Below, piece by piece: positions 1 to 64,000 of a stretch of DNA of 64,000 nucleotides. The stretch is from the IMG/VR virus record IMGVR_UViG_3300009509_000013, positions 1-64,000 of that record; one strand, given 5' to 3'. Position 1 is the stretch's first letter; each line of letters begins with the position of its first letter. This DNA comes from a virus. The translations under genes were made by a program, and so were the position numbers. The notes below the pieces were generated by a model. That model did no database searches and was not told the DNA's origin. It was given only the letters and a program-made list of their open reading frames with translations.

Positions 1-1
1 T

Positions 2-508
2 TCAACCCGCCGGGTTTGCTTTGCCGTGAAGATAGCCGCGCTTCGCGTTGATCTCCGTCTTCCGCTTCATTTCTTCGAGCAAGTCGAAGCCGACCGTTTC
101 GGCAACCCGCCGACATTCTCGAAGCGCGATTTCGAGCGCCGTCCGAACGTCGTCGCGCTTTTCGTGTCGCCACGCTTCAACCGCCGCGCAAAGTTGCGAC
201 AAGATCGGCCAAACCAAACACTCGACCGCTTGAAAGCGCGTCGAACCTTTCCCGTATCCGTTCAACTTCCAATCGCCCGGCCAAATGCTTTCGAGCAAGT
301 GAAGCAACCGAATTGCCGTGTCAGCGATTTCAACTTCGAACGGATCTTCGCCGATCCCTTTCGCGCCTTGAACGCCTTCGTCGAGTTCCGTCACGGCGAG
401 CATGACCTTGACCGGAACGTCCGGGAAGCCCGGTCGAAGCCAACCGTTCGCGTCGTTCACTTCGTTGATTCGTTGCGCTAGTTCGTGCCAGTCTTGACGC
501 TCGTTCAT
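2..508 (-). CDS. MazG-like nucleotide pyrophosphohydrolase
   Basis: The 168-residue protein reads like a phage all-alpha MazG/dUTPase-type hydrolase, a family that removes pyrophosphate from (d)NTPs. An acidic helix AVTELDEG (residues 38-45) and a second acidic helix EVEIADTAIRLL (58-69) fit the metal-binding E-x-x-E and E-x-x-D pairs, and the C-terminal KTEINAKRGYLHG is the tail common to phage MazG-like proteins. The ATG is preceded by GGAAGG. It is the last gene of the replication block in this window and starts two bases after the helicase gene ends, so it is probably co-transcribed. The substrate cannot be told from sequence. Confidence 0.72.
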   Translation of the reverse strand: MNERQDWHELAQRINEVNDANGWLRPGFPDVPVKVMLAVTELDEGVQGAKGIGEDPFEVEIADTAIRLLHLLESIWPGDWKLNGYGKGSTRFQAVECLVWPILSQLCAAVEAWRHEKRDDVRTALEIALRECRRVAETVGFDLLEEMKRKTEINAKRGYLHGKANPAG

Positions 509-509
509 T

Positions 510-1901
510 TCAAAAACCTTCCCCTTCCCGTTCGGCTTGCCGAATCATCATTCGCGCTAGATCCGCGTCAAGCGGAATGATCTCTTTTGAATCTCCGTCG
601 CGATACTTCGCGACAAACAATTCGATCTTCCCGGTCTTGTATCGGGAAAATTCGTCTTCTTCTTTCACGTCTTCTTCTTCCGCGTCGTCGTCCGCGATCT
701 TCGTCGTCCGCGATTTCTTCTTCGGTTGATTCAACGTGATCACAAGGTCGGCGATTCGGCTTTTGTCGTATGATTCCGAAACGGCTTCCGCGCCGGCGGT
801 TCGCGTTTCCCATTCCCGCCCGGCTTGCGTTGCGCTCCAAACGACGACGCTTTCTTCTTCCGCGAGCGACTTCAATCCCCAATAGACGTTTGCTTGTTCA
901 AGCCGCGTCGATTCGAATTTGCCGATCCCGCGCATATGGTCGCCCGAATCCACAATGATAAAATCGACGTCCATTTCGGAACGGATTTCGTCAATCGTCG
1001 ACCGGAGAACGTTCACGTCGCAACGAAGCAACGGCATTGAAACGACCCGAAGCCGATTCGTGAACGTCTTTTTGAAACGTTGAAGCTTCGCTTCCATGTC
1101 GCGAAGCTCCGAAGGTGTGAAATCGAACGTCTTGAATTTCTTGTAAACGGTTTGAAACGCCCGCGCGTCGAGCCGGGTCGCGACTTGCTTCGCCGCCATT
1201 TCAAGCGAGAAATAGATTCCCCCGAAGCCGCGAGCCGCGCCGTTGAAGGCGAAGTTCGTCAACGTGATCGACTTCCCGCGCCCCGTCGTCCCGACAACAA
1301 GCCCAACTTCCCCCGGACGATTCCCGCCCGATTGAATTTCGTCAAGCCGCTTGATTCCGGTCGGGATCGCCTTCGTCAATTCCGGGTGTTCGCGTTCGTG
1401 TTTCCGCGTCGCTTGCCTTTCTTCGAATTGCTCGATCCATTTCACTTCGACATAAGACTTCGGCTTGAAGTCGTGCGTCGCGACCTTCCGCAATTCTTCG
1501 AACGCCCGGTCGACCTTCCCCTTTTCAAGCGCCGTCGCGCTCGATTCCATAGCCGTTTGAAGCGTGACCGCCCGAACGAATTCTTGAAGCTCCGCGAGCG
1601 CCGCCTTCGGCGTCTTCGGCTTCAAGTGCATAAGCCTTGAAGCAAGCTCCAAATAGGGTTGACGTTCGTCTTCGTCGTCGATTTCGCGCTTCAACCGCGC
1701 GAGAATGATCTTCGACGTGACGCGCTCGGAATAGTCGACCCAAGTTTTTTCGATCAAGCTCCAAATCCATCCGTGATGCTTTGTCGAAAAATGGTGTGAA
1801 CGGAGCAACCGGGAAGCGCTTCGAAGGTATTCGTCGGAGCGAAGACACGCCGCAAGAATTTGTTCTTCGAAGTCGACGTTGAAAATCGGTTGATCGTTCA
1901 T
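510..1901 (-). CDS. DnaB-like replicative DNA helicase
   Basis: 463 residues with the DnaB layout: an N-terminal helical domain (about 1-120), a linker, and a RecA-like ATPase domain. Walker A is GTTGRGKS (residues 204-211); Walker B is FIIVDSGD (314-321). The strand YFSLEM after Walker A is the usual DnaB signature. It should unwind the phage replication fork as a hexamer. The DnaC-like loader lies directly upstream, which supports the assignment. The stretch near residue 400 is rich in Lys, Asp and Glu. No primase domain is visible. Confidence 0.88.
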   Translation of the reverse strand: MNDQPIFNVDFEEQILAACLRSDEYLRSASRLLRSHHFSTKHHGWIWSLIEKTWVDYSERVTSKIILARLKREIDDEDERQPYLELASRLMHLKPKTPKAALAELQEFVRAVTLQTAMESSATALEKGKVDRAFEELRKVATHDFKPKSYVEVKWIEQFEERQATRKHEREHPELTKAIPTGIKRLDEIQSGGNRPGEVGLVVGTTGRGKSITLTNFAFNGAARGFGGIYFSLEMAAKQVATRLDARAFQTVYKKFKTFDFTPSELRDMEAKLQRFKKTFTNRLRVVSMPLLRCDVNVLRSTIDEIRSEMDVDFIIVDSGDHMRGIGKFESTRLEQANVYWGLKSLAEEESVVVWSATQAGREWETRTAGAEAVSESYDKSRIADLVITLNQPKKKSRTTKIADDDAEEEDVKEEDEFSRYKTGKIELFVAKYRDGDSKEIIPLDADLARMMIRQAEREGEGF

Positions 1902-1902
1902 G

Positions 1903-2613
1903 TCAAAATCCGAGATCTTGCTTCATGCGATCCCGGAGTTCTAGCCGGAAGTCGCCCGCGTCGAATTGAGCTTGCCGATATTTGCCGTCGAAGATCGAAG
2001 TCAACGTCGCTCCATAGACCTTTTTCAATTCTTCGCTTTCGGTGTTCGTCGCGATCAAGGTCGGAAGCGATTCGTCGAACCGCGTCTTCAAGATTCGTTC
2101 GATTTGAAGCCGAATCCAAGAATCCCCCTTTTTGAATTGTTCCTTTCCCATTTCGTCAATCGCGACGAAATCGCTTGTCAGATACCAATGAAGCCGGTCG
2201 GTCAATTCTTTGTCTTTGAAGCCGCGCTTCAATTCATAGTCGAGTTCGGGAAGCGACGTATAGAACGCCGTGAACCCGCGACGAATCACGCGCCCCAAAA
2301 CGTAAGAAATGAACATTGTCTTTCCGACGCCGTTGTCGCCAAGAAACAAAAGCCCGTAGCCTTTGACGCGAGCCCGCTTCAACTTCCGGCAATAGGGCAA
2401 GATCAATTCGGTGAAGATCTCGCAATTCCATTTGACGTCGGATTTCTTCGTGAACCAAAAGTCGCGCGGAATGCCGGCTTCATACGACGCGACCGAAATT
2501 TCGTGCTTCGTGTAGCAACCGCAATCGAGATTGTCGCCCTTGCATTCGCAAGCGTGAATCGTGTCCGCGCGAGACAAAAGGCGGAAGCGTTCAACTTCGT
2601 CTTCGGTTCTCAT
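1903..2613 (-). CDS. DnaC/IstB-like helicase loader ATPase
   Basis: 236-residue AAA+ protein of the DnaC/IstB group. Walker A is GDNGVGKT (residues 92-99) and Walker B is FVAIDEMG (149-156); the sensor region LIATNTESEE follows. A cysteine cluster near the N terminus (C22, C24, C31, C33) may bind a metal. It should load the DnaB-like helicase encoded immediately downstream. The start is supported by GGCGGGGAAC before the ATG. It overlaps the end of the upstream gene by 23 bases, which suggests translational coupling. Confidence 0.87.
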   Translation of the reverse strand: MRTEDEVERFRLLSRADTIHACECKGDNLDCGCYTKHEISVASYEAGIPRDFWFTKKSDVKWNCEIFTELILPYCRKLKRARVKGYGLLFLGDNGVGKTMFISYVLGRVIRRGFTAFYTSLPELDYELKRGFKDKELTDRLHWYLTSDFVAIDEMGKEQFKKGDSWIRLQIERILKTRFDESLPTLIATNTESEELKKVYGATLTSIFDGKYRQAQFDAGDFRLELRDRMKQDLGF

Positions 2614-3703
2614 GTTCCCCGCCTTTCTTCCGAAAAAGCTTGATCGCCCAATCGACCAACGGACGCAAGCGCGACGACACGAAAAGATCGCGACCGCCGG
2701 CGATTGCCTTCGCCGCGTTTTGAACCGTCATAAGTTCCCGGTCGCTCCAATCCCCGACGTCGTGACCCGCTTCAACCAATCCGCCGCGAAGCTCCGGGTG
2801 AAGCGCGTTCGTGTCCGCGTAACCGTGAAGCCCCGCCGCAACGTTGGAGCCTTTCGAATCTTCAATCTTCGCCGGGTCCGCCTTCGGCCCGTTCAACGAA
2901 TAGAACGAAGCCGCCGCGTCAATGTTCGCCGCCGCCGCGACGAAGTGAAGCGGAGCATAGCGAAGCCGGAATTTGTGAATGTGAGCCGCCCAATAGCGAA
3001 TCAATTGTTCCGGGGTGATTCCGCGTTCGAAGGCGAGAACCGCCCCTTGCGCCCCGAACTTTTCTTCGCTCCCGTGTAGCTTGAAATAGGGATCGTTGAT
3101 CTTGCGCCAACGGACATATTGACGAACGAACTCCGCGCCCATTCGCGCGACCAATTCCCGGCGGAACTTCGAGTTCGGCGACAAGTTCAAGAGTCGCCGC
3201 ATTTCCGCCTTGTCTTCCGGGGAAGGGGTGAAGATTTTCGACGACTTCAAATTTTCGAGATTCCCGATCTTGACCGCCCCGCGAGTTCGCCGCTTCTTCT
3301 TCGCGTCGGCTTTCCGTTTCTCCCGCGCCTTCGCGACCCGCTCGACCTTGACCTTCGCCCTTCCGGTTTTCTTTTCCGCTTTTTCCGTCTTGCCGTCTTC
3401 CCCGTCTATACGGCTTTGGTTCTCTAAAGACTTATGATCTATTACTCTATAAGAGGCGGTTCGCGATTCTTCCCCTTGAAGCGTCAAGAATTTCCGTTTC
3501 TTTCTTGGGTAACTTTTCGGAAATTCATTTTCGACACTCCCGCCCCGGTCAAAAATTCCGTTTTTTCCTTCAACCTTTCTTGCTCGTTTCGAACTCATTT
3601 TTCCCGAATCTCCGATCCCGGTCTTCGAGTTCTCGAAGAATTCGACCCGGTTCTTTCGGGAAAGTATTTCGAAACGAATGCTATTCTCCGACGTTTCATT
3701 CAT
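2591..3703 (-). CDS. Putative replication-initiation protein (unrecognised family)
   Basis: 370 residues, not recognised with confidence. The first ~160 residues are low-complexity and rich in Lys, Arg, Ser and Glu; a helical domain with aromatic residues follows (about 160-290, around RMGAEFVRQYVRWRK). Its position just upstream of the DnaC-like loader and DnaB-like helicase is where phages often encode an initiator or primosomal DNA-binding protein, and the basic N-terminal half fits nucleic-acid binding. That role is inferred from context only. The ATG follows AGGCGGGGA closely; an internal start after the disordered part cannot be excluded. Confidence 0.5.
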   Translation of the reverse strand: MNETSENSIRFEILSRKNRVEFFENSKTGIGDSGKMSSKRARKVEGKNGIFDRGGSVENEFPKSYPRKKRKFLTLQGEESRTASYRVIDHKSLENQSRIDGEDGKTEKAEKKTGRAKVKVERVAKAREKRKADAKKKRRTRGAVKIGNLENLKSSKIFTPSPEDKAEMRRLLNLSPNSKFRRELVARMGAEFVRQYVRWRKINDPYFKLHGSEEKFGAQGAVLAFERGITPEQLIRYWAAHIHKFRLRYAPLHFVAAAANIDAAASFYSLNGPKADPAKIEDSKGSNVAAGLHGYADTNALHPELRGGLVEAGHDVGDWSDRELMTVQNAAKAIAGGRDLFVSSRLRPLVDWAIKLFRKKGGEHENRRRS

Positions 3704-3713
3704 TCCCCGCCTA

Positions 3714-4007
3714 TTATGAAAGCTTGATAAATCGATCCGTTCCTTTCAGGATCGCCCTACGTTTCAAGGTGATTTTTGCGCGTCTTCGGTCATTGTCCGC
3801 GCGCTCGACTCCGACGAAACCTTTTCGACGAAGCTCCCGAAAAACGTCGTTCGCGCTCGAAGTCGTTTTTCCAAGCGTCGACGCGATAGCCTTCCGCCCG
3901 GCGGAAAGCTCCGTTTCTGTCATGGCGTGAAGTCGAACCCAAACGGCGAACGCCGTCTTCGTCAATTCCCGATAGCCTTCCGGGATTGTGCAAGCGTCAA
4001 AAAGCAT
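3714..4007 (-). CDS. Winged-helix DNA-binding protein
   Basis: 97 residues with a compact winged helix-turn-helix pattern: helix ELTKTAFAVWVRLHAM, helix-turn-helix KAIASTLGKTTSSANDVFRE, then a basic wing RADNDRRRAKITLKRR. It may be a small regulator or a primosomal accessory factor, as it sits between the SF2 helicase and the putative initiator. It ends with two stop codons in a row (TAA TAG). The ATG has GGCGGGG upstream. Confidence 0.6.
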   Translation of the reverse strand: MLFDACTIPEGYRELTKTAFAVWVRLHAMTETELSAGRKAIASTLGKTTSSANDVFRELRRKGFVGVERADNDRRRAKITLKRRAILKGTDRFIKLS

Positions 4008-4128
4008 TTTCCCCGCCTTTGACGAAAGAGCGCGCCGGCGAGCCGCCGGCGGGGAACCAAGCGACGACGCCGACGCGCCCCTTCAAGGTTCCGGTTGTAC
4101 GGTTGCCCGTTCCCTTCGTCAAGTTCAT
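3997..4128 (-). CDS. Possible 43-residue coupled small ORF
   Basis: A short ORF begins with an ATG that overlaps the helicase stop codon in an ATGA arrangement and ends inside the first codons of the winged-helix gene, filling the whole gap between them. The product begins MNLTKGTGNR, contains VVAWFPAGG and ends GGENAF; it matches no family I know. It contains no CTG or CAG, like the real genes here. There is no clear Shine-Dalgarno, so it would depend on coupling. The hairpin at 4034-4050 lies inside it. Confidence 0.35.
   Translation of the reverse strand: MNLTKGTGNRTTGTLKGRVGVVAWFPAGGSPARSFVKGGENAF
4034..4050 (-). other. GC-rich inverted repeat between helicase and wHTH genes
   Basis: CGCCGGC and GCCGGCG arms (7 bp) around a 5-base loop. 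No run of T follows on the minus strand, so it is more likely an mRNA structure than a terminator. Confidence 0.4.
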
Positions 4129-5612
4129 TCGACAACCCTTATTTGAAAAGCGACTTCTTCGCGATACGTCTTCAACCGTTCGCGCGAATGCTTCGCGAAG
4201 TAGCCGTTCGTTTGATCCATGAAGTCGACGAAGATCGCTTCGGTCTTCCCGTCATGCGGCGTCAAGCAACGCATTCGTTGAACCGTCGCCTTCACGTCGC
4301 GACCGCCTTCCGCGTTGATCACGGCGTCAATTTCGGGAATGTCGATCCCTTCCCCGAAGACGGTTCCGATCAACGCTTGAAGCGACCCGTCGACGAACGC
4401 CTTCACAAGCCGCTTTCGAGCGTCCGCCTTGTCGTCGCCCGTGATTACTCCCGCCCGAACGCCGCGTCGCCCCAAAGACTCTTGAAGCAAGCCCGCTTGT
4501 TCCTTTCGGTTCGTGACGATCAACGTCTTCAAGCCACGTTCGATCAAGTCCGTCGCGATTGAAGTGATTTTCGTATTCCGCCAATCGTTGAAGTGAATCG
4601 CTTGATCGACAAGCTCGCCGCTCCAATCTTCGTCGTCGAGCCCTTCCGGTTCCGTCACGCGATAAAGCCGAATGTCCGGTCGCATCAAATAGCCTTCGTC
4701 GATCAACCGGGAAGGCGACACGGAAAAGACAACCTTCCCCGTGCAAGCGCGCAACCAAATCACGCCCCTTTCTTGTTGGCGTGTTCGATCAAAATAGACC
4801 GTCGCCGACAACCCGATCTTGAACCGAGAATCAAAGTCGAGAACGATTGACCGCCATTGCTCCGCGCGCAAATGGTGACATTCGTCGAAGATCACGCAAT
4901 CGAACGCGACGCGCAAAGCCGAATAGCGCGGGTCTTGCGGAACCGTGATCGTCTTCTTCTTCCCGTTGACCGTCTTCGTTCGCTTGCCGCCGAACGCGCG
5001 CGTCAACGTTTGAACCGAAGCGACCGTGACGTCGCGTTCGATCCATTCCGAATCGCCGACGATTCCGATTTCGTCGAGCTTCCGGTCGAACGACTCCGCG
5101 AGCGAAGCCCGCGTTTGATGCAAAAGCATTTGTGAAGGGACAATGAAAAGCGTTCGCGCCTTCAACCGATAGATCACGCCCGCCGCCGTCTTCGTCTTCC
5201 CGGAGCGGATCGGCATATGCAAGATCCCGGAGCCGCGAGCTTCCCCGCGAGCTTCGTCAAGCAACGCTTCAACCGCTTCGACTTGATAGCCGCGAAGCTC
5301 GACCTTCGGATTCCAAGCGAGCTTGATCGCCTTTCCCGGTCGCCGGCGAGCCGAAGCGTCGAGCTTCCATTCGACGCCTTGCTCGCGAAGCACGTCGAGA
5401 ACGTCTTCGAACATGCCGGTCGGAACGCGATAGCCCGCGCTCGACTTGTACGTCAACAAGTGTTCTTTGCCGTCCCAACGCTTCGCGCGGAACGCCGGCG
5501 TGAAATGCGCGCCGGCGACCTTGTATGAAGTCACTTCGTCGATTGCCGCCGTCAAGCGACGGTCGAGCCCGCGAAGTCGAATGAAACGGTTGTCGAGTTC
5601 AAGAGAAATCAT
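4125..5612 (-). CDS. SF2 DNA/RNA helicase (UvsW-like)
   Basis: 495-residue superfamily 2 helicase. Q-like motif LRGYQVEAV (106-114), motif I MPIRSGKT (133-140), motif II DECH (243-246) and motif III GLSAT are clear. The N-terminal ~95 residues form an extra domain, as in phage UvsW-type helicases that remodel stalled forks. Motif VI, normally QRxGRxxR, reads QRMRCLTP (from Q445), so the second and third arginines are not in their usual places. Translation may be modulated by a hairpin that holds the Shine-Dalgarno (5614-5640). Confidence 0.85.
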   Translation of the reverse strand: MISLELDNRFIRLRGLDRRLTAAIDEVTSYKVAGAHFTPAFRAKRWDGKEHLLTYKSSAGYRVPTGMFEDVLDVLREQGVEWKLDASARRRPGKAIKLAWNPKVELRGYQVEAVEALLDEARGEARGSGILHMPIRSGKTKTAAGVIYRLKARTLFIVPSQMLLHQTRASLAESFDRKLDEIGIVGDSEWIERDVTVASVQTLTRAFGGKRTKTVNGKKKTITVPQDPRYSALRVAFDCVIFDECHHLRAEQWRSIVLDFDSRFKIGLSATVYFDRTRQQERGVIWLRACTGKVVFSVSPSRLIDEGYLMRPDIRLYRVTEPEGLDDEDWSGELVDQAIHFNDWRNTKITSIATDLIERGLKTLIVTNRKEQAGLLQESLGRRGVRAGVITGDDKADARKRLVKAFVDGSLQALIGTVFGEGIDIPEIDAVINAEGGRDVKATVQRMRCLTPHDGKTEAIFVDFMDQTNGYFAKHSRERLKTYREEVAFQIRVVE

Positions 5613-5613
5613 A

Positions 5614-5640
5614 GCTCCCCGTTATATGCCGCCGGGGAGC
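5614..5640 (-). promoter_or_regulatory. Hairpin covering the SF2 helicase ribosome binding site
   Basis: On the minus strand GCTCCCCG pairs with CGGGGAGC (8 bp, 11-base loop). The 3' arm contains GGGGAG, the only good Shine-Dalgarno for the ATG at 5612, so folding would hide it. No T-run follows, so it is not a typical terminator. Confidence 0.5.
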
Positions 5641-5663
5641 AAAACGTTGACAGTTTTTTGACT

Positions 5664-5933
5664 CTATTTTTCGCCGCTCGGTTCGTCGGCTTTGCCGTTG
5701 CGTTTCCGCCGGAGCCGTTGCCGGAATCGTTGAAGCTCCGAAACGTGTTCGTCGATCCCGTCGTAAACCTCTTTGCTTTGCGCGTCCGCCGCTTCAACCG
5801 CCGTCAATTTTTCGTCGTCTTTGACGACCGCCGCAAGCTCCGCGTTGTGCGCCCGCTCCGGCCAAGGTTTCTTTTCGCCGTCCAAGTCGTCGGCTTGAAT
5901 CGCTAGAGCGCGTGAACGGAAGATTCCGAACAT
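5664..5933 (-). CDS. Small charged protein of unknown function
   Basis: 89 residues, not recognised. The N terminus MFGIFRSRALAIQ is short and amphipathic; the rest is strongly charged and predicted helical, ending in a basic segment RFRQRLRRKRNGK. A good GGCGGCGG lies before the ATG. It is the last gene of the membrane/lysis cluster, but its own role is unclear. Confidence 0.55.
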   Translation of the reverse strand: MFGIFRSRALAIQADDLDGEKKPWPERAHNAELAAVVKDDEKLTAVEAADAQSKEVYDGIDEHVSELQRFRQRLRRKRNGKADEPSGEK

Positions 5934-5945
5934 TGCCGCCGCCTT

Positions 5946-6164
5946 TCATTCGTCATGGTCAAGGGAATCGTGAAGCTCTTTGATCGTCGCTTGAAGTTCG
6001 GAAGCGAGCGAATGATATTTCTCCGCCGTCTTCGACGATTTTTCAAGCAAGCGATCATAGAGCGCCGTCACTTGCCGATCTTTCTTGTATGCTACGAAGA
6101 CGGCGATTGCCGTCACAAGTCCAAGTAACCCTTGCCCGGCAAGGTCCGTGATCAACGCTTCCAT
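5946..6164 (-). CDS. Small one-TM protein (holin/antiholin candidate)
   Basis: Read from the ATG at 6164 this is a 72-residue protein with one hydrophobic segment (residues 11-26, GLLGLVTAIAVFVAY) followed by a charged, helical C-terminal half rich in Lys and Glu. The layout fits a small class III-type holin or a membrane-anchored accessory lysis protein. An in-frame extension to 6224 would overlap the preceding gene, so the shorter form is preferred, although the Shine-Dalgarno (GAAAG) is very close to this ATG. It sits in the lysis cluster. Confidence 0.55.
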   Translation of the reverse strand: MEALITDLAGQGLLGLVTAIAVFVAYKKDRQVTALYDRLLEKSSKTAEKYHSLASELQATIKELHDSLDHDE

Positions 6165-6186
6165 TTCTTTCGACCATGCGCCTTCC

Positions 6187-6594
6187 CTACCGGGTGACTT
6201 GGGAACCGGCATAAATCGCGCCAACGGTTATCGCGACGCCGATCCCAATCCCAAGCCAACGATTGAAGCCCGGCGATTCATACCACGGCGGCGGCTTCGT
6301 CGCTTCTTCGAGCCTCGCACGATAGACTTGTTCAATATTGTGCATTTCTCTAGTCCGAATGTCTAGTTTTCCCCGCAATTCTTCAACCGCGAGTTCGGCT
6401 TTCAAGAATGCTTTGAAGCGATCTTCGGGAACAAGAATCCCGGAGAAAGGCGCGGGTTTTCCTTCCAAAACGACGACGACTTTCCCGGAATTCGCTTCGA
6501 CCGTTTTCGGAGCTTCGGCGGCTTCGTCGGCGAGCGCCGGCGACGCGAAAGACGCCGCAAAGACGAAAACGATTCCAACCGCGAGCGCCTTCAT
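6187..6594 (-). CDS. Exported protein with C-terminal TM (spanin-like candidate)
   Basis: 135 residues from the ATG at 6594, which overlaps the previous stop as ATGA. It has a signal peptide (residues 1-22, cleavage after ALA), a periplasmic helical middle, a Pro-rich turn (KPPPWYES) and one C-terminal transmembrane segment (about 113-130). No lipobox cysteine is present, so it is not a classical Rz1 or unimolecular spanin, but the topology and the tight pairing with the upstream N-anchored coiled-coil gene suggest a role in envelope disruption. Longer readings of this frame lie inside the upstream gene and are not supported. Confidence 0.55.
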   Translation of the reverse strand: MKALAVGIVFVFAASFASPALADEAAEAPKTVEANSGKVVVVLEGKPAPFSGILVPEDRFKAFLKAELAVEELRGKLDIRTREMHNIEQVYRARLEEATKPPPWYESPGFNRWLGIGIGVAITVGAIYAGSQVTR

Positions 6595-6908
6595 GACTGC
6601 CCCGAACGGTTGGCGAATTCGGCGAGCGCTTGAAGACGCTTTTCTTCGTCGGAGATCTTTTCGATCTCCGCGAACTCGCGTTCGTTCGCTTCCATCTTTG
6701 CGGCGTGTGTTTCGAGTTCCTTCGCGGCGGCTTCGTGAATCTTGCCGGCGTCGTCTTTGGCTTTCTGCAAAAGCTCCGGCTTCCCCTTCGGCGTCGGGAG
6801 CAATCGCGACACAACGAAGATCGCGATTGCAAGCCCTAGCACGATCCAAAGCCAATAGCGTTTGAGCCAAGCGCCCGGCGGATTCGGAACGACGACAAGA
6901 TCGGCCAT
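6591..6908 (-). CDS. N-anchored coiled-coil membrane protein (i-spanin-like)
   Basis: 105 residues with one transmembrane segment near the N terminus (about 18-35) and a long charged helix (45-100) that would lie in the periplasm. This is the Rz/i-spanin topology: an inner-membrane anchor plus a periplasmic coiled coil that helps fuse inner and outer membranes at lysis. The start overlaps the preceding stop by one base (TAATG), and its own stop overlaps the start of the exported partner gene. The assignment rests on topology and position, not on family motifs. Confidence 0.55.
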   Translation of the reverse strand: MADLVVVPNPPGAWLKRYWLWIVLGLAIAIFVVSRLLPTPKGKPELLQKAKDDAGKIHEAAAKELETHAAKMEANEREFAEIEKISDEEKRLQALAEFANRSGQS

Positions 6909-7123
6909 TAGCTGATCCCTTCGTCGCTTTTCAAAGCTGTCGTTTCGTCGGCGACGAAGGTTTCAACCGTCTTCGTCAAGGTCGGCGATTCAAGTTCCCG
7001 CGTGACGACTTTCTTCAAGTCGGCGTCGTCGGTCGAGCCGACGATCCCTTGAAAAAATACCGTGTAGGGTCCGCCTTCCGGCCCGCGAACGATCAACTCG
7101 ACTTGATTCAATTGCTTTGCCAT
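6908..7123 (-). CDS. Hypothetical 71-residue protein
   Basis: Not recognised. The protein is soluble, with a beta-rich start (QVELIVRGPEGGPYTVFFQG) and a helical Thr/Glu-rich second half. A good GGCGGGAGAC lies before the ATG. It lies between the holin candidate and the spanin-like genes and is coupled to the latter by a one-base overlap. Confidence 0.55.
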   Translation of the reverse strand: MAKQLNQVELIVRGPEGGPYTVFFQGIVGSTDDADLKKVVTRELESPTLTKTVETFVADETTALKSDEGIS

Positions 7124-7138
7124 GTCTCCCGCCTTTCG

Positions 7139-7750
7139 TTAGCCTTCCGCCTTCGGCTTCGGCCCGAATGAAAGTTTTCCGGTGATCGCTTCATGCGCGC
7201 CCGTCGAACCGAGCCCCGCGAGCAATCCCGCGACGACCGCGTTCAAGACGTTCGCGCCGGTTTGGTAAGTCGACAAGCCCATGATCAAAGCTCCAAGCGC
7301 CATTGCGACCCAAGGCTTCAACCATTTCTTGTCATGCTGAATCAACCAAACGTCGATAGGCTTGAAGCGCAAAAGCCCCATTAGGAAATTGAGCAACGCG
7401 ATCAACCCGGCGAGCCAACCAAGGGTTTTCCAATCGTTGACCGTCTTTCCGAGCCCTTCAAGCAATTCGCCGGCGGTCGTTTCTTCGCCTTCGACCGAAT
7501 CGGTTGAAGCGGCGTCCGACGTTGGAGCCGCGACGCCCTCAGAAGCCCTAGAATCGACGGGAGCGGCTTCGCCCTTGTCCGACCCTTCGGGAGTCGTCGG
7601 AGCGCCCGCCACGGCGACCGGAGCCGCCGGAGCCGTCGTTTCTGCGACCGTTGCCGGTTGCGCCGGCTCGTTTTGCGCGTGAATTTCCGACAATGGGAAA
7701 AGAATTGCGACGATCCCCGCCGCGAGAATGATTCGCTTCAACCGTTCCAT
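7139..7750 (-). CDS. Probable holin with signal-like N terminus
   Basis: 203 residues: a hydrophobic signal-like N terminus (6-25), an Ala/Pro/Thr/Glu-rich linker (26-95) and three C-terminal hydrophobic segments (about 110-127, 147-162 and 167-182) ending GLGSTGAHEA. Two or three closely spaced helices with a GAxxALG-type core are common in phage holins, which open the inner membrane to release endolysin. The endolysin gene lies two genes upstream. The long linker is unusual. Shine-Dalgarno GGAGG precedes the ATG. Confidence 0.6.
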   Translation of the reverse strand: MERLKRIILAAGIVAILFPLSEIHAQNEPAQPATVAETTAPAAPVAVAGAPTTPEGSDKGEAAPVDSRASEGVAAPTSDAASTDSVEGEETTAGELLEGLGKTVNDWKTLGWLAGLIALLNFLMGLLRFKPIDVWLIQHDKKWLKPWVAMALGALIMGLSTYQTGANVLNAVVAGLLAGLGSTGAHEAITGKLSFGPKPKAEG

Positions 7751-7799
7751 TTTCTAGCCTCCGTGACTAAAAGTTTGTGTTTCCTTCCGCTTCAACCGT

Positions 7800-8087
7800 T
7801 CAAGCGTGCTCCGACATGAAGCACGTTTGCGCCCGCGCCCAATGCCAAACAACCTTGTCGCCTTGCTTGCAATGCGGACAAACCGGATCGCCTTCGTTCG
7901 TTTCGACCCAAAACTTCCGGGGTCGTCGTTCCCCCGGCTTCCCCGGAATTTTGATCGTGCAACGCGAGCATTCCCCCTGATAGAGCCCATTCGCGACGAA
8001 CGAAGCGACTCCGCCGTTTTCGTCGTCCGGGATTCTCAAGACGTCGGGAACCCGGCGAAGCCGGCTTATGACGGGTTTCTTCGACAT
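7800..8087 (-). CDS. Small zinc-ribbon-like protein
   Basis: 95 residues with two Cys-x-x-Cys pairs, CSRC and CPHC, about 30 residues apart and a further Cys and His near the C terminus, consistent with one structural zinc. Function unknown. It lies between the endolysin and holin candidates with a strong AGGGG before the ATG. Confidence 0.58.
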   Translation of the reverse strand: MSKKPVISRLRRVPDVLRIPDDENGGVASFVANGLYQGECSRCTIKIPGKPGERRPRKFWVETNEGDPVCPHCKQGDKVVWHWARAQTCFMSEHA

Positions 8088-8113
8088 GCCCCTTCACTTC
8101 CCTTCCCCCGTGA

Positions 8114-8803
8114 TCAATACGCCCGGCAATATTGAAAGTGCATGTCGTCGCGTGTCCGCCAACGTCCGCCCCATTCAAAGCCAAAACGTTCGAAAGACTC
8201 TACAATTTCGGGGTGAAGATTTCCAATTTTGCCAACCGGATTCGTCGCCCAATTGAGATCGCAAGCAATCGCCCAAGAATGCGACGAAAGCCCGCGCTTC
8301 GGGTTGTGCATCTTGTGACGCGGCGACCAAATGCCGAATTGAACGATCTCGCCGTCGAGCCCCTTGTCGGCGATCTCCGTCAAGACCGCTTCGAAGACGG
8401 GAACCATTTTCCCGTGAACCATATGTGTTCCGACGACCGGAAGGTTCGCCCGAACAATGTGATTCTTCGCCCAATCGTTGACGATCTCGACCGCCCCGGC
8501 TTCCGCTTCAACGAATTCAATCTTCCCGAACGTCGCTTCGATTTGTTCCAAGCCGACCGGAACGGGGAACAAAAGGTTCGCTTCAACCGCCGCATATGCC
8601 GCGAGCGCTCGGTCGAGCGCCTTGTCGGTCGCGTCGTCGACAATCCCGTCGACGAAGTGCCTTTGTTGAAACGCGACGACCGCCGCCTTCGTGTTTCGTC
8701 CGAAGTCGCCGTCAATTGCGCCGGCGTAAAATCCGAGCGCCTTCAAGCGGTCTTGAACCGCTTTGACGTCTTCCCCTTTGCTTCCCGTTCGGATCGTGAC
8801 CAT
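8114..8803 (-). CDS. Endolysin: PG-binding domain plus M15 peptidase
   Basis: 229 residues from the ATG at 8803. Residues 5-65 form a peptidoglycan-binding domain of the PG_binding_1 type (around QDRLKALGFYAGAIDGDFG). The C-terminal half is a VanY/M15 zinc peptidase with SSHSWAIACDLN (His175 and Asp182 as zinc ligands) and DDMHFQY (His222), which cleaves peptide bonds in peptidoglycan. No signal peptide is seen, so release should depend on a holin. A longer frame to 8932 overlaps the preceding gene and is not supported. Confidence 0.88.
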   Translation of the reverse strand: MVTIRTGSKGEDVKAVQDRLKALGFYAGAIDGDFGRNTKAAVVAFQQRHFVDGIVDDATDKALDRALAAYAAVEANLLFPVPVGLEQIEATFGKIEFVEAEAGAVEIVNDWAKNHIVRANLPVVGTHMVHGKMVPVFEAVLTEIADKGLDGEIVQFGIWSPRHKMHNPKRGLSSHSWAIACDLNWATNPVGKIGNLHPEIVESFERFGFEWGGRWRTRDDMHFQYCRAY

Positions 8804-8819
8804 TGGAGCCCCCTTCGCT

Positions 8820-9227
8820 TCAACCGGCTTCCGCGCCGGCTTCGGGTTGTTTTGGTTCTTCGGCGCTTGCTCGTTTCTTCGGCGTCGCCGCTTTGCGTCG
8901 AGAATCTTCCGCAGAAATGAGCAAAGTTGCATAGCCCTTCAACTCCCCCGCAAGTTGTTGTTGTTGCGTTCTCCCTTGTTCAAGCCGTTGCGCCATTTCT
9001 TGAACGGCTTGACCGACTTGTTGCGATTGATGCGACGTCGCTCGAAACTTTTTGGCAACGTCGGCTTCCATGCCGGCGAGCTTGACTTCGTTCCTTGCGA
9101 CCGACGCGAGATAAGCGTTCACTTCGTCGTCGGTCATGGAAATTTCGAACGGAGCGCCTTCACTTGGGATCGCCGCCGCCGTTGTTCCGTTCCCCTTCGC
9201 CTTCGTTGTCTTCTTTCTAGGTGCCAT
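8820..9227 (-). CDS. Hypothetical coiled-coil protein
   Basis: 135 residues from the ATG at 9227, preceded by GGGAG. The ends are rich in Lys and Ala; the centre (about 50-110) is a Gln/Ala/Glu-rich coiled coil. Not recognised. It follows the fibre genes and precedes the endolysin. Confidence 0.5.
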   Translation of the reverse strand: MAPRKKTTKAKGNGTTAAAIPSEGAPFEISMTDDEVNAYLASVARNEVKLAGMEADVAKKFRATSHQSQQVGQAVQEMAQRLEQGRTQQQQLAGELKGYATLLISAEDSRRKAATPKKRASAEEPKQPEAGAEAG

Positions 9228-9277
9228 TTTCTTGTTCTCCCTTGTGCCGCCGTTTGTTGCGGCCAATTAGGTTTGAA

Positions 9278-9299
9278 GGGATCGCACTATCACGATCCC
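9278..9299 (-). terminator. Inverted repeat, possible terminator
   Basis: GGGATCG and CGATCCC form a 7-bp stem with an 8-base loop in the 83-base gap between two genes. Only a weak T-rich stretch follows, so termination is uncertain. Confidence 0.35.
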
Positions 9300-9310
9300 G
9301 GCTTCATTGC

Positions 9311-9499
9311 CTATTCCGGTTTCGGACGCTTCGGTTTTTTGCGCGGTCGTTTTTCAGGAACGCGCCGTTGAAGTTGTCCGCAATTGGCGCATTTCGCCAA
9401 ATAGGGATCTTTCGAGTCCGGCGTCAATTGATTGACGCCGCAAGTTTGACAAACAACGTCGTCGCGAAACTTTTTGTCCTTCCAAGGTTTTCTAGCCAT
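9311..9499 (-). CDS. Small zinc-ribbon protein (62 aa)
   Basis: 62 residues from the ATG at 9499 with CQTC and CANC pairs 20-odd residues apart and a very basic C-terminal tail (KRPRKKPKRPKPE). This looks like a single zinc ribbon that could bind nucleic acid or help assembly. Shine-Dalgarno GGGGAACGGCA supports the start; the longer frame to 9703 is a shadow of the next gene. Confidence 0.6.
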   Translation of the reverse strand: MARKPWKDKKFRDDVVCQTCGVNQLTPDSKDPYLAKCANCGQLQRRVPEKRPRKKPKRPKPE

Positions 9500-9513
9500 T
9501 GCCGTTCCCCTTC

Positions 9514-9888
9514 CTAGAATGCGAGCAAATCGCCAATTTCTCCGGCCATTCGCGAATCGGTCGCTTGAATCTTTTCCAAAATCACGCGCGGAACCGCTTC
9601 GCCGTAGCACTCGCCCGCCAATGTTTCCGCGTTGCAAACGTCGTAATAGTCTTGCTCGACAAGTCGATACGTTCGCGCGGGAATGAGTCGGCAAACCTGC
9701 CATTCGTCGTCAACGTCGATATAGCCAACGCGAATCGTCACGTTGATCGCCGCGTTTTTCAAATCATGATTGTACGCTTCGATCCGCGCGAACGGCATTG
9801 GCGAATTCGGGTCCAATTCCCCAACGTTGAAATCAGTGTCGAGACTGATTCCAACCATTGTATCCATCAAGCCTTTGTCTATCGTCAT
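9514..9888 (-). CDS. Fibre-associated accessory protein, copy 2
   Basis: 124 residues, directly downstream of the second fibre gene. It resembles the small protein at 13914-14228, which follows the first fibre gene: both have a Pro-rich start with PxAR/PRAK, a beta stretch ending in a Trp-containing DDEW or DDW turn, and a later segment with DYYDV or DYDAV. This suggests a pair of paralogues that assemble or cap their fibre. Shine-Dalgarno AAGGAG. Exact role inferred from position. Confidence 0.55.
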   Translation of the reverse strand: MTIDKGLMDTMVGISLDTDFNVGELDPNSPMPFARIEAYNHDLKNAAINVTIRVGYIDVDDEWQVCRLIPARTYRLVEQDYYDVCNAETLAGECYGEAVPRVILEKIQATDSRMAGEIGDLLAF

Positions 9889-9900
9889 GATCCGTTCTCC

Positions 9901-12900
9901 TTATGCCGGTGGCATTTCCGCAACGCTTGTTGTGTCGCCTTGGGAAATCACCGAAAACTTTTCGCCGGTCAATGCTTCAACGGCGGCGACCAATCGTTCA
10001 AGCCAAATCTTGACCGTGACGTCGCGCTCGCCGCAATAGGTGTTGACGAAATATTCATTTGTCATAGGACAGTGAGCGGAAAGCTGCGACGCGCTTCCGC
10101 CGTCGTCGACGACCCACATTTCAGTTGTCCAAGGCGAAAGCGTGTAATCGCGAGCGTAAAACTTCGCGAGCGCGCTTGTTCCGCCGGGGTGCGTGCTAGT
10201 CGGATTCGAATGAATCGAAAGATAGTGATCGATGCTCGAATATTGGAACAACCCGCACCAATTCGCTTGCATGGTGAAGATCGAATCGTAACCCGCCATC
10301 CAATCCATTGAATCGTAAAGCCCGCCCGTGTTCGTGCTTCGATCCAATTGCAAGCGCGAATGCTTTTGACCGTCCCAATAGAGCCCCTTCCGCGCGATCA
10401 ATTCGATCCCGCCGTTCGTATCCGAAGACGTGTCATAGGCATTGATTGATTGCCGGTCGCTTCCGCCCATCCAAATGTTCGCGTCGGAATAGCTATAGCC
10501 GGTCGGAGCGCTCGGAACCGTCGTCATTGTTCCGATTGTCAAATGGGTGTAAGTCGCCCCGATGATCTTGACCGAATCGGTTTCGGGCGCGACGTAATTC
10601 CCAACGGAAAGCCCGTTTCCGACTTCAACGCCGTTGACGTTGATCCGCATTCCGTGAGTTCCGGCGGCGTAAAAGTCCATCCAATTGTTGCCGCGATAAT
10701 AGAGAATGTAATCGTTCGCGTCGAAGTTGAGAACGGGATTCCCGCTATTGTACGCGAGATAAACATTCGAATATGCGTTCAAAGTCCCGTCGATCATGTA
10801 GGTGTTCGCGCTAACTTGGATCTGACTGCTCGAAGCGTAGCACGAAGACGACCCGCCAAATTCGCAACGATTGTTGGCTTGCGAAATCACAAGCGTCGAG
10901 TTCCAACCGGGAACCGCGTCGCCGTCGCTCGCCGGGGTCGTTCCGCTCAAAGTGTAAAAAGTGAACCCGCCGCCGTCCATAAGCATTCGAGCCGGATTCT
11001 CGCCGCCGGCGTGAACCTTCCAAGTCGAGCTTTCATAGTCACAATTCCAAGTGAAATTGACGCGACCCGATCCGTTTTGAACGGACCAAACCGCGCGACC
11101 GCTCGACCCGCCGGCAATTGAAATTCGATTCGTGCTAGGACTAGGCCCGACATTCGTCGCCGGAACAAGATCCGGGTGAACGTCGATTTGACCCCATTTC
11201 CCGATTTGAAGTTGCCGCGTCGGGCTTGTCCCGCCCGACCAAACGCCGAACGCGGTCCAATTGACTTGATCGTCGGAATTCGTTGAATCCGCAAACGGGA
11301 ACACAACGCCGAAAGCCGGATTCTTCAAGCTCGGTTCAAGGAAATCGTTCGCGACGTCAACAATGATTCCGCTTCGTCCCGACGTCGTGATCAACCGCGC
11401 GTTCGGTCTGTCGAATTGCGTTGTCCCATATGACAACGTTGAAGAATGCGCGCCCGGATCTAGCGTCAAGAATGCGCCGGTGAATTCGGTTCCGGTTGCT
11501 CCCGTCGCTCCGACAATATCCGAGTTCGCCGAAAGCGTGATATTGCTTCCGTTCAAAACGGAAATCGCGCTATTGAACGTCGCGGTTCCCGTGACGCCGA
11601 AACCGCTCCCCATTGTCAACGCGCCGCCGAAATAGCTTGGCGTCGTTCCCGCCGTGTAGACCGCCCAATTTGACGACGTTCCAATCGTTTGCGCGTTCAC
11701 ATAGACACCGTAAACGTTCGTCGGCGATCCGGTGAAAGCTTCGACCCAATAGCCGATTGCGTTTGTCGCAACGCCGCCGCCCGTGTCGTAATTTTGAGCG
11801 CGGAAGCTTGCCGAAGTCGTGACGTTTCCGCCGCCGGCGACTTGAACGACGCCCGACGTTCCGACAAGCGTTTGAATCGTTCCGCTTGGATGCGTTGAAG
11901 CGGCGTATCCGCCAAGCCCCATTTTCAAGCCCGTGTCCGCCGCGCCGTATTGCCCGGAAAAATAGCCGACCAATTGGTTTTGTGCGACCGCGCCGGCCCA
12001 AGTGCCTTGAACAAGCATTCGATACGAATTCGCGTCCGGGGTCGTCGCTCCAATGCCGACCCAATTCGTCGCAATCCGCATTTGTTCGCCGCCGGCTCCG
12101 GTTCGAAAAGCAAATTCACCTTGATTCGCCGTTTCGAAACGGAATCCGCCGTTCAACGTTCCCAAATTTCCGACTTGAAAGTGATATTCAAGATCGGTCG
12201 GATCGGTCAAAGTTGTCGATCTTTGGTGAACCGAAACGCGCCCATAGCGCGGCGATCCGCCTTGCGTAACTGTCGGCCCGGAAAAGTGAAAGCCCCGCCA
12301 AAATGGGTTTTGTGCGTCCGTCCCGCCTAGCGGCCAAAAAACAAAATAGCCGGTGTCGGGTTTCGAAACGTTCAAATTCCCGTTTGAATCAAGTTGAATG
12401 TCAGAGCCGCCGGAAACGTCCGAACGCTCGATTCGAATCGCCGGGGTTGAAGTCGAGTCGATATGAACGCGCGCCGCCGGCGGATTGTTCCCGTCGCCGA
12501 TTGCGATCCCTTGCGAATAGTGACCTTCCGCCCAACGTCGAACGCTTGAACCAATGTCTTGCGAATTGTCGACCGCCGGCAAGAAATCGCCGGAGAACGA
12601 CAAATTGATCACATAGAGATCCGAGAACCGCTTCGTCGGCGTTCCGAGCGCCGCGCCGCCGTTCACGTCCGGTTCAATGTCGTCATTGACGCGGGTCTTC
12701 CCCGTAATGTTCAACGAATAGCCGGCGGCGTCGAAGCCGCCGATTCCGACACGCCCCGTCGAGCCGTCGACATAGAACTTCGTATTCGCCGCGACCTTGT
12801 GACTCCAATCGCCGCGAATCGTGTGTGAATCAACGTCGTCGTCGTCGCCGGCGGTCAAGTTGTTTGTGATCGTTTCGCTCGAATTGACTTGAACGACGTT

Positions 12901-13869
12901 TTCTTGCGTCGTCGTCCCTTTGACCCAAAGATTCCCGTTTTTGTCGACTTCAAAAACCGGAGCGCCCGCCGTGTCGCGAACCGTGATCGCCTTGATTGAA
13001 TCCGTCGCGAAGCTTTTCACGTCGATCTTGACGTGACCGGAAACCGGGTCGCGTTTCGTAATGTCGCCAATGTCCGAAAGCGAAAAGTCGATCACGTTTT
13101 GCGACGCCGTGTTGAACGTCGCCGGCGTTCCGCCGTTGCCCGTGACCGTTCCCAAAAAAGCGTGCTCGCCGCTTGAAGAAACCGAGCCGTTCCGCCAAAT
13201 CGTCGGACCTAGAAGAATGACTTCATAGTCGCTTGCCGTCGTCGAAATCGCCGCGCCTTGACCGAGATCGCCGGTCGTCGTGATCTTGTTCGCTCCGCCG
13301 CTCCAAACGACCGAGCGCGTTTCAATCGCCACGCCCGGAAGCGTCCCGTCTTTTGCCGGCGACTTCCGAAAGACCATAACTTGACGCCCGGCATTCGAAA
13401 CGCCGGCTTCCGTGACCGAATTGACCGTGAACGTGATCGTCCCGTTTCCATTGTCGACAACCGCGTCGGGCTCCGCCCTTTCTCCGATTGTTTCAAGCTC
13501 GCGTTCGTATTCCGGGAAGCCGGTTCGCGGATTGATTTGAACCCCGTCCGGCTTCGTCGTGTAGTGAAGCCCGACTTCGTAAGTGATCCCGACTGCGTTC
13601 TCGAATTGAAGCCCGGAGTTCGGAGCAAGCGAAGGGTCCATGAAATGCCCGTCGCCGTCCGTGACCGCTTGAAGCCCCGTCAAACGGATCTTGTTCGCGC
13701 CGTCGCCGGCGAGCCCTATCGCCGAATCGTAAACGCCGCCGACTCGAAAAGCCCGCTCCATTCCTTCGCGAATCGTTTCGCGCATGAAGCCGAACCAACG
13801 GTCGCGAAAGTCTTCCGTTCCGAGCAATCGCTTCGGGGATAGATTCACAAATTCCGCATTCGTTGTCAT
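9901..13869 (-). CDS. Long tail fibre protein, copy 2
   Basis: 1322 residues. The N-terminal ~170 residues match the first fibre gene (shared KRLLG, DGDGH, DGVQINPR and ETIGERA blocks), so this part should attach to the same baseplate site. A shared central block has GTTTQ, QVNSSETIT and YVDGSTGRVG. The distal part is Gly, Ser, Thr and Asn rich, as in trimeric beta fibres, and would contact the host. Unlike copy 1 it has no S74 chaperone domain; it ends with a different helical tail (WLERLVAAVEALTG). Start supported by GGGAG. Confidence 0.8.
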   Translation of the reverse strand: MTTNAEFVNLSPKRLLGTEDFRDRWFGFMRETIREGMERAFRVGGVYDSAIGLAGDGANKIRLTGLQAVTDGDGHFMDPSLAPNSGLQFENAVGITYEVGLHYTTKPDGVQINPRTGFPEYERELETIGERAEPDAVVDNGNGTITFTVNSVTEAGVSNAGRQVMVFRKSPAKDGTLPGVAIETRSVVWSGGANKITTTGDLGQGAAISTTASDYEVILLGPTIWRNGSVSSSGEHAFLGTVTGNGGTPATFNTASQNVIDFSLSDIGDITKRDPVSGHVKIDVKSFATDSIKAITVRDTAGAPVFEVDKNGNLWVKGTTTQENVVQVNSSETITNNLTAGDDDDVDSHTIRGDWSHKVAANTKFYVDGSTGRVGIGGFDAAGYSLNITGKTRVNDDIEPDVNGGAALGTPTKRFSDLYVINLSFSGDFLPAVDNSQDIGSSVRRWAEGHYSQGIAIGDGNNPPAARVHIDSTSTPAIRIERSDVSGGSDIQLDSNGNLNVSKPDTGYFVFWPLGGTDAQNPFWRGFHFSGPTVTQGGSPRYGRVSVHQRSTTLTDPTDLEYHFQVGNLGTLNGGFRFETANQGEFAFRTGAGGEQMRIATNWVGIGATTPDANSYRMLVQGTWAGAVAQNQLVGYFSGQYGAADTGLKMGLGGYAASTHPSGTIQTLVGTSGVVQVAGGGNVTTSASFRAQNYDTGGGVATNAIGYWVEAFTGSPTNVYGVYVNAQTIGTSSNWAVYTAGTTPSYFGGALTMGSGFGVTGTATFNSAISVLNGSNITLSANSDIVGATGATGTEFTGAFLTLDPGAHSSTLSYGTTQFDRPNARLITTSGRSGIIVDVANDFLEPSLKNPAFGVVFPFADSTNSDDQVNWTAFGVWSGGTSPTRQLQIGKWGQIDVHPDLVPATNVGPSPSTNRISIAGGSSGRAVWSVQNGSGRVNFTWNCDYESSTWKVHAGGENPARMLMDGGGFTFYTLSGTTPASDGDAVPGWNSTLVISQANNRCEFGGSSSCYASSSQIQVSANTYMIDGTLNAYSNVYLAYNSGNPVLNFDANDYILYYRGNNWMDFYAAGTHGMRINVNGVEVGNGLSVGNYVAPETDSVKIIGATYTHLTIGTMTTVPSAPTGYSYSDANIWMGGSDRQSINAYDTSSDTNGGIELIARKGLYWDGQKHSRLQLDRSTNTGGLYDSMDWMAGYDSIFTMQANWCGLFQYSSIDHYLSIHSNPTSTHPGGTSALAKFYARDYTLSPWTTEMWVVDDGGSASQLSAHCPMTNEYFVNTYCGERDVTVKIWLERLVAAVEALTGEKFSVISQGDTTSVAEMPPA

Positions 13870-13913
13870 TGCCTTTTGCTCCCTTGCGACTCGCGCGCCG
13901 TCACTTCAACCGC

Positions 13914-14228
13914 CTATTCAATCGTTCCCGCCGCGTGTCCGTTGTCGATCAACCATTGGTAAAGAACGCGCTTCACGCCGGCATAAACGAGTTCGTCGGT
14001 CAAAGAAATTTCCGCGACAACCGCGTCATAATCGGAATCCGTCAAGACGAATCCTTTCGGTTTTCCGCCTTGACCTTGAACCCAATCGTCGCCCGACACG
14101 TCGCCGAATTGAACCATGAATTCGATCAAGCCTTCGCGCCAAGTGAATTCGATTATCTTCGCGCGCGGATAGGTTTGACCCGGATCGTTGTCGCCGGGAT
14201 CAAAAGGCGTCGTCAAAAGAATCGGCAT
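13914..14228 (-). CDS. Fibre-associated accessory protein, copy 1
   Basis: 104 residues from the ATG at 14228, preceded by AAAGGGA. It follows fibre gene 1 just as its likely paralogue (9514-9888) follows fibre gene 2. Blocks PRAK, a GDDW turn and DYDAVVAE match in order. Not a known chaperone family to my eye; a fibre-assembly or fibre-tip role is inferred. Confidence 0.52.
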   Translation of the reverse strand: MPILLTTPFDPGDNDPGQTYPRAKIIEFTWREGLIEFMVQFGDVSGDDWVQGQGGKPKGFVLTDSDYDAVVAEISLTDELVYAGVKRVLYQWLIDNGHAAGTIE

Positions 14229-14241
14229 TGCAAGTCCCTTT

Positions 14242-17200
14242 CTATGCCGCCGCCGCTTCAAGCGCCGCGATTCGCTCCGCTTGTGCGTCGACAATGGTCT
14301 TCAATTTCTTGATTGCTTCAACAAGATAGCATTCGAGCCCGGCGAGATTCGTGTGTTTCACGCCCGGTTCTCCCGGTTGCCGACCTTCGAAATCTTGATC
14401 GGTGTTTTGAACCCAATCGGGCTTGATCGCTTCAACCTCTTGAGCAATGAAGCCCGTCACAACGTCGCCGCCGTTGCTTCCGTGTTTTTCGGGATTCTTC
14501 CATTTGAACGTGCGCCCCTTCAAACGACAAATCACGTCAAGCGGATCGGCGGTTTCTGTCAAATCTCGAATATCGATCTTGATTCGAGCGTCCGACGTGT
14601 TGACCCAATAGATCCCCGTCGTCTTCCCGGCGTTTCCGTTGCAATAGAACGCGCCGCCGGCAACGCAACCGTCCGCTTGCGTATAGAGCGAATCAGTGTA
14701 ATTCGTATGATCCGCGAAAAAGTTCCATTGACCGCCCGTTGAATCGTATCCGGTCGAATCGTTGAATCGAAAATAATCCTGATTCGTTCCCGTCGTCGTG
14801 CTTGGCGTCCCAAAGAACAACCCGCCGGCGACGCAAAGCCCGGTCGCAATATAAGTTCCGTGCGCGTATGTCGAAGCCGTGTAAGACGTCGTTCCTATCG
14901 CGACTTTCGTCGCCGCGCCGTCAATCGTCATCATTGCAAACGTTCCCGCCCCAAGGTGAAGCCTTTGGGTCGAGTGATCATAGTCAATGTAACCGTCTTG
15001 ACTGTTTTCCGGGTCGGCAAATGACAATCGCCCATAAGATGCGTTGTCGGTTGCGATTGTGATCCCGGTGTTCCCGCTCGAATTCGTCACAACAAGATCG
15101 TCCCAATTCGTGTGTGGCGTTCCGCTATACATTGACCCGTTGCCAGAAACGAAAGTCGAGTTCCCTTGCCAATAGACGCGCCATGAAGTCGGCGTTCCGA
15201 GCGCGCCGCCCAAGTTGCCGTGAAGAACCGGCCCGTCCGGTGTCAAGCCGGCATAAGTCGCGCCGCTCCCGGCCCAACGCAAAACGTGATTCGTGTCGGT
15301 TCCCCAACCGCGAAGTTGAATGTGATGATCGTTGATTGCTATGATTTGCGAATCCGTGATTCGCATTACTTCGTCGGCGGCGGCGGCGGATTGTGTTCCC
15401 GCCCAAAAGTGAATCGTTCCATTCGCCGCAAGGTGAAGATCTTCGGTTCCGCCCGCGATCAAAGACGGATAAAGCGTTTCTTCGCCGGCATGAATGACAA
15501 GCTCCGCGCCCGGAGCGATCCAAAGATTGTGACCCGACGTGTAAGTTCCATAACGCCCAATGACGCTATTGGTCGCGCTCCCGTCGAAAAATTGGATTGA
15601 CCCTTGCGTTCGAATGTTTCCGGCGACGTCGAGCAACCCGCCGAAATAGTCATGCGGCCCGCCCGAATAGATCCCGTAATTGATCGCCGCGCCGCTTTGT
15701 TGTTGAACCAAAAGCCCGTATTTCGTCGTCGTGTTCGACGAAGTTCCGTTCAAGATTTCAACGCCAACCGCCGAAGTGAAACTTCCCAAACTTCCGGGAT
15801 CGGTCAAGACGCGAAGCGCTCGACACGCGCCGCCGGCGACGTTGCCGGAGCTTCCCGCGCGAATGTATGCGCCTTCAATCGTCGATTGTGAACCGCCGTC
15901 GTTTCGATAGTTGCGCCCGTGAATGTATGCCGCGCGCATCAAATAGGTGTTGTTCCCGTAAGCAAAGGCTTCAACTTGCGCGTGGTTTTGTTCGGCGGTT
16001 GTCAATGCCGAATAGTTTTCAGTCAAATAGAGTCGCCCGCCAAAAGCGCGGATCGCGTAATTGTTGACCGGGGAAGACGCGCCCGAAACGCCGGCGATTC
16101 GAATCGCGCATTTGTCGCCGGAAATTGTTCCGGCGGAAGCGCCGTCTTGAATGTAGATTGTCGAAAGGTTGCCCGTGACCGTGTGACCCGCTTGAACGTC
16201 CGCTTGAAGATTCAACGTTTCGACGTTTCCGGTTGAAGCGCCGCTTCCGCCGGCGTTTGCGCGGATATAGGCGGCGCGAAGTCCCGACCATGTTCCGCTT
16301 GTCGCGGTCAAATCGGTGTTCACAACCAAGCCATAGGGCGAATTGGTTCCCGTGTTGTTCGTGAAATCGAAATCGAAGAAGACGCCGCGAGCGCTCGAAT
16401 AGGTCAAAGCGCCATAGCTTTTCGAAACCTTCAAGATTTCGTCGAGCGAACCGAGCGTCGACGAAGTTCCGACTTGAAGCGCGTCGAACCAACCTTCGGC
16501 CCAATGCGTCGCCGCCGCGCCTATGTCATACGTCGAAGCGCTTGAAGGAACGACGTCGAAGCCGAAGCCATTGTTGATCACAATGTCGTTCGTGTTGACG
16601 GTCCCGAAGTAACCGTTCGGCCAACGGTCGCCGCTTGTTCCAATGTCATAACTTCCATTCGGTCGAAGCGTCGCCGCGACGTGAATCCAATCGGTTGAAT
16701 CCTTGTCGCAATGAAGCCAAGTTTTGCTTGTGCTGAAATCCCCGCCCGCCGCCGTGTTTTCTTGAAGATAGAATTCGCCGGCGTTCAAGATTTGACGCCA
16801 AAGCCCGCCCGCCGTGTAACCAATATCGGTTTCACGGAAATTCAAAGTCGGAGTTCCGCGTTCAAGTTGCAAATAGCCGTGAATATCCAATGAACCGGCA
16901 ATATCCGACCAACCCGTTCCGTTCACGTCGAGTTCGCCGCCGACTTGAAAATCGCCGCCGACCGAAGACGTTCCCGTTCCGTTCGCAGAAATGACGCCCG
17001 CGAGAACTTGAAGATTCCCGGTTGTGATTCGAGCGCCGCCCGTGACGCCTAGTTGATAGGTCGCGTCGGGAGCTTGCCCCATTCCGACGCGCCCGGAAGC
17101 GCCGTCAACATAGAAATAGTTCGCGCTCCCGCCCGTGTCCGTATGCCGCCAAGTTCCTTTGATCAAATGCGAGTCGCCCGAATTGTCGCCCGCCGTCAAA

Positions 17201-18231
17201 TTGTCCGTGATCGTTTCCGACGAATTCACTTGAACGACGTTGTTTTGCGTCGTCGTTCCCGCGACTTGAAGATTTCCCGAAATCACAACGTCGCCGTCTT
17301 CGTCGACCTTGAACTTCGTCACGCCTAGCGAATCTTGAACTTCAAGTTGCGGTTCGTCGACGTCGTAAGGGTCCGCCTTGACTCGAATCTTCGTGAATCC
17401 GTGCGTGTCCGTTCGAAGAATTTCCGAAATGTCGGAGATCGTCGCCGTGATCGGACGTTGAAGCCCCGTGTCGAATGTCGTCGGCGGATTCCCGCCGCCG
17501 GCTCCCGTCACCTTACCTATGAAACAATATCCATTGACGTTGAAAAGAGTCGTATTCCGCCGAACGGTCGGCCCAAGCAAAACGATCTGATAGTGCGCCG
17601 GATTTGTCGACGGCGAAGATTGCCCGAATTGCGCCGTCGTCAAAACATAGTTGTTCGTCCCATTCCATTGAACGGTGAGTTCTTCGATTGCGATTGATTC
17701 AAGCGTTGCGGCTTTTCCCGGCGTGATCTTCCAAACGAGACACTTCCGACCCGCGTGTGAAACTCCGGCTTCACAAACCGAATTGATATTGACGTTCAAG
17801 CCGCTTCCGGCAACCGCGACGCTTGTCGGATCGGCGCGTTCTCCGATTGTCTCGACAAATGAAACGAATTCCGGTTCGCCGGAACGCGGGTTGATTTGAA
17901 CTCCGTCCGGGATCTCCGTGTAGTGAAGCGCGACGTCGTATTGAACCGTATTCGCGTTTTGAAATTGAATCCCCGTCGAATAGCCGCTCGCCGCCGGGTC
18001 GAGAATGTGACCGTCGCCGTCGACCGCTTCGGAAGTTCCGTCGATCTTGAACTTGTCCGCGCCGTCCGCCGACAAACCAAGCGGAGAATCAAAAACGCCG
18101 TCTTTGCGATACGTCGCCGCCGCGACGTCTTCGTTCAATGTCTTCAAATATCCGAGAAAGCGGTCGGCGAAATCTTCCCTTCCGAGTAACCGCTTCGGAT
18201 TGAAACTAACGAATTGTGCGCCCGTTGCCAT
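14242..18231 (-). CDS. Long tail fibre with S74 intramolecular chaperone
   Basis: 1329 residues. The N terminus is paralogous to the second fibre gene. The C terminus (about 1215-1329) is a peptidase S74 intramolecular chaperone: TSDARIKIDIRDL holds the self-cleavage serine, followed by GRTFKWKNPEKHG, GFIAQEVE and a final coiled-coil helix. Such domains help trimeric fibres fold and then cut themselves off. The middle is repetitive beta sequence rich in Gly, Thr and Asn. Start supported by GGGAG. Confidence 0.86.
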   Translation of the reverse strand: MATGAQFVSFNPKRLLGREDFADRFLGYLKTLNEDVAAATYRKDGVFDSPLGLSADGADKFKIDGTSEAVDGDGHILDPAASGYSTGIQFQNANTVQYDVALHYTEIPDGVQINPRSGEPEFVSFVETIGERADPTSVAVAGSGLNVNINSVCEAGVSHAGRKCLVWKITPGKAATLESIAIEELTVQWNGTNNYVLTTAQFGQSSPSTNPAHYQIVLLGPTVRRNTTLFNVNGYCFIGKVTGAGGGNPPTTFDTGLQRPITATISDISEILRTDTHGFTKIRVKADPYDVDEPQLEVQDSLGVTKFKVDEDGDVVISGNLQVAGTTTQNNVVQVNSSETITDNLTAGDNSGDSHLIKGTWRHTDTGGSANYFYVDGASGRVGMGQAPDATYQLGVTGGARITTGNLQVLAGVISANGTGTSSVGGDFQVGGELDVNGTGWSDIAGSLDIHGYLQLERGTPTLNFRETDIGYTAGGLWRQILNAGEFYLQENTAAGGDFSTSKTWLHCDKDSTDWIHVAATLRPNGSYDIGTSGDRWPNGYFGTVNTNDIVINNGFGFDVVPSSASTYDIGAAATHWAEGWFDALQVGTSSTLGSLDEILKVSKSYGALTYSSARGVFFDFDFTNNTGTNSPYGLVVNTDLTATSGTWSGLRAAYIRANAGGSGASTGNVETLNLQADVQAGHTVTGNLSTIYIQDGASAGTISGDKCAIRIAGVSGASSPVNNYAIRAFGGRLYLTENYSALTTAEQNHAQVEAFAYGNNTYLMRAAYIHGRNYRNDGGSQSTIEGAYIRAGSSGNVAGGACRALRVLTDPGSLGSFTSAVGVEILNGTSSNTTTKYGLLVQQQSGAAINYGIYSGGPHDYFGGLLDVAGNIRTQGSIQFFDGSATNSVIGRYGTYTSGHNLWIAPGAELVIHAGEETLYPSLIAGGTEDLHLAANGTIHFWAGTQSAAAADEVMRITDSQIIAINDHHIQLRGWGTDTNHVLRWAGSGATYAGLTPDGPVLHGNLGGALGTPTSWRVYWQGNSTFVSGNGSMYSGTPHTNWDDLVVTNSSGNTGITIATDNASYGRLSFADPENSQDGYIDYDHSTQRLHLGAGTFAMMTIDGAATKVAIGTTSYTASTYAHGTYIATGLCVAGGLFFGTPSTTTGTNQDYFRFNDSTGYDSTGGQWNFFADHTNYTDSLYTQADGCVAGGAFYCNGNAGKTTGIYWVNTSDARIKIDIRDLTETADPLDVICRLKGRTFKWKNPEKHGSNGGDVVTGFIAQEVEAIKPDWVQNTDQDFEGRQPGEPGVKHTNLAGLECYLVEAIKKLKTIVDAQAERIAALEAAAA

Positions 18232-18235
18232 TGCT

Positions 18236-19516
18236 TCAACTCCCGAAGTTTATGTCGACCGTTTCCGTTTCGAGCGGATTCAACCAAAATTCGATCTCGC
18301 TCGCTTCAAGCTTCGCGCCGGCGACGTGAAAGAAGCCGACCTTCCCCTTCGTGAGCGACGAATCGGTCGCGTTGATCTTCATGTCGCCGTCGAGAAAGAC
18401 GCGAAGCCGGTTCGTTGCTCCGTCCGGGATCGCTTCAACCCGAATCATATAGAACACGTCTTCGAAGATTTGCTCGACCGCCGGGAACGTGTAAGTCGCA
18501 ATCGTCGACACGACGCCCGCGATTTTCTTCCCAAGTCGAAGCGAACCAAACGACCCCAAGTTCGGCGCGATTCCCGCCCAATAGAAATTGTCGTCGTCGA
18601 CTTCATAGAACTTGATCCCGGCGAAGCCGGCTCCAAGTTGCTTGACGCGAGCGCCGACAACGCAATCGGCCCAATCGTCCGCGCCGTCGATCCTCGTGAC
18701 TGTGACCCGTTGCGCTTGCGTATCGTCGAGCAATTTCAAATTGCCGTCTTCGACAAGAATGTCGAGATCCGCGCCGCCCGCCGTCATTGTCCATTGAAAA
18801 TTGTCGCCCGCGACGTTGAACAAATCGAGAAACGTCAAATAGGAAACTTCGATTCGTTCGGAGATCGGTCGCATCAAATTGACGATATTCTTCACAAGGT
18901 CGCGGTTTAGCGGGTTGTTCAAGTTGTCGACGATTCGAAGATTCATTCGGCGTTCGTCATACGACGGAGCGCCGGGAAGGTCGATCAACCAAGGGTCGCG
19001 ACCCTCTTGTTCGTGACCGAGCGCCGTTTCGTCCATGACGAAGCGAAAGTCGAACCAATTCCAAAGGCGAAGCCGGCTCCCCGTGATCAATCGCATGACG
19101 TTGATCAACGTGTCTTCCGGCCCGCGCTTCTTCCAAAGCGGAACCGACGCCGCGATCAAACGCCGAAGCGTTCGCGCGTCAAGCGCGCTCGTTATGTAAT
19201 CGAGTTCTTTTGTCCAACCGACAATATCCTTCAAGTATAGAAGAAGCCGGTCTTCGATCTCCGTGACCGACCAAAGCGTTTTCAGATTGAAGATCGAAGT
19301 GTGTGTTTGCTCCCATGCCGCTTGCGGTCCCGTGAACAACCGCTTGACGAAAAGTTCGCCTTCAAGTCGATCCGCGATTCGAATCGGCTCGATCAAAAAT
19401 TCATACATATCGAGCGGAAGAATTTCTTCCGGCTCCGGCGGTTCAATGTAACCGAGCGTTTGCCCCGTGACTCCGCCGCCGGGGATCGGGTTTCCTGCTA
19501 GATCTTGGATCGCCAT
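18236..19516 (-). CDS. Baseplate wedge/tail protein I-like with jelly-roll C terminus
   Basis: 426 residues. The N-terminal half has the pattern of P2 gpI-type and related tail proteins that link baseplate to fibres, around LWKKRGPEDTLINVMRLITG and WNWFDF. The C-terminal half (about 235-420) looks like a beta-sandwich, LamG-like sugar- or fibre-binding domain. Its place between the Ig-repeat protein and the fibre genes fits. Start preceded by GCGGGGAAGC. Confidence 0.72.
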   Translation of the reverse strand: MAIQDLAGNPIPGGGVTGQTLGYIEPPEPEEILPLDMYEFLIEPIRIADRLEGELFVKRLFTGPQAAWEQTHTSIFNLKTLWSVTEIEDRLLLYLKDIVGWTKELDYITSALDARTLRRLIAASVPLWKKRGPEDTLINVMRLITGSRLRLWNWFDFRFVMDETALGHEQEGRDPWLIDLPGAPSYDERRMNLRIVDNLNNPLNRDLVKNIVNLMRPISERIEVSYLTFLDLFNVAGDNFQWTMTAGGADLDILVEDGNLKLLDDTQAQRVTVTRIDGADDWADCVVGARVKQLGAGFAGIKFYEVDDDNFYWAGIAPNLGSFGSLRLGKKIAGVVSTIATYTFPAVEQIFEDVFYMIRVEAIPDGATNRLRVFLDGDMKINATDSSLTKGKVGFFHVAGAKLEASEIEFWLNPLETETVDINFGS

Positions 19517-19531
19517 TGCTTCCCCGCTTCC

Positions 19532-20992
19532 CTACGGAACAACCGTCAACGTGTAGAGTGTTCCGGGAACTTGGTCGCCCGTCACAAGCTCGACCTTTTC
19601 GCCGGCGACGTTCAAAACGCTAACCGTCGCGAGCCCATTGTCGAAGGAATACTTCGCCGGGTTGCGAATGTCCGCGTTGTCCGTCATTGGTTCATTGAAA
19701 TAGACGTCGATTCGATTCTCGCCGACCGCTTCAAGCCGATCAATGTCGGGAGCTTCCCCGATTCCCGTGAAAGCGTCGGAGTCAAACCCCGGATCGACGA
19801 CGTTCCCCACAACGTCAACCATGTTTGAAACGGTGCCTTCGTATGAAGCGCCGTCCGTCATTTCCGACGTTTCGACTTCGACCCATTCCGGCGTTGCCAC
19901 GTTTTGAGCCGTGACCGCCGAAAAGAACAAGTTCGCCGCGCCCGGCGTCAATACCGCGACCGAATAGTTCGCCGGATTCAAAAGCGCGTCGTCTTTCCGC
20001 ATTGGTTCGTCAAAATTGAACCGGAGCTTCGTCGAGCTTACGACGTCGATCCCGGAAAGCCGGGGAGCGCGACCGAGCCCGCCGAAAAGATCCGTGTTCG
20101 TCGGCGGAGCCATAGCGTTTCCGGCGAGGTCTTCGACGTCCGAAACCGCCATTTCATAGTTATCGACCCCCGTTGTCATTTCCGACAAAACGTGAAGGTC
20201 GACATAGGTCGGATTCAAGACCGCTTCCGGCGTGATCGTGTCGAACGTGATCGGCCAAGCGAGCGCGCCCGGCGTGATCACATAGTTCGCCGGATCGACA
20301 AGCGCCGCGTTGTCGACGACCGGCTCGGAAAACGAAACGCGAATCGTGTCGAGCGCCGTCGCGACAACCGTGATCGTCGGAGCAACGCCAACGCCTGAAA
20401 AGCTCGCCGTGTCGTTTGCCGTGTCAATCGGATTTCCTACGGCGTCGACGACGTTCGACACTTCAACCGAATACGACGCGCCGTTCGTCATTTCGTTGAC
20501 TGTCACGTCGACATAGGTCGGATCGGCGACCGCTTCCGGCGCGACCGCCGTCGCCGTGATCGGAACGCCCGTCGTTTCCGTGAAGACGTAATTCCCCGGC
20601 AAGTTCAACGCCGCGTCGTCGCTCATTGGTTCGTTGAAGACGACGCGAACGGTTGTCGAATCTTGCGCTTCCGCGCTTGCGACTTGCGGTTCAACTCCGA
20701 TTCCGGTGAAGCCCGCCGACAAAAAGCCGACGTCCATTGTTTCGGCGAGAACGTTTTCGAGCCCCGCGTCGACCGTGACCGTCAACGCCGCGCCGTCGAG
20801 CATTTCCGGCGTGACCGTCAAGCGCGCCTTGTTCGTCCCGAAGCCAATCGAAACGGTCGAAACGCCGTGTCCGCCGATTGTGTAGCTCGCCGGATCTTGG
20901 AAAAGCGCGTTTTGATTCATAGCTTGATCGAAGACGACTTCGACCGTGTATTCGTCAATCGCGCTCGCGCTTGAAACTTTCGGATTCGCCAT
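19532..20992 (-). CDS. Virion protein with five Ig-like (SbsA/Big_5-type) repeats
   Basis: 486 residues built almost wholly from five repeats of about 90-100 residues. Each has the same core: a VxFxEPM-type strand followed by NxALxxPxNY (for example FNEPMSDDAAL, FSEPVVDNAAL, FDEPMRKDDAL, FNEPMTDNADI). This is the bacterial Ig-like fold found on virions, where it may bind cell-surface sugars weakly. It lies between gpJ and gpI homologues, so it is probably part of the baseplate periphery. Start preceded by AGGGG. Confidence 0.75.
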   Translation of the reverse strand: MANPKVSSASAIDEYTVEVVFDQAMNQNALFQDPASYTIGGHGVSTVSIGFGTNKARLTVTPEMLDGAALTVTVDAGLENVLAETMDVGFLSAGFTGIGVEPQVASAEAQDSTTVRVVFNEPMSDDAALNLPGNYVFTETTGVPITATAVAPEAVADPTYVDVTVNEMTNGASYSVEVSNVVDAVGNPIDTANDTASFSGVGVAPTITVVATALDTIRVSFSEPVVDNAALVDPANYVITPGALAWPITFDTITPEAVLNPTYVDLHVLSEMTTGVDNYEMAVSDVEDLAGNAMAPPTNTDLFGGLGRAPRLSGIDVVSSTKLRFNFDEPMRKDDALLNPANYSVAVLTPGAANLFFSAVTAQNVATPEWVEVETSEMTDGASYEGTVSNMVDVVGNVVDPGFDSDAFTGIGEAPDIDRLEAVGENRIDVYFNEPMTDNADIRNPAKYSFDNGLATVSVLNVAGEKVELVTGDQVPGTLYTLTVVP

Positions 20993-21002
20993 GATCTAGC
21001 CC

Positions 21003-23174
21003 CTACGCCGCGACGACCGTGATCGAAACGGTTCCCAAAACCGGGAGTTCGCGCGGTTGAAGCGCGACGTTCGCCGGCGGAGTCGTCACTTCGACCTTTT
21101 CAATCGACTCGCTCGTTTCGAAAATTTCATGATTGATTCGAGAAACGGCGACTTCTTCGCCGAACTCCCATTCGAATGTCACGCCGTCTTGCTTCAACGC
21201 TTCCGGTTGAATGACTTGTTGAAGCCGGTTGATCACGGATTGAACTTCAACCGACCCGTAAACCGTCGCCGCGACGTTGATCACTTTCGGCGTGTAATTG
21301 ACCGACGTGATTTCTTGGTTCGCGACGAAATGCTTTTCGATTCTCGGAACCGCGAAAGCGTCGCCGTTGAAATAGAGATCGAGCGCCGCAAGTTGTTCGT
21401 TCGACGCTTGCCCGCCGCCCGCCGCGACGACAACAAGCTCGACCGTTTTCGGCCCGAATCCTTCTTCGAACGGTTTCGCGCGCGTGAACGGCTTCGCGCC
21501 GTTTTCGTCCGTGAATTGCTTCGCCAATTGCGCCGCGTCGTCCGGCGTGATCGCGACTTCTTTCACGCGAAGCGACGCCGGCCCTTCGATCTTCGCTTGT
21601 TCAAGCGATTCTTCCGTCGAACCTTGCGCTTCCGACCAACCCGTCGCCGGTCGCGGATTGAACACGGCGTTTATGAACGACAAGCCGGTTTTGTCCGTTG
21701 TGACTGTCGACGCGCCGACATTGCCGTCGTTTTTCGCCCCGTAGCGATACGCCGCGACGATATTCGACACGCCGATTCCGGGGATTCGTCCCGCTACTCC
21801 GTCGCCAAAAATGACGGTCGCTCGGTCGTTCTCGCCGCGCTCGACCCGATAGTGTTTGTCGCTCGCCGCGCTTCCGAGAAAATTGTCGACTTCGGTCCAT
21901 TCTTCGCCGTCGACCGTGATCGTCATTGTGCTTTCGATATAGTAATCCTTCGACGTTTCGAACCGTTGATTCGCGAGCCCGGTTGAAGAACCGAGCGGGT
22001 CGTCGGTATGGCTTCGCCCTTGCGTTGCCAAGCGCGCGACGTATTGCTTCCCCTTGTCGATTCGGATTCGTTGGAAGACCGGGGAAGTTGTTCCGCCCAA
22101 GATTTCGACGATTCGATAACGCAACCAATAGGCGGAAAAACCGTTGACCGCCGTCGCGACCCAATTCCGCGTTAGGGTTTGCGGAAGCGGATATTCGACT
22201 TCGCCGCCGCCCGGATTCGAAAAGTTGTTCGGTTCGTCGACGACTTCCGACAAAATTTCCCAATCGCTCCCGACCGTGTAATCGGTCGGATCGGTTGAAG
22301 GGGTCGTTTGCCCTAGAAGCCCGGTTGTCGCGATATTCTTTCCGCCGACCCAAGTTGTTTCGACGTCTTCATAAGCCGTTGTCGAATTGAATTGAACGCG
22401 AACCTTTGTCCCTTGCCGATTTTCGAGCCCAAGATATGACGTCAAATCGAATTGAAGCGAGCCGCCTAGATTCGTGACCGAAGTCGGCGCGGTCTTTCGA
22501 AAGTTCCCGTCGTAATACTCCCAAACGCCCTTGATATTCGCCGCGAGCGTCGTCAACCCGGCGATTGACAATTGATTCCACATTGCTTCGGGGTGTCCGA
22601 AATAGATCGCGTCTTTCACGGCGGGAGTCGCCCAAGGGGAAAAGTCGTCGCCCGGAGTGACCGCCGAATTCGCCTTCGTCGTGTAATCGGTGAACGCCCC
22701 GCTTTCTTCGCCGAAGCATTTCCCAAGTTGATCGGTTCGCGTGACCGCGAGCGCCGTCAACGCTTCGAAATAGCGCGAAGGTTCGTTTCCTTGCTTCGTC
22801 GTCGCCGCTTGCGCGCCGGCGGGAATGACAACCGTCGAGCCCGCCGAAAAGACCTTCGCGAGTTCATAAACCAAATCGACTTGCGCCGGCGACGACGCGC
22901 GAAGGTTGAAGTCGATCAAGCGAAGCATGTTCCGAACCGTTTCGACAAGCTTCGCGGTCGGAAGCGTCGATTCATTCGCGACAAGATCGATCAAGACGTT
23001 GTTCGAATGCCCAACAAGCGCGACCGCTCGAAGAAATTGAATGAACGGCTCGAAGGCGCTTTCGTCCGTAATCTCAGGAACGTTGCGCCGCTTGTATTGA
23101 ATGAGCGCTTCGAGAATTTGCGGATAGTAAAATCCGGTGAAATCGAAGTCGGGGATTTCAATATTCGTTGCCAT
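21003..23174 (-). CDS. Baseplate J-like protein
   Basis: 723 residues with the features of the baseplate_J family (P2 gpJ / T4 gp6-like wedge protein): an N-terminal helical part with PEITDESAFEPFIQFLRAVA, GSTVVIPAGA, a beta-rich middle with FGDGVAGRIPGIG and NDGNVGASTV, and KEVAITPDDAAQLA. These residues are typical of wedge proteins that form the baseplate iris. Position next to the gp25-like gene agrees. Confidence 0.87.
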   Translation of the reverse strand: MATNIEIPDFDFTGFYYPQILEALIQYKRRNVPEITDESAFEPFIQFLRAVALVGHSNNVLIDLVANESTLPTAKLVETVRNMLRLIDFNLRASSPAQVDLVYELAKVFSAGSTVVIPAGAQAATTKQGNEPSRYFEALTALAVTRTDQLGKCFGEESGAFTDYTTKANSAVTPGDDFSPWATPAVKDAIYFGHPEAMWNQLSIAGLTTLAANIKGVWEYYDGNFRKTAPTSVTNLGGSLQFDLTSYLGLENRQGTKVRVQFNSTTAYEDVETTWVGGKNIATTGLLGQTTPSTDPTDYTVGSDWEILSEVVDEPNNFSNPGGGEVEYPLPQTLTRNWVATAVNGFSAYWLRYRIVEILGGTTSPVFQRIRIDKGKQYVARLATQGRSHTDDPLGSSTGLANQRFETSKDYYIESTMTITVDGEEWTEVDNFLGSAASDKHYRVERGENDRATVIFGDGVAGRIPGIGVSNIVAAYRYGAKNDGNVGASTVTTDKTGLSFINAVFNPRPATGWSEAQGSTEESLEQAKIEGPASLRVKEVAITPDDAAQLAKQFTDENGAKPFTRAKPFEEGFGPKTVELVVVAAGGGQASNEQLAALDLYFNGDAFAVPRIEKHFVANQEITSVNYTPKVINVAATVYGSVEVQSVINRLQQVIQPEALKQDGVTFEWEFGEEVAVSRINHEIFETSESIEKVEVTTPPANVALQPRELPVLGTVSITVVAA

Positions 23175-23190
23175 GCCGTCGCCCTTTCAA

Positions 23191-23571
23191 TCAAGCGCCC
23201 GAAGTGAACGACTTCGAAAACGTGTTCACTTCGTCCGATTCGATGTTCAAATATTTGAACGTCAACTTCAATTCTTGCGTTCCTTCGTTCGCTTCCCAAG
23301 CAATCGTGTTCGTCAAAAGCTTGAAACGGTGAAGGCGAAAGAAGTCGTCAAAAAGCGTTTTCACCTTCCGCAAAATGAGCGCGCGAAGGTTCGGATCGTT
23401 GACGTTGAAAATCATGTCGGAGCCAAGCCCCAAATCTTTTTGAAAAGCGTTTTCGGAATCGTTATCCGACAACGCCGTGAAAATGATCTTTTGATCGTTT
23501 TCGTCGCCGTCAACAAGCTTCGCGCCGCCTTGCTTGTTCACGCCGACCGGAATGTTCAACCCTTGCGCCAT
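23191..23571 (-). CDS. Baseplate wedge protein, GPW/gp25 family
   Basis: 126 residues of the GPW_gp25 type, a small wedge protein that contacts the sheath and J-like protein. The conserved run GLGSDMIFNVNDPNLRAL and the helix after it fit. Start supported by GGGTTGAAGCA. Confidence 0.82.
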   Translation of the reverse strand: MAQGLNIPVGVNKQGGAKLVDGDENDQKIIFTALSDNDSENAFQKDLGLGSDMIFNVNDPNLRALILRKVKTLFDDFFRLHRFKLLTNTIAWEANEGTQELKLTFKYLNIESDEVNTFSKSFTSGA

Positions 23572-23583
23572 TGCTTCAACCCT

Positions 23584-24159
23584 TCAATAAACCGTGTCCG
23601 TGTTCGTGATCGGCAAAGGTCCGCCGCTCGCCGGCGGAGTCGTATCGAGCCCCGCGATCAAAACAACAATCGCGCCGCCCGTTGTCGCGTTGTGAAACGC
23701 GGTCGCGAGCTTTCCCGCTTTCGAAGCCGCCGATTCTTTCGCGTTCGAAGCCAAAATCGAAGTGATCTCCGCTTTCAAAGCTCCCGGCGGACATGCGACA
23801 ACCGCGCTCGTTTGTTCAACGCCCCATGTCCCATTTCCGCCGACGCCCGAAGACGGCGGAGTTCCAACCGAAAACGTCGCGCCGGTCCAATAGGCGACGA
23901 ACGCCGCGTCGAATTCCAATTCGGCAAGCGCCGGCGTGTTCGTATCGGCGAACACAAGCGCGCTTTCGAAGCCCGCCGCGTTTGCCGACGCGATTCCGTC
24001 GCCGGAAACGTCTTCAACGTCCGCCGCGTAAGTGTCATAAGCCGCCGCCCAATTCGCCGCCGCTTCCGCCGCGTCCGCCGGAAAACCGATAAAATCATCA
24101 TGCGCTTCGTCGAGCATTTTGATCAATTCGGTTTCAAGCTTTGATTTGTCTAGCGCCAT
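23584..24159 (-). CDS. Hypothetical tail/baseplate protein
   Basis: 191 residues from the ATG at 24159, two bases after the end of the spike gene. Rich in Ala, Thr and Gly, with a Pro/Gly-rich turn (PPSSGVGGNGTWG). Not recognised as a family. It is embedded between gpV-like and gp25-like baseplate genes, so a baseplate role is likely but inferred. Confidence 0.58.
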   Translation of the reverse strand: MALDKSKLETELIKMLDEAHDDFIGFPADAAEAAANWAAAYDTYAADVEDVSGDGIASANAAGFESALVFADTNTPALAELEFDAAFVAYWTGATFSVGTPPSSGVGGNGTWGVEQTSAVVACPPGALKAEITSILASNAKESAASKAGKLATAFHNATTGGAIVVLIAGLDTTPPASGGPLPITNTDTVY

Positions 24160-24161
24160 GA

Positions 24162-25142
24162 TCAATCCGCTCCGTCCGGGAATTTCAACTTGTTCGAATT
24201 GATCGACGTGTCCCAAACTTCCGAAGGTCCGGTCGTCGGCGGAGAACTAGGCCCGACGCCCGTCCCGTGAACATGCGCGTCGAGCCAAGTGTTCAATTTC
24301 CCCCAAAGTGTTTCCAAGTGATCGGCGATTGCGGCGCTAACGTCCGCGACTCCAAGTTCGGTCACGGTGTCCGCGTCTTTCCCCGTCACCTTCACGCCCG
24401 CCCCGCCGTCGATTGTGACTTCAAGGTTCGTTCCGCCGGCGTCGAGCTTGACGATATGGGAACCGCCGTCAATCGAAAGTTCGAACGTCTTCCCGTCGCC
24501 GTCCATTTTCAAGACGTCGTTCCCGTCGTTCAACGAAACTTCAATCGCGTTTCCGGCGTCAACCGGCTTCAAGTGAAGAAACGTCTTTTCGAGCGTTGTC
24601 ACTTTGAACGAACCGTCGACGTCGATCAAAACTTGCGTCGTGTTCGCCGGGTCGGTCTTCAACGCTTGATCCGGCTCCGACAAGTCTTTGACCCAAGTCA
24701 AAAAGATCTTCGTCGCGCCTTCCGTGTCGTCGAAAAGCAAAATGTGACCCGCCGGCGTAGCGAAACCCCGCCGCTTCCCGTAATTCTCGGAAACGAAGTC
24801 GGGGTGAATCGGCGCGGGAATGTTCGTCGATTCGCCGTCAAGTTCTTCGTCCGTGTAGGGTCGAACCATGCGCCAACGAACGTTGTCCGTTCCGCCTTCG
24901 AGCAACCCTTGACCGGGCGATTCGTCCGTTTCGGTTCCCGTGACGATCTCGATTTCGACTTGTTCGCCAACGTCGGGAACGACGAACCAACCCCAATCAA
25001 GCGACGGTTCAATGAAGTCCGGCAATTCGGAATCTTCGTCGCCCAAAAGTTGCGCGCAAGCGACCTTGATCCTTCCCCGATTTTCTTCGTCTTCGGTTGA
25101 AGTGACCGTCGCAATATAGCGTTCTGTGATCGTCCCGTTCAC
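24162..25142 (-). CDS. Baseplate spike protein, gpV/gp5-like OB domain
   Basis: 326 residues read from a GTG at 25142 that overlaps the previous stop (GTGA). The N-terminal part is an OB-fold of the phage_base_V type (VTSTEDEENRGRIKV, GWFVVPDVGEQVEIEIV). The C-terminal part is a repeating beta stretch with regularly spaced Asp, Gly and Thr (LDAGGTNLEVTIDGGAG), as in trimeric membrane-piercing spikes, ending in a helical tail with HVHGTG. Longer frames to 25223 fall in the upstream gene. Confidence 0.8.
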   Translation of the reverse strand: MNGTITERYIATVTSTEDEENRGRIKVACAQLLGDEDSELPDFIEPSLDWGWFVVPDVGEQVEIEIVTGTETDESPGQGLLEGGTDNVRWRMVRPYTDEELDGESTNIPAPIHPDFVSENYGKRRGFATPAGHILLFDDTEGATKIFLTWVKDLSEPDQALKTDPANTTQVLIDVDGSFKVTTLEKTFLHLKPVDAGNAIEVSLNDGNDVLKMDGDGKTFELSIDGGSHIVKLDAGGTNLEVTIDGGAGVKVTGKDADTVTELGVADVSAAIADHLETLWGKLNTWLDAHVHGTGVGPSSPPTTGPSEVWDTSINSNKLKFPDGAD

Positions 25143-26269
25143 GCTAGGCTTTTCCTTCCCGAAAATTCGACCGTGTAACCGCCGCCCGACGACATGGAAT
25201 GTCGAACGCGCGAAAAGAACCAACGCCCGTCGAACTCCGTTCCGAGCCCGTCAAGCGTGTGAATCTGTCGAGCCCGCAAAGACTCGACGCCGATCAACCG
25301 ACCGCCGCCCGTGATCAAGTTTTCCCGCATTCGGCGAAACCATTGTTCCGCCCAAGCCTTCACGTCCGCCGGTTTTTTGAACCGCTTGTTCGTGAATTCT
25401 TCGAACGAAAAGTCGCCAATGAAAAGTTTGACCGTCGACCCGCGACCTTCCGCGACTTCTTCGTCGGCGGTTCCGGTCCAAGTCGCGTCCGGCGGATCTT
25501 CGTCTTCTTCGATTTCTTCTTCAATGACCTTGCCGGTCTTTTCGTCTTTCACGCGAACCTTGATCTTTGTGTTCGCGCCTTGAATCAAGAATTCCGGCGT
25601 GAAGCTCAAAAGAGCCCGGTTCCCCGTGTTGTAATTGAACGTATATTCTTTGTCTTGCGTCAACGATTTCGACGGGTCTTTGAAGTGAAGCGTCCATTTC
25701 CCGTTTTCGTCGCCGTCGACCCAAAAGAAGAAGCCCGTCATGTTCGCGAGCCCCTTCACGAATTGATAGTCGGACAAGCCGACCTTTTGAAAAAGCTTCG
25801 CGTCGATTTGCGGAGCGTCGTCAATGTCCGCTTCGAAGCCGTAAAACTCCGCCTTCCCGTTCACGACGTCGGAAACGCCTTCGCCGGGAAATGAACGCCC
25901 GCCCTTGCCGCCCTTTTTCTTCGAGCCTTCGGGCGCGTTGTCCATCATTTTGAAGTCTTTCGTGTAGCCGACGATCTCCATTGTCGGAAGCACGGCTTCG
26001 GGGAACGTCGGTCGCGGCTTCACGATCACAACCCGCCCGACGTGTTCAAGCGTCGTTCCGTAACCCATATGAATCGAGATCTCGTTTCCCGGCTTGAAAA
26101 CCTTCAAGTCTTGAAAGACAAGATTCGGATTCGCGATCACGATCTTTGCCATGTCCGCGATCCCGTCCGTGCTTTCATACGTCACCTCTTGAACATACTT
26201 CGTCAAACCCGTTCCGAGATCGGTCCCGGCAATGTTCAAGATGTAGTTTGGAGCGAGATCTTCCGGCAT
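25139..26269 (-). CDS. Baseplate hub protein, gpD/gp27-like
   Basis: 376 residues with the late-control gpD / hub pattern: GNEISIHMGYG, a DxxQIDAKLFQKVGLSDYQFVKGLA helix, TGFFFWVD and C-terminal VESLRARQIHTLDGLG with RHSM. Hub trimers carry the spike and sit under the tube. A disordered acidic stretch lies near residue 260 (EEEIEEDED). The Shine-Dalgarno is weak, so expression may depend on coupling to the LysM gene just upstream. Confidence 0.8.
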   Translation of the reverse strand: MPEDLAPNYILNIAGTDLGTGLTKYVQEVTYESTDGIADMAKIVIANPNLVFQDLKVFKPGNEISIHMGYGTTLEHVGRVVIVKPRPTFPEAVLPTMEIVGYTKDFKMMDNAPEGSKKKGGKGGRSFPGEGVSDVVNGKAEFYGFEADIDDAPQIDAKLFQKVGLSDYQFVKGLANMTGFFFWVDGDENGKWTLHFKDPSKSLTQDKEYTFNYNTGNRALLSFTPEFLIQGANTKIKVRVKDEKTGKVIEEEIEEDEDPPDATWTGTADEEVAEGRGSTVKLFIGDFSFEEFTNKRFKKPADVKAWAEQWFRRMRENLITGGGRLIGVESLRARQIHTLDGLGTEFDGRWFFSRVRHSMSSGGGYTVEFSGRKSLA

Positions 26270-26272
26270 GGC

Positions 26273-27052
26273 TTACAAGTCCAAAATGACGTGCGAAACG
26301 AACGAACGATTTCGCAAGTCGAACATTTGTTGACGAAGCCGCTTTTGTGGCGAATCTTCTTTCGCGAATGCGCCTTCAAGCGGGATCGAAGTTTGCGTGA
26401 CCTTTTCCTTTCGAAGCGTCGATTTGTCCGGGAGCTTGATCACGTCGCCGGCTTGAATGTTCGGTTTCGTCGGGTGACGCTTCCGAATCACGTCGCCAAG
26501 CAACGGATTTCCATATTCGCGCTCGGTCAACGCTTCGTAATAGTCCCGACGCCGCGCCCGGTGATAGCGCGTTTCGCCGAAAAACGTGTCGTCGATTGAA
26601 TAGGGAATGTATTCGCGAAGAACCATTTGAAAGGTTGCCCCGCGAAGCCCGCCGAATGCGTCGGGTTGATCATAGTTGATCGGCCCAAGTGATTCGAGAA
26701 TACATTCGGGAATTTGAATGTGTGAATCGCCGATCCAAAACGTCAAGATCGGCGGGTGTCCTTCAACGCCGCCAAGCTTCGTCGTCCATGACTTCAACGT
26801 GTCAAGCGTGTTTTGAATGTCCGAAAAATCGACCGCCGAATATTTGTAAAGCCGGGCTTGAAACGTGACCTTGTTCATTTGCCCGTGCAAAAATTGAGTG
26901 ATCGCCTTCGCCGCGCCTAGCGAATAGTGTTCGGCGTATTCTCCGCCCCAACCTTCTTCGGTGATCGCGGTCGGTTCGTATTGACCTTCGATTGTTTGAA
27001 AGGTTTCGGTGTTCGTTAGGAACCAAGTCCGAAGCGTCGTGAAAAGTGACAT
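26273..27052 (-). CDS. Tail tube initiator/hub-associated LysM protein
   Basis: 259 residues. The N-terminal ~170 residues fit the contractile-injection-system tube/hub-associated family; the C-terminal segment is a LysM motif (NPLLGDVIRKRHPTKP then IQAGDVIKLPD), which binds peptidoglycan-like sugars in T4 gp53-like proteins. Placed right after the tape measure and before the hub, as in other myoviruses. Shine-Dalgarno GGGAGG. Confidence 0.74.
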   Translation of the reverse strand: MSLFTTLRTWFLTNTETFQTIEGQYEPTAITEEGWGGEYAEHYSLGAAKAITQFLHGQMNKVTFQARLYKYSAVDFSDIQNTLDTLKSWTTKLGGVEGHPPILTFWIGDSHIQIPECILESLGPINYDQPDAFGGLRGATFQMVLREYIPYSIDDTFFGETRYHRARRRDYYEALTEREYGNPLLGDVIRKRHPTKPNIQAGDVIKLPDKSTLRKEKVTQTSIPLEGAFAKEDSPQKRLRQQMFDLRNRSFVSHVILDL

Positions 27053-27057
27053 TGCTT

Positions 27058-29655
27058 TTAGCCTCCCGCTCCGACCGGAACCGCGCCTTGTTCAAGTAGC
27101 ATTTTCCGTTGAAACGGAGTCGTCTTGAATCCGCCGCGTTCGGAAATCTCTTGCTTGTGCCGCCCGGAAGCGTAAGCGACTTCGCGACCGTCGACGTTCA
27201 AGCAATTGTTGATGTTCAATTGACGCTTGTCTTCGAGCTTCGCCGCGACGTCGACCTTCGGCGGTCGAGCGGTTCGCGCCTTTTCTCGCTTCTTCATGTT
27301 CGTGATTTGCGTCGCTTGGCTTTCTTGCGTCGTGTCTTGCACGCCTTGAAGCCCCTTTTCGACGACCTTCACGCCTTGCGTCTTCTTCTTTTCTTCTTCG
27401 GGGAATACGATTCCGCCGATCCCCTCTTTGGCAAACGCCTTGATCCCTTCCGGGATCGGAATGTGAAGCGTTTCGGCGAGCTTGACCGCCGCCGCCATAA
27501 GCTTTCGAATCGGCAAAAGAACGAAATCGAAAATCGCGATTCCGAGCTTCGCGATTCCGCGAATCATGTTCCCGGAGAACATATCGCGAAAAGCGTCAAT
27601 GACCCGCGTGATCGTTTGCCAAACGACCCTAAACGGCGTGACCATGTATTCCCAAACGATAGGAGCGACCGCCGCAATGATCGGAATCAAGAATTGAACG
27701 ACCTTCAAGACCGCCGTTGCGACCGCCCCGATCACGGAAGCAATTGTTCGCCCGACTTCGCGCCAATCAACCGAAACGGATTCCGTTCCGTCCGAAATGC
27801 TCGCCACAACGTCTTGAAAGGCGAGCTTGATCATTGCGATTGTTTCGTTCCAAATGATCCCCAATTCTTCGATCACGGGAATGAAGCCTTCCTTCAATCC
27901 CAACCAAAGCGGCTTGATCGCGTTTTCGTAAACGTCGAGAACCCATGACTTGATCGAGCCCCAAACGCGAACCGCCGTGTCGAGCAAGCTTTCGTTCGGT
28001 TCCCGAAGCAATTGAAACGCCGCATAGACGACGCCAAGAATTGCGAGAACCGGCCAAAACGCGCCCGAAATGAAAGTCGCGAGCCCCGAAATCGCCGGAA
28101 TGACGACCGAAGAAATCACGAACGCGATCCCGGCAAACCCGACCAAAACGGGAACCGCCGCCGCCGCGACGCCTGCAAACAAGACCGCAAATTTCGCAAT
28201 CGACCGGAAGGTTTCGCCGCCGAATGTCGCCTTCGCCCGGTCGGACAATTGAACGAAAAAGTTCCGAAGCGACGCGATCCCGCTTTTGACAAGGTTGATC
28301 GCGTCGACGACTCCGAGCGCAATGTTCCCAATGACCGGCCCGAATTCGCCTATCACGCCTTGAACGACGTCCGCTTCGGTCCCGACGCCCGCCGCGACTC
28401 GCTTGAACGCCGATTGAATCTTTTGAATCGCTTGAACGACAAGACCGAGCTTTGTCGCCGCGACCGTGACGAATTCCGTCAAGGGAGCCAAAAGCGGTTG
28501 AAATAGTTCGATTGAAAAGCCTTCCATTGCCGAAGCGAAGATCGTCAATTGCCCCTTCAAATTCGCGAGCCGGATCTTCGCCATTTCTTCCGCCGCGCCT
28601 TCGGCTTCGAAGTTTTGCTTCACCAATTCGTCGAGCGACTTTTTCCCCGCCGCTTGAAGGGCGAAGAAAGCCTTTTGACCGCGAAGCCCGAAAAGCTCCG
28701 TCGCCATTGCCGTTCGTTTGATCGGGTCTTTGACCTTGTTCAACTTCAAGGCGAATTGTTCGACGATCCGCGAAACCGGAAGAAGCCGATTGTTTGAATC
28801 GCGAAGCGCGATCCCCCAATTCGTCATAAGCTCCGCGCCCTTCGACGAAGGATTCGCGAGCTTGTTGAACATATTGACCATTGACGTTCCGCCTAGCGTC
28901 GCGTCAAGACCGGAGTCGGCGAGCTTTCCGGCGACCGCCGCCGCTTCTTCGAGCGGAACGCCAAGCGTTCGCGCCGAACCCGCCATCATGCGGAACGTTT
29001 CACCAAGCTTCGAAATGTTCGTGTTCGTCTTCGAAGACGTGTTCGCGAGAACGTCGGCGACACGTTGCGCTTGATCCCATTCAAGCCCCATGCCTTTGAC
29101 CGTCTTCGCTACCACGTCGGAAGCTTCGGCGAGCCCCATTGAATCCGCCGCCGCCGCGTTCATGATTCCGCCAATGCCGCCAATGATTTGACCGACGTCC
29201 GCGCCCGCGCGAGCCATGTTTTCCATAGCTTGCCCGGCTTCGGTCGCCGTGAATTGCGTCGAAGCGCCAAGTTGCTTCGCCTTCAATTCAAGCGGAGCCA
29301 TGTCTTCGGTTGTGATCCGAAGAATCGACCGCGTGTTCGACATTTGTTGTTCGAAGTCCGCCGCTTTTTTCGCCGCGAACCCCATTCCGAGCCCGACCGG
29401 AGCAAGCGCCATTGCCGCCGAACGCGCCGCGCTTGTCATTTGTGACAAGCCTTGCGCCATGTTCCGACCGGAAGACCGCGCGATTTGAGCCATTGCCCGC
29501 GCGGTTGAAGCGCCGACGCGCGCCATTGTTGCGGGAAGCATGTTCGCTTTCGTGTTCAATTGAACGAAAGCGTTTCCGGCTTGCCCCATAGTGGCGATTG
29601 CTTGATTCCCGTCAAACTTTAGGAGCCCGCCTAGCCCTATGGTTTCAAACGCCAT
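27058..29655 (-). CDS. Tail tape measure protein (TP901 family)
   Basis: 865 residues. The N-terminal third matches TP901-type tape measures (NTRSILRITTEDMAPLE, GASTQFTATEAGQAMENMA, VAKTVKGMGLEWDQA), several hydrophobic stretches occur in the middle (about 485-550 and 650-680), and the C-terminal part is basic and helical. It sets tail length and is ejected during infection. The preceding gene has the frameshift arrangement expected for a tape-measure chaperone. Confidence 0.9.
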   Translation of the reverse strand: MAFETIGLGGLLKFDGNQAIATMGQAGNAFVQLNTKANMLPATMARVGASTARAMAQIARSSGRNMAQGLSQMTSAARSAAMALAPVGLGMGFAAKKAADFEQQMSNTRSILRITTEDMAPLELKAKQLGASTQFTATEAGQAMENMARAGADVGQIIGGIGGIMNAAAADSMGLAEASDVVAKTVKGMGLEWDQAQRVADVLANTSSKTNTNISKLGETFRMMAGSARTLGVPLEEAAAVAGKLADSGLDATLGGTSMVNMFNKLANPSSKGAELMTNWGIALRDSNNRLLPVSRIVEQFALKLNKVKDPIKRTAMATELFGLRGQKAFFALQAAGKKSLDELVKQNFEAEGAAEEMAKIRLANLKGQLTIFASAMEGFSIELFQPLLAPLTEFVTVAATKLGLVVQAIQKIQSAFKRVAAGVGTEADVVQGVIGEFGPVIGNIALGVVDAINLVKSGIASLRNFFVQLSDRAKATFGGETFRSIAKFAVLFAGVAAAAVPVLVGFAGIAFVISSVVIPAISGLATFISGAFWPVLAILGVVYAAFQLLREPNESLLDTAVRVWGSIKSWVLDVYENAIKPLWLGLKEGFIPVIEELGIIWNETIAMIKLAFQDVVASISDGTESVSVDWREVGRTIASVIGAVATAVLKVVQFLIPIIAAVAPIVWEYMVTPFRVVWQTITRVIDAFRDMFSGNMIRGIAKLGIAIFDFVLLPIRKLMAAAVKLAETLHIPIPEGIKAFAKEGIGGIVFPEEEKKKTQGVKVVEKGLQGVQDTTQESQATQITNMKKREKARTARPPKVDVAAKLEDKRQLNINNCLNVDGREVAYASGRHKQEISERGGFKTTPFQRKMLLEQGAVPVGAGG

Positions 29656-29656
29656 G

Positions 29657-30675
29657 TCACTTCCCCTTTGATGCGCGCTTTATTGCCTCCGCTTCGTCTT
29701 TCTTTTGCTTGTGAAGCCTTTCAATGTACCATTCGCGATCCGACGAACTCATTCCTTGAATGTCGCCGAACGTCATTCCCGGCATACAATAGGTCAACGC
29801 GAACACTTGTTCGCGAAGCTCTTTTGTCGGCGTTACCGGGAAGAACTTGCGAAAAAATCGTCATAGCCCCAATCAAGCGACCGAAGGAACTCGCGCTTAC
29901 ATTTCGGACACTCGCCTTTGATCGACATATCCGGCCCGACCCGATGATCGTCGATCAAGGTCGAAAGCCCTTCAATGTCGCGTTTCGTCATTTCGTCGAG
30001 TTCGTTTCCGCCAAGCGGAATCGAACCAACCCCTTCGAGTTCGTGAATGCTTCCAAGAATCACGCCGATCTTGAAACCGCTTATGTCGTATTGCCCCGAA
30101 ACTTGCATTGTTTCGACGACGTTCCAACGTTGCGGACCAAGCTTCAACGTTTCGACTTTCTTCCCGCGAACTTCAATCGGGGTCGTGAGCTTGTATTTCC
30201 AAAGCGCGTCGGCGAGCTTGCCGACCGTGCGAACGTCGAGCGTCGACAAATCGCCGACGAAATCGAATTCGTTTCGGCACGTCGCGCAAGTGATCCGCAT
30301 TTTGAGATCCGGCCCAAGCGCTTCAACCCGCAACCGCGCGTAAGCGTGAAAAACGTCGGCGGTCCAAGCTTGCGACAAAATGACGCGCCTTTCTTCGAGC
30401 TTCATGTTCTCGAAGTCGTGCTTCCCCCATTTCGTCGCCATTGTGCCAAGAATCATTGCGACATATTCCGGCATTGTCGCGTTCCGGTTTTGATCTCGAA
30501 GCGCTCCGATCTCGCGTTCTTCTTTCATGCGCCAAGCGCGAAAAGAGAAAGCGCGCGGTTCGCCGTCGAAGCCAATCGGAAATTGATTCCCGAACTTGTC
30601 GAGCGTGATCGATTTGACGGTCGCTTCGGTTGAAGCGCCGTTTTCATTCTTGGTTGCTTCTTTGGTATCTTGCAC
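29657..30675 (-). CDS. Predicted -1 frameshift product of the tail assembly gene
   Basis: Slipping back one base at T TTT TTC (29851-29857) after Phe275 joins the T4_baseplate-like protein to an overlapping frame that runs to a TGA at 29657, giving about 339 residues. The extension begins RKFFPVTPTKELREQVF and continues GMTFGDIQGMSSSDREW, with a charged helical end. It resembles the C-terminal part usual in this family after the FF(F)P motif. The extension has no good start of its own. Its stop is two bases before the tape-measure ATG. Confidence 0.68.
29798..29815 (-). promoter_or_regulatory. Hairpin downstream of the slippery site
   Basis: CGCGAACA and TGTTCGCG can form a stem of seven or eight base pairs with a tiny loop. 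It begins about 36 bases after the slippery heptamer, farther than the usual 5-9 bases, so its part in frameshifting is doubtful. Confidence 0.35.
29833..30675 (-). CDS. T4_baseplate-like / tail assembly protein (zero frame)
   Basis: 280 residues. Two Cys pairs, CATC and CPKC, fit the zinc-binding T4 gp26-like baseplate/assembly family, which ends with an aromatic FF(F) motif after the second pair (here DWGYDDFF). The zero frame then adds only ASSSR before TAA. The gene starts at a GTG after GGAGGTGAATC. It is immediately upstream of the tape measure, the standard place for tail assembly chaperones. Confidence 0.75.
   Translation of the reverse strand: MQDTKEATKNENGASTEATVKSITLDKFGNQFPIGFDGEPRAFSFRAWRMKEEREIGALRDQNRNATMPEYVAMILGTMATKWGKHDFENMKLEERRVILSQAWTADVFHAYARLRVEALGPDLKMRITCATCRNEFDFVGDLSTLDVRTVGKLADALWKYKLTTPIEVRGKKVETLKLGPQRWNVVETMQVSGQYDISGFKIGVILGSIHELEGVGSIPLGGNELDEMTKRDIEGLSTLIDDHRVGPDMSIKGECPKCKREFLRSLDWGYDDFFASSSR
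29851..29857 (-). promoter_or_regulatory. Slippery heptamer T TTT TTC (-1 frameshift site)
   Basis: In the zero frame the codons read GAT TTT TTC, giving a canonical X XXY YYZ site with X and Y both T. Slipping back one base enters a frame that is open for another 64 codons and encodes the expected C-terminal part of the family. Confidence 0.65.
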
Positions 30676-30719
30676 GATTCACCTCCAATCGGATCAAGCC
30701 TTGTAAAGCCCAATCGTGC
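30672..30719 (-). promoter_or_regulatory. Long-range stem covering the GTG start at 30675
   Basis: GCACGATT (30712-30719 on the minus strand) can pair with AATCGTGC, which contains the GTG start, across a 32-base loop that holds the GGAGGTG Shine-Dalgarno. This could slow initiation of the tail assembly gene. Seen by eye; stability not calculated. Confidence 0.35.
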
Positions 30720-30736
30720 GATATGGTTGAAAAGGT

Positions 30737-31177
30737 TTAGCCGGGAAGCGGTTCAATGTCGTCCGCCGAAAAACTCCATTCGACTTGTGCGAGTTCGCCG
30801 TCGTTCGCCATTTCGAGATCCGGCAATTTCCGCTTGAACGGCCAAAGACCAACAATCGCGAAGCTCGCAATCGTCGTGCCTTCAATCGACTTGTGGATCA
30901 AAGTCGCCGCCTTTTTGTAGGTCGGCGAAACCGGGTCTTGACCTTCGCGAAGCCAAATTTCCATAGCCGCTTGTTGCGTCCTATGGTGCAACGGAAGCAT
31001 TGCCGTGAATTCTGTCGGCCCGCGATTGCCGCCGCTCGCGACCGTTCGGTCGGGAAGTTGCGTCTTTTGAATCTCGTCTTCAATCCCCGAAATTTCGGTG
31101 AATGTGAAGGTGAGCCCCGGAACCAACAATTCATAATTGTTGACCGGAATGTGATTCGGATCGATTGCGCCTTTCAT
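30737..31177 (-). CDS. Tail tube protein
   Basis: 146 residues from the ATG at 31177 (GGAGGCAAGGAAC before it). It has the T4 gp19/phage_T4_gp19 tube pattern: NHIPVNNYELLVPGL, FTEISGIEDE, a middle with MLPLHHRTQQAAMEIWL and a C-terminal PFKRKLPDLEMANDGELAQ segment. Follows the sheath gene downstream, as usual. Confidence 0.84.
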   Translation of the reverse strand: MKGAIDPNHIPVNNYELLVPGLTFTFTEISGIEDEIQKTQLPDRTVASGGNRGPTEFTAMLPLHHRTQQAAMEIWLREGQDPVSPTYKKAATLIHKSIEGTTIASFAIVGLWPFKRKLPDLEMANDGELAQVEWSFSADDIEPLPG

Positions 31178-31233
31178 GTTCCTTGCCTCCAATCGGGTGA
31201 AGCTTCGCTTTCGGTTAGCTTACTTTGCCCGCG

Positions 31234-31443
31234 TTACTCGATTTCGACTCCCGCCGTGACGTCGGTCGCGCTTGTCGGCGCGGTCGCCGAATCGTGATCC
31301 GCCTTCAATTGATTGAATTGAGCGACAAGATCGTTTTGAGTCGCGACCATTGCGACCAAAACGTCATAGAGTCGATCCGTCCCGTGTGATTCGTCGATCC
31401 CCGCGCCGGCGTTGCCGACCAATCTCTTTAGTTTGACTGCCAT
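31234..31443 (-). CDS. Hypothetical 69-residue protein
   Basis: Small helical protein between sheath and tube genes, with a basic N terminus (MAVKLKRLVG) and an Ala/Thr-rich C terminus. Not recognised. Shine-Dalgarno AAGGG a little distant. A structural or regulatory role in the tail cannot be told. Confidence 0.5.
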   Translation of the reverse strand: MAVKLKRLVGNAGAGIDESHGTDRLYDVLVAMVATQNDLVAQFNQLKADHDSATAPTSATDVTAGVEIE

Positions 31444-31513
31444 GATTGAACCCTTTTCCTTTCAAATCAAAGTTCGTGTTCCGCCTCAACCGCTCGCTTG
31501 GCGCGGCGATCCG

Positions 31514-33796
31514 TTACCCAACGGAATCAAAGATTCCTTGCTTGCCAATGATGATATTGAACCGCTCGACCGTATCGGCCAATCGAAGCTTGATCTCCGC
31601 GAACATATCGCCATTGGCGCGCGTCGCGTCCGTGTTGTTCTCCGCGTCGATCTTGATCTTCGCGGCGTCGTCGAGCTTGTCGCCACGAATGGCGCGCTTG
31701 ACGAACTCCGGTTGAAAGAAGCTTCGAAGCGCCGTGAACGCGAGCTTTTCCGTCACGGGATCGTTGATCATGAACACGATCCAATCGAACGACTCTTGCA
31801 AGACGTGTTCATAATACGACATTTGTTCTCTTTGGTGCTTCCACTTCCAAGCGGGATCGAGCCACAAGGTTCGATCTCCCCAAAGAATGAAGTTCCCGCG
31901 CTTCTTTTTGATCACGTTGATTCCGAGCGGATTCAAGATTTCTTCGTCAAGAATCGCGTCGCCGGTCGGAAGCTTCAAGATCTTCGGAAGCGTCGCTTCG
32001 ATTCCGGCTTGTGCCTTGTGATAGCCGGTGTAATCGTTCGACACGCGAGCTTCGCGCCCTTGGATTTGCCCGGTCAACGGAACAAGCTTCAACTTCCCGT
32101 CCGCGCCGTCGACCGGATCGACAACGTAGCCATAGCTCGGAACACTTACGACCGCGTAATCGTTCCGCCCAAGCGTGTTGTTGATATAGTCGTCGAACTC
32201 GTTTTCGGTGACTTTCGTCGCCGGAACTTCATAGCGGTATTGATGATTCTTCGCCGCCGCGTATGCGACGCCCGCCTTTTGAACCGCCGTCGACGTGACG
32301 CCCGGAGTCGCGAACTTCACAAGCCCCATGTTTTTGTCGGTCAAACGGTTGAAGGGAGAAAGGTCGACGTCCCACAATTGTTGATTGTATTCGGGATCGC
32401 CGACGCCGGCGTTTCCGTCACGTCCGCCGGAAAGCGGAAGCGGAGCTTCAACAAGAAATTCGTCGGCGGGAGCGCCGTCGACCGTCATGTCGGAGCCGTC
32501 CGCAACGGTGATCGATTTGTGATCGTTGTCGACGATTCGGAACTTCACCTTCGCCGCGTTCACCTTGTCGGGATAGCATTTCCCGCCGATCAATTGATCG
32601 GCAACGAAAGGCTTGTAATTCACAACAAGCGTGTCCGCCGCCGCGAGCGGAGTCGCGCCCGCCGTGACTGTGAAAGGCGGCGACCATTTGTTGTTTGGAT
32701 TGAACAACGTTCCAAGCGTGACCGTTCCGAGCGCGCCGAACTTGTCGGAAACCGCGTCGCCGCTTGTCGGCGCGGTCATGGTGATCGTGATCTTTTGCGC
32801 GACCATTTCGTCGGTTGTCGTTCCGAGCGCAAAGGTCGGATTGCCGCCGGCGACCGGGGAATTGATCGTGAAGTCGTGAATCAACGCGGTCAAAACGGTT
32901 GCCGTGACCGTATCGATCACGCCGTAATGATTCGCCGGGCGAACCGCCGGAACATGCGCGCCGGTCCAAAGATCGACGACTTCGATTTCGTCGTTCGCGC
33001 CGTCTTCGTTGATCACGTCGACCCAATAGCGCCCCGACGTCGGATTCGTCGAAAGGTTCGGATATTTCTTCACGAACCGCCCGTCGACGAAGACCGAAAG
33101 CGCGAATTCGGTTGAAGCGTTTTCTTCGCCGTCTTCGATCAAGATCGAAACCGCCTTGTCTTCGTTTTCCATGACAAGGTAATAGCGGAGATCGCCGCCG
33201 CCGCCGTGATCGGTCAGCATGGTTTGATCCGCTTCAACCGTGATCAAGCCCGCCGCCGTGTTCCCAACAATCGGATAGCGCGTGTTCGCGACGGCGGAAA
33301 GCTCGACATAGCCGCCCTTCCATTCGTCTTCTTTGAACGCGCTTGAACCCGTGTCGAGCGTGATTTCGGTCAAGTCGCCGATTGCGCTCAAGTCGTCCGT
33401 GTAGCGCTTCGCCTTGCCGCCCCAACGTCCGCCGTTCTTTGCCTTGACGGTTCCCATTGGAACCAAAAGCGACCCATAGCGCCCGTAAAGCGTCCGCGAC
33501 GCTTGAAGTTCGTTCCCGTCCGTGACTCGAATCAAGACAAGCCCGCCGGCTCCGGCGGCGTTGTCGTAAAAGTCAATGCAAGCGTCGGGAGCGAGCGAGT
33601 CGTCGATATAGCTTCCGAATTTCTTCAAAAAGCTCGACTTGTTCGACAAGCGAACCATTTCGCCGACCGGACCTTTTTCGAAGATCCCGCCGTATCCCGC
33701 CCAACCGAGCGCGCCGGGCTCGATTGTCTTTTCGCCTTCAAGTTCCGTGACGCTTACGCCCGCGCCGCGAATGGGTCCAAATCGCTTTTGTGCCAT
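31514..33796 (-). CDS. Tail sheath protein
   Basis: 760 residues from the ATG at 33796 (GGAGG before it). Phage sheath features: N-terminal FGPIRGAGVSVTELE and TIEPGALGWAGYGGIFEKGP, a long variable insertion (about 120-480), and a conserved C-terminal core (PTGDAILDEEILNPLGINVI, NFILWGDRTL, SFDWIVFMINDP, AIRGDKLDDAAK). It contracts around the tube to drive injection. Longer than minimal sheaths because of the insertion domains. Confidence 0.92.
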   Translation of the reverse strand: MAQKRFGPIRGAGVSVTELEGEKTIEPGALGWAGYGGIFEKGPVGEMVRLSNKSSFLKKFGSYIDDSLAPDACIDFYDNAAGAGGLVLIRVTDGNELQASRTLYGRYGSLLVPMGTVKAKNGGRWGGKAKRYTDDLSAIGDLTEITLDTGSSAFKEDEWKGGYVELSAVANTRYPIVGNTAAGLITVEADQTMLTDHGGGGDLRYYLVMENEDKAVSILIEDGEENASTEFALSVFVDGRFVKKYPNLSTNPTSGRYWVDVINEDGANDEIEVVDLWTGAHVPAVRPANHYGVIDTVTATVLTALIHDFTINSPVAGGNPTFALGTTTDEMVAQKITITMTAPTSGDAVSDKFGALGTVTLGTLFNPNNKWSPPFTVTAGATPLAAADTLVVNYKPFVADQLIGGKCYPDKVNAAKVKFRIVDNDHKSITVADGSDMTVDGAPADEFLVEAPLPLSGGRDGNAGVGDPEYNQQLWDVDLSPFNRLTDKNMGLVKFATPGVTSTAVQKAGVAYAAAKNHQYRYEVPATKVTENEFDDYINNTLGRNDYAVVSVPSYGYVVDPVDGADGKLKLVPLTGQIQGREARVSNDYTGYHKAQAGIEATLPKILKLPTGDAILDEEILNPLGINVIKKKRGNFILWGDRTLWLDPAWKWKHQREQMSYYEHVLQESFDWIVFMINDPVTEKLAFTALRSFFQPEFVKRAIRGDKLDDAAKIKIDAENNTDATRANGDMFAEIKLRLADTVERFNIIIGKQGIFDSVG

Positions 33797-33809
33797 GATT
33801 TCGAGCCTC

Positions 33810-35066
33810 CTACGCTTCAACCGTTGCGTTCATGTTTCCGTCCATGACGAACCGCTTCACACCGAAAATCGGTTTCGAATCTTCAACGAAAAATAGCGCG
33901 TTCTCGATTCGAAAGCGAATTCTGCCAGTGTGAAGGTCGCCGGAGTTCGCCGGGGTCGTCATGTCAAATTCGTCGATAAGGAATAGCCGAAATCTTTCGT
34001 CCATTCCTACAGATTTTATTGTCGGATTGTTGGCGAAAAATCTCTTTATTTCGTCCGCCAACCTTTGATGATCAACGCCTTTATCCGTGATCAAGTGAAG
34101 CAAAACTTCAAGATTTCCTTGAAGGGGAGCGGGAATTTTCCAACCTTCCCCGGTCGCGCGATTCAAAACGTGATCGTCTTGACCGAGCTTCGACGCGCCG
34201 ATCAAGTTTATGTCGTCGAGAATGATCGACGGAACCTTTTCGATCTCCGTGTAGTCTTGCGATGTCGTGACCGCGACTTCCGGTTCATACACAAACCGAA
34301 TGAAAAGCACGTCGCCGGCGGCTTGCGCGCCGGTCAACGTGATCACTTGCGTTCCGACGTCGAACGAATCGAAGACGTCGGTCAAATGCTCCGGGTCGTT
34401 CGTATGGTTGAAGACCGAATCGATCCCGGTCACGTTGTAAGGGGTTTCGAGCTTGTAATCGTTTTTGAGATCGACGGTTGACGCCGCCGCTTCAAGTTGA
34501 ATCATGAAGCGCGAGATCGGTTGAAGCCCGCTTCGAATCAACGGAACAAGCGACCGATAGATCAAGTCGTCTTGAAACTCGATTGTCGATTCATACAAGA
34601 CTTTGACCGCGTAAACGTAAGGGGAAAACGCCGCGTTCGTTGTCTTCAAATTGATCACGACTTGAAGCTTCCGCGCTTGAACGACGCCGGGGAAGAAGCT
34701 CGCAATGTTCGCCGCGACTTCCGCTTCGGTGTTCCAATCGACCGCGTTCACTTCCCAAGTCGACCCGTTCCAAAAATATTCGTCGGTCCCGTCCGAAAGC
34801 CTGAAACCGAGCGACGTCACGACGACGCCGGCTTCGTCTTTGAAGTGATCGGCGATCACTTCGAAGCCGATCCATTGTTGAACGGTCGTCGGGTCCGTGA
34901 CCCAAGTCTTCGCGAAAATGTCCGGGTCGGTCGAGAACGCTTCCCCGGCAAGTTGCAATCGGTTGAAGCCCGACGTCGGATTCAAGCGCGCGCCGGTCCC
35001 TAACACGATTCGCGAACGGTTTTCTTCTTCGAACGCGAACGTCTTGATCAACTTTGTCGTTTTCAT
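33810..35066 (-). CDS. Virion structural protein, unknown
   Basis: 418 residues from the ATG at 35066, which overlaps the preceding stop (ATGA). Mostly beta-rich, with a WNGSTWEVNAVDW turn and a late helical part (HQRLADEIKRFFANNPTI). It sits between tail-completion and sheath genes. A tail-terminator or sheath-associated role is possible by position but not shown by motif. Confidence 0.6.
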   Translation of the reverse strand: MKTTKLIKTFAFEEENRSRIVLGTGARLNPTSGFNRLQLAGEAFSTDPDIFAKTWVTDPTTVQQWIGFEVIADHFKDEAGVVVTSLGFRLSDGTDEYFWNGSTWEVNAVDWNTEAEVAANIASFFPGVVQARKLQVVINLKTTNAAFSPYVYAVKVLYESTIEFQDDLIYRSLVPLIRSGLQPISRFMIQLEAAASTVDLKNDYKLETPYNVTGIDSVFNHTNDPEHLTDVFDSFDVGTQVITLTGAQAAGDVLFIRFVYEPEVAVTTSQDYTEIEKVPSIILDDINLIGASKLGQDDHVLNRATGEGWKIPAPLQGNLEVLLHLITDKGVDHQRLADEIKRFFANNPTIKSVGMDERFRLFLIDEFDMTTPANSGDLHTGRIRFRIENALFFVEDSKPIFGVKRFVMDGNMNATVEA

Positions 35067-35683
35067 CCTTTTGTGATCTCCCGCATTGCCGCATTCACGG
35101 CGGCTTCCCAATTCTTCCGCGCTTTCTTGCGGAGATCGGGAAGGTCAAACGCCGCTTTCACAAAAGGTCGCGACGGAATGACAATCGCCGGCGTGTTCGG
35201 CTTCAACCGCTCCCAACCGCCCGGCATTCGCTCCCAAAGCTCCGCCGCTCGACCGGAAAGCTTCGACGGTTGCCAATCCCCGATTGAAACCTTCCAAAGC
35301 ACATAGAACAAATTCCGCATTCGTTGGGTAACGGTGATCTCCGTCCCTTCGTGCAATGCGACGCCGACATTGTAGAAACGATCCGTCTTCAAGACTCCGA
35401 CGAAAACCGTTTTGTCGTCGACGATCTTTTGCCCAATCGCTTGAAAAAGCGAACTCGAATTGTCGACAAGCGGCTTCGTGCTCCCCTTGATCGCAGTCGT
35501 CAAAGGCTTGTTCGGCTTGAAGTTGCCGGCTTGAATGACCTTCCGAATTGTTCGAACGCCTAGAAGCCCGTTCAATTCGGTCGCGCGGCGAATGTGTTTC
35601 CGCATGGCGGAAGAAAATTGATGCTTTCGGAATGCGCGCGAAAGCTTTCCCCAATCCCCCGTTTTCTTCCATTCGGTCGCCAT
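35063..35683 (-). CDS. Tail completion/neck protein (HK97 gp10 / Mu gpG-like)
   Basis: 206 residues from the ATG at 35683. Helical start, then KPLVDNSSSLFQAIGQK, VFVGVLKTDRFYNVGVALHEGT and PAIVIPSRPFVKAAFD: the LxxTGxL...HxxG...IPxRxF pattern of tail-completion/virion morphogenesis proteins. These join the tail tube end to the neck. Confidence 0.7.
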   Translation of the reverse strand: MATEWKKTGDWGKLSRAFRKHQFSSAMRKHIRRATELNGLLGVRTIRKVIQAGNFKPNKPLTTAIKGSTKPLVDNSSSLFQAIGQKIVDDKTVFVGVLKTDRFYNVGVALHEGTEITVTQRMRNLFYVLWKVSIGDWQPSKLSGRAAELWERMPGGWERLKPNTPAIVIPSRPFVKAAFDLPDLRKKARKNWEAAVNAAMREITKG

Positions 35684-35690
35684 GTCTCGA

Positions 35691-36077
35691 TCAAAGAACG
35701 CCGGTCCAAATTCCGCCGGCGGATTTCTCGACAAGCGCCTTCGTGACTTCAACGCCGGTTTCAATGTCGACGAATCCGCGCTTCACTTCGCGCGGTTCCG
35801 CGAACTTGAATTCGTCGTCGCCCTTGCGAACGAAGTCGCATTTGAAAAGACGATAATTCACTTCGTCGTCTTTTTGCGTCGGAACGTACACTTCCGCGAT
35901 CACGCTTTTCGAGAAAACTTCAATCGGCCAAACCGAGCCATTCTTCGCGACATTCATTTTCGGCAAAAGATAGCCGGCGAGCGACTTCCGAAGCTTTTGC
36001 ATGAATTCGCCGACCGACTCTTTTTCTCCGAGCGGAAGGTTCGCTTTGTGAACTAGAACTTCGCGTGTTTCTGTCAT
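35691..36077 (-). CDS. Hypothetical neck/tail protein
   Basis: 128 residues, not recognised. Mixed alpha/beta, with PREVKRGFVDIETG near the C terminus. Lies in the connector-tail completion group with AGGGG before the ATG. Role inferred from position only. Confidence 0.58.
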   Translation of the reverse strand: MTETREVLVHKANLPLGEKESVGEFMQKLRKSLAGYLLPKMNVAKNGSVWPIEVFSKSVIAEVYVPTQKDDEVNYRLFKCDFVRKGDDEFKFAEPREVKRGFVDIETGVEVTKALVEKSAGGIWTGVL

Positions 36078-36088
36078 GATTGATCCCC

Positions 36089-36496
36089 TTACCTTTCGCC
36101 GCTTCGCGACGGTTGTCTATCTGCAAAGAACGCCTTGACCATTGTCGGCCCGCCTATGTCGTCATAGGTCGCGGTCGGTTGAAGCCGCGTTATGTAAACG
36201 TCGGTCTTCAAGCCGCCCATTTCAATGAACCGATCATTTTGTTGAAGCTCGATCCCTTGCGCCGCAAGGTCGACGTAACGAAAAAGAGCGTAACCCGAAG
36301 CGCCCTCTTGCGCTCCGCCCTTCGTCATTGACAACCCAAGTTCGAAATCCCATTTCACTTGAGCCTTGACCGTCTTGACCGGATTCCGCTTCGCGAATTG
36401 AATCGGCTCCCGTGCGTCGTCGTCGACGAACGAACCCGCCCGGTCGATTTGTTCAATCTTGACCGGGATCGGGTGAATCAAATTCGGAACCGGCAT
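36089..36496 (-). CDS. Hypothetical head-tail joining protein
   Basis: 135 residues, beta-rich, starting MPVPNLIHPIPVKIEQID. The length, and the place after the connector and before tail completion, are those of a head-closure (stopper) protein, but no sequence motif proves this. Strong AGGGGG Shine-Dalgarno. Confidence 0.52.
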   Translation of the reverse strand: MPVPNLIHPIPVKIEQIDRAGSFVDDDAREPIQFAKRNPVKTVKAQVKWDFELGLSMTKGGAQEGASGYALFRYVDLAAQGIELQQNDRFIEMGGLKTDVYITRLQPTATYDDIGGPTMVKAFFADRQPSRSGER

Positions 36497-36505
36497 TTCT
36501 TCCCC

Positions 36506-37612
36506 CTACCTAAAAGACCAATGCGCCGGCGTCGCCGCGCCCATTGGCGCGCGATACAAGCGCAAGATTTGTTGAATCTCCGGGTCGCTTGTGACTCCGT
36601 TCAAAATCCCCGCCGGTTGCGCCTTCGGAGCCGTGACCGCAAACTTCCGCCGGTGATCGTCGGTTTCTTCTTCAACAAGCGGTCCCGTCGCCGGCGGCGG
36701 CGGAGCGGGGAGCGTTGCCGCTTGCGCCGGATTGATCGGATTCGTGATCTTCTCATAAACGAGCTTCATTAGAGCCCGTCGAATCGCCTTCGGCGTCGAA
36801 CCGTCCGCTTCCGTGTAGCCGAAGATCCCTTTGATTTCTTGGTTCTGATAGCCGCGCCGGAAACGATTCGAGCCCGAATAGTTGACCGGGCGATTGAAAA
36901 TGTCGAAGCTTTCTTCGGGCTTCAACGAAATTTTCGGGTTGTGCCTATGGTCCGGGAAACCCGCGCGCCCGTTGTAAATCACATAAGCTTCGGGATCGAG
37001 TTCGACCGTCGACTTGTTGATCTTGATATAGTCGATTGAAATGATCGGAACCCCGAAAAACAACGTGTCCGAATCGTTGCCGTCAATCGACAAGATCATT
37101 TGACGCGCGTTGAACCATTGGCGCGTTGTCCGTTCAAGGATCGCTTGCCAAAGTTCGATTTGCGCGAGAACGTCTTCGTCCGCCATCATTGCGACGTCGA
37201 TCCCCAAGTCGCGAATGTCTTGAACGCTGCAATAGGTATCGACCGACGACCCCGCCGACTCGACCAAAACTTCGAAGTCTTCGAAGCCGGCTTGATACGC
37301 CGACGAAGGCCCGACCTTCCAACGCCATTCGATCCTATGCGTTCCGATTGGCTCCGCAAGGCTTGGGGTCCAACCTTTCGCCGCGCCGTTGTCGTAAGCG
37401 TAATATGAGCCAACGCCAAACTTTCCGGGCGCGCTCGAAACGTCTTCATAGTCGCCCGGCGTCGTCGGGAAGATTTGAGTTCCGGGGAGCCCCGCCGAAA
37501 TGTCGAAGATCCGAAACCCGATTTCGTGCATGTCGGTTAGAACGCCGTTGACCGTCACAAACCAATTGATGATCGACGGAAGATTTTCTTGACCCCTTGC
37601 TAGTGCTGGCAT
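36506..37612 (-). CDS. Head-tail connector-like protein with beta N-domain
   Basis: 368 residues. The first ~120 form a beta-rich domain with Trp/Gly (HRIEWRWKVG); the centre has the gp6/adaptor-like helix set YCSVQDIRDLGID, then VLAQIELWQAILERTTRQWF, as in head-tail connectors that bind the portal. The C-terminal part is Pro/Ala-rich and probably flexible. Start ATG follows AGGGGATCG. Confidence 0.64.
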   Translation of the reverse strand: MPALARGQENLPSIINWFVTVNGVLTDMHEIGFRIFDISAGLPGTQIFPTTPGDYEDVSSAPGKFGVGSYYAYDNGAAKGWTPSLAEPIGTHRIEWRWKVGPSSAYQAGFEDFEVLVESAGSSVDTYCSVQDIRDLGIDVAMMADEDVLAQIELWQAILERTTRQWFNARQMILSIDGNDSDTLFFGVPIISIDYIKINKSTVELDPEAYVIYNGRAGFPDHRHNPKISLKPEESFDIFNRPVNYSGSNRFRRGYQNQEIKGIFGYTEADGSTPKAIRRALMKLVYEKITNPINPAQAATLPAPPPPATGPLVEEETDDHRRKFAVTAPKAQPAGILNGVTSDPEIQQILRLYRAPMGAATPAHWSFR

Positions 37613-37622
37613 GATCGATCCC

Positions 37623-37919
37623 CTATGGATAAGTCCCGGTCGGATCGAACGGCGAACCGACGACTTCGAGCGCCGTCAACCCGGACGTGTCCGCGTCGAT
37701 CACAAAGCCTTGAAGCTTGTCGTTCGTTCGGGGCGCGACCGTCGTTTGAATGCGCGTGTCCGTGATTTCGGTCCAACCTTTGCGCGGATCGGTCGGCGAA
37801 TAGACGACGCCATTCCAAATCAAGCGAAAGCTCCCCGGAACGAATCGAACCGGGGATTCGAATTCTTGATTTGCGCCGTCGACCGCGCCGACCAAATCCA
37901 CGATCAAAGCGTCGGACAT
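37623..37919 (-). CDS. Hypothetical small structural protein
   Basis: 98 residues, beta-rich, with SFRLIWNGVVYSP. The pattern resembles a small receptor- or decoration-type beta domain found repeatedly in virion proteins. The ATG follows directly on the stop of the lipoprotein gene. Function unknown. Confidence 0.55.
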   Translation of the reverse strand: MSDALIVDLVGAVDGANQEFESPVRFVPGSFRLIWNGVVYSPTDPRKGWTEITDTRIQTTVAPRTNDKLQGFVIDADTSGLTALEVVGSPFDPTGTYP

Positions 37920-38132
37920 TCATTCCCCTTTCGCGTCGGTTGAAGCGCCGTCCGCTTCGCTCGACTCGCCTTCCGCCGGCTCCGCTTCAACCGGCTTCGC
38001 TTCGTCCGCCGGAGCTTCCGCCGCCGGCTCGACCGCTTCAACCGGCTCCGCTTTCGGAGCGACTTCCGGTTCGACTTGCGATCCCGCGCAAGCGTATAAA
38101 AGACAACCGAGAATGATCAAGAAATACCGCAT
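37920..38132 (-). CDS. Small phage lipoprotein
   Basis: 70 residues from the ATG at 38132 (GAAAGGGG upstream). A signal peptide MRYFLIILGCLLYAC carries a lipobox (LYAC, modified Cys15), followed by a long flexible tail made mostly of Ala, Pro, Glu, Ser and Asp. It should be anchored in the cell envelope. Small lipoproteins of this kind block the phage's own receptor (for example T5 Llp) or act as outer-membrane spanins; its position away from the lysis genes favours the first. Longer frames to 38636 are shadows. Confidence 0.7.
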   Translation of the reverse strand: MRYFLIILGCLLYACAGSQVEPEVAPKAEPVEAVEPAAEAPADEAKPVEAEPAEGESSEADGASTDAKGE

Positions 38133-38146
38133 TTTTGACCCCTTTC

Positions 38147-38560
38147 CTACGTTTGAAAGTCCGAATCGCGAAACCCCTTCGGGAGCGGTTGCGGCCAAAG
38201 CAAACCGAGCCCCAAGCCCGCGACGCAATACAAGATCAACCCATATTGCACGGGAGCCCCAAAAAACCAAAGCGGGAGCCTTCCGAGCAAATCGAGAACA
38301 ACGCCGACCGCCGCAACGGTTGAAGCGCCGGCGAGCATTCCGACCCGAAGCCAACGTCGCCCCGAATAGAACACGGGAACGAACCAATGCGTCGGGAGAA
38401 CGCACGTCATGACCGCGATCATGGGGTGACGAAACGCCGCGTCGGTCGTGATCGCGCTCCAAGTGTTCCCCGCCGTGTCGTCGCTCGCGAGAAAAATGTC
38501 GACGATCACGAAAAGCGCAATCGTCCCGAACCAAATGAACGCGACCGTTTTCTTTGTCAT
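38147..38560 (-). CDS. Four-TM membrane protein
   Basis: 137 residues with four hydrophobic segments (about 7-25, 46-66, 74-92 and 102-122). Not recognised. Coupled by ATGA to the structural gene upstream and followed 14 bases later by the lipoprotein gene, so the two may work together at the host envelope, for example in superinfection exclusion. That pairing is an inference. Confidence 0.6.
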   Translation of the reverse strand: MTKKTVAFIWFGTIALFVIVDIFLASDDTAGNTWSAITTDAAFRHPMIAVMTCVLPTHWFVPVFYSGRRWLRVGMLAGASTVAAVGVVLDLLGRLPLWFFGAPVQYGLILYCVAGLGLGLLWPQPLPKGFRDSDFQT

Positions 38561-39357
38561 GGCGACGACTCCGTTTCCGAAATCCCGTAAATCGTCGCGA
38601 CTGCAACGTCGCCGCCGAACTCCGCGTCGTTTTCAAGCGCGATTCGGATTTCCATTCCGACCGACGCCTTCAAATCCGTCGCGCCGCGCTCAGAATAGGG
38701 CCAACGAAAAACGTGAATCGGCCCTTTCATTCCGCGCCATGACGACCCGCCCATTTGCGGAATCGACGGATAGGCGAGCGACGCTTCGTTGATAAAGTCC
38801 ATCATGGTTTGATAGACGGTCGGGCTTCCGTATGGATTGCCGGCGACATACAATTGAAAAAGAACCGTGTCGTTCAATTCGACATTCTCGGAAAATTGAA
38901 CTTCGATTTGCGTGATCCGAAGTGTTTTCCCTTGTTCCGGCTTGATCGTGAAAGTCGATTTGTCGGCGTAATGATAATGAACCGCGACGACCGTCTTTCC
39001 CGACTGTGACGAATTGAACGTGACCGCGCCGGTCAAATAGTTGATCGAATAGTCTTTGTCAGTTTGCCCCGGTGAATTTTCTTCAACCGGGGAGCCGTCG
39101 ACTTCGATTTCGGGTTGATAGACGTTGCGAAGATCACGTTCGCCCGTCAACTTCCCGTGTGTGACGTCGACCCAAGCGCGCGCCGTTGCCGGTTCAAAAG
39201 TCAATCCGTCGCCGGAATCCGTCAACGTTTCGTCGGTCACTTCAACCGAACCTTCGAACCAAGTCGTCTTGTCGCACCAATTCGGAGAAATGACTTCAAG
39301 ACGACTTACTTCGGAAGCCGGTTCGATTTGAATCTTATGGTGTGTCGCTTGTGGCAT
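38557..39357 (-). CDS. Virion structural protein, unknown
   Basis: 266 residues from the ATG at 39357, overlapping the previous stop as TAATG. Beta-rich, with DYSINYLTGAVTFNSSQSGKT, a pattern common in phage baseplate and decoration proteins. Followed by the membrane/lipoprotein pair. Exact role unknown. Confidence 0.6.
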   Translation of the reverse strand: MPQATHHKIQIEPASEVSRLEVISPNWCDKTTWFEGSVEVTDETLTDSGDGLTFEPATARAWVDVTHGKLTGERDLRNVYQPEIEVDGSPVEENSPGQTDKDYSINYLTGAVTFNSSQSGKTVVAVHYHYADKSTFTIKPEQGKTLRITQIEVQFSENVELNDTVLFQLYVAGNPYGSPTVYQTMMDFINEASLAYPSIPQMGGSSWRGMKGPIHVFRWPYSERGATDLKASVGMEIRIALENDAEFGGDVAVATIYGISETESSP

Positions 39358-39563
39358 TAGCTTTGCTCCGCCGGATTCGCCCGGAACTTGATTCGAAATC
39401 CTTCCGGCCAAGCCGTCGAAAGTGTTTCAAGCGGACAAACCCAAATCGCGACGCCTTCAACGTCGCTCGATTCATGACCTTCGAGCTTCTTTTCGCCGAC
39501 TAGAACCATTTGCGTTCCGGGGTGCTTCGGGCATTCCGGCGGCGGGTCGCGAGCGATTGTCAT
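39357..39563 (-). CDS. Small Cys-containing protein (68 aa)
   Basis: 68 residues with CPKHPG and VCPLE, a Cys/His arrangement that could bind one metal. Coupled at both ends by 1-4 base overlaps to structural genes. Not recognised. Confidence 0.55.
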   Translation of the reverse strand: MTIARDPPPECPKHPGTQMVLVGEKKLEGHESSDVEGVAIWVCPLETLSTAWPEGFRIKFRANPAEQS

Positions 39564-40729
39564 GTTACCGCGCCCCTTTCAAGTTCGAAGAAGCCGTTCG
39601 CGTTGACCGCGCAAGCGGCGGCGTTCGACGCCTTGTTTTTGACGCTCGCGATCAAGAAATGCCCCTTCGATTTTTCGAGCTTGATCGGCGCGCCGAATTG
39701 AACTTGTTGTGACGACGACGCTTGAACAAATGCGTCGACGACGCGATCAAGCTTGTCGTATGTGACGACAATCGCGACGCCGCTTCCGGGAGCGGTCTTC
39801 AAATTGATTGCTTGTCGTAACCCGTCCGCCGAATCGTCGACCGTGTAATCGGCGACAATTGTCTTCGGAACCCCGTCAACCGTTACCGCGACATGACTCG
39901 CCGCCGCGACCGCATTCGCCGAAAGTTCGAAGATCTTCGTCACACCGTCGCCGACGAAATTTTCAACCGCGTCGCGCGCGATTCCGCGATAAACCAAAAG
40001 TTCCGACGCTTGATCATTGCCGATCAAAAGATCGGTTATGAACGCAACGTCGATCTTCGGATTCGTCGTGAGCCCCGCGACTTCTTTGTCGAAGAAAACC
40101 ATTTCGGCGTTTGTCGCGAGAACGCGGCGAACCGACAAAAAGATCGGGTTGTCGGCGCGTGTCCGCGTTCCGACTTCGCCGAAAACGCCGATTCGCCCGA
40201 CGCGCCAATCTTGATCGTCAACTTCAACCAAGATTCGCTTGAAAAGCCGTTGAAGCGTTGCGTCGTTTACGGTCGCCGTCAAGTCGAGCCCGGAGCCCGA
40301 ACCTTGCGCGGTTGAAGCGGAAAATGAAATTCCTTCGAGCTTCAAACCCTGTTCAATCGCGCGAATGAAAAGCGCGCAATTGTGCGATCCCGCGATCCAA
40401 TTGTCGTCGAAATCTTCGTCGGCATTGAAAAGAGCGGCGAGCCCCGCCGCAATGTCGAAAACCGTGTCGCCCGCTTCAACCGTGTAGACTTTTTGAAATG
40501 ACCCAACGTTGACCGTGACCGTGTTTCCCGCTTCCGGGTTTCCGGCAATCGCAACAAAGCCGAAAGGGTTGTTGTCGAAACCGAAAATGTTCCCAACCCC
40601 CACAACGTCGAGCGTCAAGTTCACGTTCGTTTCAAGCGCGCCGTTGTCGACGTTGACCGGGGAGCCGTCTTCGCTTCGAAGCGTGACGCCTAGATTCCCG
40701 TCCGGTGTTAGGCTAGGAACGAAGCTCAT
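39560..40729 (-). CDS. Virion structural protein, unknown
   Basis: 389 residues, beta-rich and acidic, with two repeated-looking halves that each contain a VTVxVGS/VTVDG segment. Not assigned to a family. Lies in a run of coupled structural genes between capsid and tail. Confidence 0.58.
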   Translation of the reverse strand: MSFVPSLTPDGNLGVTLRSEDGSPVNVDNGALETNVNLTLDVVGVGNIFGFDNNPFGFVAIAGNPEAGNTVTVNVGSFQKVYTVEAGDTVFDIAAGLAALFNADEDFDDNWIAGSHNCALFIRAIEQGLKLEGISFSASTAQGSGSGLDLTATVNDATLQRLFKRILVEVDDQDWRVGRIGVFGEVGTRTRADNPIFLSVRRVLATNAEMVFFDKEVAGLTTNPKIDVAFITDLLIGNDQASELLVYRGIARDAVENFVGDGVTKIFELSANAVAAASHVAVTVDGVPKTIVADYTVDDSADGLRQAINLKTAPGSGVAIVVTYDKLDRVVDAFVQASSSQQVQFGAPIKLEKSKGHFLIASVKNKASNAAACAVNANGFFELERGAVT

Positions 40730-41418
40730 ATTTGAATTTCCTTCCCTTGAAAAAAGACGCTCAAATGATCAAGCTTCGTCAAGTCGTCTTGAACCGTCAC
40801 GCGAACATAGTCGGGCGACGCGAACGTTCCCGCCTTTTTGAGAACGAGCCCGCCGATCCCGAAGTAACCGCGAGCGACGTTCGGGCTCGCGACAATCAAT
40901 TCGAAACCGCCGGGCGGGGAAAATTGAAGAATCTCGCGCGTTCGTTGCAAATTTGCGATTCCATAAACAACGTCGCCGGCTTTCACTTCAATCAAAACGC
41001 CATTCGGAAGCGCGACTTCCCCCATGAAATAGTCGCCGAATTTGACCGAACCGTCTTCGACGACAAGGCTTAGACCGCTCGTTTCAACGTCCCAAGTCGC
41101 GCCCGGATTCCATTCGTAAATGACCGGAGTCACGGAACCGTCGACCGCCATTTCGGGCGAACCGCCGCCGTCTTCAATGAATTCATTGATCGCGCCCGCG
41201 CCCGCCGAAGAAATTTGCGCGTCGACAAGCAAGCGCTTCGCATTGTTGACGCTCGCGAGATTTGACGAAGCTCCGCCTTTGATTTCAACGATTGTCGGGT
41301 TTCCCGCGCCGCCTTGTCCCGAATCGACCGCGAGCCGTTTCGTTCCGGCGTCGTCAATGACAGAAACGGCGGCGGTTCCCGCTTCGTTGTAAAGTATTGC
41401 CGCCGGTGAGTCGCTCAT
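40726..41418 (-). CDS. Virion structural protein, unknown
   Basis: 230 residues, Gly/Ala-rich and beta-rich. The start overlaps the upstream stop (TAATG, with GGACGA before it) and its stop overlaps the next start (ATGA). Hydrophobic strands GLSLVVEDGSVKFGDYFMG suggest a sandwich fold. No known family. Confidence 0.58.
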   Translation of the reverse strand: MSDSPAAILYNEAGTAAVSVIDDAGTKRLAVDSGQGGAGNPTIVEIKGGASSNLASVNNAKRLLVDAQISSAGAGAINEFIEDGGGSPEMAVDGSVTPVIYEWNPGATWDVETSGLSLVVEDGSVKFGDYFMGEVALPNGVLIEVKAGDVVYGIANLQRTREILQFSPPGGFELIVASPNVARGYFGIGGLVLKKAGTFASPDYVRVTVQDDLTKLDHLSVFFQGKEIQI

Positions 41419-41906
41419 TATGTGATCGTCCTAACCCGCGACGTTTCAAAAACGCCCGAATACGTTATCGCGTCCGAAACGGTCGCGAGAACGGTTGAAC
41501 CGTCCGTGTCGTAAACCTTCCAAACAATCGGCGTCGGCGTGACATTGGTCGCCCCGCCGCCCGTTCGCGTGATCGTCTTTTCGACGATCTTCTTCAACTT
41601 CGAAGACGATTCCCACCAAATGACCGACGTCGGGAAAGGCGAAGCCGCCGGAAGCGTTTCCTTGAACGCTCCCGACGCGAAGCCTTCCGCCGGCCCGTCG
41701 TCAATGAAGTGAATCAGATTTCGGATCGCGGCGTGTCTTGAAGTCTCGACGCCCAACGGCGAAAACGTTCCGTCATTGTCTCGAAGACGGAACAAGCCCG
41801 ACACGTTCCGCATTGCGCCAACGATTGTCGGGTCGCTCGCTTCCGGGGTTAGTTGAAGTTCGTCTTCTTCTCTACTCCCCGGAAATCTGTCGGGTGTCCG
41901 TGGCAT
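41418..41906 (-). CDS. Virion structural protein, unknown
   Basis: 162 residues, ending in a beta-rich segment (VWKVYDTDGSTVLATV). Shine-Dalgarno GGGGCG. Lies just after the coiled-coil protein gene. Family not recognised. Confidence 0.57.
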   Translation of the reverse strand: MPRTPDRFPGSREEDELQLTPEASDPTIVGAMRNVSGLFRLRDNDGTFSPLGVETSRHAAIRNLIHFIDDGPAEGFASGAFKETLPAASPFPTSVIWWESSSKLKKIVEKTITRTGGGATNVTPTPIVWKVYDTDGSTVLATVSDAITYSGVFETSRVRTIT

Positions 41907-41916
41907 TCACGCCCCT

Positions 41917-42471
41917 TCATGACTTCCGCTTCGACTTCTTCGTCGCCGCCTTCGTCTTCGGCGGCTTTGAACCGTTGCCGCCTTCGTGTTCGTCTTCGGC
42001 AAGATCGCTTGAAGCGGCGGAACGACCAAGATCGTCGCCGGCGTCTTCGTCTTCCATTCTTTGATAGCGTTCGTATTTTTGCGCTTCGCTTTTGAAGTGA
42101 CCGCCGATTGCGTTCGCCGCGCGTTCAAGCCCCTTCAATTGACCTTGCATGTCGATCAAATCGGTTTGGTTTTCACGCGCGATCCCCCGAACGATTTCGG
42201 TGATCCGCGTTACTTCCGAAATCCGAAGCTTCGCAAGCTCCGGTTCAAGTTCGCCCGCTTCAACCGCTTGGTTGATTGGCGTGCATTCCTGAAAGATTCG
42301 CTTCGAAATCACGTCCGCCGCTTGAACAATTCCCCGCTTTTGTTCAATGGCGTTTCGAACTTGAAGCATTTGAAGATCAATGTGTGTGACCGCCTCTTGA
42401 AGCCCTTCGAGCTTCGCGCGCGGAACGTCCGCCTTGATCTCCGACAACGTTTCGTTTTGTGTTAGGTTCAT
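41917..42471 (-). CDS. Coiled-coil protein, unknown
   Basis: 184 residues: a long predicted helix from about 15 to 135 with heptad-like Leu/Ile/Ala spacing, then a charged Ser/Glu-rich tail ending in a basic KTKAATKKSKRKS. Could be a scaffold, neck or assembly factor. Shine-Dalgarno GGGGG. Confidence 0.55.
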   Translation of the reverse strand: MNLTQNETLSEIKADVPRAKLEGLQEAVTHIDLQMLQVRNAIEQKRGIVQAADVISKRIFQECTPINQAVEAGELEPELAKLRISEVTRITEIVRGIARENQTDLIDMQGQLKGLERAANAIGGHFKSEAQKYERYQRMEDEDAGDDLGRSAASSDLAEDEHEGGNGSKPPKTKAATKKSKRKS

Positions 42472-42520
42472 GTTTCCCCCGCTTGTGCCGCCTATTCAAT
42501 CGGCCAATTGCGGTTGAAGG

Positions 42521-44077
42521 TTATTGTTGCAACGCAATCGAAATGAGCACGTCGCCGCTTTTCACGCCTTTCGGGAAATCGACTTTCAAGTCGCCCGCGC
42601 TTGCTGTCGTCCCGACATAGACGTCGTTTTTCACTGTGACATTCCCGCCGTATAGAAGCCGACCATTCAAGAAAACAAATGTGTCGACGTTCGCCGGCGT
42701 GTTCATGTCAATCGAATGCGTCGTCAAGTCAAACGTCGCCGCCGGAATGTTCACGCCTTGCGCGTAATTCGAGCCCGCGACAAAGATTTTCAGGTCAAGA
42801 TCGACGCCGCCCTTTTCCATTGCATATTTCAAAGCGTCGGAAATCGAAACGAACGCGCCGGAGCCTTCGAAAACCGTCTTCAAGGCGGAGATCGCGCCGG
42901 TCGTCGCGTCGTCGAGCGGAAGCGCCGTCGTTTCACGAACGGTTTGAAATTGCACGTTCCCGGCGGGAGCCGAAACTTCCGCCGCGCCGGTCGTCGCTCG
43001 AAGCTCGATTGCCGACGAATCGATCACGCCGACCGCCGTCTTTCCGACGTTGATCGCTTGATCTGTCGTGTCGAACGCCGCGCCTTGCGCGAAATTGTTG
43101 TCGGCGGCGTCGCAATCGAAAAGATCGACGTCGCCGGTCACTTGAACCAAATCGGTTCCGCCGTCGTTCCGCTCGATTTGAAAAAGAATGTTCCCGCCGC
43201 TTTTGCGGAAGATCCATTTCTTCGTGTCCGCGAGCCGAATGTCGACGTCGTTCGCGTCAACTTCGATATAGTGACCGCCGTCATAGGCGGAATCGAGCCC
43301 GCCAAAGCCCGCCGCGATTTGATCGGCTTCGGACAAATCGCCGCGAAGCGAATCTTCGACCATGCTCGCGAGATCGTTCCGAACCGTGTATGAATAGTTG
43401 ATCGACTTGCCGCCAATGTCCGCCGCCGGGCAAAGCTCCAAATCGTCGAACGTTGCATTTTGCCGAACGAACGTGATTTGACCGAGATCATTTCCGGTCA
43501 ATGCGAAGTTGTTTCCGTCCGTCGCCGCGCTTCCGACTTGAAGCAAACCCCAAACGCGCCGGTCGCTCGAAGTGATCGGGTCGCCGGTTGTCGCGTCGAA
43601 AATCGAAACAAGATTCTTCGGCTTCAATGGCGATTCGCCGGAAAGTTCCGTCAACGAAGCGGAGCCAACCGCGCCGCCCAATTGAGCGACGACCGCGCCC
43701 TTCGTCGCGACGTTGATCGCGATCACTTCGGAAGGCGGGTCGCCGGCGTTCGTCAACGTGACGTAAGCTTGCGCGCCCGGAACCGCAATGTCTTGAAGAT
43801 TCAACTTCCAACGAAGGAAATCTTTTTCTTCAAGCGCGGTTTGATTGTAAAGCGCTTTCAACGAAGCGTCGCCGCCGAAAACGGTTGCAATGTCGTCGTG
43901 CCAATTGCCCGCCGCGTCGCCGTGAATGATCCGCTTGACTTGCGAAAGAACGAACTCTTGAAAGTCCGCATAGTCGACGGACGACGCTTCGCCGCCCGCG
44001 ATTGCCGCCGCGCTTTTTTGATCGTCAAACGAATCCGGTTTGTAAAGTTGATCGAGTCTAACAAGCGAAACCGTCAT
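42521..44077 (-). CDS. Large virion structural protein, unknown
   Basis: 518 residues, Gly/Asp-rich and predominantly beta. Segments YVTLTNAGDPPSE and VFLNGRLLYGGNVTVKNDVY resemble the small beta domain with a VxxNG turn that recurs in phage capsid fibre or baseplate proteins. Not assigned. The start is supported by GGAGGTTAGGAA. Confidence 0.6.
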   Translation of the reverse strand: MTVSLVRLDQLYKPDSFDDQKSAAAIAGGEASSVDYADFQEFVLSQVKRIIHGDAAGNWHDDIATVFGGDASLKALYNQTALEEKDFLRWKLNLQDIAVPGAQAYVTLTNAGDPPSEVIAINVATKGAVVAQLGGAVGSASLTELSGESPLKPKNLVSIFDATTGDPITSSDRRVWGLLQVGSAATDGNNFALTGNDLGQITFVRQNATFDDLELCPAADIGGKSINYSYTVRNDLASMVEDSLRGDLSEADQIAAGFGGLDSAYDGGHYIEVDANDVDIRLADTKKWIFRKSGGNILFQIERNDGGTDLVQVTGDVDLFDCDAADNNFAQGAAFDTTDQAINVGKTAVGVIDSSAIELRATTGAAEVSAPAGNVQFQTVRETTALPLDDATTGAISALKTVFEGSGAFVSISDALKYAMEKGGVDLDLKIFVAGSNYAQGVNIPAATFDLTTHSIDMNTPANVDTFVFLNGRLLYGGNVTVKNDVYVGTTASAGDLKVDFPKGVKSGDVLISIALQQ

Positions 44078-44091
44078 TTCCTAACCTCCAT

Positions 44092-44445
44092 TCAAGCCGG
44101 ATCGAACCGACGCTTGCCAATTCGCCGAAGCGAAACACGCGCGGCGCGTTGCTCCCGGTGAACCATAATGATTGCACGAATATCGCCCGCAAAGCACGTT
44201 ATTCGCTCCCCGCCCTTCACTTTGCTTGCGGGATCGGGATCGATTATTTCGGGAAGATAAGAAACGCGGTCGAAGCCTTGCGGCTTGGGAAGGGAATATT
44301 GAACGCCGCTTTCCGTGACTGTGAATCCTGAAATCCGGGCTTGAAACTCCGGGTCTTTCAACTTTCGCAGCCATTCTTGCGCTTGCTCATGATCTGAAAG
44401 ATCGATCCGTGAAGTCAATCCGTCGCATGTATGCACCTTGAACAT
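44092..44445 (-). CDS. Hypothetical protein
   Basis: 117 residues with GFTVTESGVQYSLPKP and an Arg-rich end. Not recognised. Lies between capsid-associated genes and the large structural gene, with GAGGGGAG before its ATG. Confidence 0.53.
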   Translation of the reverse strand: MFKVHTCDGLTSRIDLSDHEQAQEWLRKLKDPEFQARISGFTVTESGVQYSLPKPQGFDRVSYLPEIIDPDPASKVKGGERITCFAGDIRAIIMVHREQRAARVSLRRIGKRRFDPA

Positions 44446-44495
44446 GCGGCTCCCCTCTTGAGCAATGCGCCAAGCGAAGGTTGTCGCGTTGTTCG

Positions 44496-44828
44496 CTAGA
44501 ACTTTTTCTTCTTCTTTTTGTCGTCGTCCGCTTCGCCGTCGCCGACTTCCGCCTTCGGATTTTCCTTCGGGTCGACCTTTCCTTCGGGCTTTTCCGCCTT
44601 CGGGGATTTCGCCAACGAACGCGCTTTGCCTTCGTCAACGCCGACGACGACCAACTTCGAAGCAACGTTTCCGTGCTTCGCCTTCAAGTGATCGAGTTCG
44701 TCGGGAGTCAAAACCAAAGTTGACCGGGGTCGGATATACAACGCGCCCTTTCGGGAGCGCTTGCAATCCTTCGGAAAGTCGTCAACTTGGCAAGCTGTAA
44801 CGCCAATTGGAACTTGCACAAGTGCCAT
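44496..44828 (-). CDS. Hypothetical capsid-region protein with Lys-rich tail
   Basis: 110 residues from the ATG at 44828 (GGAGGCGAAGAC before it). A compact N-terminal domain (ALYIRPRSTLVLTPDELDHL) precedes a disordered tail ending in a run of lysines. A similar layout is found in the next gene upstream, so the two may be a related pair near the capsid gene. Function unknown. Confidence 0.55.
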   Translation of the reverse strand: MALVQVPIGVTACQVDDFPKDCKRSRKGALYIRPRSTLVLTPDELDHLKAKHGNVASKLVVVGVDEGKARSLAKSPKAEKPEGKVDPKENPKAEVGDGEADDDKKKKKKF

Positions 44829-44859
44829 GTCTTCGCCTCCGTCAAAGTGTGACAAGAAA

Positions 44860-44897
44860 CCGGCGAAGCCGGAGCCTAGCTTTCGCTAGGCCCGGCT
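44860..44897 (-). terminator. Tandem hairpins after the capsid-adjacent gene
   Basis: GCCTAGC-GAAA-GCTAGGC, extended by CCGG arms (44867-44897), includes the stop codon of the upstream gene and ends in a GAAA tetraloop stem; a second hairpin CCGGCTTCGCCGG (44860-44872) overlaps it and is followed by TTTCTT. The two stems share a GCCGG arm and exclude each other. A partial terminator or an mRNA stabiliser below the capsid gene is likely. Confidence 0.5.
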
Positions 44898-45260
44898 TTT
44901 CCGTTTCTTCGTCTTTTTCTTACGAGCCCCGCCGCCTTCGTCTTCGGCGTCGTCGGGAGCCGCGTCTTCACCTTCGCCTTCGTCCGCTTCTTCGTCGTCG
45001 TCGACGATCCGCTTTCTTTCGTCGGCGGCGAGAACCGCCGATTCAAGGCTTGGGTTTGTTGCGTCTTCCGCCGGAGCTTTCGCTTTCTTCTTCGGAGCCG
45101 CTTCGAGCATTTGAACGGAATATTCCGACGCAACCTGATAATAGGCTATGTCGTCCGCGTTCGTGATCGTTTGCGGTTGTCCCTTTTTGAAAGTTCGACC
45201 CCTTGCCGTGTGACTCTGGCAACCGATAAGCTCAACCTTTGCCCTAACAAGATCTGCCAT
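44886..45260 (-). CDS. Hypothetical capsid-region protein with Lys/Arg tail
   Basis: 124 residues from the ATG at 45260 (GGAGACTCAAGA before it). N-terminal domain of about 55 residues (VRAKVELIGCQSHTARG), then a long acidic and finally basic tail (RKKKTKKRKSRA). Immediately downstream of the major capsid gene, where head-decoration or connector proteins are often found. Not recognised. Confidence 0.56.
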   Translation of the reverse strand: MADLVRAKVELIGCQSHTARGRTFKKGQPQTITNADDIAYYQVASEYSVQMLEAAPKKKAKAPAEDATNPSLESAVLAADERKRIVDDDEEADEGEGEDAAPDDAEDEGGGARKKKTKKRKSRA

Positions 45261-45318
45261 TCTTGAGTCTCCAATCAAATAGCGTCGAGTGTCTTGCGAC
45301 CCCTTGCTAGGTTAAAGG

Positions 45319-46518
45319 TTACACGCCTTGACCGATGTTCTTCGCGAAAACAATCGCGTCAAGTTCTTCGTAATTGACCGCGACTTTCGCCGTGATCGCA
45401 TACTGATTGACGCCCTTGTAAATGTCGCGATCTTTCTCGATCCGAATGTCGCGCCCGATCCCGACGATCATGTTGCTTTGATGCGTCAAGATCATTTGCG
45501 GATTCGCGTCGAACGTGACCTTGACAACGGTCCCGGTCGGAATCGAAGAAGCGGCGTCGCGCTTCACGGTTCCGGCGGCGTAGTCAACGATATAATCGTT
45601 GCCCGCGCCTTCGACGTATGGCGTGATCGGAGTTCCGCCAAGATCCGGCGGAGTCACGACGACGTTCTCGACCGGGGAGAATCCGAGCGCGGATTCGGCA
45701 ACGCCGGTCAAGGTAACGTGAACGGTCGTCCGAACGGTGAAGTCCCAAAGCGGAACTTCCACAATCGGAACGCCGAACGGCGATTGCATGGAACCGCCGG
45801 CGGCGGAGTCGCCAAGCGCGGTTGCGCGTGTGGCGAGCTTTTCCATGTAAAGTTGCGCCAAGTCGGGCGACATGAACCAACGCAACGCCGACTTGTTCCG
45901 GCGGAACTTGGTCGGCATGGCGCGAATCATCTTCCCGAAGATCGCGAGCCCAATGTTCGCGCCTTCGGCGTCGACGACATGCGCGCCGCGAGCGAGCTTC
46001 AACCAACCGTCTTGAAGCGCAAGATACGAATCCTTGATATACTTCGTCGAAGATCCGTTGTCTTTCAGATCGCTTTCAAGGGCGGCGTGACCGAGCAAGT
46101 CGCCGTTGATGTAGAGTTCTTCGAGATCGTTGGCGGTTTGCGTCGACATCATGCGAATGATGTGTTCTTCAACGTTGTCGCCTTCGATATTGATCTCTTT
46201 GAAGTTGTCGCCGATCTCGAACGGAACGATCAACTCGCGCGGAGTCAACGTCACCTTCGAAGTCGACACGCCGCGACGAAGCGCGACGTCTTGGGCTTCC
46301 GCCTTCGGGAGCGCAAGCCGCTTGCCGACGCCGATCTTTTCGATCTCCAAAGACTCGTTGCGAAACCGAACAACGCGAGCGTTGTTCTTCAAAACGGTTT
46401 CGTCGACAACGTAGTCAATGAAGCGGTCGCTTTGCGCCGGATTCAACTTGCCAGCGGCGGCGAGCGCGTCGGTCGTGATAACAGCCTTTCGAACGATTTC
46501 TTCGTTGGGAATGCTCAT
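45319..46518 (-). CDS. Major capsid protein (HK97-like fold)
   Basis: 399 residues from the ATG at 46518 (GGAGGTTAGAACC). Features of an HK97-type shell protein: an N-terminal arm (about 1-65), a spine helix region (DNVEEHIIRMMSTQTANDLEE), the FGVPIVEVPLWDF strand and a C-terminal A-domain with NMIVGIGRDIRIEKDRDIY. The scaffold-like and protease genes lie just upstream, as expected. Confidence 0.88.
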   Translation of the reverse strand: MSIPNEEIVRKAVITTDALAAAGKLNPAQSDRFIDYVVDETVLKNNARVVRFRNESLEIEKIGVGKRLALPKAEAQDVALRRGVSTSKVTLTPRELIVPFEIGDNFKEINIEGDNVEEHIIRMMSTQTANDLEELYINGDLLGHAALESDLKDNGSSTKYIKDSYLALQDGWLKLARGAHVVDAEGANIGLAIFGKMIRAMPTKFRRNKSALRWFMSPDLAQLYMEKLATRATALGDSAAGGSMQSPFGVPIVEVPLWDFTVRTTVHVTLTGVAESALGFSPVENVVVTPPDLGGTPITPYVEGAGNDYIVDYAAGTVKRDAASSIPTGTVVKVTFDANPQMILTHQSNMIVGIGRDIRIEKDRDIYKGVNQYAITAKVAVNYEELDAIVFAKNIGQGV

Positions 46519-46577
46519 GGTTCTAACCTCCAAAATCCTTTCAATGAAGTTCCTTCAAGCGTCGTCGCTCGCCGGAG

Positions 46578-47585
46578 CTACAGAACGCCCTTCCACATTC
46601 CGCCTTCGTTCTTTTGAACGTCGACGGTCGAATCGGTCTTGCCTTCGTCGTCAACCGACTTCGACGGGGCGCGAGCCTTTTCGATCTTTTCGATTCGCTC
46701 CGTCACGGGAGCGATTGCCTTCGAAACCGCCTCTTGCACGATTGAAGCGACGTCGACGGGATCGGCGTTGCCGCCGTTGCCGTCTTCCGACTTCATGGTT
46801 CCGACCGGCTTCACGCCGCCCTGAAACTTCGTGTCCGCCGGAAGCGCCTTCGAAAGATCCGCGAGCATTGCCTTCGCAATGGCGGGATCAACGTCGCCGA
46901 TCAAGTTCACAAGGTTCGAAACCGTGCTCTTGATCGAATCGATCCGGCTTTGCGTGAAGCTTTTCGACTTCACGACGGGTTGACCGGAAACGAGAACGCT
47001 TCCGTCTTGCATGACTTGAACCGCCGGAACCGGAGCGTCGGCGTTGCCGTCTTCGCTCTTTTTGGTTTCGGTTTTCTTCGTCTTGTCTTTTCCGCCGAAC
47101 ATGAAGCCCGCCTTTTGAAGTGCCGCCTTGTCAACGGCGTTCGCGCCCTTCGCGAAGTTCGCGACCGCCTTCAACGAAGCAACGATTTCCTTGGGAAGTG
47201 CCTTTTCGACTTCGACTTCGGAAGTCGAACCCTCCCCGGCGTCGGCATTGGTTGAAGCGGCGTCGCCGCTTTCACCTTCGCCTTCCGCGCCCGCGTCGGC
47301 ATTGGTTCCGGGATCGGTTGCTTCGCCGTTCCCTTCCCCGCCGTCCGCGTTCATTTTGACGATTTCGGTTTCGGAAGCGTTGCCTTTTGCTTCCGTCTTC
47401 GCTTCGTTGTCCGCCGCGAATGCACTCATTTTTTCGCCTCCTAGCCGTTTAACAACCAAAAACTCCCGCAAATTTGCGGGACGATCCACAAGGGATACTT
47501 CTTTGACGTCCAAGTCGAGCAAGCGCCGCGCCTTCGACGTCTTCGCTTTCTCGACCGATACCACTTTTTCTTGTTCAATGTCCAT
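46578..47585 (-). CDS. Capsid scaffold-like protein
   Basis: 335 residues from the ATG at 47585 (GGGGAAAG upstream). The start has DLDVKEVSLVDRPANLREFL, a motif that commonly opens phage prohead-protease or scaffold proteins; the rest is acidic, Gly/Ala/Asn-rich and probably disordered (about 75-160), with a coiled-coil section near 270-310. The place between protease and capsid genes fits a scaffold. A longer frame to 47651 overlaps the protease gene. Confidence 0.66.
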   Translation of the reverse strand: MDIEQEKVVSVEKAKTSKARRLLDLDVKEVSLVDRPANLREFLVVKRLGGEKMSAFAADNEAKTEAKGNASETEIVKMNADGGEGNGEATDPGTNADAGAEGEGESGDAASTNADAGEGSTSEVEVEKALPKEIVASLKAVANFAKGANAVDKAALQKAGFMFGGKDKTKKTETKKSEDGNADAPVPAVQVMQDGSVLVSGQPVVKSKSFTQSRIDSIKSTVSNLVNLIGDVDPAIAKAMLADLSKALPADTKFQGGVKPVGTMKSEDGNGGNADPVDVASIVQEAVSKAIAPVTERIEKIEKARAPSKSVDDEGKTDSTVDVQKNEGGMWKGVL

Positions 47586-47622
47586 TTTCACAGACTTTCC
47601 CCAATCGTTCGCGACCAATTTT

Positions 47623-49605
47623 TCAGGAAGCGACGGTTGCGATTCCCCCAATCGAAAAGCCGGTGATCTTGCCGGCTTTGATTTTCTTCCAAAGTTGATC
47701 GTTCTCGATCTTGACCTTCATGATCCAAGATCCCTTTTTGACTTTCTTCCCGCCAAGCTTCATTGCGACTTCGGAAACGTAGCTTTCGACAAGCGTCACG
47801 CCGATTTGACCGAAAATCGTGTGCATCAAACCGAGCTTCGTCGATTCGCGATAGCGCGCCAAAAAGTTGTGCGCCGCCTTTTCGATCACGGCTTCGTCAA
47901 CCGTGTCTTTTTGCGCGTCGACCGTTCCCGGCTCCAAAACGACGCCCGTCACTTGCCGCTTTTCCGCCTTCAAAATCGGAACGAAGACTTTCTCGATTTG
48001 CTCCGCTTCGTCCGGGCTCCAAGTCCAAGCCCCTTCGCCGACTTCTTTCAAGACGAAGACGCCTTTCACTTCCGCGCCGTCAAGCTCGACTTTCATTTCA
48101 GAATCTTCGAGCTTCAAGACGCGAGCGGAACCGGCGTCAAGCTTCGTGATCTTGCATTCGACGCCCTTCGTCGGATTCAAGAAATGTCCGCCGGAAACGA
48201 CGCCTTCGAAATCGAGCGCTTCCCTATGCGGTTCCGACTTGAACACGACTTCGCAAACGCTTTCGGGGTCGGCGTCCGTTCCCATTTCAACGGAAACAAG
48301 TTCGTCGTGACCAATGTCGAGCCGGAGCAACGTCGATTCTTCGCCGCCGGCGACCGCCTTGTGAATCGCGAAACGGGAATGATTCATTGACGCCTTGCGG
48401 ATTTCCCGCTTGAACGGAAGCGCGAAGTCGATCTCGACGTCGCCCTTCGTGATCGCTTGAACCAAACCGTCGCGAATCGTCTTCGCTTCGCCGTCGTCGG
48501 TCTTTTCCCAATAGCGGGAGCCTTCCGGGATCTGCTTTCGAACTTCAACCGGAAGCGCCGAAACGCCCGCCGGCGGAAGCCAACCCTTTTCGACCGCTTC
48601 TTCGGTCAAAACGAACGGCGTGAAATCGTCGGAGTGTGACGCCTTCCAATCGTCGCCGTCGCGCTTGAACAAAATCGGATAATTCAACCCCGTTCCTTGG
48701 GGGAAATATTCGTGAAACCCGTCGAATTGTGCGCCGAATTCGACGACGCCCTTTTCGACGATTTGCAAAACGCCGCCTTCGTCGTCGAAGATCCCCGCCT
48801 TCGTCCGCGCTTCAATGTCGAGCCATGCGACCGGAGCCGGAGCTTTGCGCTTGCAAACGACTTCCCGCTTCCATTCGCCGGAACGGAAATCAATCGCGGA
48901 AACCGCTTCAACCGGAAGCGCCCGCGCTTGCTTCAACGTTTCGACGGGAGCCGTCACGGGAGCGATTTGCGTGTCGAGTTCCCAACCGACCGCGACGTCG
49001 CCCGCCCGCGCTCGGAATTCGCTTCGGAGCGCCTTCCCGATCCATCTTTGGTGAACCGTGAACGGGTGCTTTTCGTCTTCTGTCGGAACGTCGACAAACG
49101 GATCGAGCGTTTCGCCCTTTTCGACTTCGACCGAATTCACAACCGCCTTCGTCGCGTCAATCGGTTGAAGCGTCGGTCGCTCCGCCTTCGTGACTTCGAA
49201 TTCGGTTGAAACGTCGTCGAGCATGTCGCCCGGCGGGGAAGGGTGCGCGACGTTCCGGTCGGCGAGTTCGTCGACGATCAAAGCGTGAAGGTTCATTGAA
49301 CCTTCGCGATCCGCCTTCGTCATGAACTCCCGGTGAAGCTCCGCGTGAAGCTCGACAAGCTCCGTCGCCGAACATTTCGAAACGTCGATCACGTCCGACC
49401 AAAACTTTTCGGTCGCCGTCTTGCGCTTCGGCTTTTCTTCTTTCACTTTGATTCCGCTTGAACCAAGCGAAGCCGGAGCGAGCTTCCCGGCGTTTCCGAG
49501 ATCGGTTGAAGTGATCGCCTTCGACGCTTCAACCGTTGATCGCTTTTCGATCTTGTCGGTCGCCGACATTGCCCGTCGCGGCATTCGTTTTCTTTTCGCC
49601 GTCAT
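47623..49605 (-). CDS. XkdF-type prohead protease with LigD-PE-like modules
   Basis: About 660 residues from the ATG at 49605 (GGCGGG upstream; a TTG at 49644 is possible). The last ~115 residues are an XkdF-type prohead serine protease: GVVLEPGTVDAQKD, LGLMHTIFG (probable His), VESYVSEVA (probable Ser) and KAGKITGFSIGG. Before it lie two modules that recall the LigD 3'-phosphoesterase fold (HPFTVHQRW...FRAR...VGWEL and RFAIHKAV...LLRLDIGHDE, followed by EGAWTWSP). Their usual HxDxR signature is altered, so they may be structural. The protease would cleave scaffold and capsid precursors. Confidence 0.72.
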   Translation of the reverse strand: MTAKRKRMPRRAMSATDKIEKRSTVEASKAITSTDLGNAGKLAPASLGSSGIKVKEEKPKRKTATEKFWSDVIDVSKCSATELVELHAELHREFMTKADREGSMNLHALIVDELADRNVAHPSPPGDMLDDVSTEFEVTKAERPTLQPIDATKAVVNSVEVEKGETLDPFVDVPTEDEKHPFTVHQRWIGKALRSEFRARAGDVAVGWELDTQIAPVTAPVETLKQARALPVEAVSAIDFRSGEWKREVVCKRKAPAPVAWLDIEARTKAGIFDDEGGVLQIVEKGVVEFGAQFDGFHEYFPQGTGLNYPILFKRDGDDWKASHSDDFTPFVLTEEAVEKGWLPPAGVSALPVEVRKQIPEGSRYWEKTDDGEAKTIRDGLVQAITKGDVEIDFALPFKREIRKASMNHSRFAIHKAVAGGEESTLLRLDIGHDELVSVEMGTDADPESVCEVVFKSEPHREALDFEGVVSGGHFLNPTKGVECKITKLDAGSARVLKLEDSEMKVELDGAEVKGVFVLKEVGEGAWTWSPDEAEQIEKVFVPILKAEKRQVTGVVLEPGTVDAQKDTVDEAVIEKAAHNFLARYRESTKLGLMHTIFGQIGVTLVESYVSEVAMKLGGKKVKKGSWIMKVKIENDQLWKKIKAGKITGFSIGGIATVAS

Positions 49606-49647
49606 TGTTGCCCGCCATGATAGCCGGAGAAAGTCGAAGTTCAAAAC

Positions 49648-49854
49648 TCAAGTCGAAATTGCAATTTCGCGCACCTTTTCGAAATATTCTGTCGGGTCGT
49701 CGAAAAGATATGAAATTGTTTCGGCCAAATCTCCGGGAATTTCGCCATTTTTGGCGAGATTTTTCATAATATTCAAAGCGCCGTCAAGGTCGTTTCTGTC
49801 GAGCTTGTAAACGTCGCGCTTTGCGTCTTCGATTTGCTTTTCGGAAAGTGCCAT
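49648..49854 (-). CDS. Hypothetical 68-residue protein
   Basis: Small acidic helical protein (AKRDVYKLDRNDLDGALNIM). AGGGGGTCG before the ATG gives good support for translation. Between the MuF-like protein and protease genes; role unknown. Confidence 0.58.
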   Translation of the reverse strand: MALSEKQIEDAKRDVYKLDRNDLDGALNIMKNLAKNGEIPGDLAETISYLFDDPTEYFEKVREIAIST

Positions 49855-49862
49855 TCGACCCC

Positions 49863-51932
49863 CTAGAACGCCGCGTTCACGTTGCGTTCAAGTTGCTTTT
49901 GAAATTCTTCGGTGAATGAAGCCGCTTCGCTTTCAGTCATTCCGGCGATCATTCTCGCCGGCGGCTTCGTGCTTCGCGCGAAGTGTTTCGGATAGTCTTG
50001 ACCGCGCATGACCGTTGCCCGCGTCGACCGCATTTTGATTGAAGCGGCTTCGAGAATTTCGTCGAGTTCCTTTTCGGCGATTCGTTCAACGTCGATTCCG
50101 GCTTTCGCGATTGCGGTTTCGGTTGCGGCGGCGATCTCTTTTTTGACCGTCTTGATTTCGTATTCATACGCGCCATAACGCCGCCCGGTCTTTGCGTCGA
50201 CAATGCGCGCCGGATTGACGCCCCATTTTCGGATCATGATCTGTCGACTCAAGTGTTCACAAGTCGCTTCTTCGAGCGCAAGCGCCGCGCCTTTCAATTG
50301 GTTCAATGCAATCGGCGCGTGTGAATGAATCGTTTCGTGAACCAAAACCGAAAACGCTTCGTTCGCCGCGTCCGTTCGCGCGCCCTTTGCGAAAAGCGCC
50401 GCTTGTTTTTGAACGTCGCGCGTGATCCAAATCGCGCCATTCTCGACGAACTTCCCGTTCGCGCGCCCCATGTTTTGTTTGACTTGCGCGATCAAGAAAT
50501 TGAATTTGTCGCGCTTGTCTCGCGTCGCGGTCGCCGTTTCGACGTTGCTCCAAATGATCGACCGCTCGATCATTCCGTGTTCCGCCATAAGCGCGTTCAA
50601 TTCTTTGCGGATCGCCGCTTGTTGCGCCGGCGAATATTGCTTGAATGTCGCCGTTACGCCGGGAATCCCTTCGCGCTTCGCCGCGACCGCCTTTTCAAGC
50701 GCCTTTTGATTGAACGCCTTCGTCGGCGTGACGTTCGTCTTCGGAAGATCCGGGAAGATTGTCTTCGCCGCTTGCGCCGCTTGCGACGCTTGAATCGCAG
50801 AAGCCGCAACGCCCGCCGCGCGCCCGATGTTCGTCACGTTGCGCGAAATTTCAATCGGGTCGGAAAGGTTTTCATAGGTCGTCGATTCTTCCGAAACGTC
50901 GACCGTGCAACGGCAACGAAAGTGAAACGGCGGGGAAGAAAAGCCGGCGTCGGCGAGCGCCTTCGCGTCTTTCGGACCTTGCGGACCTTTGCCGCTTGTG
51001 ACATTCGCGAGCTTCCCCGGCGATAGCCAAGGGTGAGCTTTCCGCATGTCTTCGGGAGTCGTCGCTTCGAGATCGCGAACCATTTGATCGACGCCTTGAC
51101 GAACCGAAAAGATCTTTCCGTTCATTGTGTCGCAAACCGGACACGTTCGTTCGTCGCTCGGATTCACGATTTCGTAATAGGTGACGCCAATCGACGCGAA
51201 GCTTCGCATTTGACCTTGTGCGCGCGCGACCGTCGCCGCGTTCGCGACAAGCCCTTCGAAATATTGCCGATCCGTTCCGGTGAATCCCTTCGGTGTCGAA
51301 AAGATTCCGAGCGCGTCGCGCGTTCGCTCCGCCATGACCTTTCCCGCCGCGCGTCCGACCGCTCCGGTTTCCATTGCTTCGCGCGTCGTCTTTTCGATTG
51401 TTTGCGCGACGTTTTTGTCGAAGTGCTCCCCGATCCAAAGCGTTTGTTGATCTTTGATCGCGCGAAGCGCTCCGTCGTCTACCACGTCGAACGACGGCAA
51501 AACTTGCGCCTTGAAGCCCGCCGCCTTTTTCACTTCCGCCGTTGCGTTCGGCGTATCGAATTGAAGCGACGCCTTCGTTTGTCGCGTTGCTTTCTTGTGA
51601 CCGGCGATCCGCGCGAGCCGATAGACTTCCGCGATCTCCCGGTTGAAGCGCGGCGTGACCGCCTTCGCCCAAGGTCGCATGATTCGCTTGATCGTCGCCG
51701 CGATTTGAGCCGACGAAGCCCCGCGCTCCGCCATGCTCCCCGCTTTCTCCGCCGCTTTTTTCGAACGGTCGCGCCATTCCTTCAAGAGATATTCGCGAAG
51801 ACGTGTTTCGATCTTCGCGATTTGCGCGACTTCCGAAAGCCGAAGCGCCTTCGCGATCAAGACGTCGGAAGCGATCAACCCGTCATAGAGCCGACCGACG
51901 TCAAGCCTTTGTGTCGCCGCCGTTGAAGCCAA
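49863..51932 (-). CDS. MuF-like head protein with C-terminal zincin domain
   Basis: 689 residues starting at a TTG (51932) after AGGGGCG; no early ATG exists. The first ~350 residues fit Mu gpF/SPP1 gp7-type minor head proteins, with DERTCPVCDTMNGKIF and PPFHFRCRCTV (paired Cys, probable zinc site). After a linker, residues ~400-640 form a second domain with VHETIH (His532, Glu533, His536) and a downstream EEATCEH (Glu555), the HExxH...E pattern of zinc metallopeptidases. Such C-terminal enzymes in MuF proteins can be toxins or effectors ejected with DNA. Confidence 0.78.
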   Translation of the reverse strand: MASTAATQRLDVGRLYDGLIASDVLIAKALRLSEVAQIAKIETRLREYLLKEWRDRSKKAAEKAGSMAERGASSAQIAATIKRIMRPWAKAVTPRFNREIAEVYRLARIAGHKKATRQTKASLQFDTPNATAEVKKAAGFKAQVLPSFDVVDDGALRAIKDQQTLWIGEHFDKNVAQTIEKTTREAMETGAVGRAAGKVMAERTRDALGIFSTPKGFTGTDRQYFEGLVANAATVARAQGQMRSFASIGVTYYEIVNPSDERTCPVCDTMNGKIFSVRQGVDQMVRDLEATTPEDMRKAHPWLSPGKLANVTSGKGPQGPKDAKALADAGFSSPPFHFRCRCTVDVSEESTTYENLSDPIEISRNVTNIGRAAGVAASAIQASQAAQAAKTIFPDLPKTNVTPTKAFNQKALEKAVAAKREGIPGVTATFKQYSPAQQAAIRKELNALMAEHGMIERSIIWSNVETATATRDKRDKFNFLIAQVKQNMGRANGKFVENGAIWITRDVQKQAALFAKGARTDAANEAFSVLVHETIHSHAPIALNQLKGAALALEEATCEHLSRQIMIRKWGVNPARIVDAKTGRRYGAYEYEIKTVKKEIAAATETAIAKAGIDVERIAEKELDEILEAASIKMRSTRATVMRGQDYPKHFARSTKPPARMIAGMTESEAASFTEEFQKQLERNVNAAF

Positions 51933-51941
51933 AACGCGCCC

Positions 51942-53741
51942 CTATTCTTCGTCGAGATCGTCGCCGTGATCGTGCTCCGATTCCGTGACTTCCGCGCGCC
52001 AACGCGCTTCGAGTCGCTTGTTCATTTGAAGCAAGCGTTCGACGATCACTTCGTCGCGGAAAAGATCGGGATCGGTTGCGCCGGTTAGCATGTCGATTGC
52101 CTTCAACGCCGTCACTTGTTGACCGGGCTCCGCCGGGTCCGCCTTGTTTTTGACCGCTTCGGCCATTTGCAGCGAAAACGGAACGTCGGGATCGATCCCT
52201 TCCGGGAATGGCGGGAGTTCGATTCCGAGAATATCTTCGAGCGCGATCCGCGCAATTCGCGGCGTCATGCCGCCCGTTTTTTCCGCGCCGCCCAAGATCT
52301 TCACAAGTTCCGTGTTGTCCGTTGTGTTCGGCGTGTTCGACTTGAACTTGTGATAAACGATCCCCATGACCGGGAACAAAATCCGATTGACCCAAGAATC
52401 GAACGACGTTCGTTCCGGGTTGAAAACTTGTTCGTCGGCGAGCTTGCGCGACGACTCCGCCGTCGCTCGCGTGTAATCGTCGGAGCGCCCGACGAAGATC
52501 GGCGGAAGCCGGAAGACGCGACGAATCTTGTCTTGATTGTTGCCGCTATAGTTTTGAAACAAAGCGTCTTTGTGTTGCTCTTTGACAAGCGGCTTGATCT
52601 CCATTTTGATTTGACCGCCGTCTTCGCCTTCGAGATCGCCTTCGCCTTCGAGAATCAAAAACTTCGAATAGTTGTCCGACCCTTGAATTTGCGACTCGAC
52701 GAAATCTTTGATTCGGTTGATCGACCCTTGTGTCAATTGCCCGTTCGAAACGAGAACAACCATGCTTGGAATATTATTCGACTTGAAGGTCGTGAAATTT
52801 ATTTCTTCGGCGGCGCGATCTCCAAAAATTGAAAGCAAGTTGCCAATGTAGCGCGGAAGACCATAGGGCGAACGCGCCGAATAGATCTTGAAGTGAACGA
52901 TTTCGTTCGCGCGGAAATTTTCGGGGAGATCTTCTTTCGCGACGTCGCCGGTTCGATTGTCGATCACGCGCGGATCGCCGAACTCTTTGAACCAACGCAT
53001 TTTGAACGACCCGACATAGGAAAGATTTCGTCGAAGAATCGCGCGCGATTGCGCGAAGCGACGAAACCGCTTCCAAGTCGGAAGCTTCGAAACACGAACC
53101 GACCCGTCCGGTTGCCGTTCAAGAATCGGCATTTCGACGGGAAGCATTTCTTCGTCAATCGGCGAAAGCCGCATTTGATAGCTTGGAATATGGTTGAAGC
53201 CTTGCACGTCGCCGGCGACGTTCCGAATCACTTCGAGATAAGCGTTCCCCGTCGTTTCGAGATCTTTCCGAATTCGCTTTCGGGTTTCGGTGAAGTCTTC
53301 GTCAATCGTCGCATAGGCGAAGAAATTTTCGAGCCGAATCTTTTCGCCCTTCACGTTGTCGGCGAGCGCCTTCGGCGTTTTTTCGTTCATTTCGACGCGC
53401 GGAACGAACCGGAACCCGAAGCCTTCAATGTTCGTTTGCATGGCTTCGATACATTGGTTCAATTCCGAAGAATGTTCCGGGAGCATTGCCAACGTGAGCA
53501 AGTCGAACGGCGGATCGATCAAGTTCCCCTTCGCCGCCATTGCTTGAAACGGGTCGTCGGCGAGTTCTTTCGATTTCCCGGCTTCCGAGAATTCATTCGG
53601 CGCGGCTTTCGTTATGCTTTCGTCGAGCCCGACGACAATCGCCCGGACCTTCGTCGCCGGTTGAAGCGACGATTGATTCGCTTGCGCGCTTTGTGCGTTT
53701 GCGTCTTTGTGCATGTCGACGATTTTTGTTTGTTCAATCAT
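51942..53741 (-). CDS. Portal protein (PBSX family-like)
   Basis: 599 residues from the ATG at 53741 (AAGGGG). Portal features: RKRIRKDLETTGNAYLEVIR, FNHIPSYQMRL, NEIVHFKIYSARSPYGLPRY, and the late FRLPPIFVGRSDDYTRATAE with the typical QVFNPERTSFDSWVNRIL. It forms the dodecameric vertex through which DNA enters and leaves. The N terminus (~55 residues) is Gln/Ala/Ser rich and likely disordered. Confidence 0.9.
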   Translation of the reverse strand: MIEQTKIVDMHKDANAQSAQANQSSLQPATKVRAIVVGLDESITKAAPNEFSEAGKSKELADDPFQAMAAKGNLIDPPFDLLTLAMLPEHSSELNQCIEAMQTNIEGFGFRFVPRVEMNEKTPKALADNVKGEKIRLENFFAYATIDEDFTETRKRIRKDLETTGNAYLEVIRNVAGDVQGFNHIPSYQMRLSPIDEEMLPVEMPILERQPDGSVRVSKLPTWKRFRRFAQSRAILRRNLSYVGSFKMRWFKEFGDPRVIDNRTGDVAKEDLPENFRANEIVHFKIYSARSPYGLPRYIGNLLSIFGDRAAEEINFTTFKSNNIPSMVVLVSNGQLTQGSINRIKDFVESQIQGSDNYSKFLILEGEGDLEGEDGGQIKMEIKPLVKEQHKDALFQNYSGNNQDKIRRVFRLPPIFVGRSDDYTRATAESSRKLADEQVFNPERTSFDSWVNRILFPVMGIVYHKFKSNTPNTTDNTELVKILGGAEKTGGMTPRIARIALEDILGIELPPFPEGIDPDVPFSLQMAEAVKNKADPAEPGQQVTALKAIDMLTGATDPDLFRDEVIVERLLQMNKRLEARWRAEVTESEHDHGDDLDEE

Positions 53742-53751
53742 GGTCAACCCC

Positions 53752-55221
53752 TTACATAATGCCCGGTTCTTCGCGCCGTCGCTTTTTGCGTTTCAACTTG
53801 CTCGCCGTGATCGCCAAGTCGAGCGCGTCGAAGCCGTCTTTGTAGCGAAAATTAGGAAACAAAACCAACAAGTCGATCAAGTCGGTCAAGTTCTTTCGGA
53901 AGAAAACGCGCTTGTCTTCAAACATTGGCGACAATTTCCAAGCGCGCGTCACCTTGTCTTTGTCCGTGTGAATCGCCTTCAACCGAAGATTTTTGTCGCC
54001 GTCTTTCAAGTGCTGATATTGCGCGGCTTGGTAAGCGTTCGTTTCAATGCCGCAACGGATCGGGTCGTGCCTTCGATAGAACTCTTTGATCTTTCGCGTT
54101 TGATCGTTGAAGCGAAGGTGTCCTTCGAAGTAATCGATCACATAATGATCTTCGGTCTTCGTGTCGATTCCGACGACCGCAATCGCGAACTTGTCGGCTT
54201 TCTCGCTTTCCGAAATCGCCAAGTCAACGCCCATGAACACGCGAAGCCCGCCGGGGATCTCCGAATCGTCGACCTTTTGACAGTCGTCATATTGGAAGAT
54301 CTCGCCCTTCATTGCTTCGGTGTCGCATTGGTATTGAGCGTTGAAAATGATCGTTCCCGACTTGCGCTTCTTTTCCTTGAACCACTTCGGCGGATATTTG
54401 TCCGGCCAAGGCGAACGCCCGTCTTCGTCAAGCGCGGGAATGATTTGATGATGATCGGCGAGTTCGTTCGCGATCAAATGCCCATAGAGATCGTCGAAGT
54501 GATAGCGCGTTCCTAGCCTATGGTGTTCCCCTCTATGCGGAACCGACTTGTCCGGCGGTTCAAGGCAAGGGTCGAGCGTTTGATAATACCATTGACGAAC
54601 GCGGTCGCGCATGTATTTCGTCCGCGTGTTGTCTTCGTCAACCAAGTCGTCGGAAAGGATCACGTCGTAATGTTTGCCGACGACGGCGGCTTCAACGCCG
54701 ATGCAAGTGATCGTTGATTCTTTCGAATACTTCGTTCGGGGAGCGACTTCGATTTCGCGGTTGTCCCATTTTCCGACCTTGTGCGGATCGTAATACTCGC
54801 CGAAAAGTTCCGCGAAGCGTTCGTTCCCTTCAAGGTGTCCTTTGATTTCTTTTAGGAACGCTTCGCTTTGCGCGCTCGTTTTGCTCGCGATCAAAATCCG
54901 AATGTTCGGATCTTTCGCGAGCAAATGAAGCGACTTCGTGATCGTGCAAACGGTCGACTTCCCCGCGCCACGAAACACAAGTTGAAGGTTGTCCGGGTGA
55001 ATGAATTGATAGCGAAGCAACGCCAAATGAAACGGTTCGATTTGATAGTCGAGAACCGCCGTCGCGAGAATGTCGATCCGGTTGTGATCGATGATCATTC
55101 GCCGGAGCCATTCGTTCCCCATTGCCCGATAGTGTCGGGCGAGATCTAGCAATTGCCCGCGATCCGCTTCTTCAATCGCTTTCGGCGAGCCTTGCAAAAT
55201 TGGGAAAACGGAACTCGACAT
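53752..55221 (-). CDS. terL: Terminase large subunit
   Basis: 489 residues from the ATG at 55221. ATPase motor: RGAGKST (Walker A), YDVILSDDLVDED (Walker B). Nuclease: VFMGVDLAIS (first Asp), CGIETNAYQ (Glu-containing strand) and DALDLA near the C terminus (last Asp). It packages DNA through the portal encoded directly downstream. An upstream in-frame TTG closer to GGGGAG is an alternative start. Confidence 0.92.
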   Translation of the reverse strand: MSSSVFPILQGSPKAIEEADRGQLLDLARHYRAMGNEWLRRMIIDHNRIDILATAVLDYQIEPFHLALLRYQFIHPDNLQLVFRGAGKSTVCTITKSLHLLAKDPNIRILIASKTSAQSEAFLKEIKGHLEGNERFAELFGEYYDPHKVGKWDNREIEVAPRTKYSKESTITCIGVEAAVVGKHYDVILSDDLVDEDNTRTKYMRDRVRQWYYQTLDPCLEPPDKSVPHRGEHHRLGTRYHFDDLYGHLIANELADHHQIIPALDEDGRSPWPDKYPPKWFKEKKRKSGTIIFNAQYQCDTEAMKGEIFQYDDCQKVDDSEIPGGLRVFMGVDLAISESEKADKFAIAVVGIDTKTEDHYVIDYFEGHLRFNDQTRKIKEFYRRHDPIRCGIETNAYQAAQYQHLKDGDKNLRLKAIHTDKDKVTRAWKLSPMFEDKRVFFRKNLTDLIDLLVLFPNFRYKDGFDALDLAITASKLKRKKRRREEPGIM

Positions 55222-55226
55222 TCGCT

Positions 55227-55448
55227 TCAATGCTCCCCACCAAAACACGCATGATCAAGAAATTGAAACGCCGCGAAGATTTGTTCGGCTTCGGCTTGCG
55301 AGCGCGCCGCAATTTCAACCGACCCGCTTTCTTCGTCGGCGATCAACGCTTCGCGCCCGTCAACAAAGAATCGGTGAACTTTGCCTTCCGGTTGCGCGCC
55401 TTGATCGTAAACGAGAACGACGTTCGGACTATCGCTTTTCGACGTCAT
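55227..55448 (-). CDS. Hypothetical 73-residue protein
   Basis: Small protein overlapping the previous gene by 20 bases (ATG inside its last codons) and ending just before TerL. Mixed beta/helix with VHRFFVDGREALI and a Cys/His end (DHACFGGEH). Not recognised. Confidence 0.55.
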   Translation of the reverse strand: MTSKSDSPNVVLVYDQGAQPEGKVHRFFVDGREALIADEESGSVEIAARSQAEAEQIFAAFQFLDHACFGGEH

Positions 55449-55800
55449 AGCCGGAAACCAAAACGTCGACGCCCGCCGCGCCCGCGCCGCCGGTCACGGC
55501 AACGAACATGATCCGCCCCAAACAATGCGCGGAAAATTCGAACGGAGTCGCCGCGCCCGGAGCGACCTTCGCCGCCGTGTCGGAATCGACGACAAACTTG
55601 TTCGCCGCTTGGCTCCAATAGTGAACCGCAACGGTCGGCGTCAACGCCGCGCCCGGAATGACTTGAATGTTCGCCCATTCGTGCGACGCCATGTTCATTC
55701 CGTGTTCTTTCGGAACATTCGCGATTGTATCAACCGCCGCGACCTTGCTTCTATGCTCCGCGTATTCCGGCGCTTTCTTTGGTGCTCTTTGAATCGTCAT
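55429..55800 (-). CDS. Hypothetical virion-like protein
   Basis: 123 residues, beta-rich, Ala/Val-rich (GGAGAAGVDVLVSGYDV). Shine-Dalgarno GGGAGCGG. Resembles small trimeric decoration domains in composition only. Lies between AdoMetDC-like and TerL genes. Confidence 0.53.
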   Translation of the reverse strand: MTIQRAPKKAPEYAEHRSKVAAVDTIANVPKEHGMNMASHEWANIQVIPGAALTPTVAVHYWSQAANKFVVDSDTAAKVAPGAATPFEFSAHCLGRIMFVAVTGGAGAAGVDVLVSGYDVEKR

Positions 55801-55803
55801 GTC

Positions 55804-56169
55804 TTACCGCTCCCAATCTTCGGACGTGAAACCGTTTGAACCCAACCGTTCCCGCGCCCAAGTGAAAACGACTTCGGGGTCGAAGTCGCGACAAGAGAAC
55901 ACGTCAAGTTTGACTTCACGGCGAAGCGGCCAAGCGTGAATTGCAACGTGTGACGTCGACAAAATCGCGCAAGCCGTCACGCCGCCTTCGTCTTCGAACG
56001 GTTCCCTTCCGAGCTTTTCAATTTCTAGCGGAACCGAAACGCTCAAAGTTCCGAGCGTCGTCATTCCGAGCGCTTCAACCAAATCGCAAACGGCGATCTT
56101 CATTCCGGCTTCGTCGTTCACTTTCGCCGGGTCGCAATCGCCGTCAAAAACAAGGTGTCTCCCGCTCAT
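55804..56169 (-). CDS. speD: S-adenosylmethionine decarboxylase homologue (SpeD-type)
   Basis: 121 residues, the length of class 1B bacterial AdoMet decarboxylase proenzymes. GRHLVFD, then STSHVAIHAWP (residues 71-81) and LDVFSC (89-93). By alignment in mind with the bacterial enzyme, Ser73 is the pyruvoyl serine made by self-cleavage, with His78 and Cys93 catalytic. The usual Glu before the serine is Thr72, and the WPE glutamate is Leu82. Phage SpeD homologues can decarboxylate other amino acids, so the substrate may be arginine or ornithine. A terminator lies just before its ribosome binding site. Confidence 0.72.
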   Translation of the reverse strand: MSGRHLVFDGDCDPAKVNDEAGMKIAVCDLVEALGMTTLGTLSVSVPLEIEKLGREPFEDEGGVTACAILSTSHVAIHAWPLRREVKLDVFSCRDFDPEVVFTWARERLGSNGFTSEDWER

Positions 56170-56180
56170 TTCGCCCCGCC

Positions 56181-56214
56181 AAAAGGCGACGCCCCGGAAA
56201 ACCGGAGCGCCGCC
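56181..56214 (-). terminator. Rho-independent terminator before the SpeD-like gene
   Basis: GGCGGCGCTCCGG pairs with CCGGGGCGTCGCC (13 positions, two G-T wobbles) around a TTTT loop and is followed by TTTT at 56184-56181. The T-run leads directly into the GGCGGGG ribosome binding site of the next gene, so termination here could limit expression of the downstream packaging genes. Confidence 0.72.
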
Positions 56215-56241
56215 TTCAAGGGTTGTTCGGCTCCGGTCGGC

Positions 56242-56547
56242 TTACTCGTAAGCCTTCCAAAAAACCTTTTCGCCGGCGACGTTCAAATCGCCGTCTTGAC
56301 CGAGCTTGAACCCGGTCGACAACGGGGTGATCCCGTTCGGCGACGCAACCGCCGACTTGGTTCCGGCGGTCACTTCTTTGACGCAAGTTGCGTCCGCCAT
56401 GCCTTCGACCCAAGTCGCCGAAGCGAGCCCGTCGAGATTCAAAAGCTCGACCGCGCTCGGACGGAACGGCAACGTCTTGATCTCGACGTCCGCCGCGCCT
56501 TCGCCCTCAAAGGTTCCGAACAAAACTTTTCTGCTTCCACTTGCCAT
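56242..56547 (-). CDS. Small virion-like protein (decoration candidate)
   Basis: 101 residues, beta-rich, ending GEKVFWKAYE. The pattern (FEGEGAADVEIKTLPFRPSAVEL, then FKLGQDGDLNVAGEKVFW) is common in small phage head proteins that sit between terminase genes. Shine-Dalgarno GGAGG inside a possible loop (TTCAAC/GTTGAA stem). Terminated strongly downstream. Confidence 0.6.
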   Translation of the reverse strand: MASGSRKVLFGTFEGEGAADVEIKTLPFRPSAVELLNLDGLASATWVEGMADATCVKEVTAGTKSAVASPNGITPLSTGFKLGQDGDLNVAGEKVFWKAYE

Positions 56548-56666
56548 GATTCAACCTCCAAGTTGAAACCCGCCCTTGACAGACCGCTATCCCGGCAAAA
56601 GAACTTCGGTCCTGTTACGCTCGCACCATTGCGAACGGAACTCGAAGCGGATCAAAAAACCCATTG
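56548..56666. other. 119-base intergenic region
   Basis: No ORF. It contains a T6 run just after the upstream stop codon, no clear -10/-35 pair, and several CTG/CAG trinucleotides, unlike the flanking genes. The TTCAAC/GTTGAA stem (56550-56567) puts the GGAGG of the next gene in its loop. Confidence 0.4.
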
Positions 56667-57155
56667 TTACCACCACGCCCAACGATCATTAGGATCGCCC
56701 CAAGCTTCGCGCGGAATCTTGACCCGTTGCCCGGCGAAGCGACGCGCGTCAACTTCGAACGGGTTGTCGTAATACGAATGAAGATTTCGCATGAAGCAAA
56801 ATATGAAAATTGAGATCAAAAAGTAAAGGAAAGGCGAAAGAATCCCGAAGATCATTTGTTGTTTGACGTGTCGCGATTCATGCGGAATCGTCCGCTCGCC
56901 CTTCGCGTCGTGTCGAAGCACAATGAACGCGCCCGACGACCAACCGAGCCAACCGGGATCGCCCGGTTCGTTGTTCTTTCCTTCGAGCGTCTTCGAAAGC
57001 CAAGTTCCCTTGACCGTTCGGAACTCGACGAAATCAAGCGACGCTTCAACGAATCGAACTTGTCGGAACGCCCAAAGCCCGCCGATATAGATCGCGGAAA
57101 CGAGCGACACGGGAAGAAGCCAAATGTGACCGAGAATTTTCAAGAAAGACTTCAC
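56667..57155 (-). CDS. Membrane protein with HExxH-like motif
   Basis: 162 residues from a GTG at 57155 that overlaps the previous stop. Hydrophobic segments at about 8-28 and 102-122. Between them is IPHESRHVKQQ (His92, Glu93, His96) and after the second is NPFEVDARRFAG with acidic residues that could be the third zinc ligand. This is a membrane-embedded or membrane-bound metallopeptidase-like arrangement. Substrate unknown; it lies among packaging genes. Confidence 0.62.
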   Translation of the reverse strand: MKSFLKILGHIWLLPVSLVSAIYIGGLWAFRQVRFVEASLDFVEFRTVKGTWLSKTLEGKNNEPGDPGWLGWSSGAFIVLRHDAKGERTIPHESRHVKQQMIFGILSPFLYFLISIFIFCFMRNLHSYYDNPFEVDARRFAGQRVKIPREAWGDPNDRWAWW

Positions 57156-57823
57156 ATTTCCGCCTTTCGCTTTCGAACGACACGTCGCCCGCCGTGAACC
57201 TTGTTCGCTTTCGCCTTGTTCGTCTTGTTCTTTGCCTTCGTCTTCCCCGTGTTCCCCGCTTTCGTCATTGGAGCCGGCGGGAGCGCCGGCTTTTCGTCAT
57301 AATGCAACGCGCCGGGGTCCATGTCCAAAATTGACTGTTCCCCGTATTTCCCGATCAACGAATTCAAATTCGCGAGTTCGCTTGTGATCATGGTTCGAAG
57401 TTGTTTGTTCGTCATGTCCGAAACCATGACGCCGGCGAGAATTCGCTTTTCTTCGGGTCGCTTGTCGATCAACCCAATGTCTTGACCGAACTTCACGATC
57501 TTGTCGACAATATCCGACTTCGCCCGGATTGCCCCGACGCGCGCCGAAAGTTGTCCGGGAGCGAAGACGTCGCCCAATTCGTCGAGCGCCTTCAAGCAAG
57601 CCCGTTGCTCGACCATGTAATCGACGAAGACTTCTTCGACGGGTCGATTTCGGAGCCGTTCGCCTTCGAGTTCGTAAAGCTTCCGCTTCAACCGATCAAA
57701 TTGATCTTGTTCAAGCCCCATTGCGTCGCGAGCTTCGGCGTCGGACATTCCTTCGCCCAAGTGTGCAAGCAAGCGCGCAACCGCTCCGCGAAGTTCGTCT
57801 TTTGTCATTCCGAGCGTTGCCAT
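57152..57823 (-). CDS. Probable terminase small subunit
   Basis: 223 residues. N-terminal helix-turn-helix (EGMSDAEARDAMGLEQDQFDRLKRKLYE) followed by a helical oligomerisation region (about 60-160) and a very basic Lys-rich tail. It lies four genes upstream of TerL at the head of the packaging block and is read from its own TATAAT promoter. Small subunits recognise the packaging site. No direct family motif beyond the HTH is visible. Confidence 0.58.
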   Translation of the reverse strand: MATLGMTKDELRGAVARLLAHLGEGMSDAEARDAMGLEQDQFDRLKRKLYELEGERLRNRPVEEVFVDYMVEQRACLKALDELGDVFAPGQLSARVGAIRAKSDIVDKIVKFGQDIGLIDKRPEEKRILAGVMVSDMTNKQLRTMITSELANLNSLIGKYGEQSILDMDPGALHYDEKPALPPAPMTKAGNTGKTKAKNKTNKAKANKVHGGRRVVRKRKAEM

Positions 57824-57831
57824 TGCGCGGA

Positions 57832-57837
57832 ATTATA
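57832..57837 (-). promoter_or_regulatory. TATAAT box for the packaging operon
   Basis: A perfect TATAAT on the minus strand ends eight bases before the ATG at 57823, with a T-rich upstream region but no good TTGACA. A transcript starting about 7 bases downstream would be leaderless or nearly so. Confidence 0.6.
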
Positions 57838-57895
57838 GACCGAAAAGAGCAAAAAAACCTAGCGAAACGCCGGGAAGTCGATTCGTAAACGGAAC

Positions 57896-57921
57896 GCCGG
57901 CGGGGAGAATCCCCCGCCGGC
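57896..57921 (-). terminator. GC-rich terminator-like hairpin
   Basis: Perfect 10-bp stem, GCCGGCGGGG with CCCCGCCGGC, loop of six bases, followed by GTTCCGTTT. It separates the early region from the packaging operon promoter. Confidence 0.65.
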
Positions 57922-57951
57922 AACGGAACGGAAAGGAACGGAGATCAAAAA

Positions 57952-58671
57952 CTAGGCGACGCGCAAAAGCGAACGTTCAACGCCCTTCGATTGTGCCTTC
58001 GCGCGCCTTCGCGCGTCAAGCTTTTTCAAGCAACGTTCGGCTTTTGTTTCGTATTCGTCGCGCCGCTTTTCTGTCGGCGAACAACCCGCCGCCGCCAACC
58101 AATGCCCGGCGGCTTCCGAATAGCGAAGCTCCGCTTCGGCGTCGCGCGCGAGCTTCGCCCAATACGCCGGCGAACGTTGCTCCGCTTCGGAGCGCCGCTT
58201 TCGTTCGTAATAGTCAACCTTCGCTTGCCATTTCGACAATTGAGTTCGAAGCCGCTTGATCTTCGTCGTCAATTCTTTGACCTTCGCCTTCGCCTTGCGT
58301 TCCCGACCTTCCGACGCGAGCGCCGCGCGCTCCGCCTTCGACTTCGGTTGAAGCGGAACCTTCCGGCGAAGCTCGATCCCGTCGACTTCAACCGCCATGA
58401 TCCAAGGGTTTTCGGGAGCCGCGTCGCGACCGCCGGCGACGAACGCGCAACCCCAAGCGAGCGCTTGCGCGACCTTCGTCACGTCGACCGCGCCCTTCGG
58501 GATTCTCAGGCGAATTGACGACCGCCCCGCCCTAACTGTCGGGTGACTTTGCCGCGCGCCCGTGACCGTCAACGTCGCGCGCGTGACGCCCCATTCGCGA
58601 GCGATCCGCGTGAACAAGCTTCGGAGATCGCGCCCGTTCAAGTCGGTCTTGTTCTCGATTGCGAGCTTCAT
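57952..58671 (-). CDS. Coiled-coil protein, unknown
   Basis: 239 residues. An N-terminal ~90-residue mixed alpha/beta domain (LTVTGARQSHPTVRAGRS, SSIRLRIPKG) is followed by a long Lys/Arg/Glu coiled coil (about 115-190). The first part recalls the scaffold of phage SprT-like proteins, but the HExxH is absent (ALAWGCAFVAG at the place). Starts in an ATGA overlap with the receiver gene. Function unknown. Confidence 0.55.
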   Translation of the reverse strand: MKLAIENKTDLNGRDLRSLFTRIAREWGVTRATLTVTGARQSHPTVRAGRSSIRLRIPKGAVDVTKVAQALAWGCAFVAGGRDAAPENPWIMAVEVDGIELRRKVPLQPKSKAERAALASEGRERKAKAKVKELTTKIKRLRTQLSKWQAKVDYYERKRRSEAEQRSPAYWAKLARDAEAELRYSEAAGHWLAAAGCSPTEKRRDEYETKAERCLKKLDARRRAKAQSKGVERSLLRVA

Positions 58672-59006
58672 TTTTCCCCGCCTTTCGGTTGAAGCGCGGC
58701 TTCAATCGCCGCGCGAAGTGTCGTTCGACTTGCCGGCTTGCTCAAAATGGCGACCGCGCCAATCGGTTGAAGCGCCATTGACCCGGAGTGAATGACAACC
58801 GGAACCGGCGATTCTTCGAGAACGCGAGCCCCGCCGCCGTTCGGCATGACCCAATCGGAAACGACGACCGCCGCTTCGGAGTAAAGCGCCGCCGCTTCAA
58901 CCGGGTCGCTCGCCGTCACGACGTCGAAGCCTTCCCGCCGAAGCTCGCGCTCGACCGCCTTCAAGATCTCCGGCGTGTCGTCGACAATCAAAATCTTCGT
59001 GTTCAT
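58668..59006 (-). CDS. Stand-alone CheY-like receiver domain
   Basis: 112 residues, a complete receiver: acidic pair Asp9-Asp10 (LIVDDTPE), phosphoacceptor Asp51 (VVVSDWVMPNGG), Ser74 switch residue (VIHSGS) and Lys90 (ILSKPAS). No output domain is attached, so it would signal by protein contact, as CheY or Spo0F do. Receivers are rare in phages. It could tap a host two-component system. The start follows GGCGGGGAAT; an SD-covering hairpin lies before it. Confidence 0.8.
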   Translation of the reverse strand: MNTKILIVDDTPEILKAVERELRREGFDVVTASDPVEAAALYSEAAVVVSDWVMPNGGGARVLEESPVPVVIHSGSMALQPIGAVAILSKPASRTTLRAAIEAALQPKGGEK

Positions 59007-59028
59007 ATTCCCCGCCTTTCGGGGCGAA

Positions 59029-59050
59029 GCTCCGGGCTTTCGCCCGGAGC
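59029..59050 (-). other. Hairpin with GAAA tetraloop upstream of the receiver gene
   Basis: GCTCCGGGC-GAAA-GCCCGGAGC is a perfect 9-bp stem. Next to it CCCCG pairs with CGGGG of the receiver's ribosome binding site. No T-run follows, so it is probably a processing, stability or translation-control element. Confidence 0.5.
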
Positions 59051-59062
59051 CCGCCGCCCTGT

Positions 59063-59947
59063 TTAGATCGCTTCGGCGATCAATTCCGCTTCGGCTTCAA
59101 CCGCCGCTTCGAGCATGTAACGGCGAATCCCCCGGAAGCGCTTCGTTTGAATCGCGACCGGATTCACGAACTCGACGAAATCGCCGGTCACTTGAACGGC
59201 TTCCGGCTCGATCAAGCCTTGCGCGACCAATTCGTCGACGGTCGCTTCGGCTTTCGCGCTCGGAGCTTCCGCCGGACGGGTGACGACATAGGAGCCGCCG
59301 ACCTTGCGCTTCCCGCATTTTCTTTCTTGCTCCAAGGCGACCGCGCCTTCGGGAATCAAGTCAACGCCCTTCGCCGCGATCTTGTCGCGAGCTTCGGCTT
59401 CCATTGCGTCGGAAACGATGTATTCCGCCGCGCTCGGAACGTAAAGCCCGAAGATTCGGCCAAGGGGAAGACGACCGGAGCCGCCGCAACGCTCGCACAT
59501 TTTCTTGGCGTCGTCCGCGACTTCGCCGGTCGGCTTGCCGTCGCGTTCGTTGTGCTTCGCGTGACGTCGCATTCCGAGCCAATCGCGATAGGCGAGTTCG
59601 GTTCCGTCGTCGAGCTTCACCTTCCCGCCGGTTCCGCGAACGATCTCGCCCAACCCGCCGCAATCGCCGCAAGCAACCGGCTTGCCGTCTTGCTCGGTCG
59701 CGACGATCTCGCCCTTGCCGGAGCATGTTTCGCAAGCTTTGACTTCGAGGCAATCCGGGCAATCTTCATGCTCGCCTTCGTCGTGCGCCACGAAGACGAC
59801 CGTTCCCGGCTCCATAAGCGCCGCCGCGATATGGTGATTCGGGACGCGCTTCGAAAGCCCTTGCTCTTTGACTTCCGTCATGAACGCTTCAATCGTCGGA
59901 TAGTCGCGAGCGCCAACCCATTGAAGATATGTCTTGTTGATTTGCAT
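59063..59947 (-). CDS. Protein with DnaJ-type CxxCxGxG zinc cluster
   Basis: 294 residues. Three Cys clusters ACETCSGKG, ACGDCGGLG and MCERCGGSG match the zinc-binding repeats of DnaJ, here without a J domain; a leading CPDC makes a fourth pair. Such proteins occur widely in phages and could be chaperone-like or bind nucleic acids. The rest is Ala/Glu-rich. Shine-Dalgarno AAAGGATCGG; driven by promoter copy 1 at 59983-60021. Confidence 0.72.
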   Translation of the reverse strand: MQINKTYLQWVGARDYPTIEAFMTEVKEQGLSKRVPNHHIAAALMEPGTVVFVAHDEGEHEDCPDCLEVKACETCSGKGEIVATEQDGKPVACGDCGGLGEIVRGTGGKVKLDDGTELAYRDWLGMRRHAKHNERDGKPTGEVADDAKKMCERCGGSGRLPLGRIFGLYVPSAAEYIVSDAMEAEARDKIAAKGVDLIPEGAVALEQERKCGKRKVGGSYVVTRPAEAPSAKAEATVDELVAQGLIEPEAVQVTGDFVEFVNPVAIQTKRFRGIRRYMLEAAVEAEAELIAEAI

Positions 59948-59982
59948 TGTCCGATCCTTTCGTTTCGTGTTCCGTTGTTCCG

Positions 59983-60021
59983 TTCTATACTTAGTGTCTC
60001 AAATTTCGGTTGAAGTGTCAA
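59983..60021 (-). promoter_or_regulatory. Conserved early promoter/operator, copy 1
   Basis: TTGACA, 26 bases, TATAGAA. The block TTGACACTTCAACCGA includes the imperfect palindrome TTGAcactTCAA; TGAGACACTAAG follows. Upstream DNA is AT-rich. Serves the genes from 59947 downward. Confidence 0.65.
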
Positions 60022-60071
60022 GCCTAATTTCGAAAAAAATCACCTAAAAATTCCCCTGAAATATTGCAGTT

Positions 60072-60248
60072 TTAGACCTTCCAAGGCGGCTTGACCCGCT
60101 CGACCTTGCCGGCTTTCGTGTTCCGGGAACGGTTGTTTTTGGAGCGCGAAAAAAGCGAGCGCTCGAAGCCGTCGTTCCGGTCGGCGTAAGAACCAAGCTC
60201 GACCGAAAGCGCGCGACGAAGTGAAAGCGTTGAAGCGTTGCAAGTCAT
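60072..60248 (-). CDS. 58-residue protein, unknown
   Basis: ATG at 60248 has the same leader (GGAGATCGGAACC) as another early gene, and the frame is free of CTG/CAG like the other coding genes. The product starts MTCNASTLSLRRALSVELG and is Arg/Ser/Lys-rich, ending VKPPWKV. Not recognised. Confidence 0.55.
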   Translation of the reverse strand: MTCNASTLSLRRALSVELGSYADRNDGFERSLFSRSKNNRSRNTKAGKVERVKPPWKV

Positions 60249-60274
60249 GGTTCCGATCTCCGTTCCTTCCGTTG

Positions 60275-60324
60275 CCGGCGGAGCCCCGCGCCCCGCCGGA
60301 GTTCGGTCGACCTATCGGTCGACC
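60275..60324 (-). other. Two hairpins after an early gene
   Basis: GGTCGACC-GATA-GGTCGACC (60305-60324), which includes the stop codon of the upstream gene, and CCGGCGG/CCGCCGG (60275-60299). Likely mRNA 3'-end structures; no T-run. Confidence 0.45.
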
Positions 60325-60575
60325 TTCGGGCAAAGGTCGCCTTGTGCGACCGCCGCCCGGAGCCAAGCCCGCGCGAAAGCTTTCGCCTTCGCGACGGACG
60401 AAAAGCCGCGCCCGCCGTCGATTGCTTCCCAAATGTGACCGAGCATTCCGAGCCGGTCGACGCGATAGTCGCCTTCGCGACCGTCGATTCGGAACGCGAG
60501 CGAATGAACCCGCGAGCCGATCTTCGCGGTTGCGGTTGCGCCATAAATGCGGGAGTCGACTTTTTTGAACGTCAT
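60312..60575 (-). CDS. Hypothetical early protein
   Basis: 87 residues from the ATG at 60575 (GGAG upstream; an in-frame ATG at 60608 lies inside the promoter). Contains VDSRIYGATATAKIG and WEAIDGGRGFSSVAKAKAFA. Function unknown. Under promoter copy 2. Confidence 0.55.
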   Translation of the reverse strand: MTFKKVDSRIYGATATAKIGSRVHSLAFRIDGREGDYRVDRLGMLGHIWEAIDGGRGFSSVAKAKAFARAWLRAAVAQGDLCPKVDR

Positions 60576-60607
60576 GGTTGAAGCTCCGTTGTTTGTCGTG
60601 TTCTTCA

Positions 60608-60646
60608 TTCTATACTTAGTGTCTCATGAATCGGTTGAAGTGTCAA
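60608..60646 (-). promoter_or_regulatory. Conserved early promoter/operator, copy 2
   Basis: TTGACA, 26 bases, TATAGAATG. Same blocks as copy 1; here GGTTGA and TCAACC also form a 6-bp inverted repeat across the -35-like box. Confidence 0.65.
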
Positions 60647-60734
60647 CCCCTAATTTCAAAAAAAATGATCTTTTTTCTGCTAGGAAAAATTGAAGTTTTG
60701 GCGGGGAGTTCGGGAGCGCGAAGCGCTTCAACCG

Positions 60735-60962
60735 TCAATAAAGAATCGTGTCGAAGCCCAACGAATCGCGCCGCCGGGGAAGGTCGCGCTTCGGAACGCC
60801 GGCTTCCGCCGCGCAAAACCCGACAAGTTCCGGCGAATCCGTGACGATCCCGACGCAAGTCTTCCCGAACATTCCGCGCCCGGAATAGTCGCGATAAACG
60901 CGCGCGCTTGCGCCTTCGTCTTCCATGCGTTCAACGATTGCTTCCGCTTGTTCAAGTGTCAT
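60735..60962 (-). CDS. Hypothetical early protein (75 aa)
   Basis: ATG at 60962 with GGAGATCGGAACA before it. Sequence begins MTLEQAEAIVERMEDEG, helical, then a beta stretch with a GRGMFGKT loop. Not recognised. Confidence 0.57.
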   Translation of the reverse strand: MTLEQAEAIVERMEDEGASARVYRDYSGRGMFGKTCVGIVTDSPELVGFCAAEAGVPKRDLPRRRDSLGFDTILY

Positions 60963-60988
60963 TGTTCCGATCTCCGTCAATGAACGAC

Positions 60989-61022
60989 GGAGCCCGCCGG
61001 CGACCGCCGCCGGCGAAGCTCC
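60989..61022 (-). other. Nested GC-rich hairpin between two early genes
   Basis: GGAGC/GCTCC outer arms and GCCGGCG/CGCCGGC inner arms. Lies in the 72-base gap between two early genes; no T-run follows. Confidence 0.45.
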
Positions 61023-61034
61023 GCGCGTTCGTGT

Positions 61035-61235
61035 TCACTTGCAAAACCGGGGAGCCGCGCCCCAACGTTCCGACGTGACGCGATCCGCTTCTTTGACGAT
61101 CAAAAGATCGGCGTCCGCGCGATAGCCCATGACGACCGCCTTCACGCCGAAATTTTCGACGACGTGACCGAAGGCGACCCAACGCCCCGACGCGATCTTG
61201 ACCGGCTCCATTCTGTCGTTTTCGAATTGTCGCAT
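61035..61235 (-). CDS. Hypothetical early protein (66 aa)
   Basis: ATG at 61235 (GGAGCGGAGCAA before it). VKIASGRWVAFGHVVENFG, beta-rich, with a Cys near the end (PRFCK). Not recognised. The longer frame to 61559 overlaps the next gene and is not supported. Confidence 0.57.
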   Translation of the reverse strand: MRQFENDRMEPVKIASGRWVAFGHVVENFGVKAVVMGYRADADLLIVKEADRVTSERWGAAPRFCK

Positions 61236-61261
61236 TTGCTCCGCTCCGTTTCGGTTGAAGG

Positions 61262-61291
61262 GGAGCGCCGGGGTCGAGCCCCGCGCGCTCC
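61262..61291 (-). other. Nested GC-rich hairpin between two early genes
   Basis: GGAGCGC pairs with GCGCTCC and CGGGG with CCCCG around a 5-base loop, with one unpaired base. Lies between the 92- and 66-residue genes. Confidence 0.48.
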
Positions 61292-61300
61292 GCGTTTCTG

Positions 61301-61579
61301 TTACTTGTTCACCATGCGATAGATCGTTTCGTTCAAGTTCTCGACGAAGACGCCGTTCGCCGACTCGACGACTTTCATTTCGTAGGTTCGGCGATTGAAG
61401 CGAACGAACTCGACGTCGTAAAGGTCGAGCGCTCGGTCGAGCTTGACGACGATCTTCGTCAACTTCGAACGACCGACGACGAAGTGAAGACCGTCTTCGC
61501 CCGCGACCGCTTGACGCGCTCCGCAAGCCATTTTTGTTCCGACCGTGATTTGACTCCAAATGATTTGACCCGCGTTCAT
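61301..61579 (-). CDS. Hypothetical early protein (92 aa)
   Basis: ATG at 61579 (AAAGGAACGG upstream). IIWSQITVGTKMACGARQAV then a beta-rich part with YDVEFVRFNRRTYEMKVV. Not recognised. Under promoter copy 3; an in-frame ATG at 61615 lies inside the promoter and is less likely. Confidence 0.57.
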   Translation of the reverse strand: MNAGQIIWSQITVGTKMACGARQAVAGEDGLHFVVGRSKLTKIVVKLDRALDLYDVEFVRFNRRTYEMKVVESANGVFVENLNETIYRMVNK

Positions 61580-61614
61580 GGTTTCCGTTCCTTTCGTTGT
61601 GTCCGTGTTCTTCA

Positions 61615-61653
61615 TTCTATACTTAGTGTCTCATAAAAAGCGGAGCCCGTCAA
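61615..61653 (-). promoter_or_regulatory. Conserved early promoter/operator, copy 3
   Basis: TTGACG, 26 bases, TATAGAATG, with the TGAGACACTAAG block intact. This copy has GGGCTCCG instead of CTTCAACC after the -35-like box, so the palindrome is lost while spacing is kept. Confidence 0.62.
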
Positions 61654-61703
61654 GCAAAAACGACAAGAAAAATTGAAAAAACGACATGAATTTTTCAAAT
61701 ATT
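61649..61703. repeat. 55-bp direct repeat, copy A
   Basis: Identical by eye to 63367-63421. AT-rich (AAAAACGACAAGAAAAATTG at its start) and placed directly upstream of promoter copy 3, so it may act as an UP element or activator site. Confidence 0.7.
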
Positions 61704-61996
61704 AGAGCCAAAACAGAGCCAAAACAGAGCCAAATTTCGTCAATAATTACGCCTAGTTGTGAACGACGCCCTAGAATGCCCTAGAATCGACGCAACGAAG
61801 CCCGCCCTTGTCCGCGCCCGTGCGACCCCTGAAACGCGCTTGACGCCCCGGAATTCGCGCCCCTATGCCCAAAATTGAGCCCTTCCGCCGGCGATTCAAC
61901 CGTTCGGGGAAGCGACGCTTCAACCGTTGCGCCCCGCTTCAACCGTTCGGGAGCCGTCGCTTCAACCGAAAGTGATCCAAGGGATCGAAGCCCGAT
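61654..61996. other. Non-coding repeat-rich region, possible origin or control region
   Basis: No convincing ORF on either strand. It has three tandem AGAGCCAAAAC-type units (61704-61731), two tandem GCCCTAGAAT units (about 61767-61786), an AT-rich end, and four clustered TTCAACCG copies (61895, 61919, 61938, 61961; a fifth at 62030 overlaps the stop of the next gene). Iterons plus an AT-rich stretch resemble replication or partition control regions, but no function is shown. Confidence 0.45.
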
Positions 61997-62018
61997 CCGG
62001 TCGGCTTGCGCCGACCGG
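61997..62018 (-). terminator. Hairpin after the 120-residue early gene
   Basis: CCGGTCGGC-GCAA-GCCGACCGG, a perfect 9-bp stem with a GCAA tetraloop, 13 bases after the stop codon. No T-run. Confidence 0.5.
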
Positions 62019-62030
62019 CGAGCGCTCGCT

Positions 62031-62393
62031 TCAACCGTGATACGCGGCGACGACCGAAACCTTCCCGGCGATCTCGCGTTTGAACTCCGCGACCATTTCG
62101 GGATCGAACGACCGGAACCGCGACCGGGAAGTCGACACGCCGTTCGCGCTTGTCGTCGACTCGCCGAAGATCGAAGCCGGGGTCGGTTGGTTCCAACCGT
62201 CAACGATCAAAATGAACGGAGCGAAGCCGCCGACGATCTCCGACTCGCTCCGCTTGCGCTTCGCGACGAAGCGAACGAACGGCGCGGCGTCGTATTGCGC
62301 CCAAGTCTTGCGCCCGTGTTCGATCAACTTCGCTTCAATCGCGATCACGTTTCCGAAAAGCTCGCTCTTTGTGTAAATCGTGACCTTTCGCAT
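62031..62393 (-). CDS. Hypothetical early protein (120 aa)
   Basis: MRKVTIYTKSELFGNVIAIE opens an alpha/beta protein with a FILIVDGWNQP strand-turn and a helical, Arg-rich C-terminal part. The repeated pattern of a charged strand followed by acidic loops does not match a family I know. AAGGGTCGG before the ATG; under promoter copy 4. Confidence 0.57.
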   Translation of the reverse strand: MRKVTIYTKSELFGNVIAIEAKLIEHGRKTWAQYDAAPFVRFVAKRKRSESEIVGGFAPFILIVDGWNQPTPASIFGESTTSANGVSTSRSRFRSFDPEMVAEFKREIAGKVSVVAAYHG

Positions 62394-62406
62394 TGTTCCG
62401 ACCCTT

Positions 62407-62535
62407 TCAAGCCTTGCGGCTTATGGTTGCGCGCTTCGCGGTTCCGGTCGTCGGGCGAACTTGGCAAGCGTTCCCGGTTGCCAGCGTTGCCAGAATGACC
62501 ATGATCGCGAATGCTTTGTTTGCCGTGTTCTTCAT
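62407..62535 (-). CDS. Possible 42-residue lipoprotein ORF
   Basis: ATG at 62535 lies 2 bases after the TATAGA of promoter copy 4. The product MKNTANKAFAIMVILATL continues to a lipobox-like GNAC and a basic tail, which looks like a small lipoprotein. No Shine-Dalgarno, and two in-frame CTG codons make it unlike native genes here. It may be leaderless, foreign, or chance. Confidence 0.35.
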   Translation of the reverse strand: MKNTANKAFAIMVILATLATGNACQVRPTTGTAKRATISRKA

Positions 62536-62573
62536 TCTATACTTAGTGTCTCATAAATCGGTTGAAGCGTCAA
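62535..62573 (-). promoter_or_regulatory. Conserved early promoter/operator, copy 4
   Basis: TTGACG, 26 bases, TATAGAATG, with CTTCAACCGATTTATGAGAC between. Serves the gene at 62031-62393. Confidence 0.65.
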
Positions 62574-62649
62574 GCAAAAAACGCAAGAAAATCTGATTTT
62601 TTTCGGGTTATTTTTCGGATATTTAGACGAAGGCGGCGATTTTTCGACG

Positions 62650-62676
62650 AAAACCGCCGGGAATCGAACCCGGCGG
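62650..62676 (-). terminator. Terminator with tRNA T-arm-like loop
   Basis: CCGCCGGG-TTCGATT-CCCGGCGG followed by TTTT. The 8-bp stem and T-run make a simple terminator for the LPD29-like gene; the loop looks like a T-arm (GGGTTCGATTCCC), but no other tRNA parts are present. Confidence 0.65.
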
Positions 62677-62690
62677 CTTGCGTTTCCGAC

Positions 62691-63305
62691 CTAGTAAAGC
62701 GCCTTGACCGCTTCGAGCAACCGGCGAGCCGTCACGACGTCGCCCGCGTCGATTGCCGCTTCAACGCGCGCGTGAAGCAAGTTCCGAGCGTCGGCGATTG
62801 CGTCGTTCGTCATGGGGATCGAAAGAACGTTCGCGGCTTCGGCGACCGGCTCCGCTTCAACCGTCGCGGCTTCGACGATTGCTTCGGCGGAGATCACAAC
62901 CGCCGGAGCCGCGCGGAGCGCTTCAAGTTGCGCGTCGGCGGCTTCGCGAACCGAAACATGCTTATAGAAATCAACGTCGAAATAGTCGGTCATTGAATCG
63001 GAGTCGTCGCGATTGTAGGCTTCGACGATCCCGGCGATCTTGTCTTCGGTTTCCTTCCAAGCGTCGAGCGCTTCCCAATCCCGCCCATATTCGTCGTTAG
63101 TGTCGCGAAGCGTGACGAATTGAACCGGAGCTTCTTTGACGTCGACGGAAAGGCTTTGGCCCATGCTGTAACGGGAAATCCGAACGCCGAACTTCCAACC
63201 CTTGCCGAAAGCGGCTTTCAAGTCGGCGCGAACTTTCTTCGCGACGTCTTTCAAGTCTTGCCCGTTCTCGAATTTGCTTCCAATGTATCCGCGTCCGTAA
63301 CTCAT
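62691..63305 (-). CDS. LPD29-like early protein
   Basis: 204 residues from the ATG at 63305 (GGCGGAGATC). The N-terminal ~115 residues match the large polyvalent protein-associated domain LPD29 pattern (GQDLKDVAKKVRADLKAAF, WKFGVRISRYSMGQSLSVDV). The C-terminal half is Ala/Glu-rich and helical. LPD29 is often found in mobile-element and phage proteins; biochemical role unknown. Longer frames to 63446 run into the promoter. Confidence 0.65.
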   Translation of the reverse strand: MSYGRGYIGSKFENGQDLKDVAKKVRADLKAAFGKGWKFGVRISRYSMGQSLSVDVKEAPVQFVTLRDTNDEYGRDWEALDAWKETEDKIAGIVEAYNRDDSDSMTDYFDVDFYKHVSVREAADAQLEALRAAPAVVISAEAIVEAATVEAEPVAEAANVLSIPMTNDAIADARNLLHARVEAAIDAGDVVTARRLLEAVKALY

Positions 63306-63332
63306 GATCTCCGCCTTTCTTGTTGTGTTCCG

Positions 63333-63371
63333 TTCTATACTCTTTGTCTCATAAATCGGTTGAAGCGTCAA
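63333..63371 (-). promoter_or_regulatory. Conserved early promoter/operator, copy 5
   Basis: TTGACG, 26 bases, TATAGAAC. Between the boxes CTTCAACCGATTTATGAGAC is kept but the CACTAAG block is AAAGAG. Serves the LPD29-like gene. Confidence 0.62.
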
Positions 63372-63421
63372 GCAAAAACGACAAGAAAAATTGAAAAAAC
63401 GACATGAATTTTTCAAATATT
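63367..63421. repeat. 55-bp direct repeat, copy B
   Basis: Identical by eye to 61649-61703. It again begins at the -35-like box of a conserved promoter (copy 5) and runs upstream. Confidence 0.7.
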
Positions 63422-63562
63422 CGGATTCATTGAAGATTTTCTTCAAAAAAAATTGCTTTTTTGGGGTCGATTTTTCTGAAATTAGGCTTCGACGGAGCCC
63501 CGGAACGGAGAAACCGGAGCCCCGTCGAGCCCGAACGGAACGGAACGAAGTCGATTCGTTGA
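63422..63562. other. Non-coding stretch, nothing recognised
   Basis: First AT-rich, then GC-rich with several GGAGCCCCG-type repeats. No supported ORF on either strand. Confidence 0.4.
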
Positions 63563-63607
63563 CCCGGCGAGCCCCGCCGGGAGCCGCCGGCGGTTAGCGC
63601 CGGCGGC
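63563..63607 (-). terminator. Tandem GC-rich hairpins after the right-edge gene
   Basis: GCCGCCGGCG-CTAAC-CGCCGGCGGC (10-bp perfect stem, 63583-63607) then CCCGGCG/CGCCGGG (63563-63581). The first lies 13 bases after the stop codon. No T-run. Confidence 0.52.
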
Positions 63608-63620
63608 TTTCGTCGTCGGT

Positions 63621-64000
63621 TCAAGCGGCTTCGGGAATCACGAACGCGCCTTTCGGCCCGATTCCTTCGACGCCGGGGAAGTAAGCCTTCAAGACTGCCC
63701 AAAGATTCCCCTTGTAAGCCGCCGGGAACGTGTTCAACTTGGCTTGTTTGTCCCAACGTCGACCGGGAACCCGGCGGAGCGCGGCGACAAAGCCTTCGAA
63801 GTCTTCGTCGGTCGGCTTGGCGCGGAGCCCGATCCGGTCGCCTTCGAGTTCGACGATCTCGACCGGGCGAACGCGCTTCACGATCCGGTCGGCGAGCTTG
63901 TCGCAACCAAGCGCGCGGAGCGCGGCGACGCCTTCGACGACCGCGATCCCGGTCTGTTCAAGCGCGATTGCGTAAACGATCCGATTCGCTTCGGCGCGCT
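63621..64000 (-). CDS. Hypothetical protein, 5' end outside the window
   Basis: The frame is open from the right edge (it reads AEANRIVYAIALEQTGIAVV at the edge) to a TGA at 63621, so at least 125 residues are present and the start is missing. The C-terminal part, VPGRRWDKQAKLNTFPA then LWAVLKAYFPG, resembles small phage HARP/SNF2-associated-like modules, but only weakly. A GTG at 63881 could serve as an internal start but has no Shine-Dalgarno. Confidence 0.6.
   Translation of the reverse strand, partial: RAEANRIVYAIALEQTGIAVVEGVAALRALGCDKLADRIVKRVRPVEIVELEGDRIGLRAKPTDEDFEGFVAALRRVPGRRWDKQAKLNTFPAAYKGNLWAVLKAYFPGVEGIGPKGAFVIPEAA

Follow-up and report, generated by a model that had tools for sequence, protein, structure and literature searches.

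A probable programmed -1 frameshift in the T4 gp26-like tail assembly chaperone gene of an IMG/VR virus and of distant phages

In a 74 kb IMG/VR virus, the gene that precedes the tape measure gene ends shortly after two phenylalanine codons on a run of T, beyond which a second reading frame stays open almost to the start of the tape measure gene, and the question is whether the two frames encode two forms of one protein. The stretch analysed here (hereafter, the window) comprises 64,000 nucleotides of this record. The minus-strand genes follow one another in the order sheath, small ORF, probable tube, the gene in question, tape measure, and then hub and spike genes (Table 1); the presence of a sheath implies a contractile tail. 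The preliminary description had assigned the gene to the tail chaperone position upstream of the tape measure, and this is where it lies, between the tube (a weak sequence call) and the tape measure; the homologous gene of phage SP-15 is likewise located between tube and tape measure. We consider it very probable that the gene encodes a tail assembly chaperone which is made in a short form of 280 aa and a long form of 339 aa by programmed -1 frameshifting, like lambda G/GT.

Table 1. Coordinates of the chaperone gene, its frameshift elements and its neighbours in the window
Feature	Position	Strand	Remarks
Probable short tail assembly chaperone (TAC-N), 0-frame ORF	29833..30675	-	280 aa, GTG start, TAA 29835-29833
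Slippery heptamer T TTT TTC	29851..29857	-	in frame; NNT TTT TTY in 63/63 non-redundant relatives
-1 frame C-terminal extension	29657..29857	-	TGA 29659-29657; predicted frameshift product 339 aa
Candidate stimulator, stem-loop 3' of the heptamer	29772..29846	-	folding energy, clade-wide and chimera tests
GGGG, weak Shine-Dalgarno-like candidate stimulator	29867..29870	-	9 nt 5' of the heptamer
Ribosome binding site (GGAGG) for the chaperone gene	30682..30686	-	read from the sequence
Tape measure protein, 865 aa	27058..29655	-	PF10145 E 8e-43; PHROG 1533 E 4e-86
Probable tail tube protein (gp19-like)	30737..31192	-	PF06841 E 0.019 (weak), position and length
Tail sheath	31514..33820	-	PHROG 23 E 9e-28

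The 0 frame ends in GAC GAT TTT TTC GCA AGT TCT TCC CGG TAA, and re-reading of the sequence places the heptamer T TTT TTC at the position and in the frame originally reported for it. Past the heptamer, the -1 frame reads RKFFPVTPTKELREQVF... and is open for 64 codons, as translation to its TGA confirmed; the gap between this TGA and the tape-measure ATG (29655) is one base, not two as initially described. None of the first 17 codons of the extension is a start codon, so that the conserved block of the extension, FFRxFFP...E, which is located ahead of any start codon, is accessible only from upstream. The gene accordingly displays a putative slippery site in frame near its 3' end together with a conserved extension in another frame, the sequence signature of a frameshifted gene.

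By both profile and fold, the product of this gene is a T4 gp26-like protein (PF12322/PHROG 150), which bears out the original T4_baseplate/gp26-like identification. The 280-aa product matches PHROG 150 (baseplate hub) with E 2.4e-7 and, weakly, PF12322 (T4_baseplate; E 1.1e-4, score 22.4 against a cut-off of 24.5), and PF12322 matches 9/9 window-clade members in alignment A2 (best E 1.5e-11); the extension matches PHROGs 20255 and 35657, both of unknown function. The AlphaFold model of the short form (mean pLDDT 82.9) resembles gp26-like viral proteins: a Foldseek comparison with BFVD retrieved a baseplate protein of Myoviridae ctgXL3 (E 1e-13) and the SP-15 hub (E 9e-11), and a fold search of the PDB with the same model matched no solved structure. 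A tblastn search of 50,697 phage records with the window protein gave no match, a single-protein scan of IMG/VR found no relatives, and two scans of bacterial and archaeal genomes yielded no relative and, therefore, no evidence of a prophage; there was no match in Rfam and nothing useful in NCBIfam.

Relatives were gathered stepwise, first through the tape measure and then through alignments, the extension-only alignment being too variable to serve as a search query. After reduction to less than 80% protein identity, the non-redundant set consists of 63 loci, namely 33 from the window clade, 21 from cyanophages and T4-like phages, and 9 from jumbo phages, all of which (63/63) contain an in-frame NNT TTT TTY followed by an open -1 extension. 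Wherever the sequence of a window-clade locus is complete, a homologous extension lies in the -1 frame, with Phe-Phe on T TTT TTY near the end of the 0 frame. The same arrangement is found in the jumbo phages 121Q, RaK2, GAP32, Munch, XacN1, BF, Vibrio 2.275.O, Atu_ph07 and Cassandra, in the cyanophages S-RIM50 and Sf-FS3, in Stenotrophomonas phage Ps15 and Vibrio phage PG216, and in 82/82 readable loci among further cyanophages and jumbo phages. Conservation of the heptamer and the extension exceeds chance: given the codon usage of the individual loci, the joint probability is 10^-36.9 for the 33 window-clade loci and 10^-49 for all 63, and only 5 of the 112 other Phe-Phe sites in these loci fit the pattern. 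The codon ahead of Phe-Phe is of ten kinds (AGT, AAT, GAT, TCT, GGT, CGT, CAT, GCT, GTT and TAT), and despite this diversity, its third base is T without exception. Comparison of extension profiles gave 97.0 for the window clade and the jumbo clade and 90.2 for the window and T4-like clades; the T4-like and jumbo profiles match each other poorly (8.9), and the link between these two groups hence runs via the window clade and the shared position. Judging from these sequences, the -1 arrangement is conserved across very distant phage groups. One further observation comes from a hub relative in a 595 kb uncultured phage (L085, 2117-3390), which has an extension-like ORF in the -1 frame and no T-run heptamer at the end of the 0 frame.

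Downstream of the heptamer, the window sequence can fold into a stem-loop in which arms 29846-29834 and 29784-29772 enclose a hairpin (29815-29809/29804-29798); the structure begins 4 nt past the heptamer, with the main stem starting 8 nt past it, and its folding energy of -31.4 kcal/mol (z -3.85) was equaled in 0/200 shuffles. In the 33 members of the window clade, the 44-nt segment starting 4 bases after the site has a mean z of -2.02 compared to -0.30 for in-gene controls (p 1.6e-8, a value that overstates the independence of the cases because the members are related). The 3' arm of the stem lies at differing distances among these members, and when the 3' halves were swapped between them, the mean energy changed from -13.7 for the native combinations to between -10.3 and -10.4 for the chimeric ones (p 7e-7, with the independence of these related cases again overstated). 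Because swapping weakens the fold, the stem arms appear to match each other within each genome. The stem-loop is a candidate stimulator that would probably help slippage. We also considered an upstream Shine-Dalgarno-like element. In the window clade, the mean upstream anti-SD energy is -4.9, against -2.6 for the remainder of the gene (mean rank 0.22), which is partly forced by a conserved Trp codon; cyanophages show the element clearly and the window clade moderately, and jumbo phages lack it. We rejected such an element as a general stimulator given its absence in jumbo phages, its lack of strictness and the partial codon effect.

The same observations bear on three other explanations of the two-frame layout. 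Homopolymers are prone to sequencing error and the window is a single record from a virus collection, so the true run might comprise seven T within a single ORF; however, the two-frame layout is present in the 63 non-redundant relatives, which come from many assemblies, with fused frames in none of them (0/63), and it is also found in the cultured phages 121Q, RaK2, GAP32, S-RIM50 and PG216. This recurrence without fusion disposes of sequencing or assembly error, which is refuted for the family as a whole and which we regard as extremely improbable for the window. Fused frames were one of two contrary signs that the preliminary description had anticipated, the other being homologs in which the extension is a separate gene with its own start, and no self-standing gene of this kind exists among the window-clade relatives. 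Re-initiation after the TAA, with the extension translated as a small protein of its own, could draw on the annotation of cyanophage copies as a separate small "gp51", but is hardly credible in view of the start codons of the window extension, which are preceded by 17 codons and the FFRxFFP block, and of the fusion of the extension domain within T4 gp51.

Transcriptional slippage is the least improbable of the three and still very unlikely. T runs can make the polymerase slip, and one extra base in some of the mRNAs would open the same frame and yield the same long protein. However, the run is exactly six T followed by C in 60/63 relatives, with seven T in the remaining three, whereas a polymerase-based mechanism would favor longer runs; furthermore, such a mechanism does not need the conserved stem-loop a few bases downstream. 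The programmed -1 frameshift that was originally proposed is supported by the heptamer, the open -1 frame, the 63/63 conservation and the predicted stem.

From the sequence anatomy, conservation, homology and predicted structure, we infer that slippage takes place, how efficient it is, what the stem contributes and what the products bind. Under the frameshifting scenario, the majority of the ribosomes would terminate after 280 aa, producing the short form; a minority would slip back by one base while decoding Phe-Phe on T TTT TTC, probably aided by the downstream stem-loop, and append the 64-residue C-terminal domain, so that the long form reaches 339 aa. If the lambda model applies, the tape measure protein would be coated by the short form, and the long form, which is rarer, would bring tail-tube subunits to the tape measure. 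The likeness to the lambda gpG/gpGT chaperones (Xu, Hendrix and Duda 2004; reviewed in PMC5009743) involves a gene ahead of the tape measure, a low-level -1 slip near the 3' end and a C-terminally extended minor form; lambda is a siphovirus whereas the window belongs to a myovirus, and no sequence relationship is claimed. In haloviruses HF1/HF2, the tail chaperones are likewise encoded by a pair of overlapping CDS lying between the tube and tape measure genes (PMC7230728), and there, unlike in the window, a +1 shift on TTT-CGC has been proposed; the likeness considered here is one of gene arrangement.

The T4-like chaperones and the window protein belong to the same PF12322 family, even though the 74 kb window record is far smaller than the T4-like genomes, and T TTT TTC is present in the cyanophages, the vibriophage and the Stenotrophomonas phage as it is in the window. 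T4 itself differs: gp26 terminates at the equivalent Phe-Phe, there is no slippery site, and a separate gp51 is present. In profile alignments, T4 gp26 is confined to the part before the shift (to column 251 of 315), whereas T4 gp51 extends over the frameshift product in full (7-249 of 249 on 13-300); its end-to-end alignment with the frameshift products of the relatives in cyanophages, the vibriophage and the Stenotrophomonas phage has a probability of 98.8-99.0, and gp26 and gp51 align with each other at 98.3. Against the extension profiles, the C-terminus of gp51 scores 96.4 for T4-like phages and 92.1 for the window clade, with reversed-profile controls below 1. Compared directly, the window clade and T4 gp26 match weakly (probability 48), the link resting on the intermediates gp51 (94.6) and frameshifted T4-like relatives (99.0). 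These alignments suggest that T4 gp26 is the short form and gp51 the long form, encoded by separate paralogous genes; T4 (L098), 44RR (L155) and Klebsiella phage Prick1 (L153) all lack the slippery site and appear to encode the long form in a paralogous gene of its own.

The tail-chaperone frameshift has been reviewed as conserved "except T4" (PMC5009743). Two papers trace the T4-like tail chaperones to Vladimirov, Gautam and Davidson 2022 (doi 10.1016/j.virol.2021.11.003): the PRFect paper credits them with the finding that some T4-like phages have a short and a fused long copy and no frameshifting (PMC10885494), and the Adele paper with poly-T slippery signals in T4-like short-form chaperone genes (PMC12846349). 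The preliminary statement that frameshifting is not commonly described for gp26-like proteins is therefore out of date, going by these two accounts of the 2022 identification. Frameshifting would also explain why cyanophage gp51 is without the first ~200 residues, as reported by Sullivan et al. 2010 (PMC3037559). In two cyanophage loci, the annotated "gp51 baseplate hub assembly catalyst" (L150, 2235-2372; L151, 2199-2390) corresponds to only the later part of the extension, annotated as a gene of its own.

The least expected part of the findings is the direction of the shift in a sister clade. In SP-15 and its relatives (26 non-redundant; loci L082 4217-5156, L083, L084 and L240-L271), the same Phe-Phe also marks the switch to the homologous chaperone extension, which here occupies the +1 (or -2) frame. 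The commonest 0-frame codons at the site are TTY TTT CGT; the Arg codon is CGN in 18/18 cases (background 24%) and CGT in 14/18 (background 14%, p 2.4e-9). UUU_CGN is cited as a +1 motif of influenza A, amalgaviruses and similar cases among eukaryotic viruses (PMC7230728). Frame and motif together suggest that this clade shifts +1, usually on UUU_CGU, with -2 as the alternative. On balance, and with some reserve, we favor the view that one homologous family shifts in opposite directions at the same Phe-Phe, the window, T4-like and jumbo clades by -1 on U_UUU_UUY and the SP-15 clade by +1. Some +1 members (L259, L262-L264 and L268) have a different site, TTA TTT AAT CCC AGT AAG or CTA TTC AAT CCC AGT, which suggests another slip motif. 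Three loci reached with the SP-15 profile (L272-L274) are of the -1 type with T TTT TTY.

A frameshifted tail chaperone is a known kind of gene and largely ordinary; the present analysis documents it in the window clade as well as in jumbo phages, puts numbers on its conservation and adds the stem-loop, and the 2022 paper may already cover part of this. In the phage records examined, the extension is left out or called a hypothetical gene or "gp51", and because it is omitted or annotated separately, the long chaperone is missing from these annotations; the T TTT TTY signal offers a simple annotation rule for cyanophages, jumbo phages and the window clade. T4 would be a case of two genes standing in for frameshifting, in line with the 2022 report as credited in the later papers. 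If the opposite shifts are real, this chaperone family would have switched the direction of frameshifting without moving the site or losing either product.

Follow-up and report, generated by a model that had tools for sequence, protein, structure and literature searches.

Near-identical copies of one strong bacterial-type promoter probably precede a row of small genes in the phage described here. Six copies were found, and we consider it likely that they are a duplicated cassette of a strong sigma70-type promoter used by the host RNA polymerase, in which the 26 bases that separate TTGACR from TATAGA arise from the distance between the -35 element and the transcription start. Most likely, then, these are strong early phage promoters of sigma70 type whose elements are 17 bp apart, of a known and fairly ordinary kind. 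Five of the copies (P1 to P5) lie in the window, the stretch of 64,000 nucleotides that was analysed and that belongs to a virus record of 74,285 bases (IMGVR_UViG_3300009509_000013; G000 below), the rest of which was also read. The sixth and more diverged copy, P6, lies outside the window at G000 64382-64420 (TTGACACGAACGCGGGAATTTGCGACACTGAGAATAGAA).

A probable promoter family between genes

An earlier note on this DNA described five sites that share TTGACR, TGAGACA and TATAGAA at a gap of 26 bases and proposed that they constitute one early promoter family. The description is exact: TTGACR-N26-TATAGA has exactly five zero-mismatch matches in the window, all on the minus strand (59984, 60609, 61616, 62536, and 63334), and TGAGACAN5TATAGAA has five matches there even with three mismatches allowed, as against a mean of 1.07 in shuffled sequence, where five were never reached. 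The note had further placed CTTCAACCGA after TTGACR in four copies, which holds for P1, P2, P4, and P5, and TGAGACACT 17 bases from TTGACR in four copies, which was confirmed, P5 having GACAAA instead. When columns are counted from the first T of TTGAC as 0, TTGAC (0-4), TG (20-21), GACA (23-26), AG (30-31), and ATAGAA (33-38) are invariant in all six copies. With genes called by a simple script, the conserved block occurs six times between genes in the record and never within one, and TTGAC[AG]-N17-GACA likewise has six occurrences in the genome, all of them intergenic. A motif equally common inside genes, which the note had named as the finding that would count against its proposal, is thus not what the record holds, and the proposal of a single family is supported. 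The family is real and non-random.

The similarity of the copies reaches approximately 55 bp further upstream, where repeat analysis revealed an AT-rich tract of two types, A in P1, P2, and P6 and B in P3, P4, and P5 (Table 1). Because these tracts of approximately 55 bp are shared in two types, the six copies are taken to be duplicated promoter cassettes. All of the conservation seen is among paralogous copies of one phage and is possibly recent.

Table 1. Features of the promoter copies and their transcription units, in coordinates of the window.
Feature	Position	Strand	Remarks
P1 UP-like tract, type A (common to P2, P6)	60022..60076	minus	AT 0.73 over 41 bp; repeat D1
P1 -35 TTGACA	60016..60021	minus	
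P1 TGn (59999-60001) and -10 GACACT (59993-59998)	59993..60001	minus	17 bp from -35; best sigma70 pair
P1 start region AAGTATAGAA	59983..59992	minus	predicted +1 59986, from spacing
P1 gene	59063-59947		predicted UTR to ATG 39 nt
P2 core TTGACA...TATAGAA	60608..60646	minus	predicted +1 60611; gene 60312-60575
P2 UP-like tract, type A	60647..60701	minus	AT 0.80
P3 core, spacer without CTTCAACCG	61615..61653	minus	predicted +1 61618; gene start 61579
P3 UP-like tract, type B	61654..61708	minus	51/55 identical to P5 tract
P4 core	62535..62573	minus	predicted +1 62538; first clear gene 62031-62393
P4 UP-like tract, type B	62574..62628	minus	
P5 core	63333..63371	minus	-10 is GACAAA, without T-7; predicted +1 63336; gene 62691-63305
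P5 UP-like tract, type B	63372..63426	minus	
Terminator-like hairpin, end of P1 unit	57895..57922	minus	-26 kcal/mol, z -4.3
Terminator-like hairpin with TTTT, end of P5 unit	62650..62680	minus	-22.2 kcal/mol, z -4.9
Hairpin, end of P6 unit, without clear T run	63582..63610	minus	-25.9 kcal/mol, z -4.4

The probable -10 element and origin of the 26-base gap

Sigma70-type element pairs at every spacing were scored by an approximate E. coli position matrix, whose weights may not fit the -10 preference of the host's sigma factor. By this approximate matrix, the best pair in each of the six copies is TTGACR-17-TGn-GACACT (GACAAA in P5). The best-pair free scores, on the same approximate weights, are 10.3, 10.3, 8.3, 8.3, 6.7, and 10.3 for P1 to P6, and any other pair reaches at most 6.1. 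The -35 is at or near consensus throughout (TTGACA or TTGACG), the TG directly before the -10 is invariant, and both the 17-bp distance to the -10 and A-11 are found in all six copies; T-7 is present in five, and GACACT matches TATAAT at only three of six positions. Upstream of the -35, the AT content is 0.68-0.80 across the copies (genome mean 0.44, 99th percentile 0.63), and the columns from -17 to -12 before the -35 include invariant T positions, where an UP subsite would be expected.

The architecture proposed from these elements would comprise an UP tract, the -35 TTGACR, 17 bp, TGn with a weak -10 GACACT, and a start in TATAGAA. TATAGAA would accordingly be read as the start region, not as a -10 box, with transcription beginning at its second A if GACACT is the -10. 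The consensus -35, the UP tract, and TGn would together compensate for the poor -10, and P5, with GACAAA and without T-7, is predicted to be weaker than the other copies. Such promoters would presumably be used by the unmodified host holoenzyme on phage entry, hence “early,” a timing that we infer from position and gene type. The earlier note had held that 26 bases are too long for ordinary sigma70 and had raised a dedicated sigma factor or activator. No such factor is needed, since the gap runs from the -35 box to the region where transcription would start; it is probably the distance between these two and not itself a distance of recognition. A side remark in the same note, that TGaGACACT lies 17 bases from TTGACR, proved to be the better assignment of the -10, giving the best-scoring sigma70 pair throughout.

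The exchange of spacer sequence between copies bears on the same question, most tellingly in P3 and P5. P3 and P5 are identical at 51 of 55 upstream positions and 16 of 19 positions of the block, but at only 1 of the 10 bases of the spacer, whose length is unchanged; the corresponding values for P1 and P6 are 37/55, 16/19, and 3/10. A spacer swapped in sequence at constant length would be expected if the -35 and TGn were two contacts of one polymerase and the spacer itself were not touched. A spacing of 17 bp is the optimum, and the spacer upstream of -15 has no known specific contacts (review PMC2613000).

The predicted leaders measure 39, 36, 39, 31, and 16 nt for P1, P2, P3, P5, and P6, respectively, the first gene of P4 being uncertain. 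In P6, with the ATG 16 nt from the predicted start, the ribosome-binding AAAGGG is retained, and GACACT is preferred over AATAGA in this copy because AATAGA as -10 would leave approximately 7 nt before the ATG and remove AAAGGG. Leaderless transcripts beginning at the ATG of TATAGAATG (P2-P4) were also considered; this ATG shares its frame with the start codon that follows, but it is absent from P1, P5, and P6, and the segment was therefore read as leader.

Predicted transcription units and neighbouring genes

Each promoter copy precedes one to three small genes and would drive a short unit of them, at least three of the units being closed by a strong hairpin. That the units are short and self-contained is suggested by the strong hairpins after the P1, P5, and P6 units (Table 1).

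Several features of the surrounding genes were observed in passing. One gene of the P1 unit encodes a response-regulator receiver domain that stands alone (58668-59006, minus strand; Pfam Response_reg, E 2.9e-11), which is unusual in a phage. The small ORF after P4 (window 62407-62535, minus strand), whose translation includes MKNTANKAFAIMVILATLATGNACQ, is similar to a signal peptide or to a lipoprotein of short length. A perfect TATAAT stands approximately 8 nt before the ATG of the gene at 57152-57823 (window 57824-57860, minus strand), a position that suggests a leaderless or very-short-leader transcript where the packaging region starts. A gene for an ATP-dependent DNA ligase lies outside the window (G000 71264-72289; L006 16265-17290).

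Alternative readings of the conserved block

The poor match of GACACT to TATAAT and the loss of T-7 in P5 speak against the sigma70 reading. So does conservation that extends through TATAGAA, beyond what a -10 needs, which either recent duplication or an operator could explain. It is possible, though unlikely, that the promoters are of sigma70 type and that the -15/+4 block TGnGACAcTnAGwATAGAA is in addition the operator of a phage regulator, e.g., an HTH_3 protein, which would shut all units together. The length of the block and its near invariance in six copies would fit such a role, as would the position of the HTH_3 gene (G000 64611-64868; Pfam E 1.4e-7), which is transcribed divergently from P6, the first copy. 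The promoter-like TTGTCG-17-TAGAAT of that gene itself speaks for the sigma70 reading. Repressor genes are often divergent from the promoters that they control, and near the promoter family no clear candidate for a regulator other than the HTH_3 protein was found. Nevertheless, the block contains no convincing dyad, only ACTnAGT, which is broken in P5 and P6 on opposite sides, and recent duplication explains the identity of the block equally well. Relatives of the HTH_3 protein that might serve for footprinting were looked for and not found.

The earlier note had also drawn attention to a palindrome, TTGAcRctTCAA, on the -35. It is present in four copies, but as a general feature of the -35 it was rejected, being missing, with CTTCAACCGA, from P3 and P6 (two of the six promoters). 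Its second half is formed by CTTCAACCG, the commonest 9-mer of the genome, with 69 copies in 74 kb. Within predicted genes, 55 copies are observed vs. 11.6 expected from synonymous codon shuffles, an excess that is partly a general word bias because some other words show a comparable surplus, and the division by strand (40 vs. 29) reveals no orientation with transcription. Four to five copies approximately 20 bases apart also make up an iteron-like intergenic array at 61895-62040 of the window. The palindrome is weak evidence for an operator, since P3 and P6 lack it and half of it is the genome's commonest 9-mer. We regard it as quite unlikely that a phage regulator reads the long -15/+4 block while CTTCAACCG, in four promoter spacers and the iteron-like array, serves as a second site of protein binding across the phage genome.

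It is very unlikely that TATAGA is the true -10, with TTGACR at its 26-base distance upstream serving an activator or being recognized through a sigma appropriator or a dedicated sigma factor. TATAGA as a lone -10 does outscore GACACT (3.0 vs. 1.0 by the approximate E. coli matrix), and P5 retains it despite losing T-7. However, a -35 is lacking at the 16-18 bp upstream of TATAGA where one would be expected, TTGACR directly follows the UP tract, and P6 has AATAGA, from which the start would fall within the ribosome-binding site. Nor do the phage's own proteins favor a dedicated sigma factor: a profile search in which positive controls matched gave no match to Sigma70_r2 in the 74-kb record (itself possibly incomplete), and region 4 yielded just a weak, below-cutoff match (Sigma70_r4, E 0.01) in an HTH/excisionase-like protein (G000 72160-73215).

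The notion that the block is the promoter of a phage single-subunit RNA polymerase (T7/SP6-like) is scarcely credible and was rejected, for CACTAAGTATAG and GACACT...ATAGAA resemble T7 and SP6 promoters in their letters only, the fixed TTGACR and the UP tract are left unexplained, and no RNA_pol domain was found in the scanned ORFs of at least 600 aa, the largest of a possibly incomplete record. For the 723-aa baseplate ORF the profiles used were those of PHROGs, and a whole-record search for an RNA polymerase, run without a positive control, was empty.

Relatives of the phage

Among 50,697 phage records there was no DNA match to the phage, and the core pattern had no exact match in viral or genome contigs, in which near-identical records are possibly hidden. 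P1-P3 are present in L007, a contig that comes from the same phage and is 99.8% identical. Relatives by terminase (63-70%) have different early regions from which the motif is absent, and it is likewise absent from the DUF6011 relatives L021 and L022. No phylogenetic footprint is therefore possible, as the early regions of the relatives are without the motif. A search of genome contigs with the terminase, aimed at the host, gave no match. L013, one of the relatives by terminase and from the same series of samples, has two copies of a promoter-like repeat of its own, TTTACT-17-TATATT, at 960-1010 and 1940-1995, with AT-rich sequence upstream.

Implications and comparison with known systems

For an uncultured myovirus, the probable sigma70-type promoter family provides a map of probable early transcription units together with candidate takeover genes. 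The copies also represent natural promoter variants, with a spacer swapped at constant length and a weak -10, that are useful for studies of how UP, -35, and TGn elements compensate for one another. Furthermore, the 26-base spacing no longer demands that a new sigma factor be postulated.

The early promoters of T4 are likewise built of UP, -35, TGn, and -10 elements (PMC2988021), and the family described here resembles them in its many copies before small early genes, its stacked RNA polymerase contact elements, and its UP tracts. In contrast to T4, whose -10 boxes are good, the present copies have the weak GACACT, are all packed into 4.5 kb, and derive from a single cassette by duplication. 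In -35/TGn promoters such as gapAP1 and Pminor, TGn offsets a poor -10 (PMC2613000), and the same combination of a consensus-like -35 and TGn with a poor -10 is seen here; those, however, are single promoters, whereas this is a repeated phage family with an UP-like tract added. The kayvirus vB_SauM-515A1, whose 58 early promoters have in common TTGACW and an extended -10 at 17 bp (PMC7698491), is similar in its TTGACW-17-TRTGN-TATANT family, its 17-bp spacing, and the many short units of a myovirus. Its promoters differ in being dispersed, in having a consensus -10, and in belonging to a Staphylococcus phage, whose own sigma factor serves late genes (PMC7698491). Lastly, the operators and stoperators of Cluster A mycobacteriophages (PMC6550527) share with this phage a word that recurs across the genome and stands at an early promoter, here CTTCAACCG beside the -35. 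Stoperators lie mostly in one orientation to transcription, whereas CTTCAACCG is divided 40/29 by strand, lies mostly in genes, occurs at four of the six promoters only, and has no known repressor.
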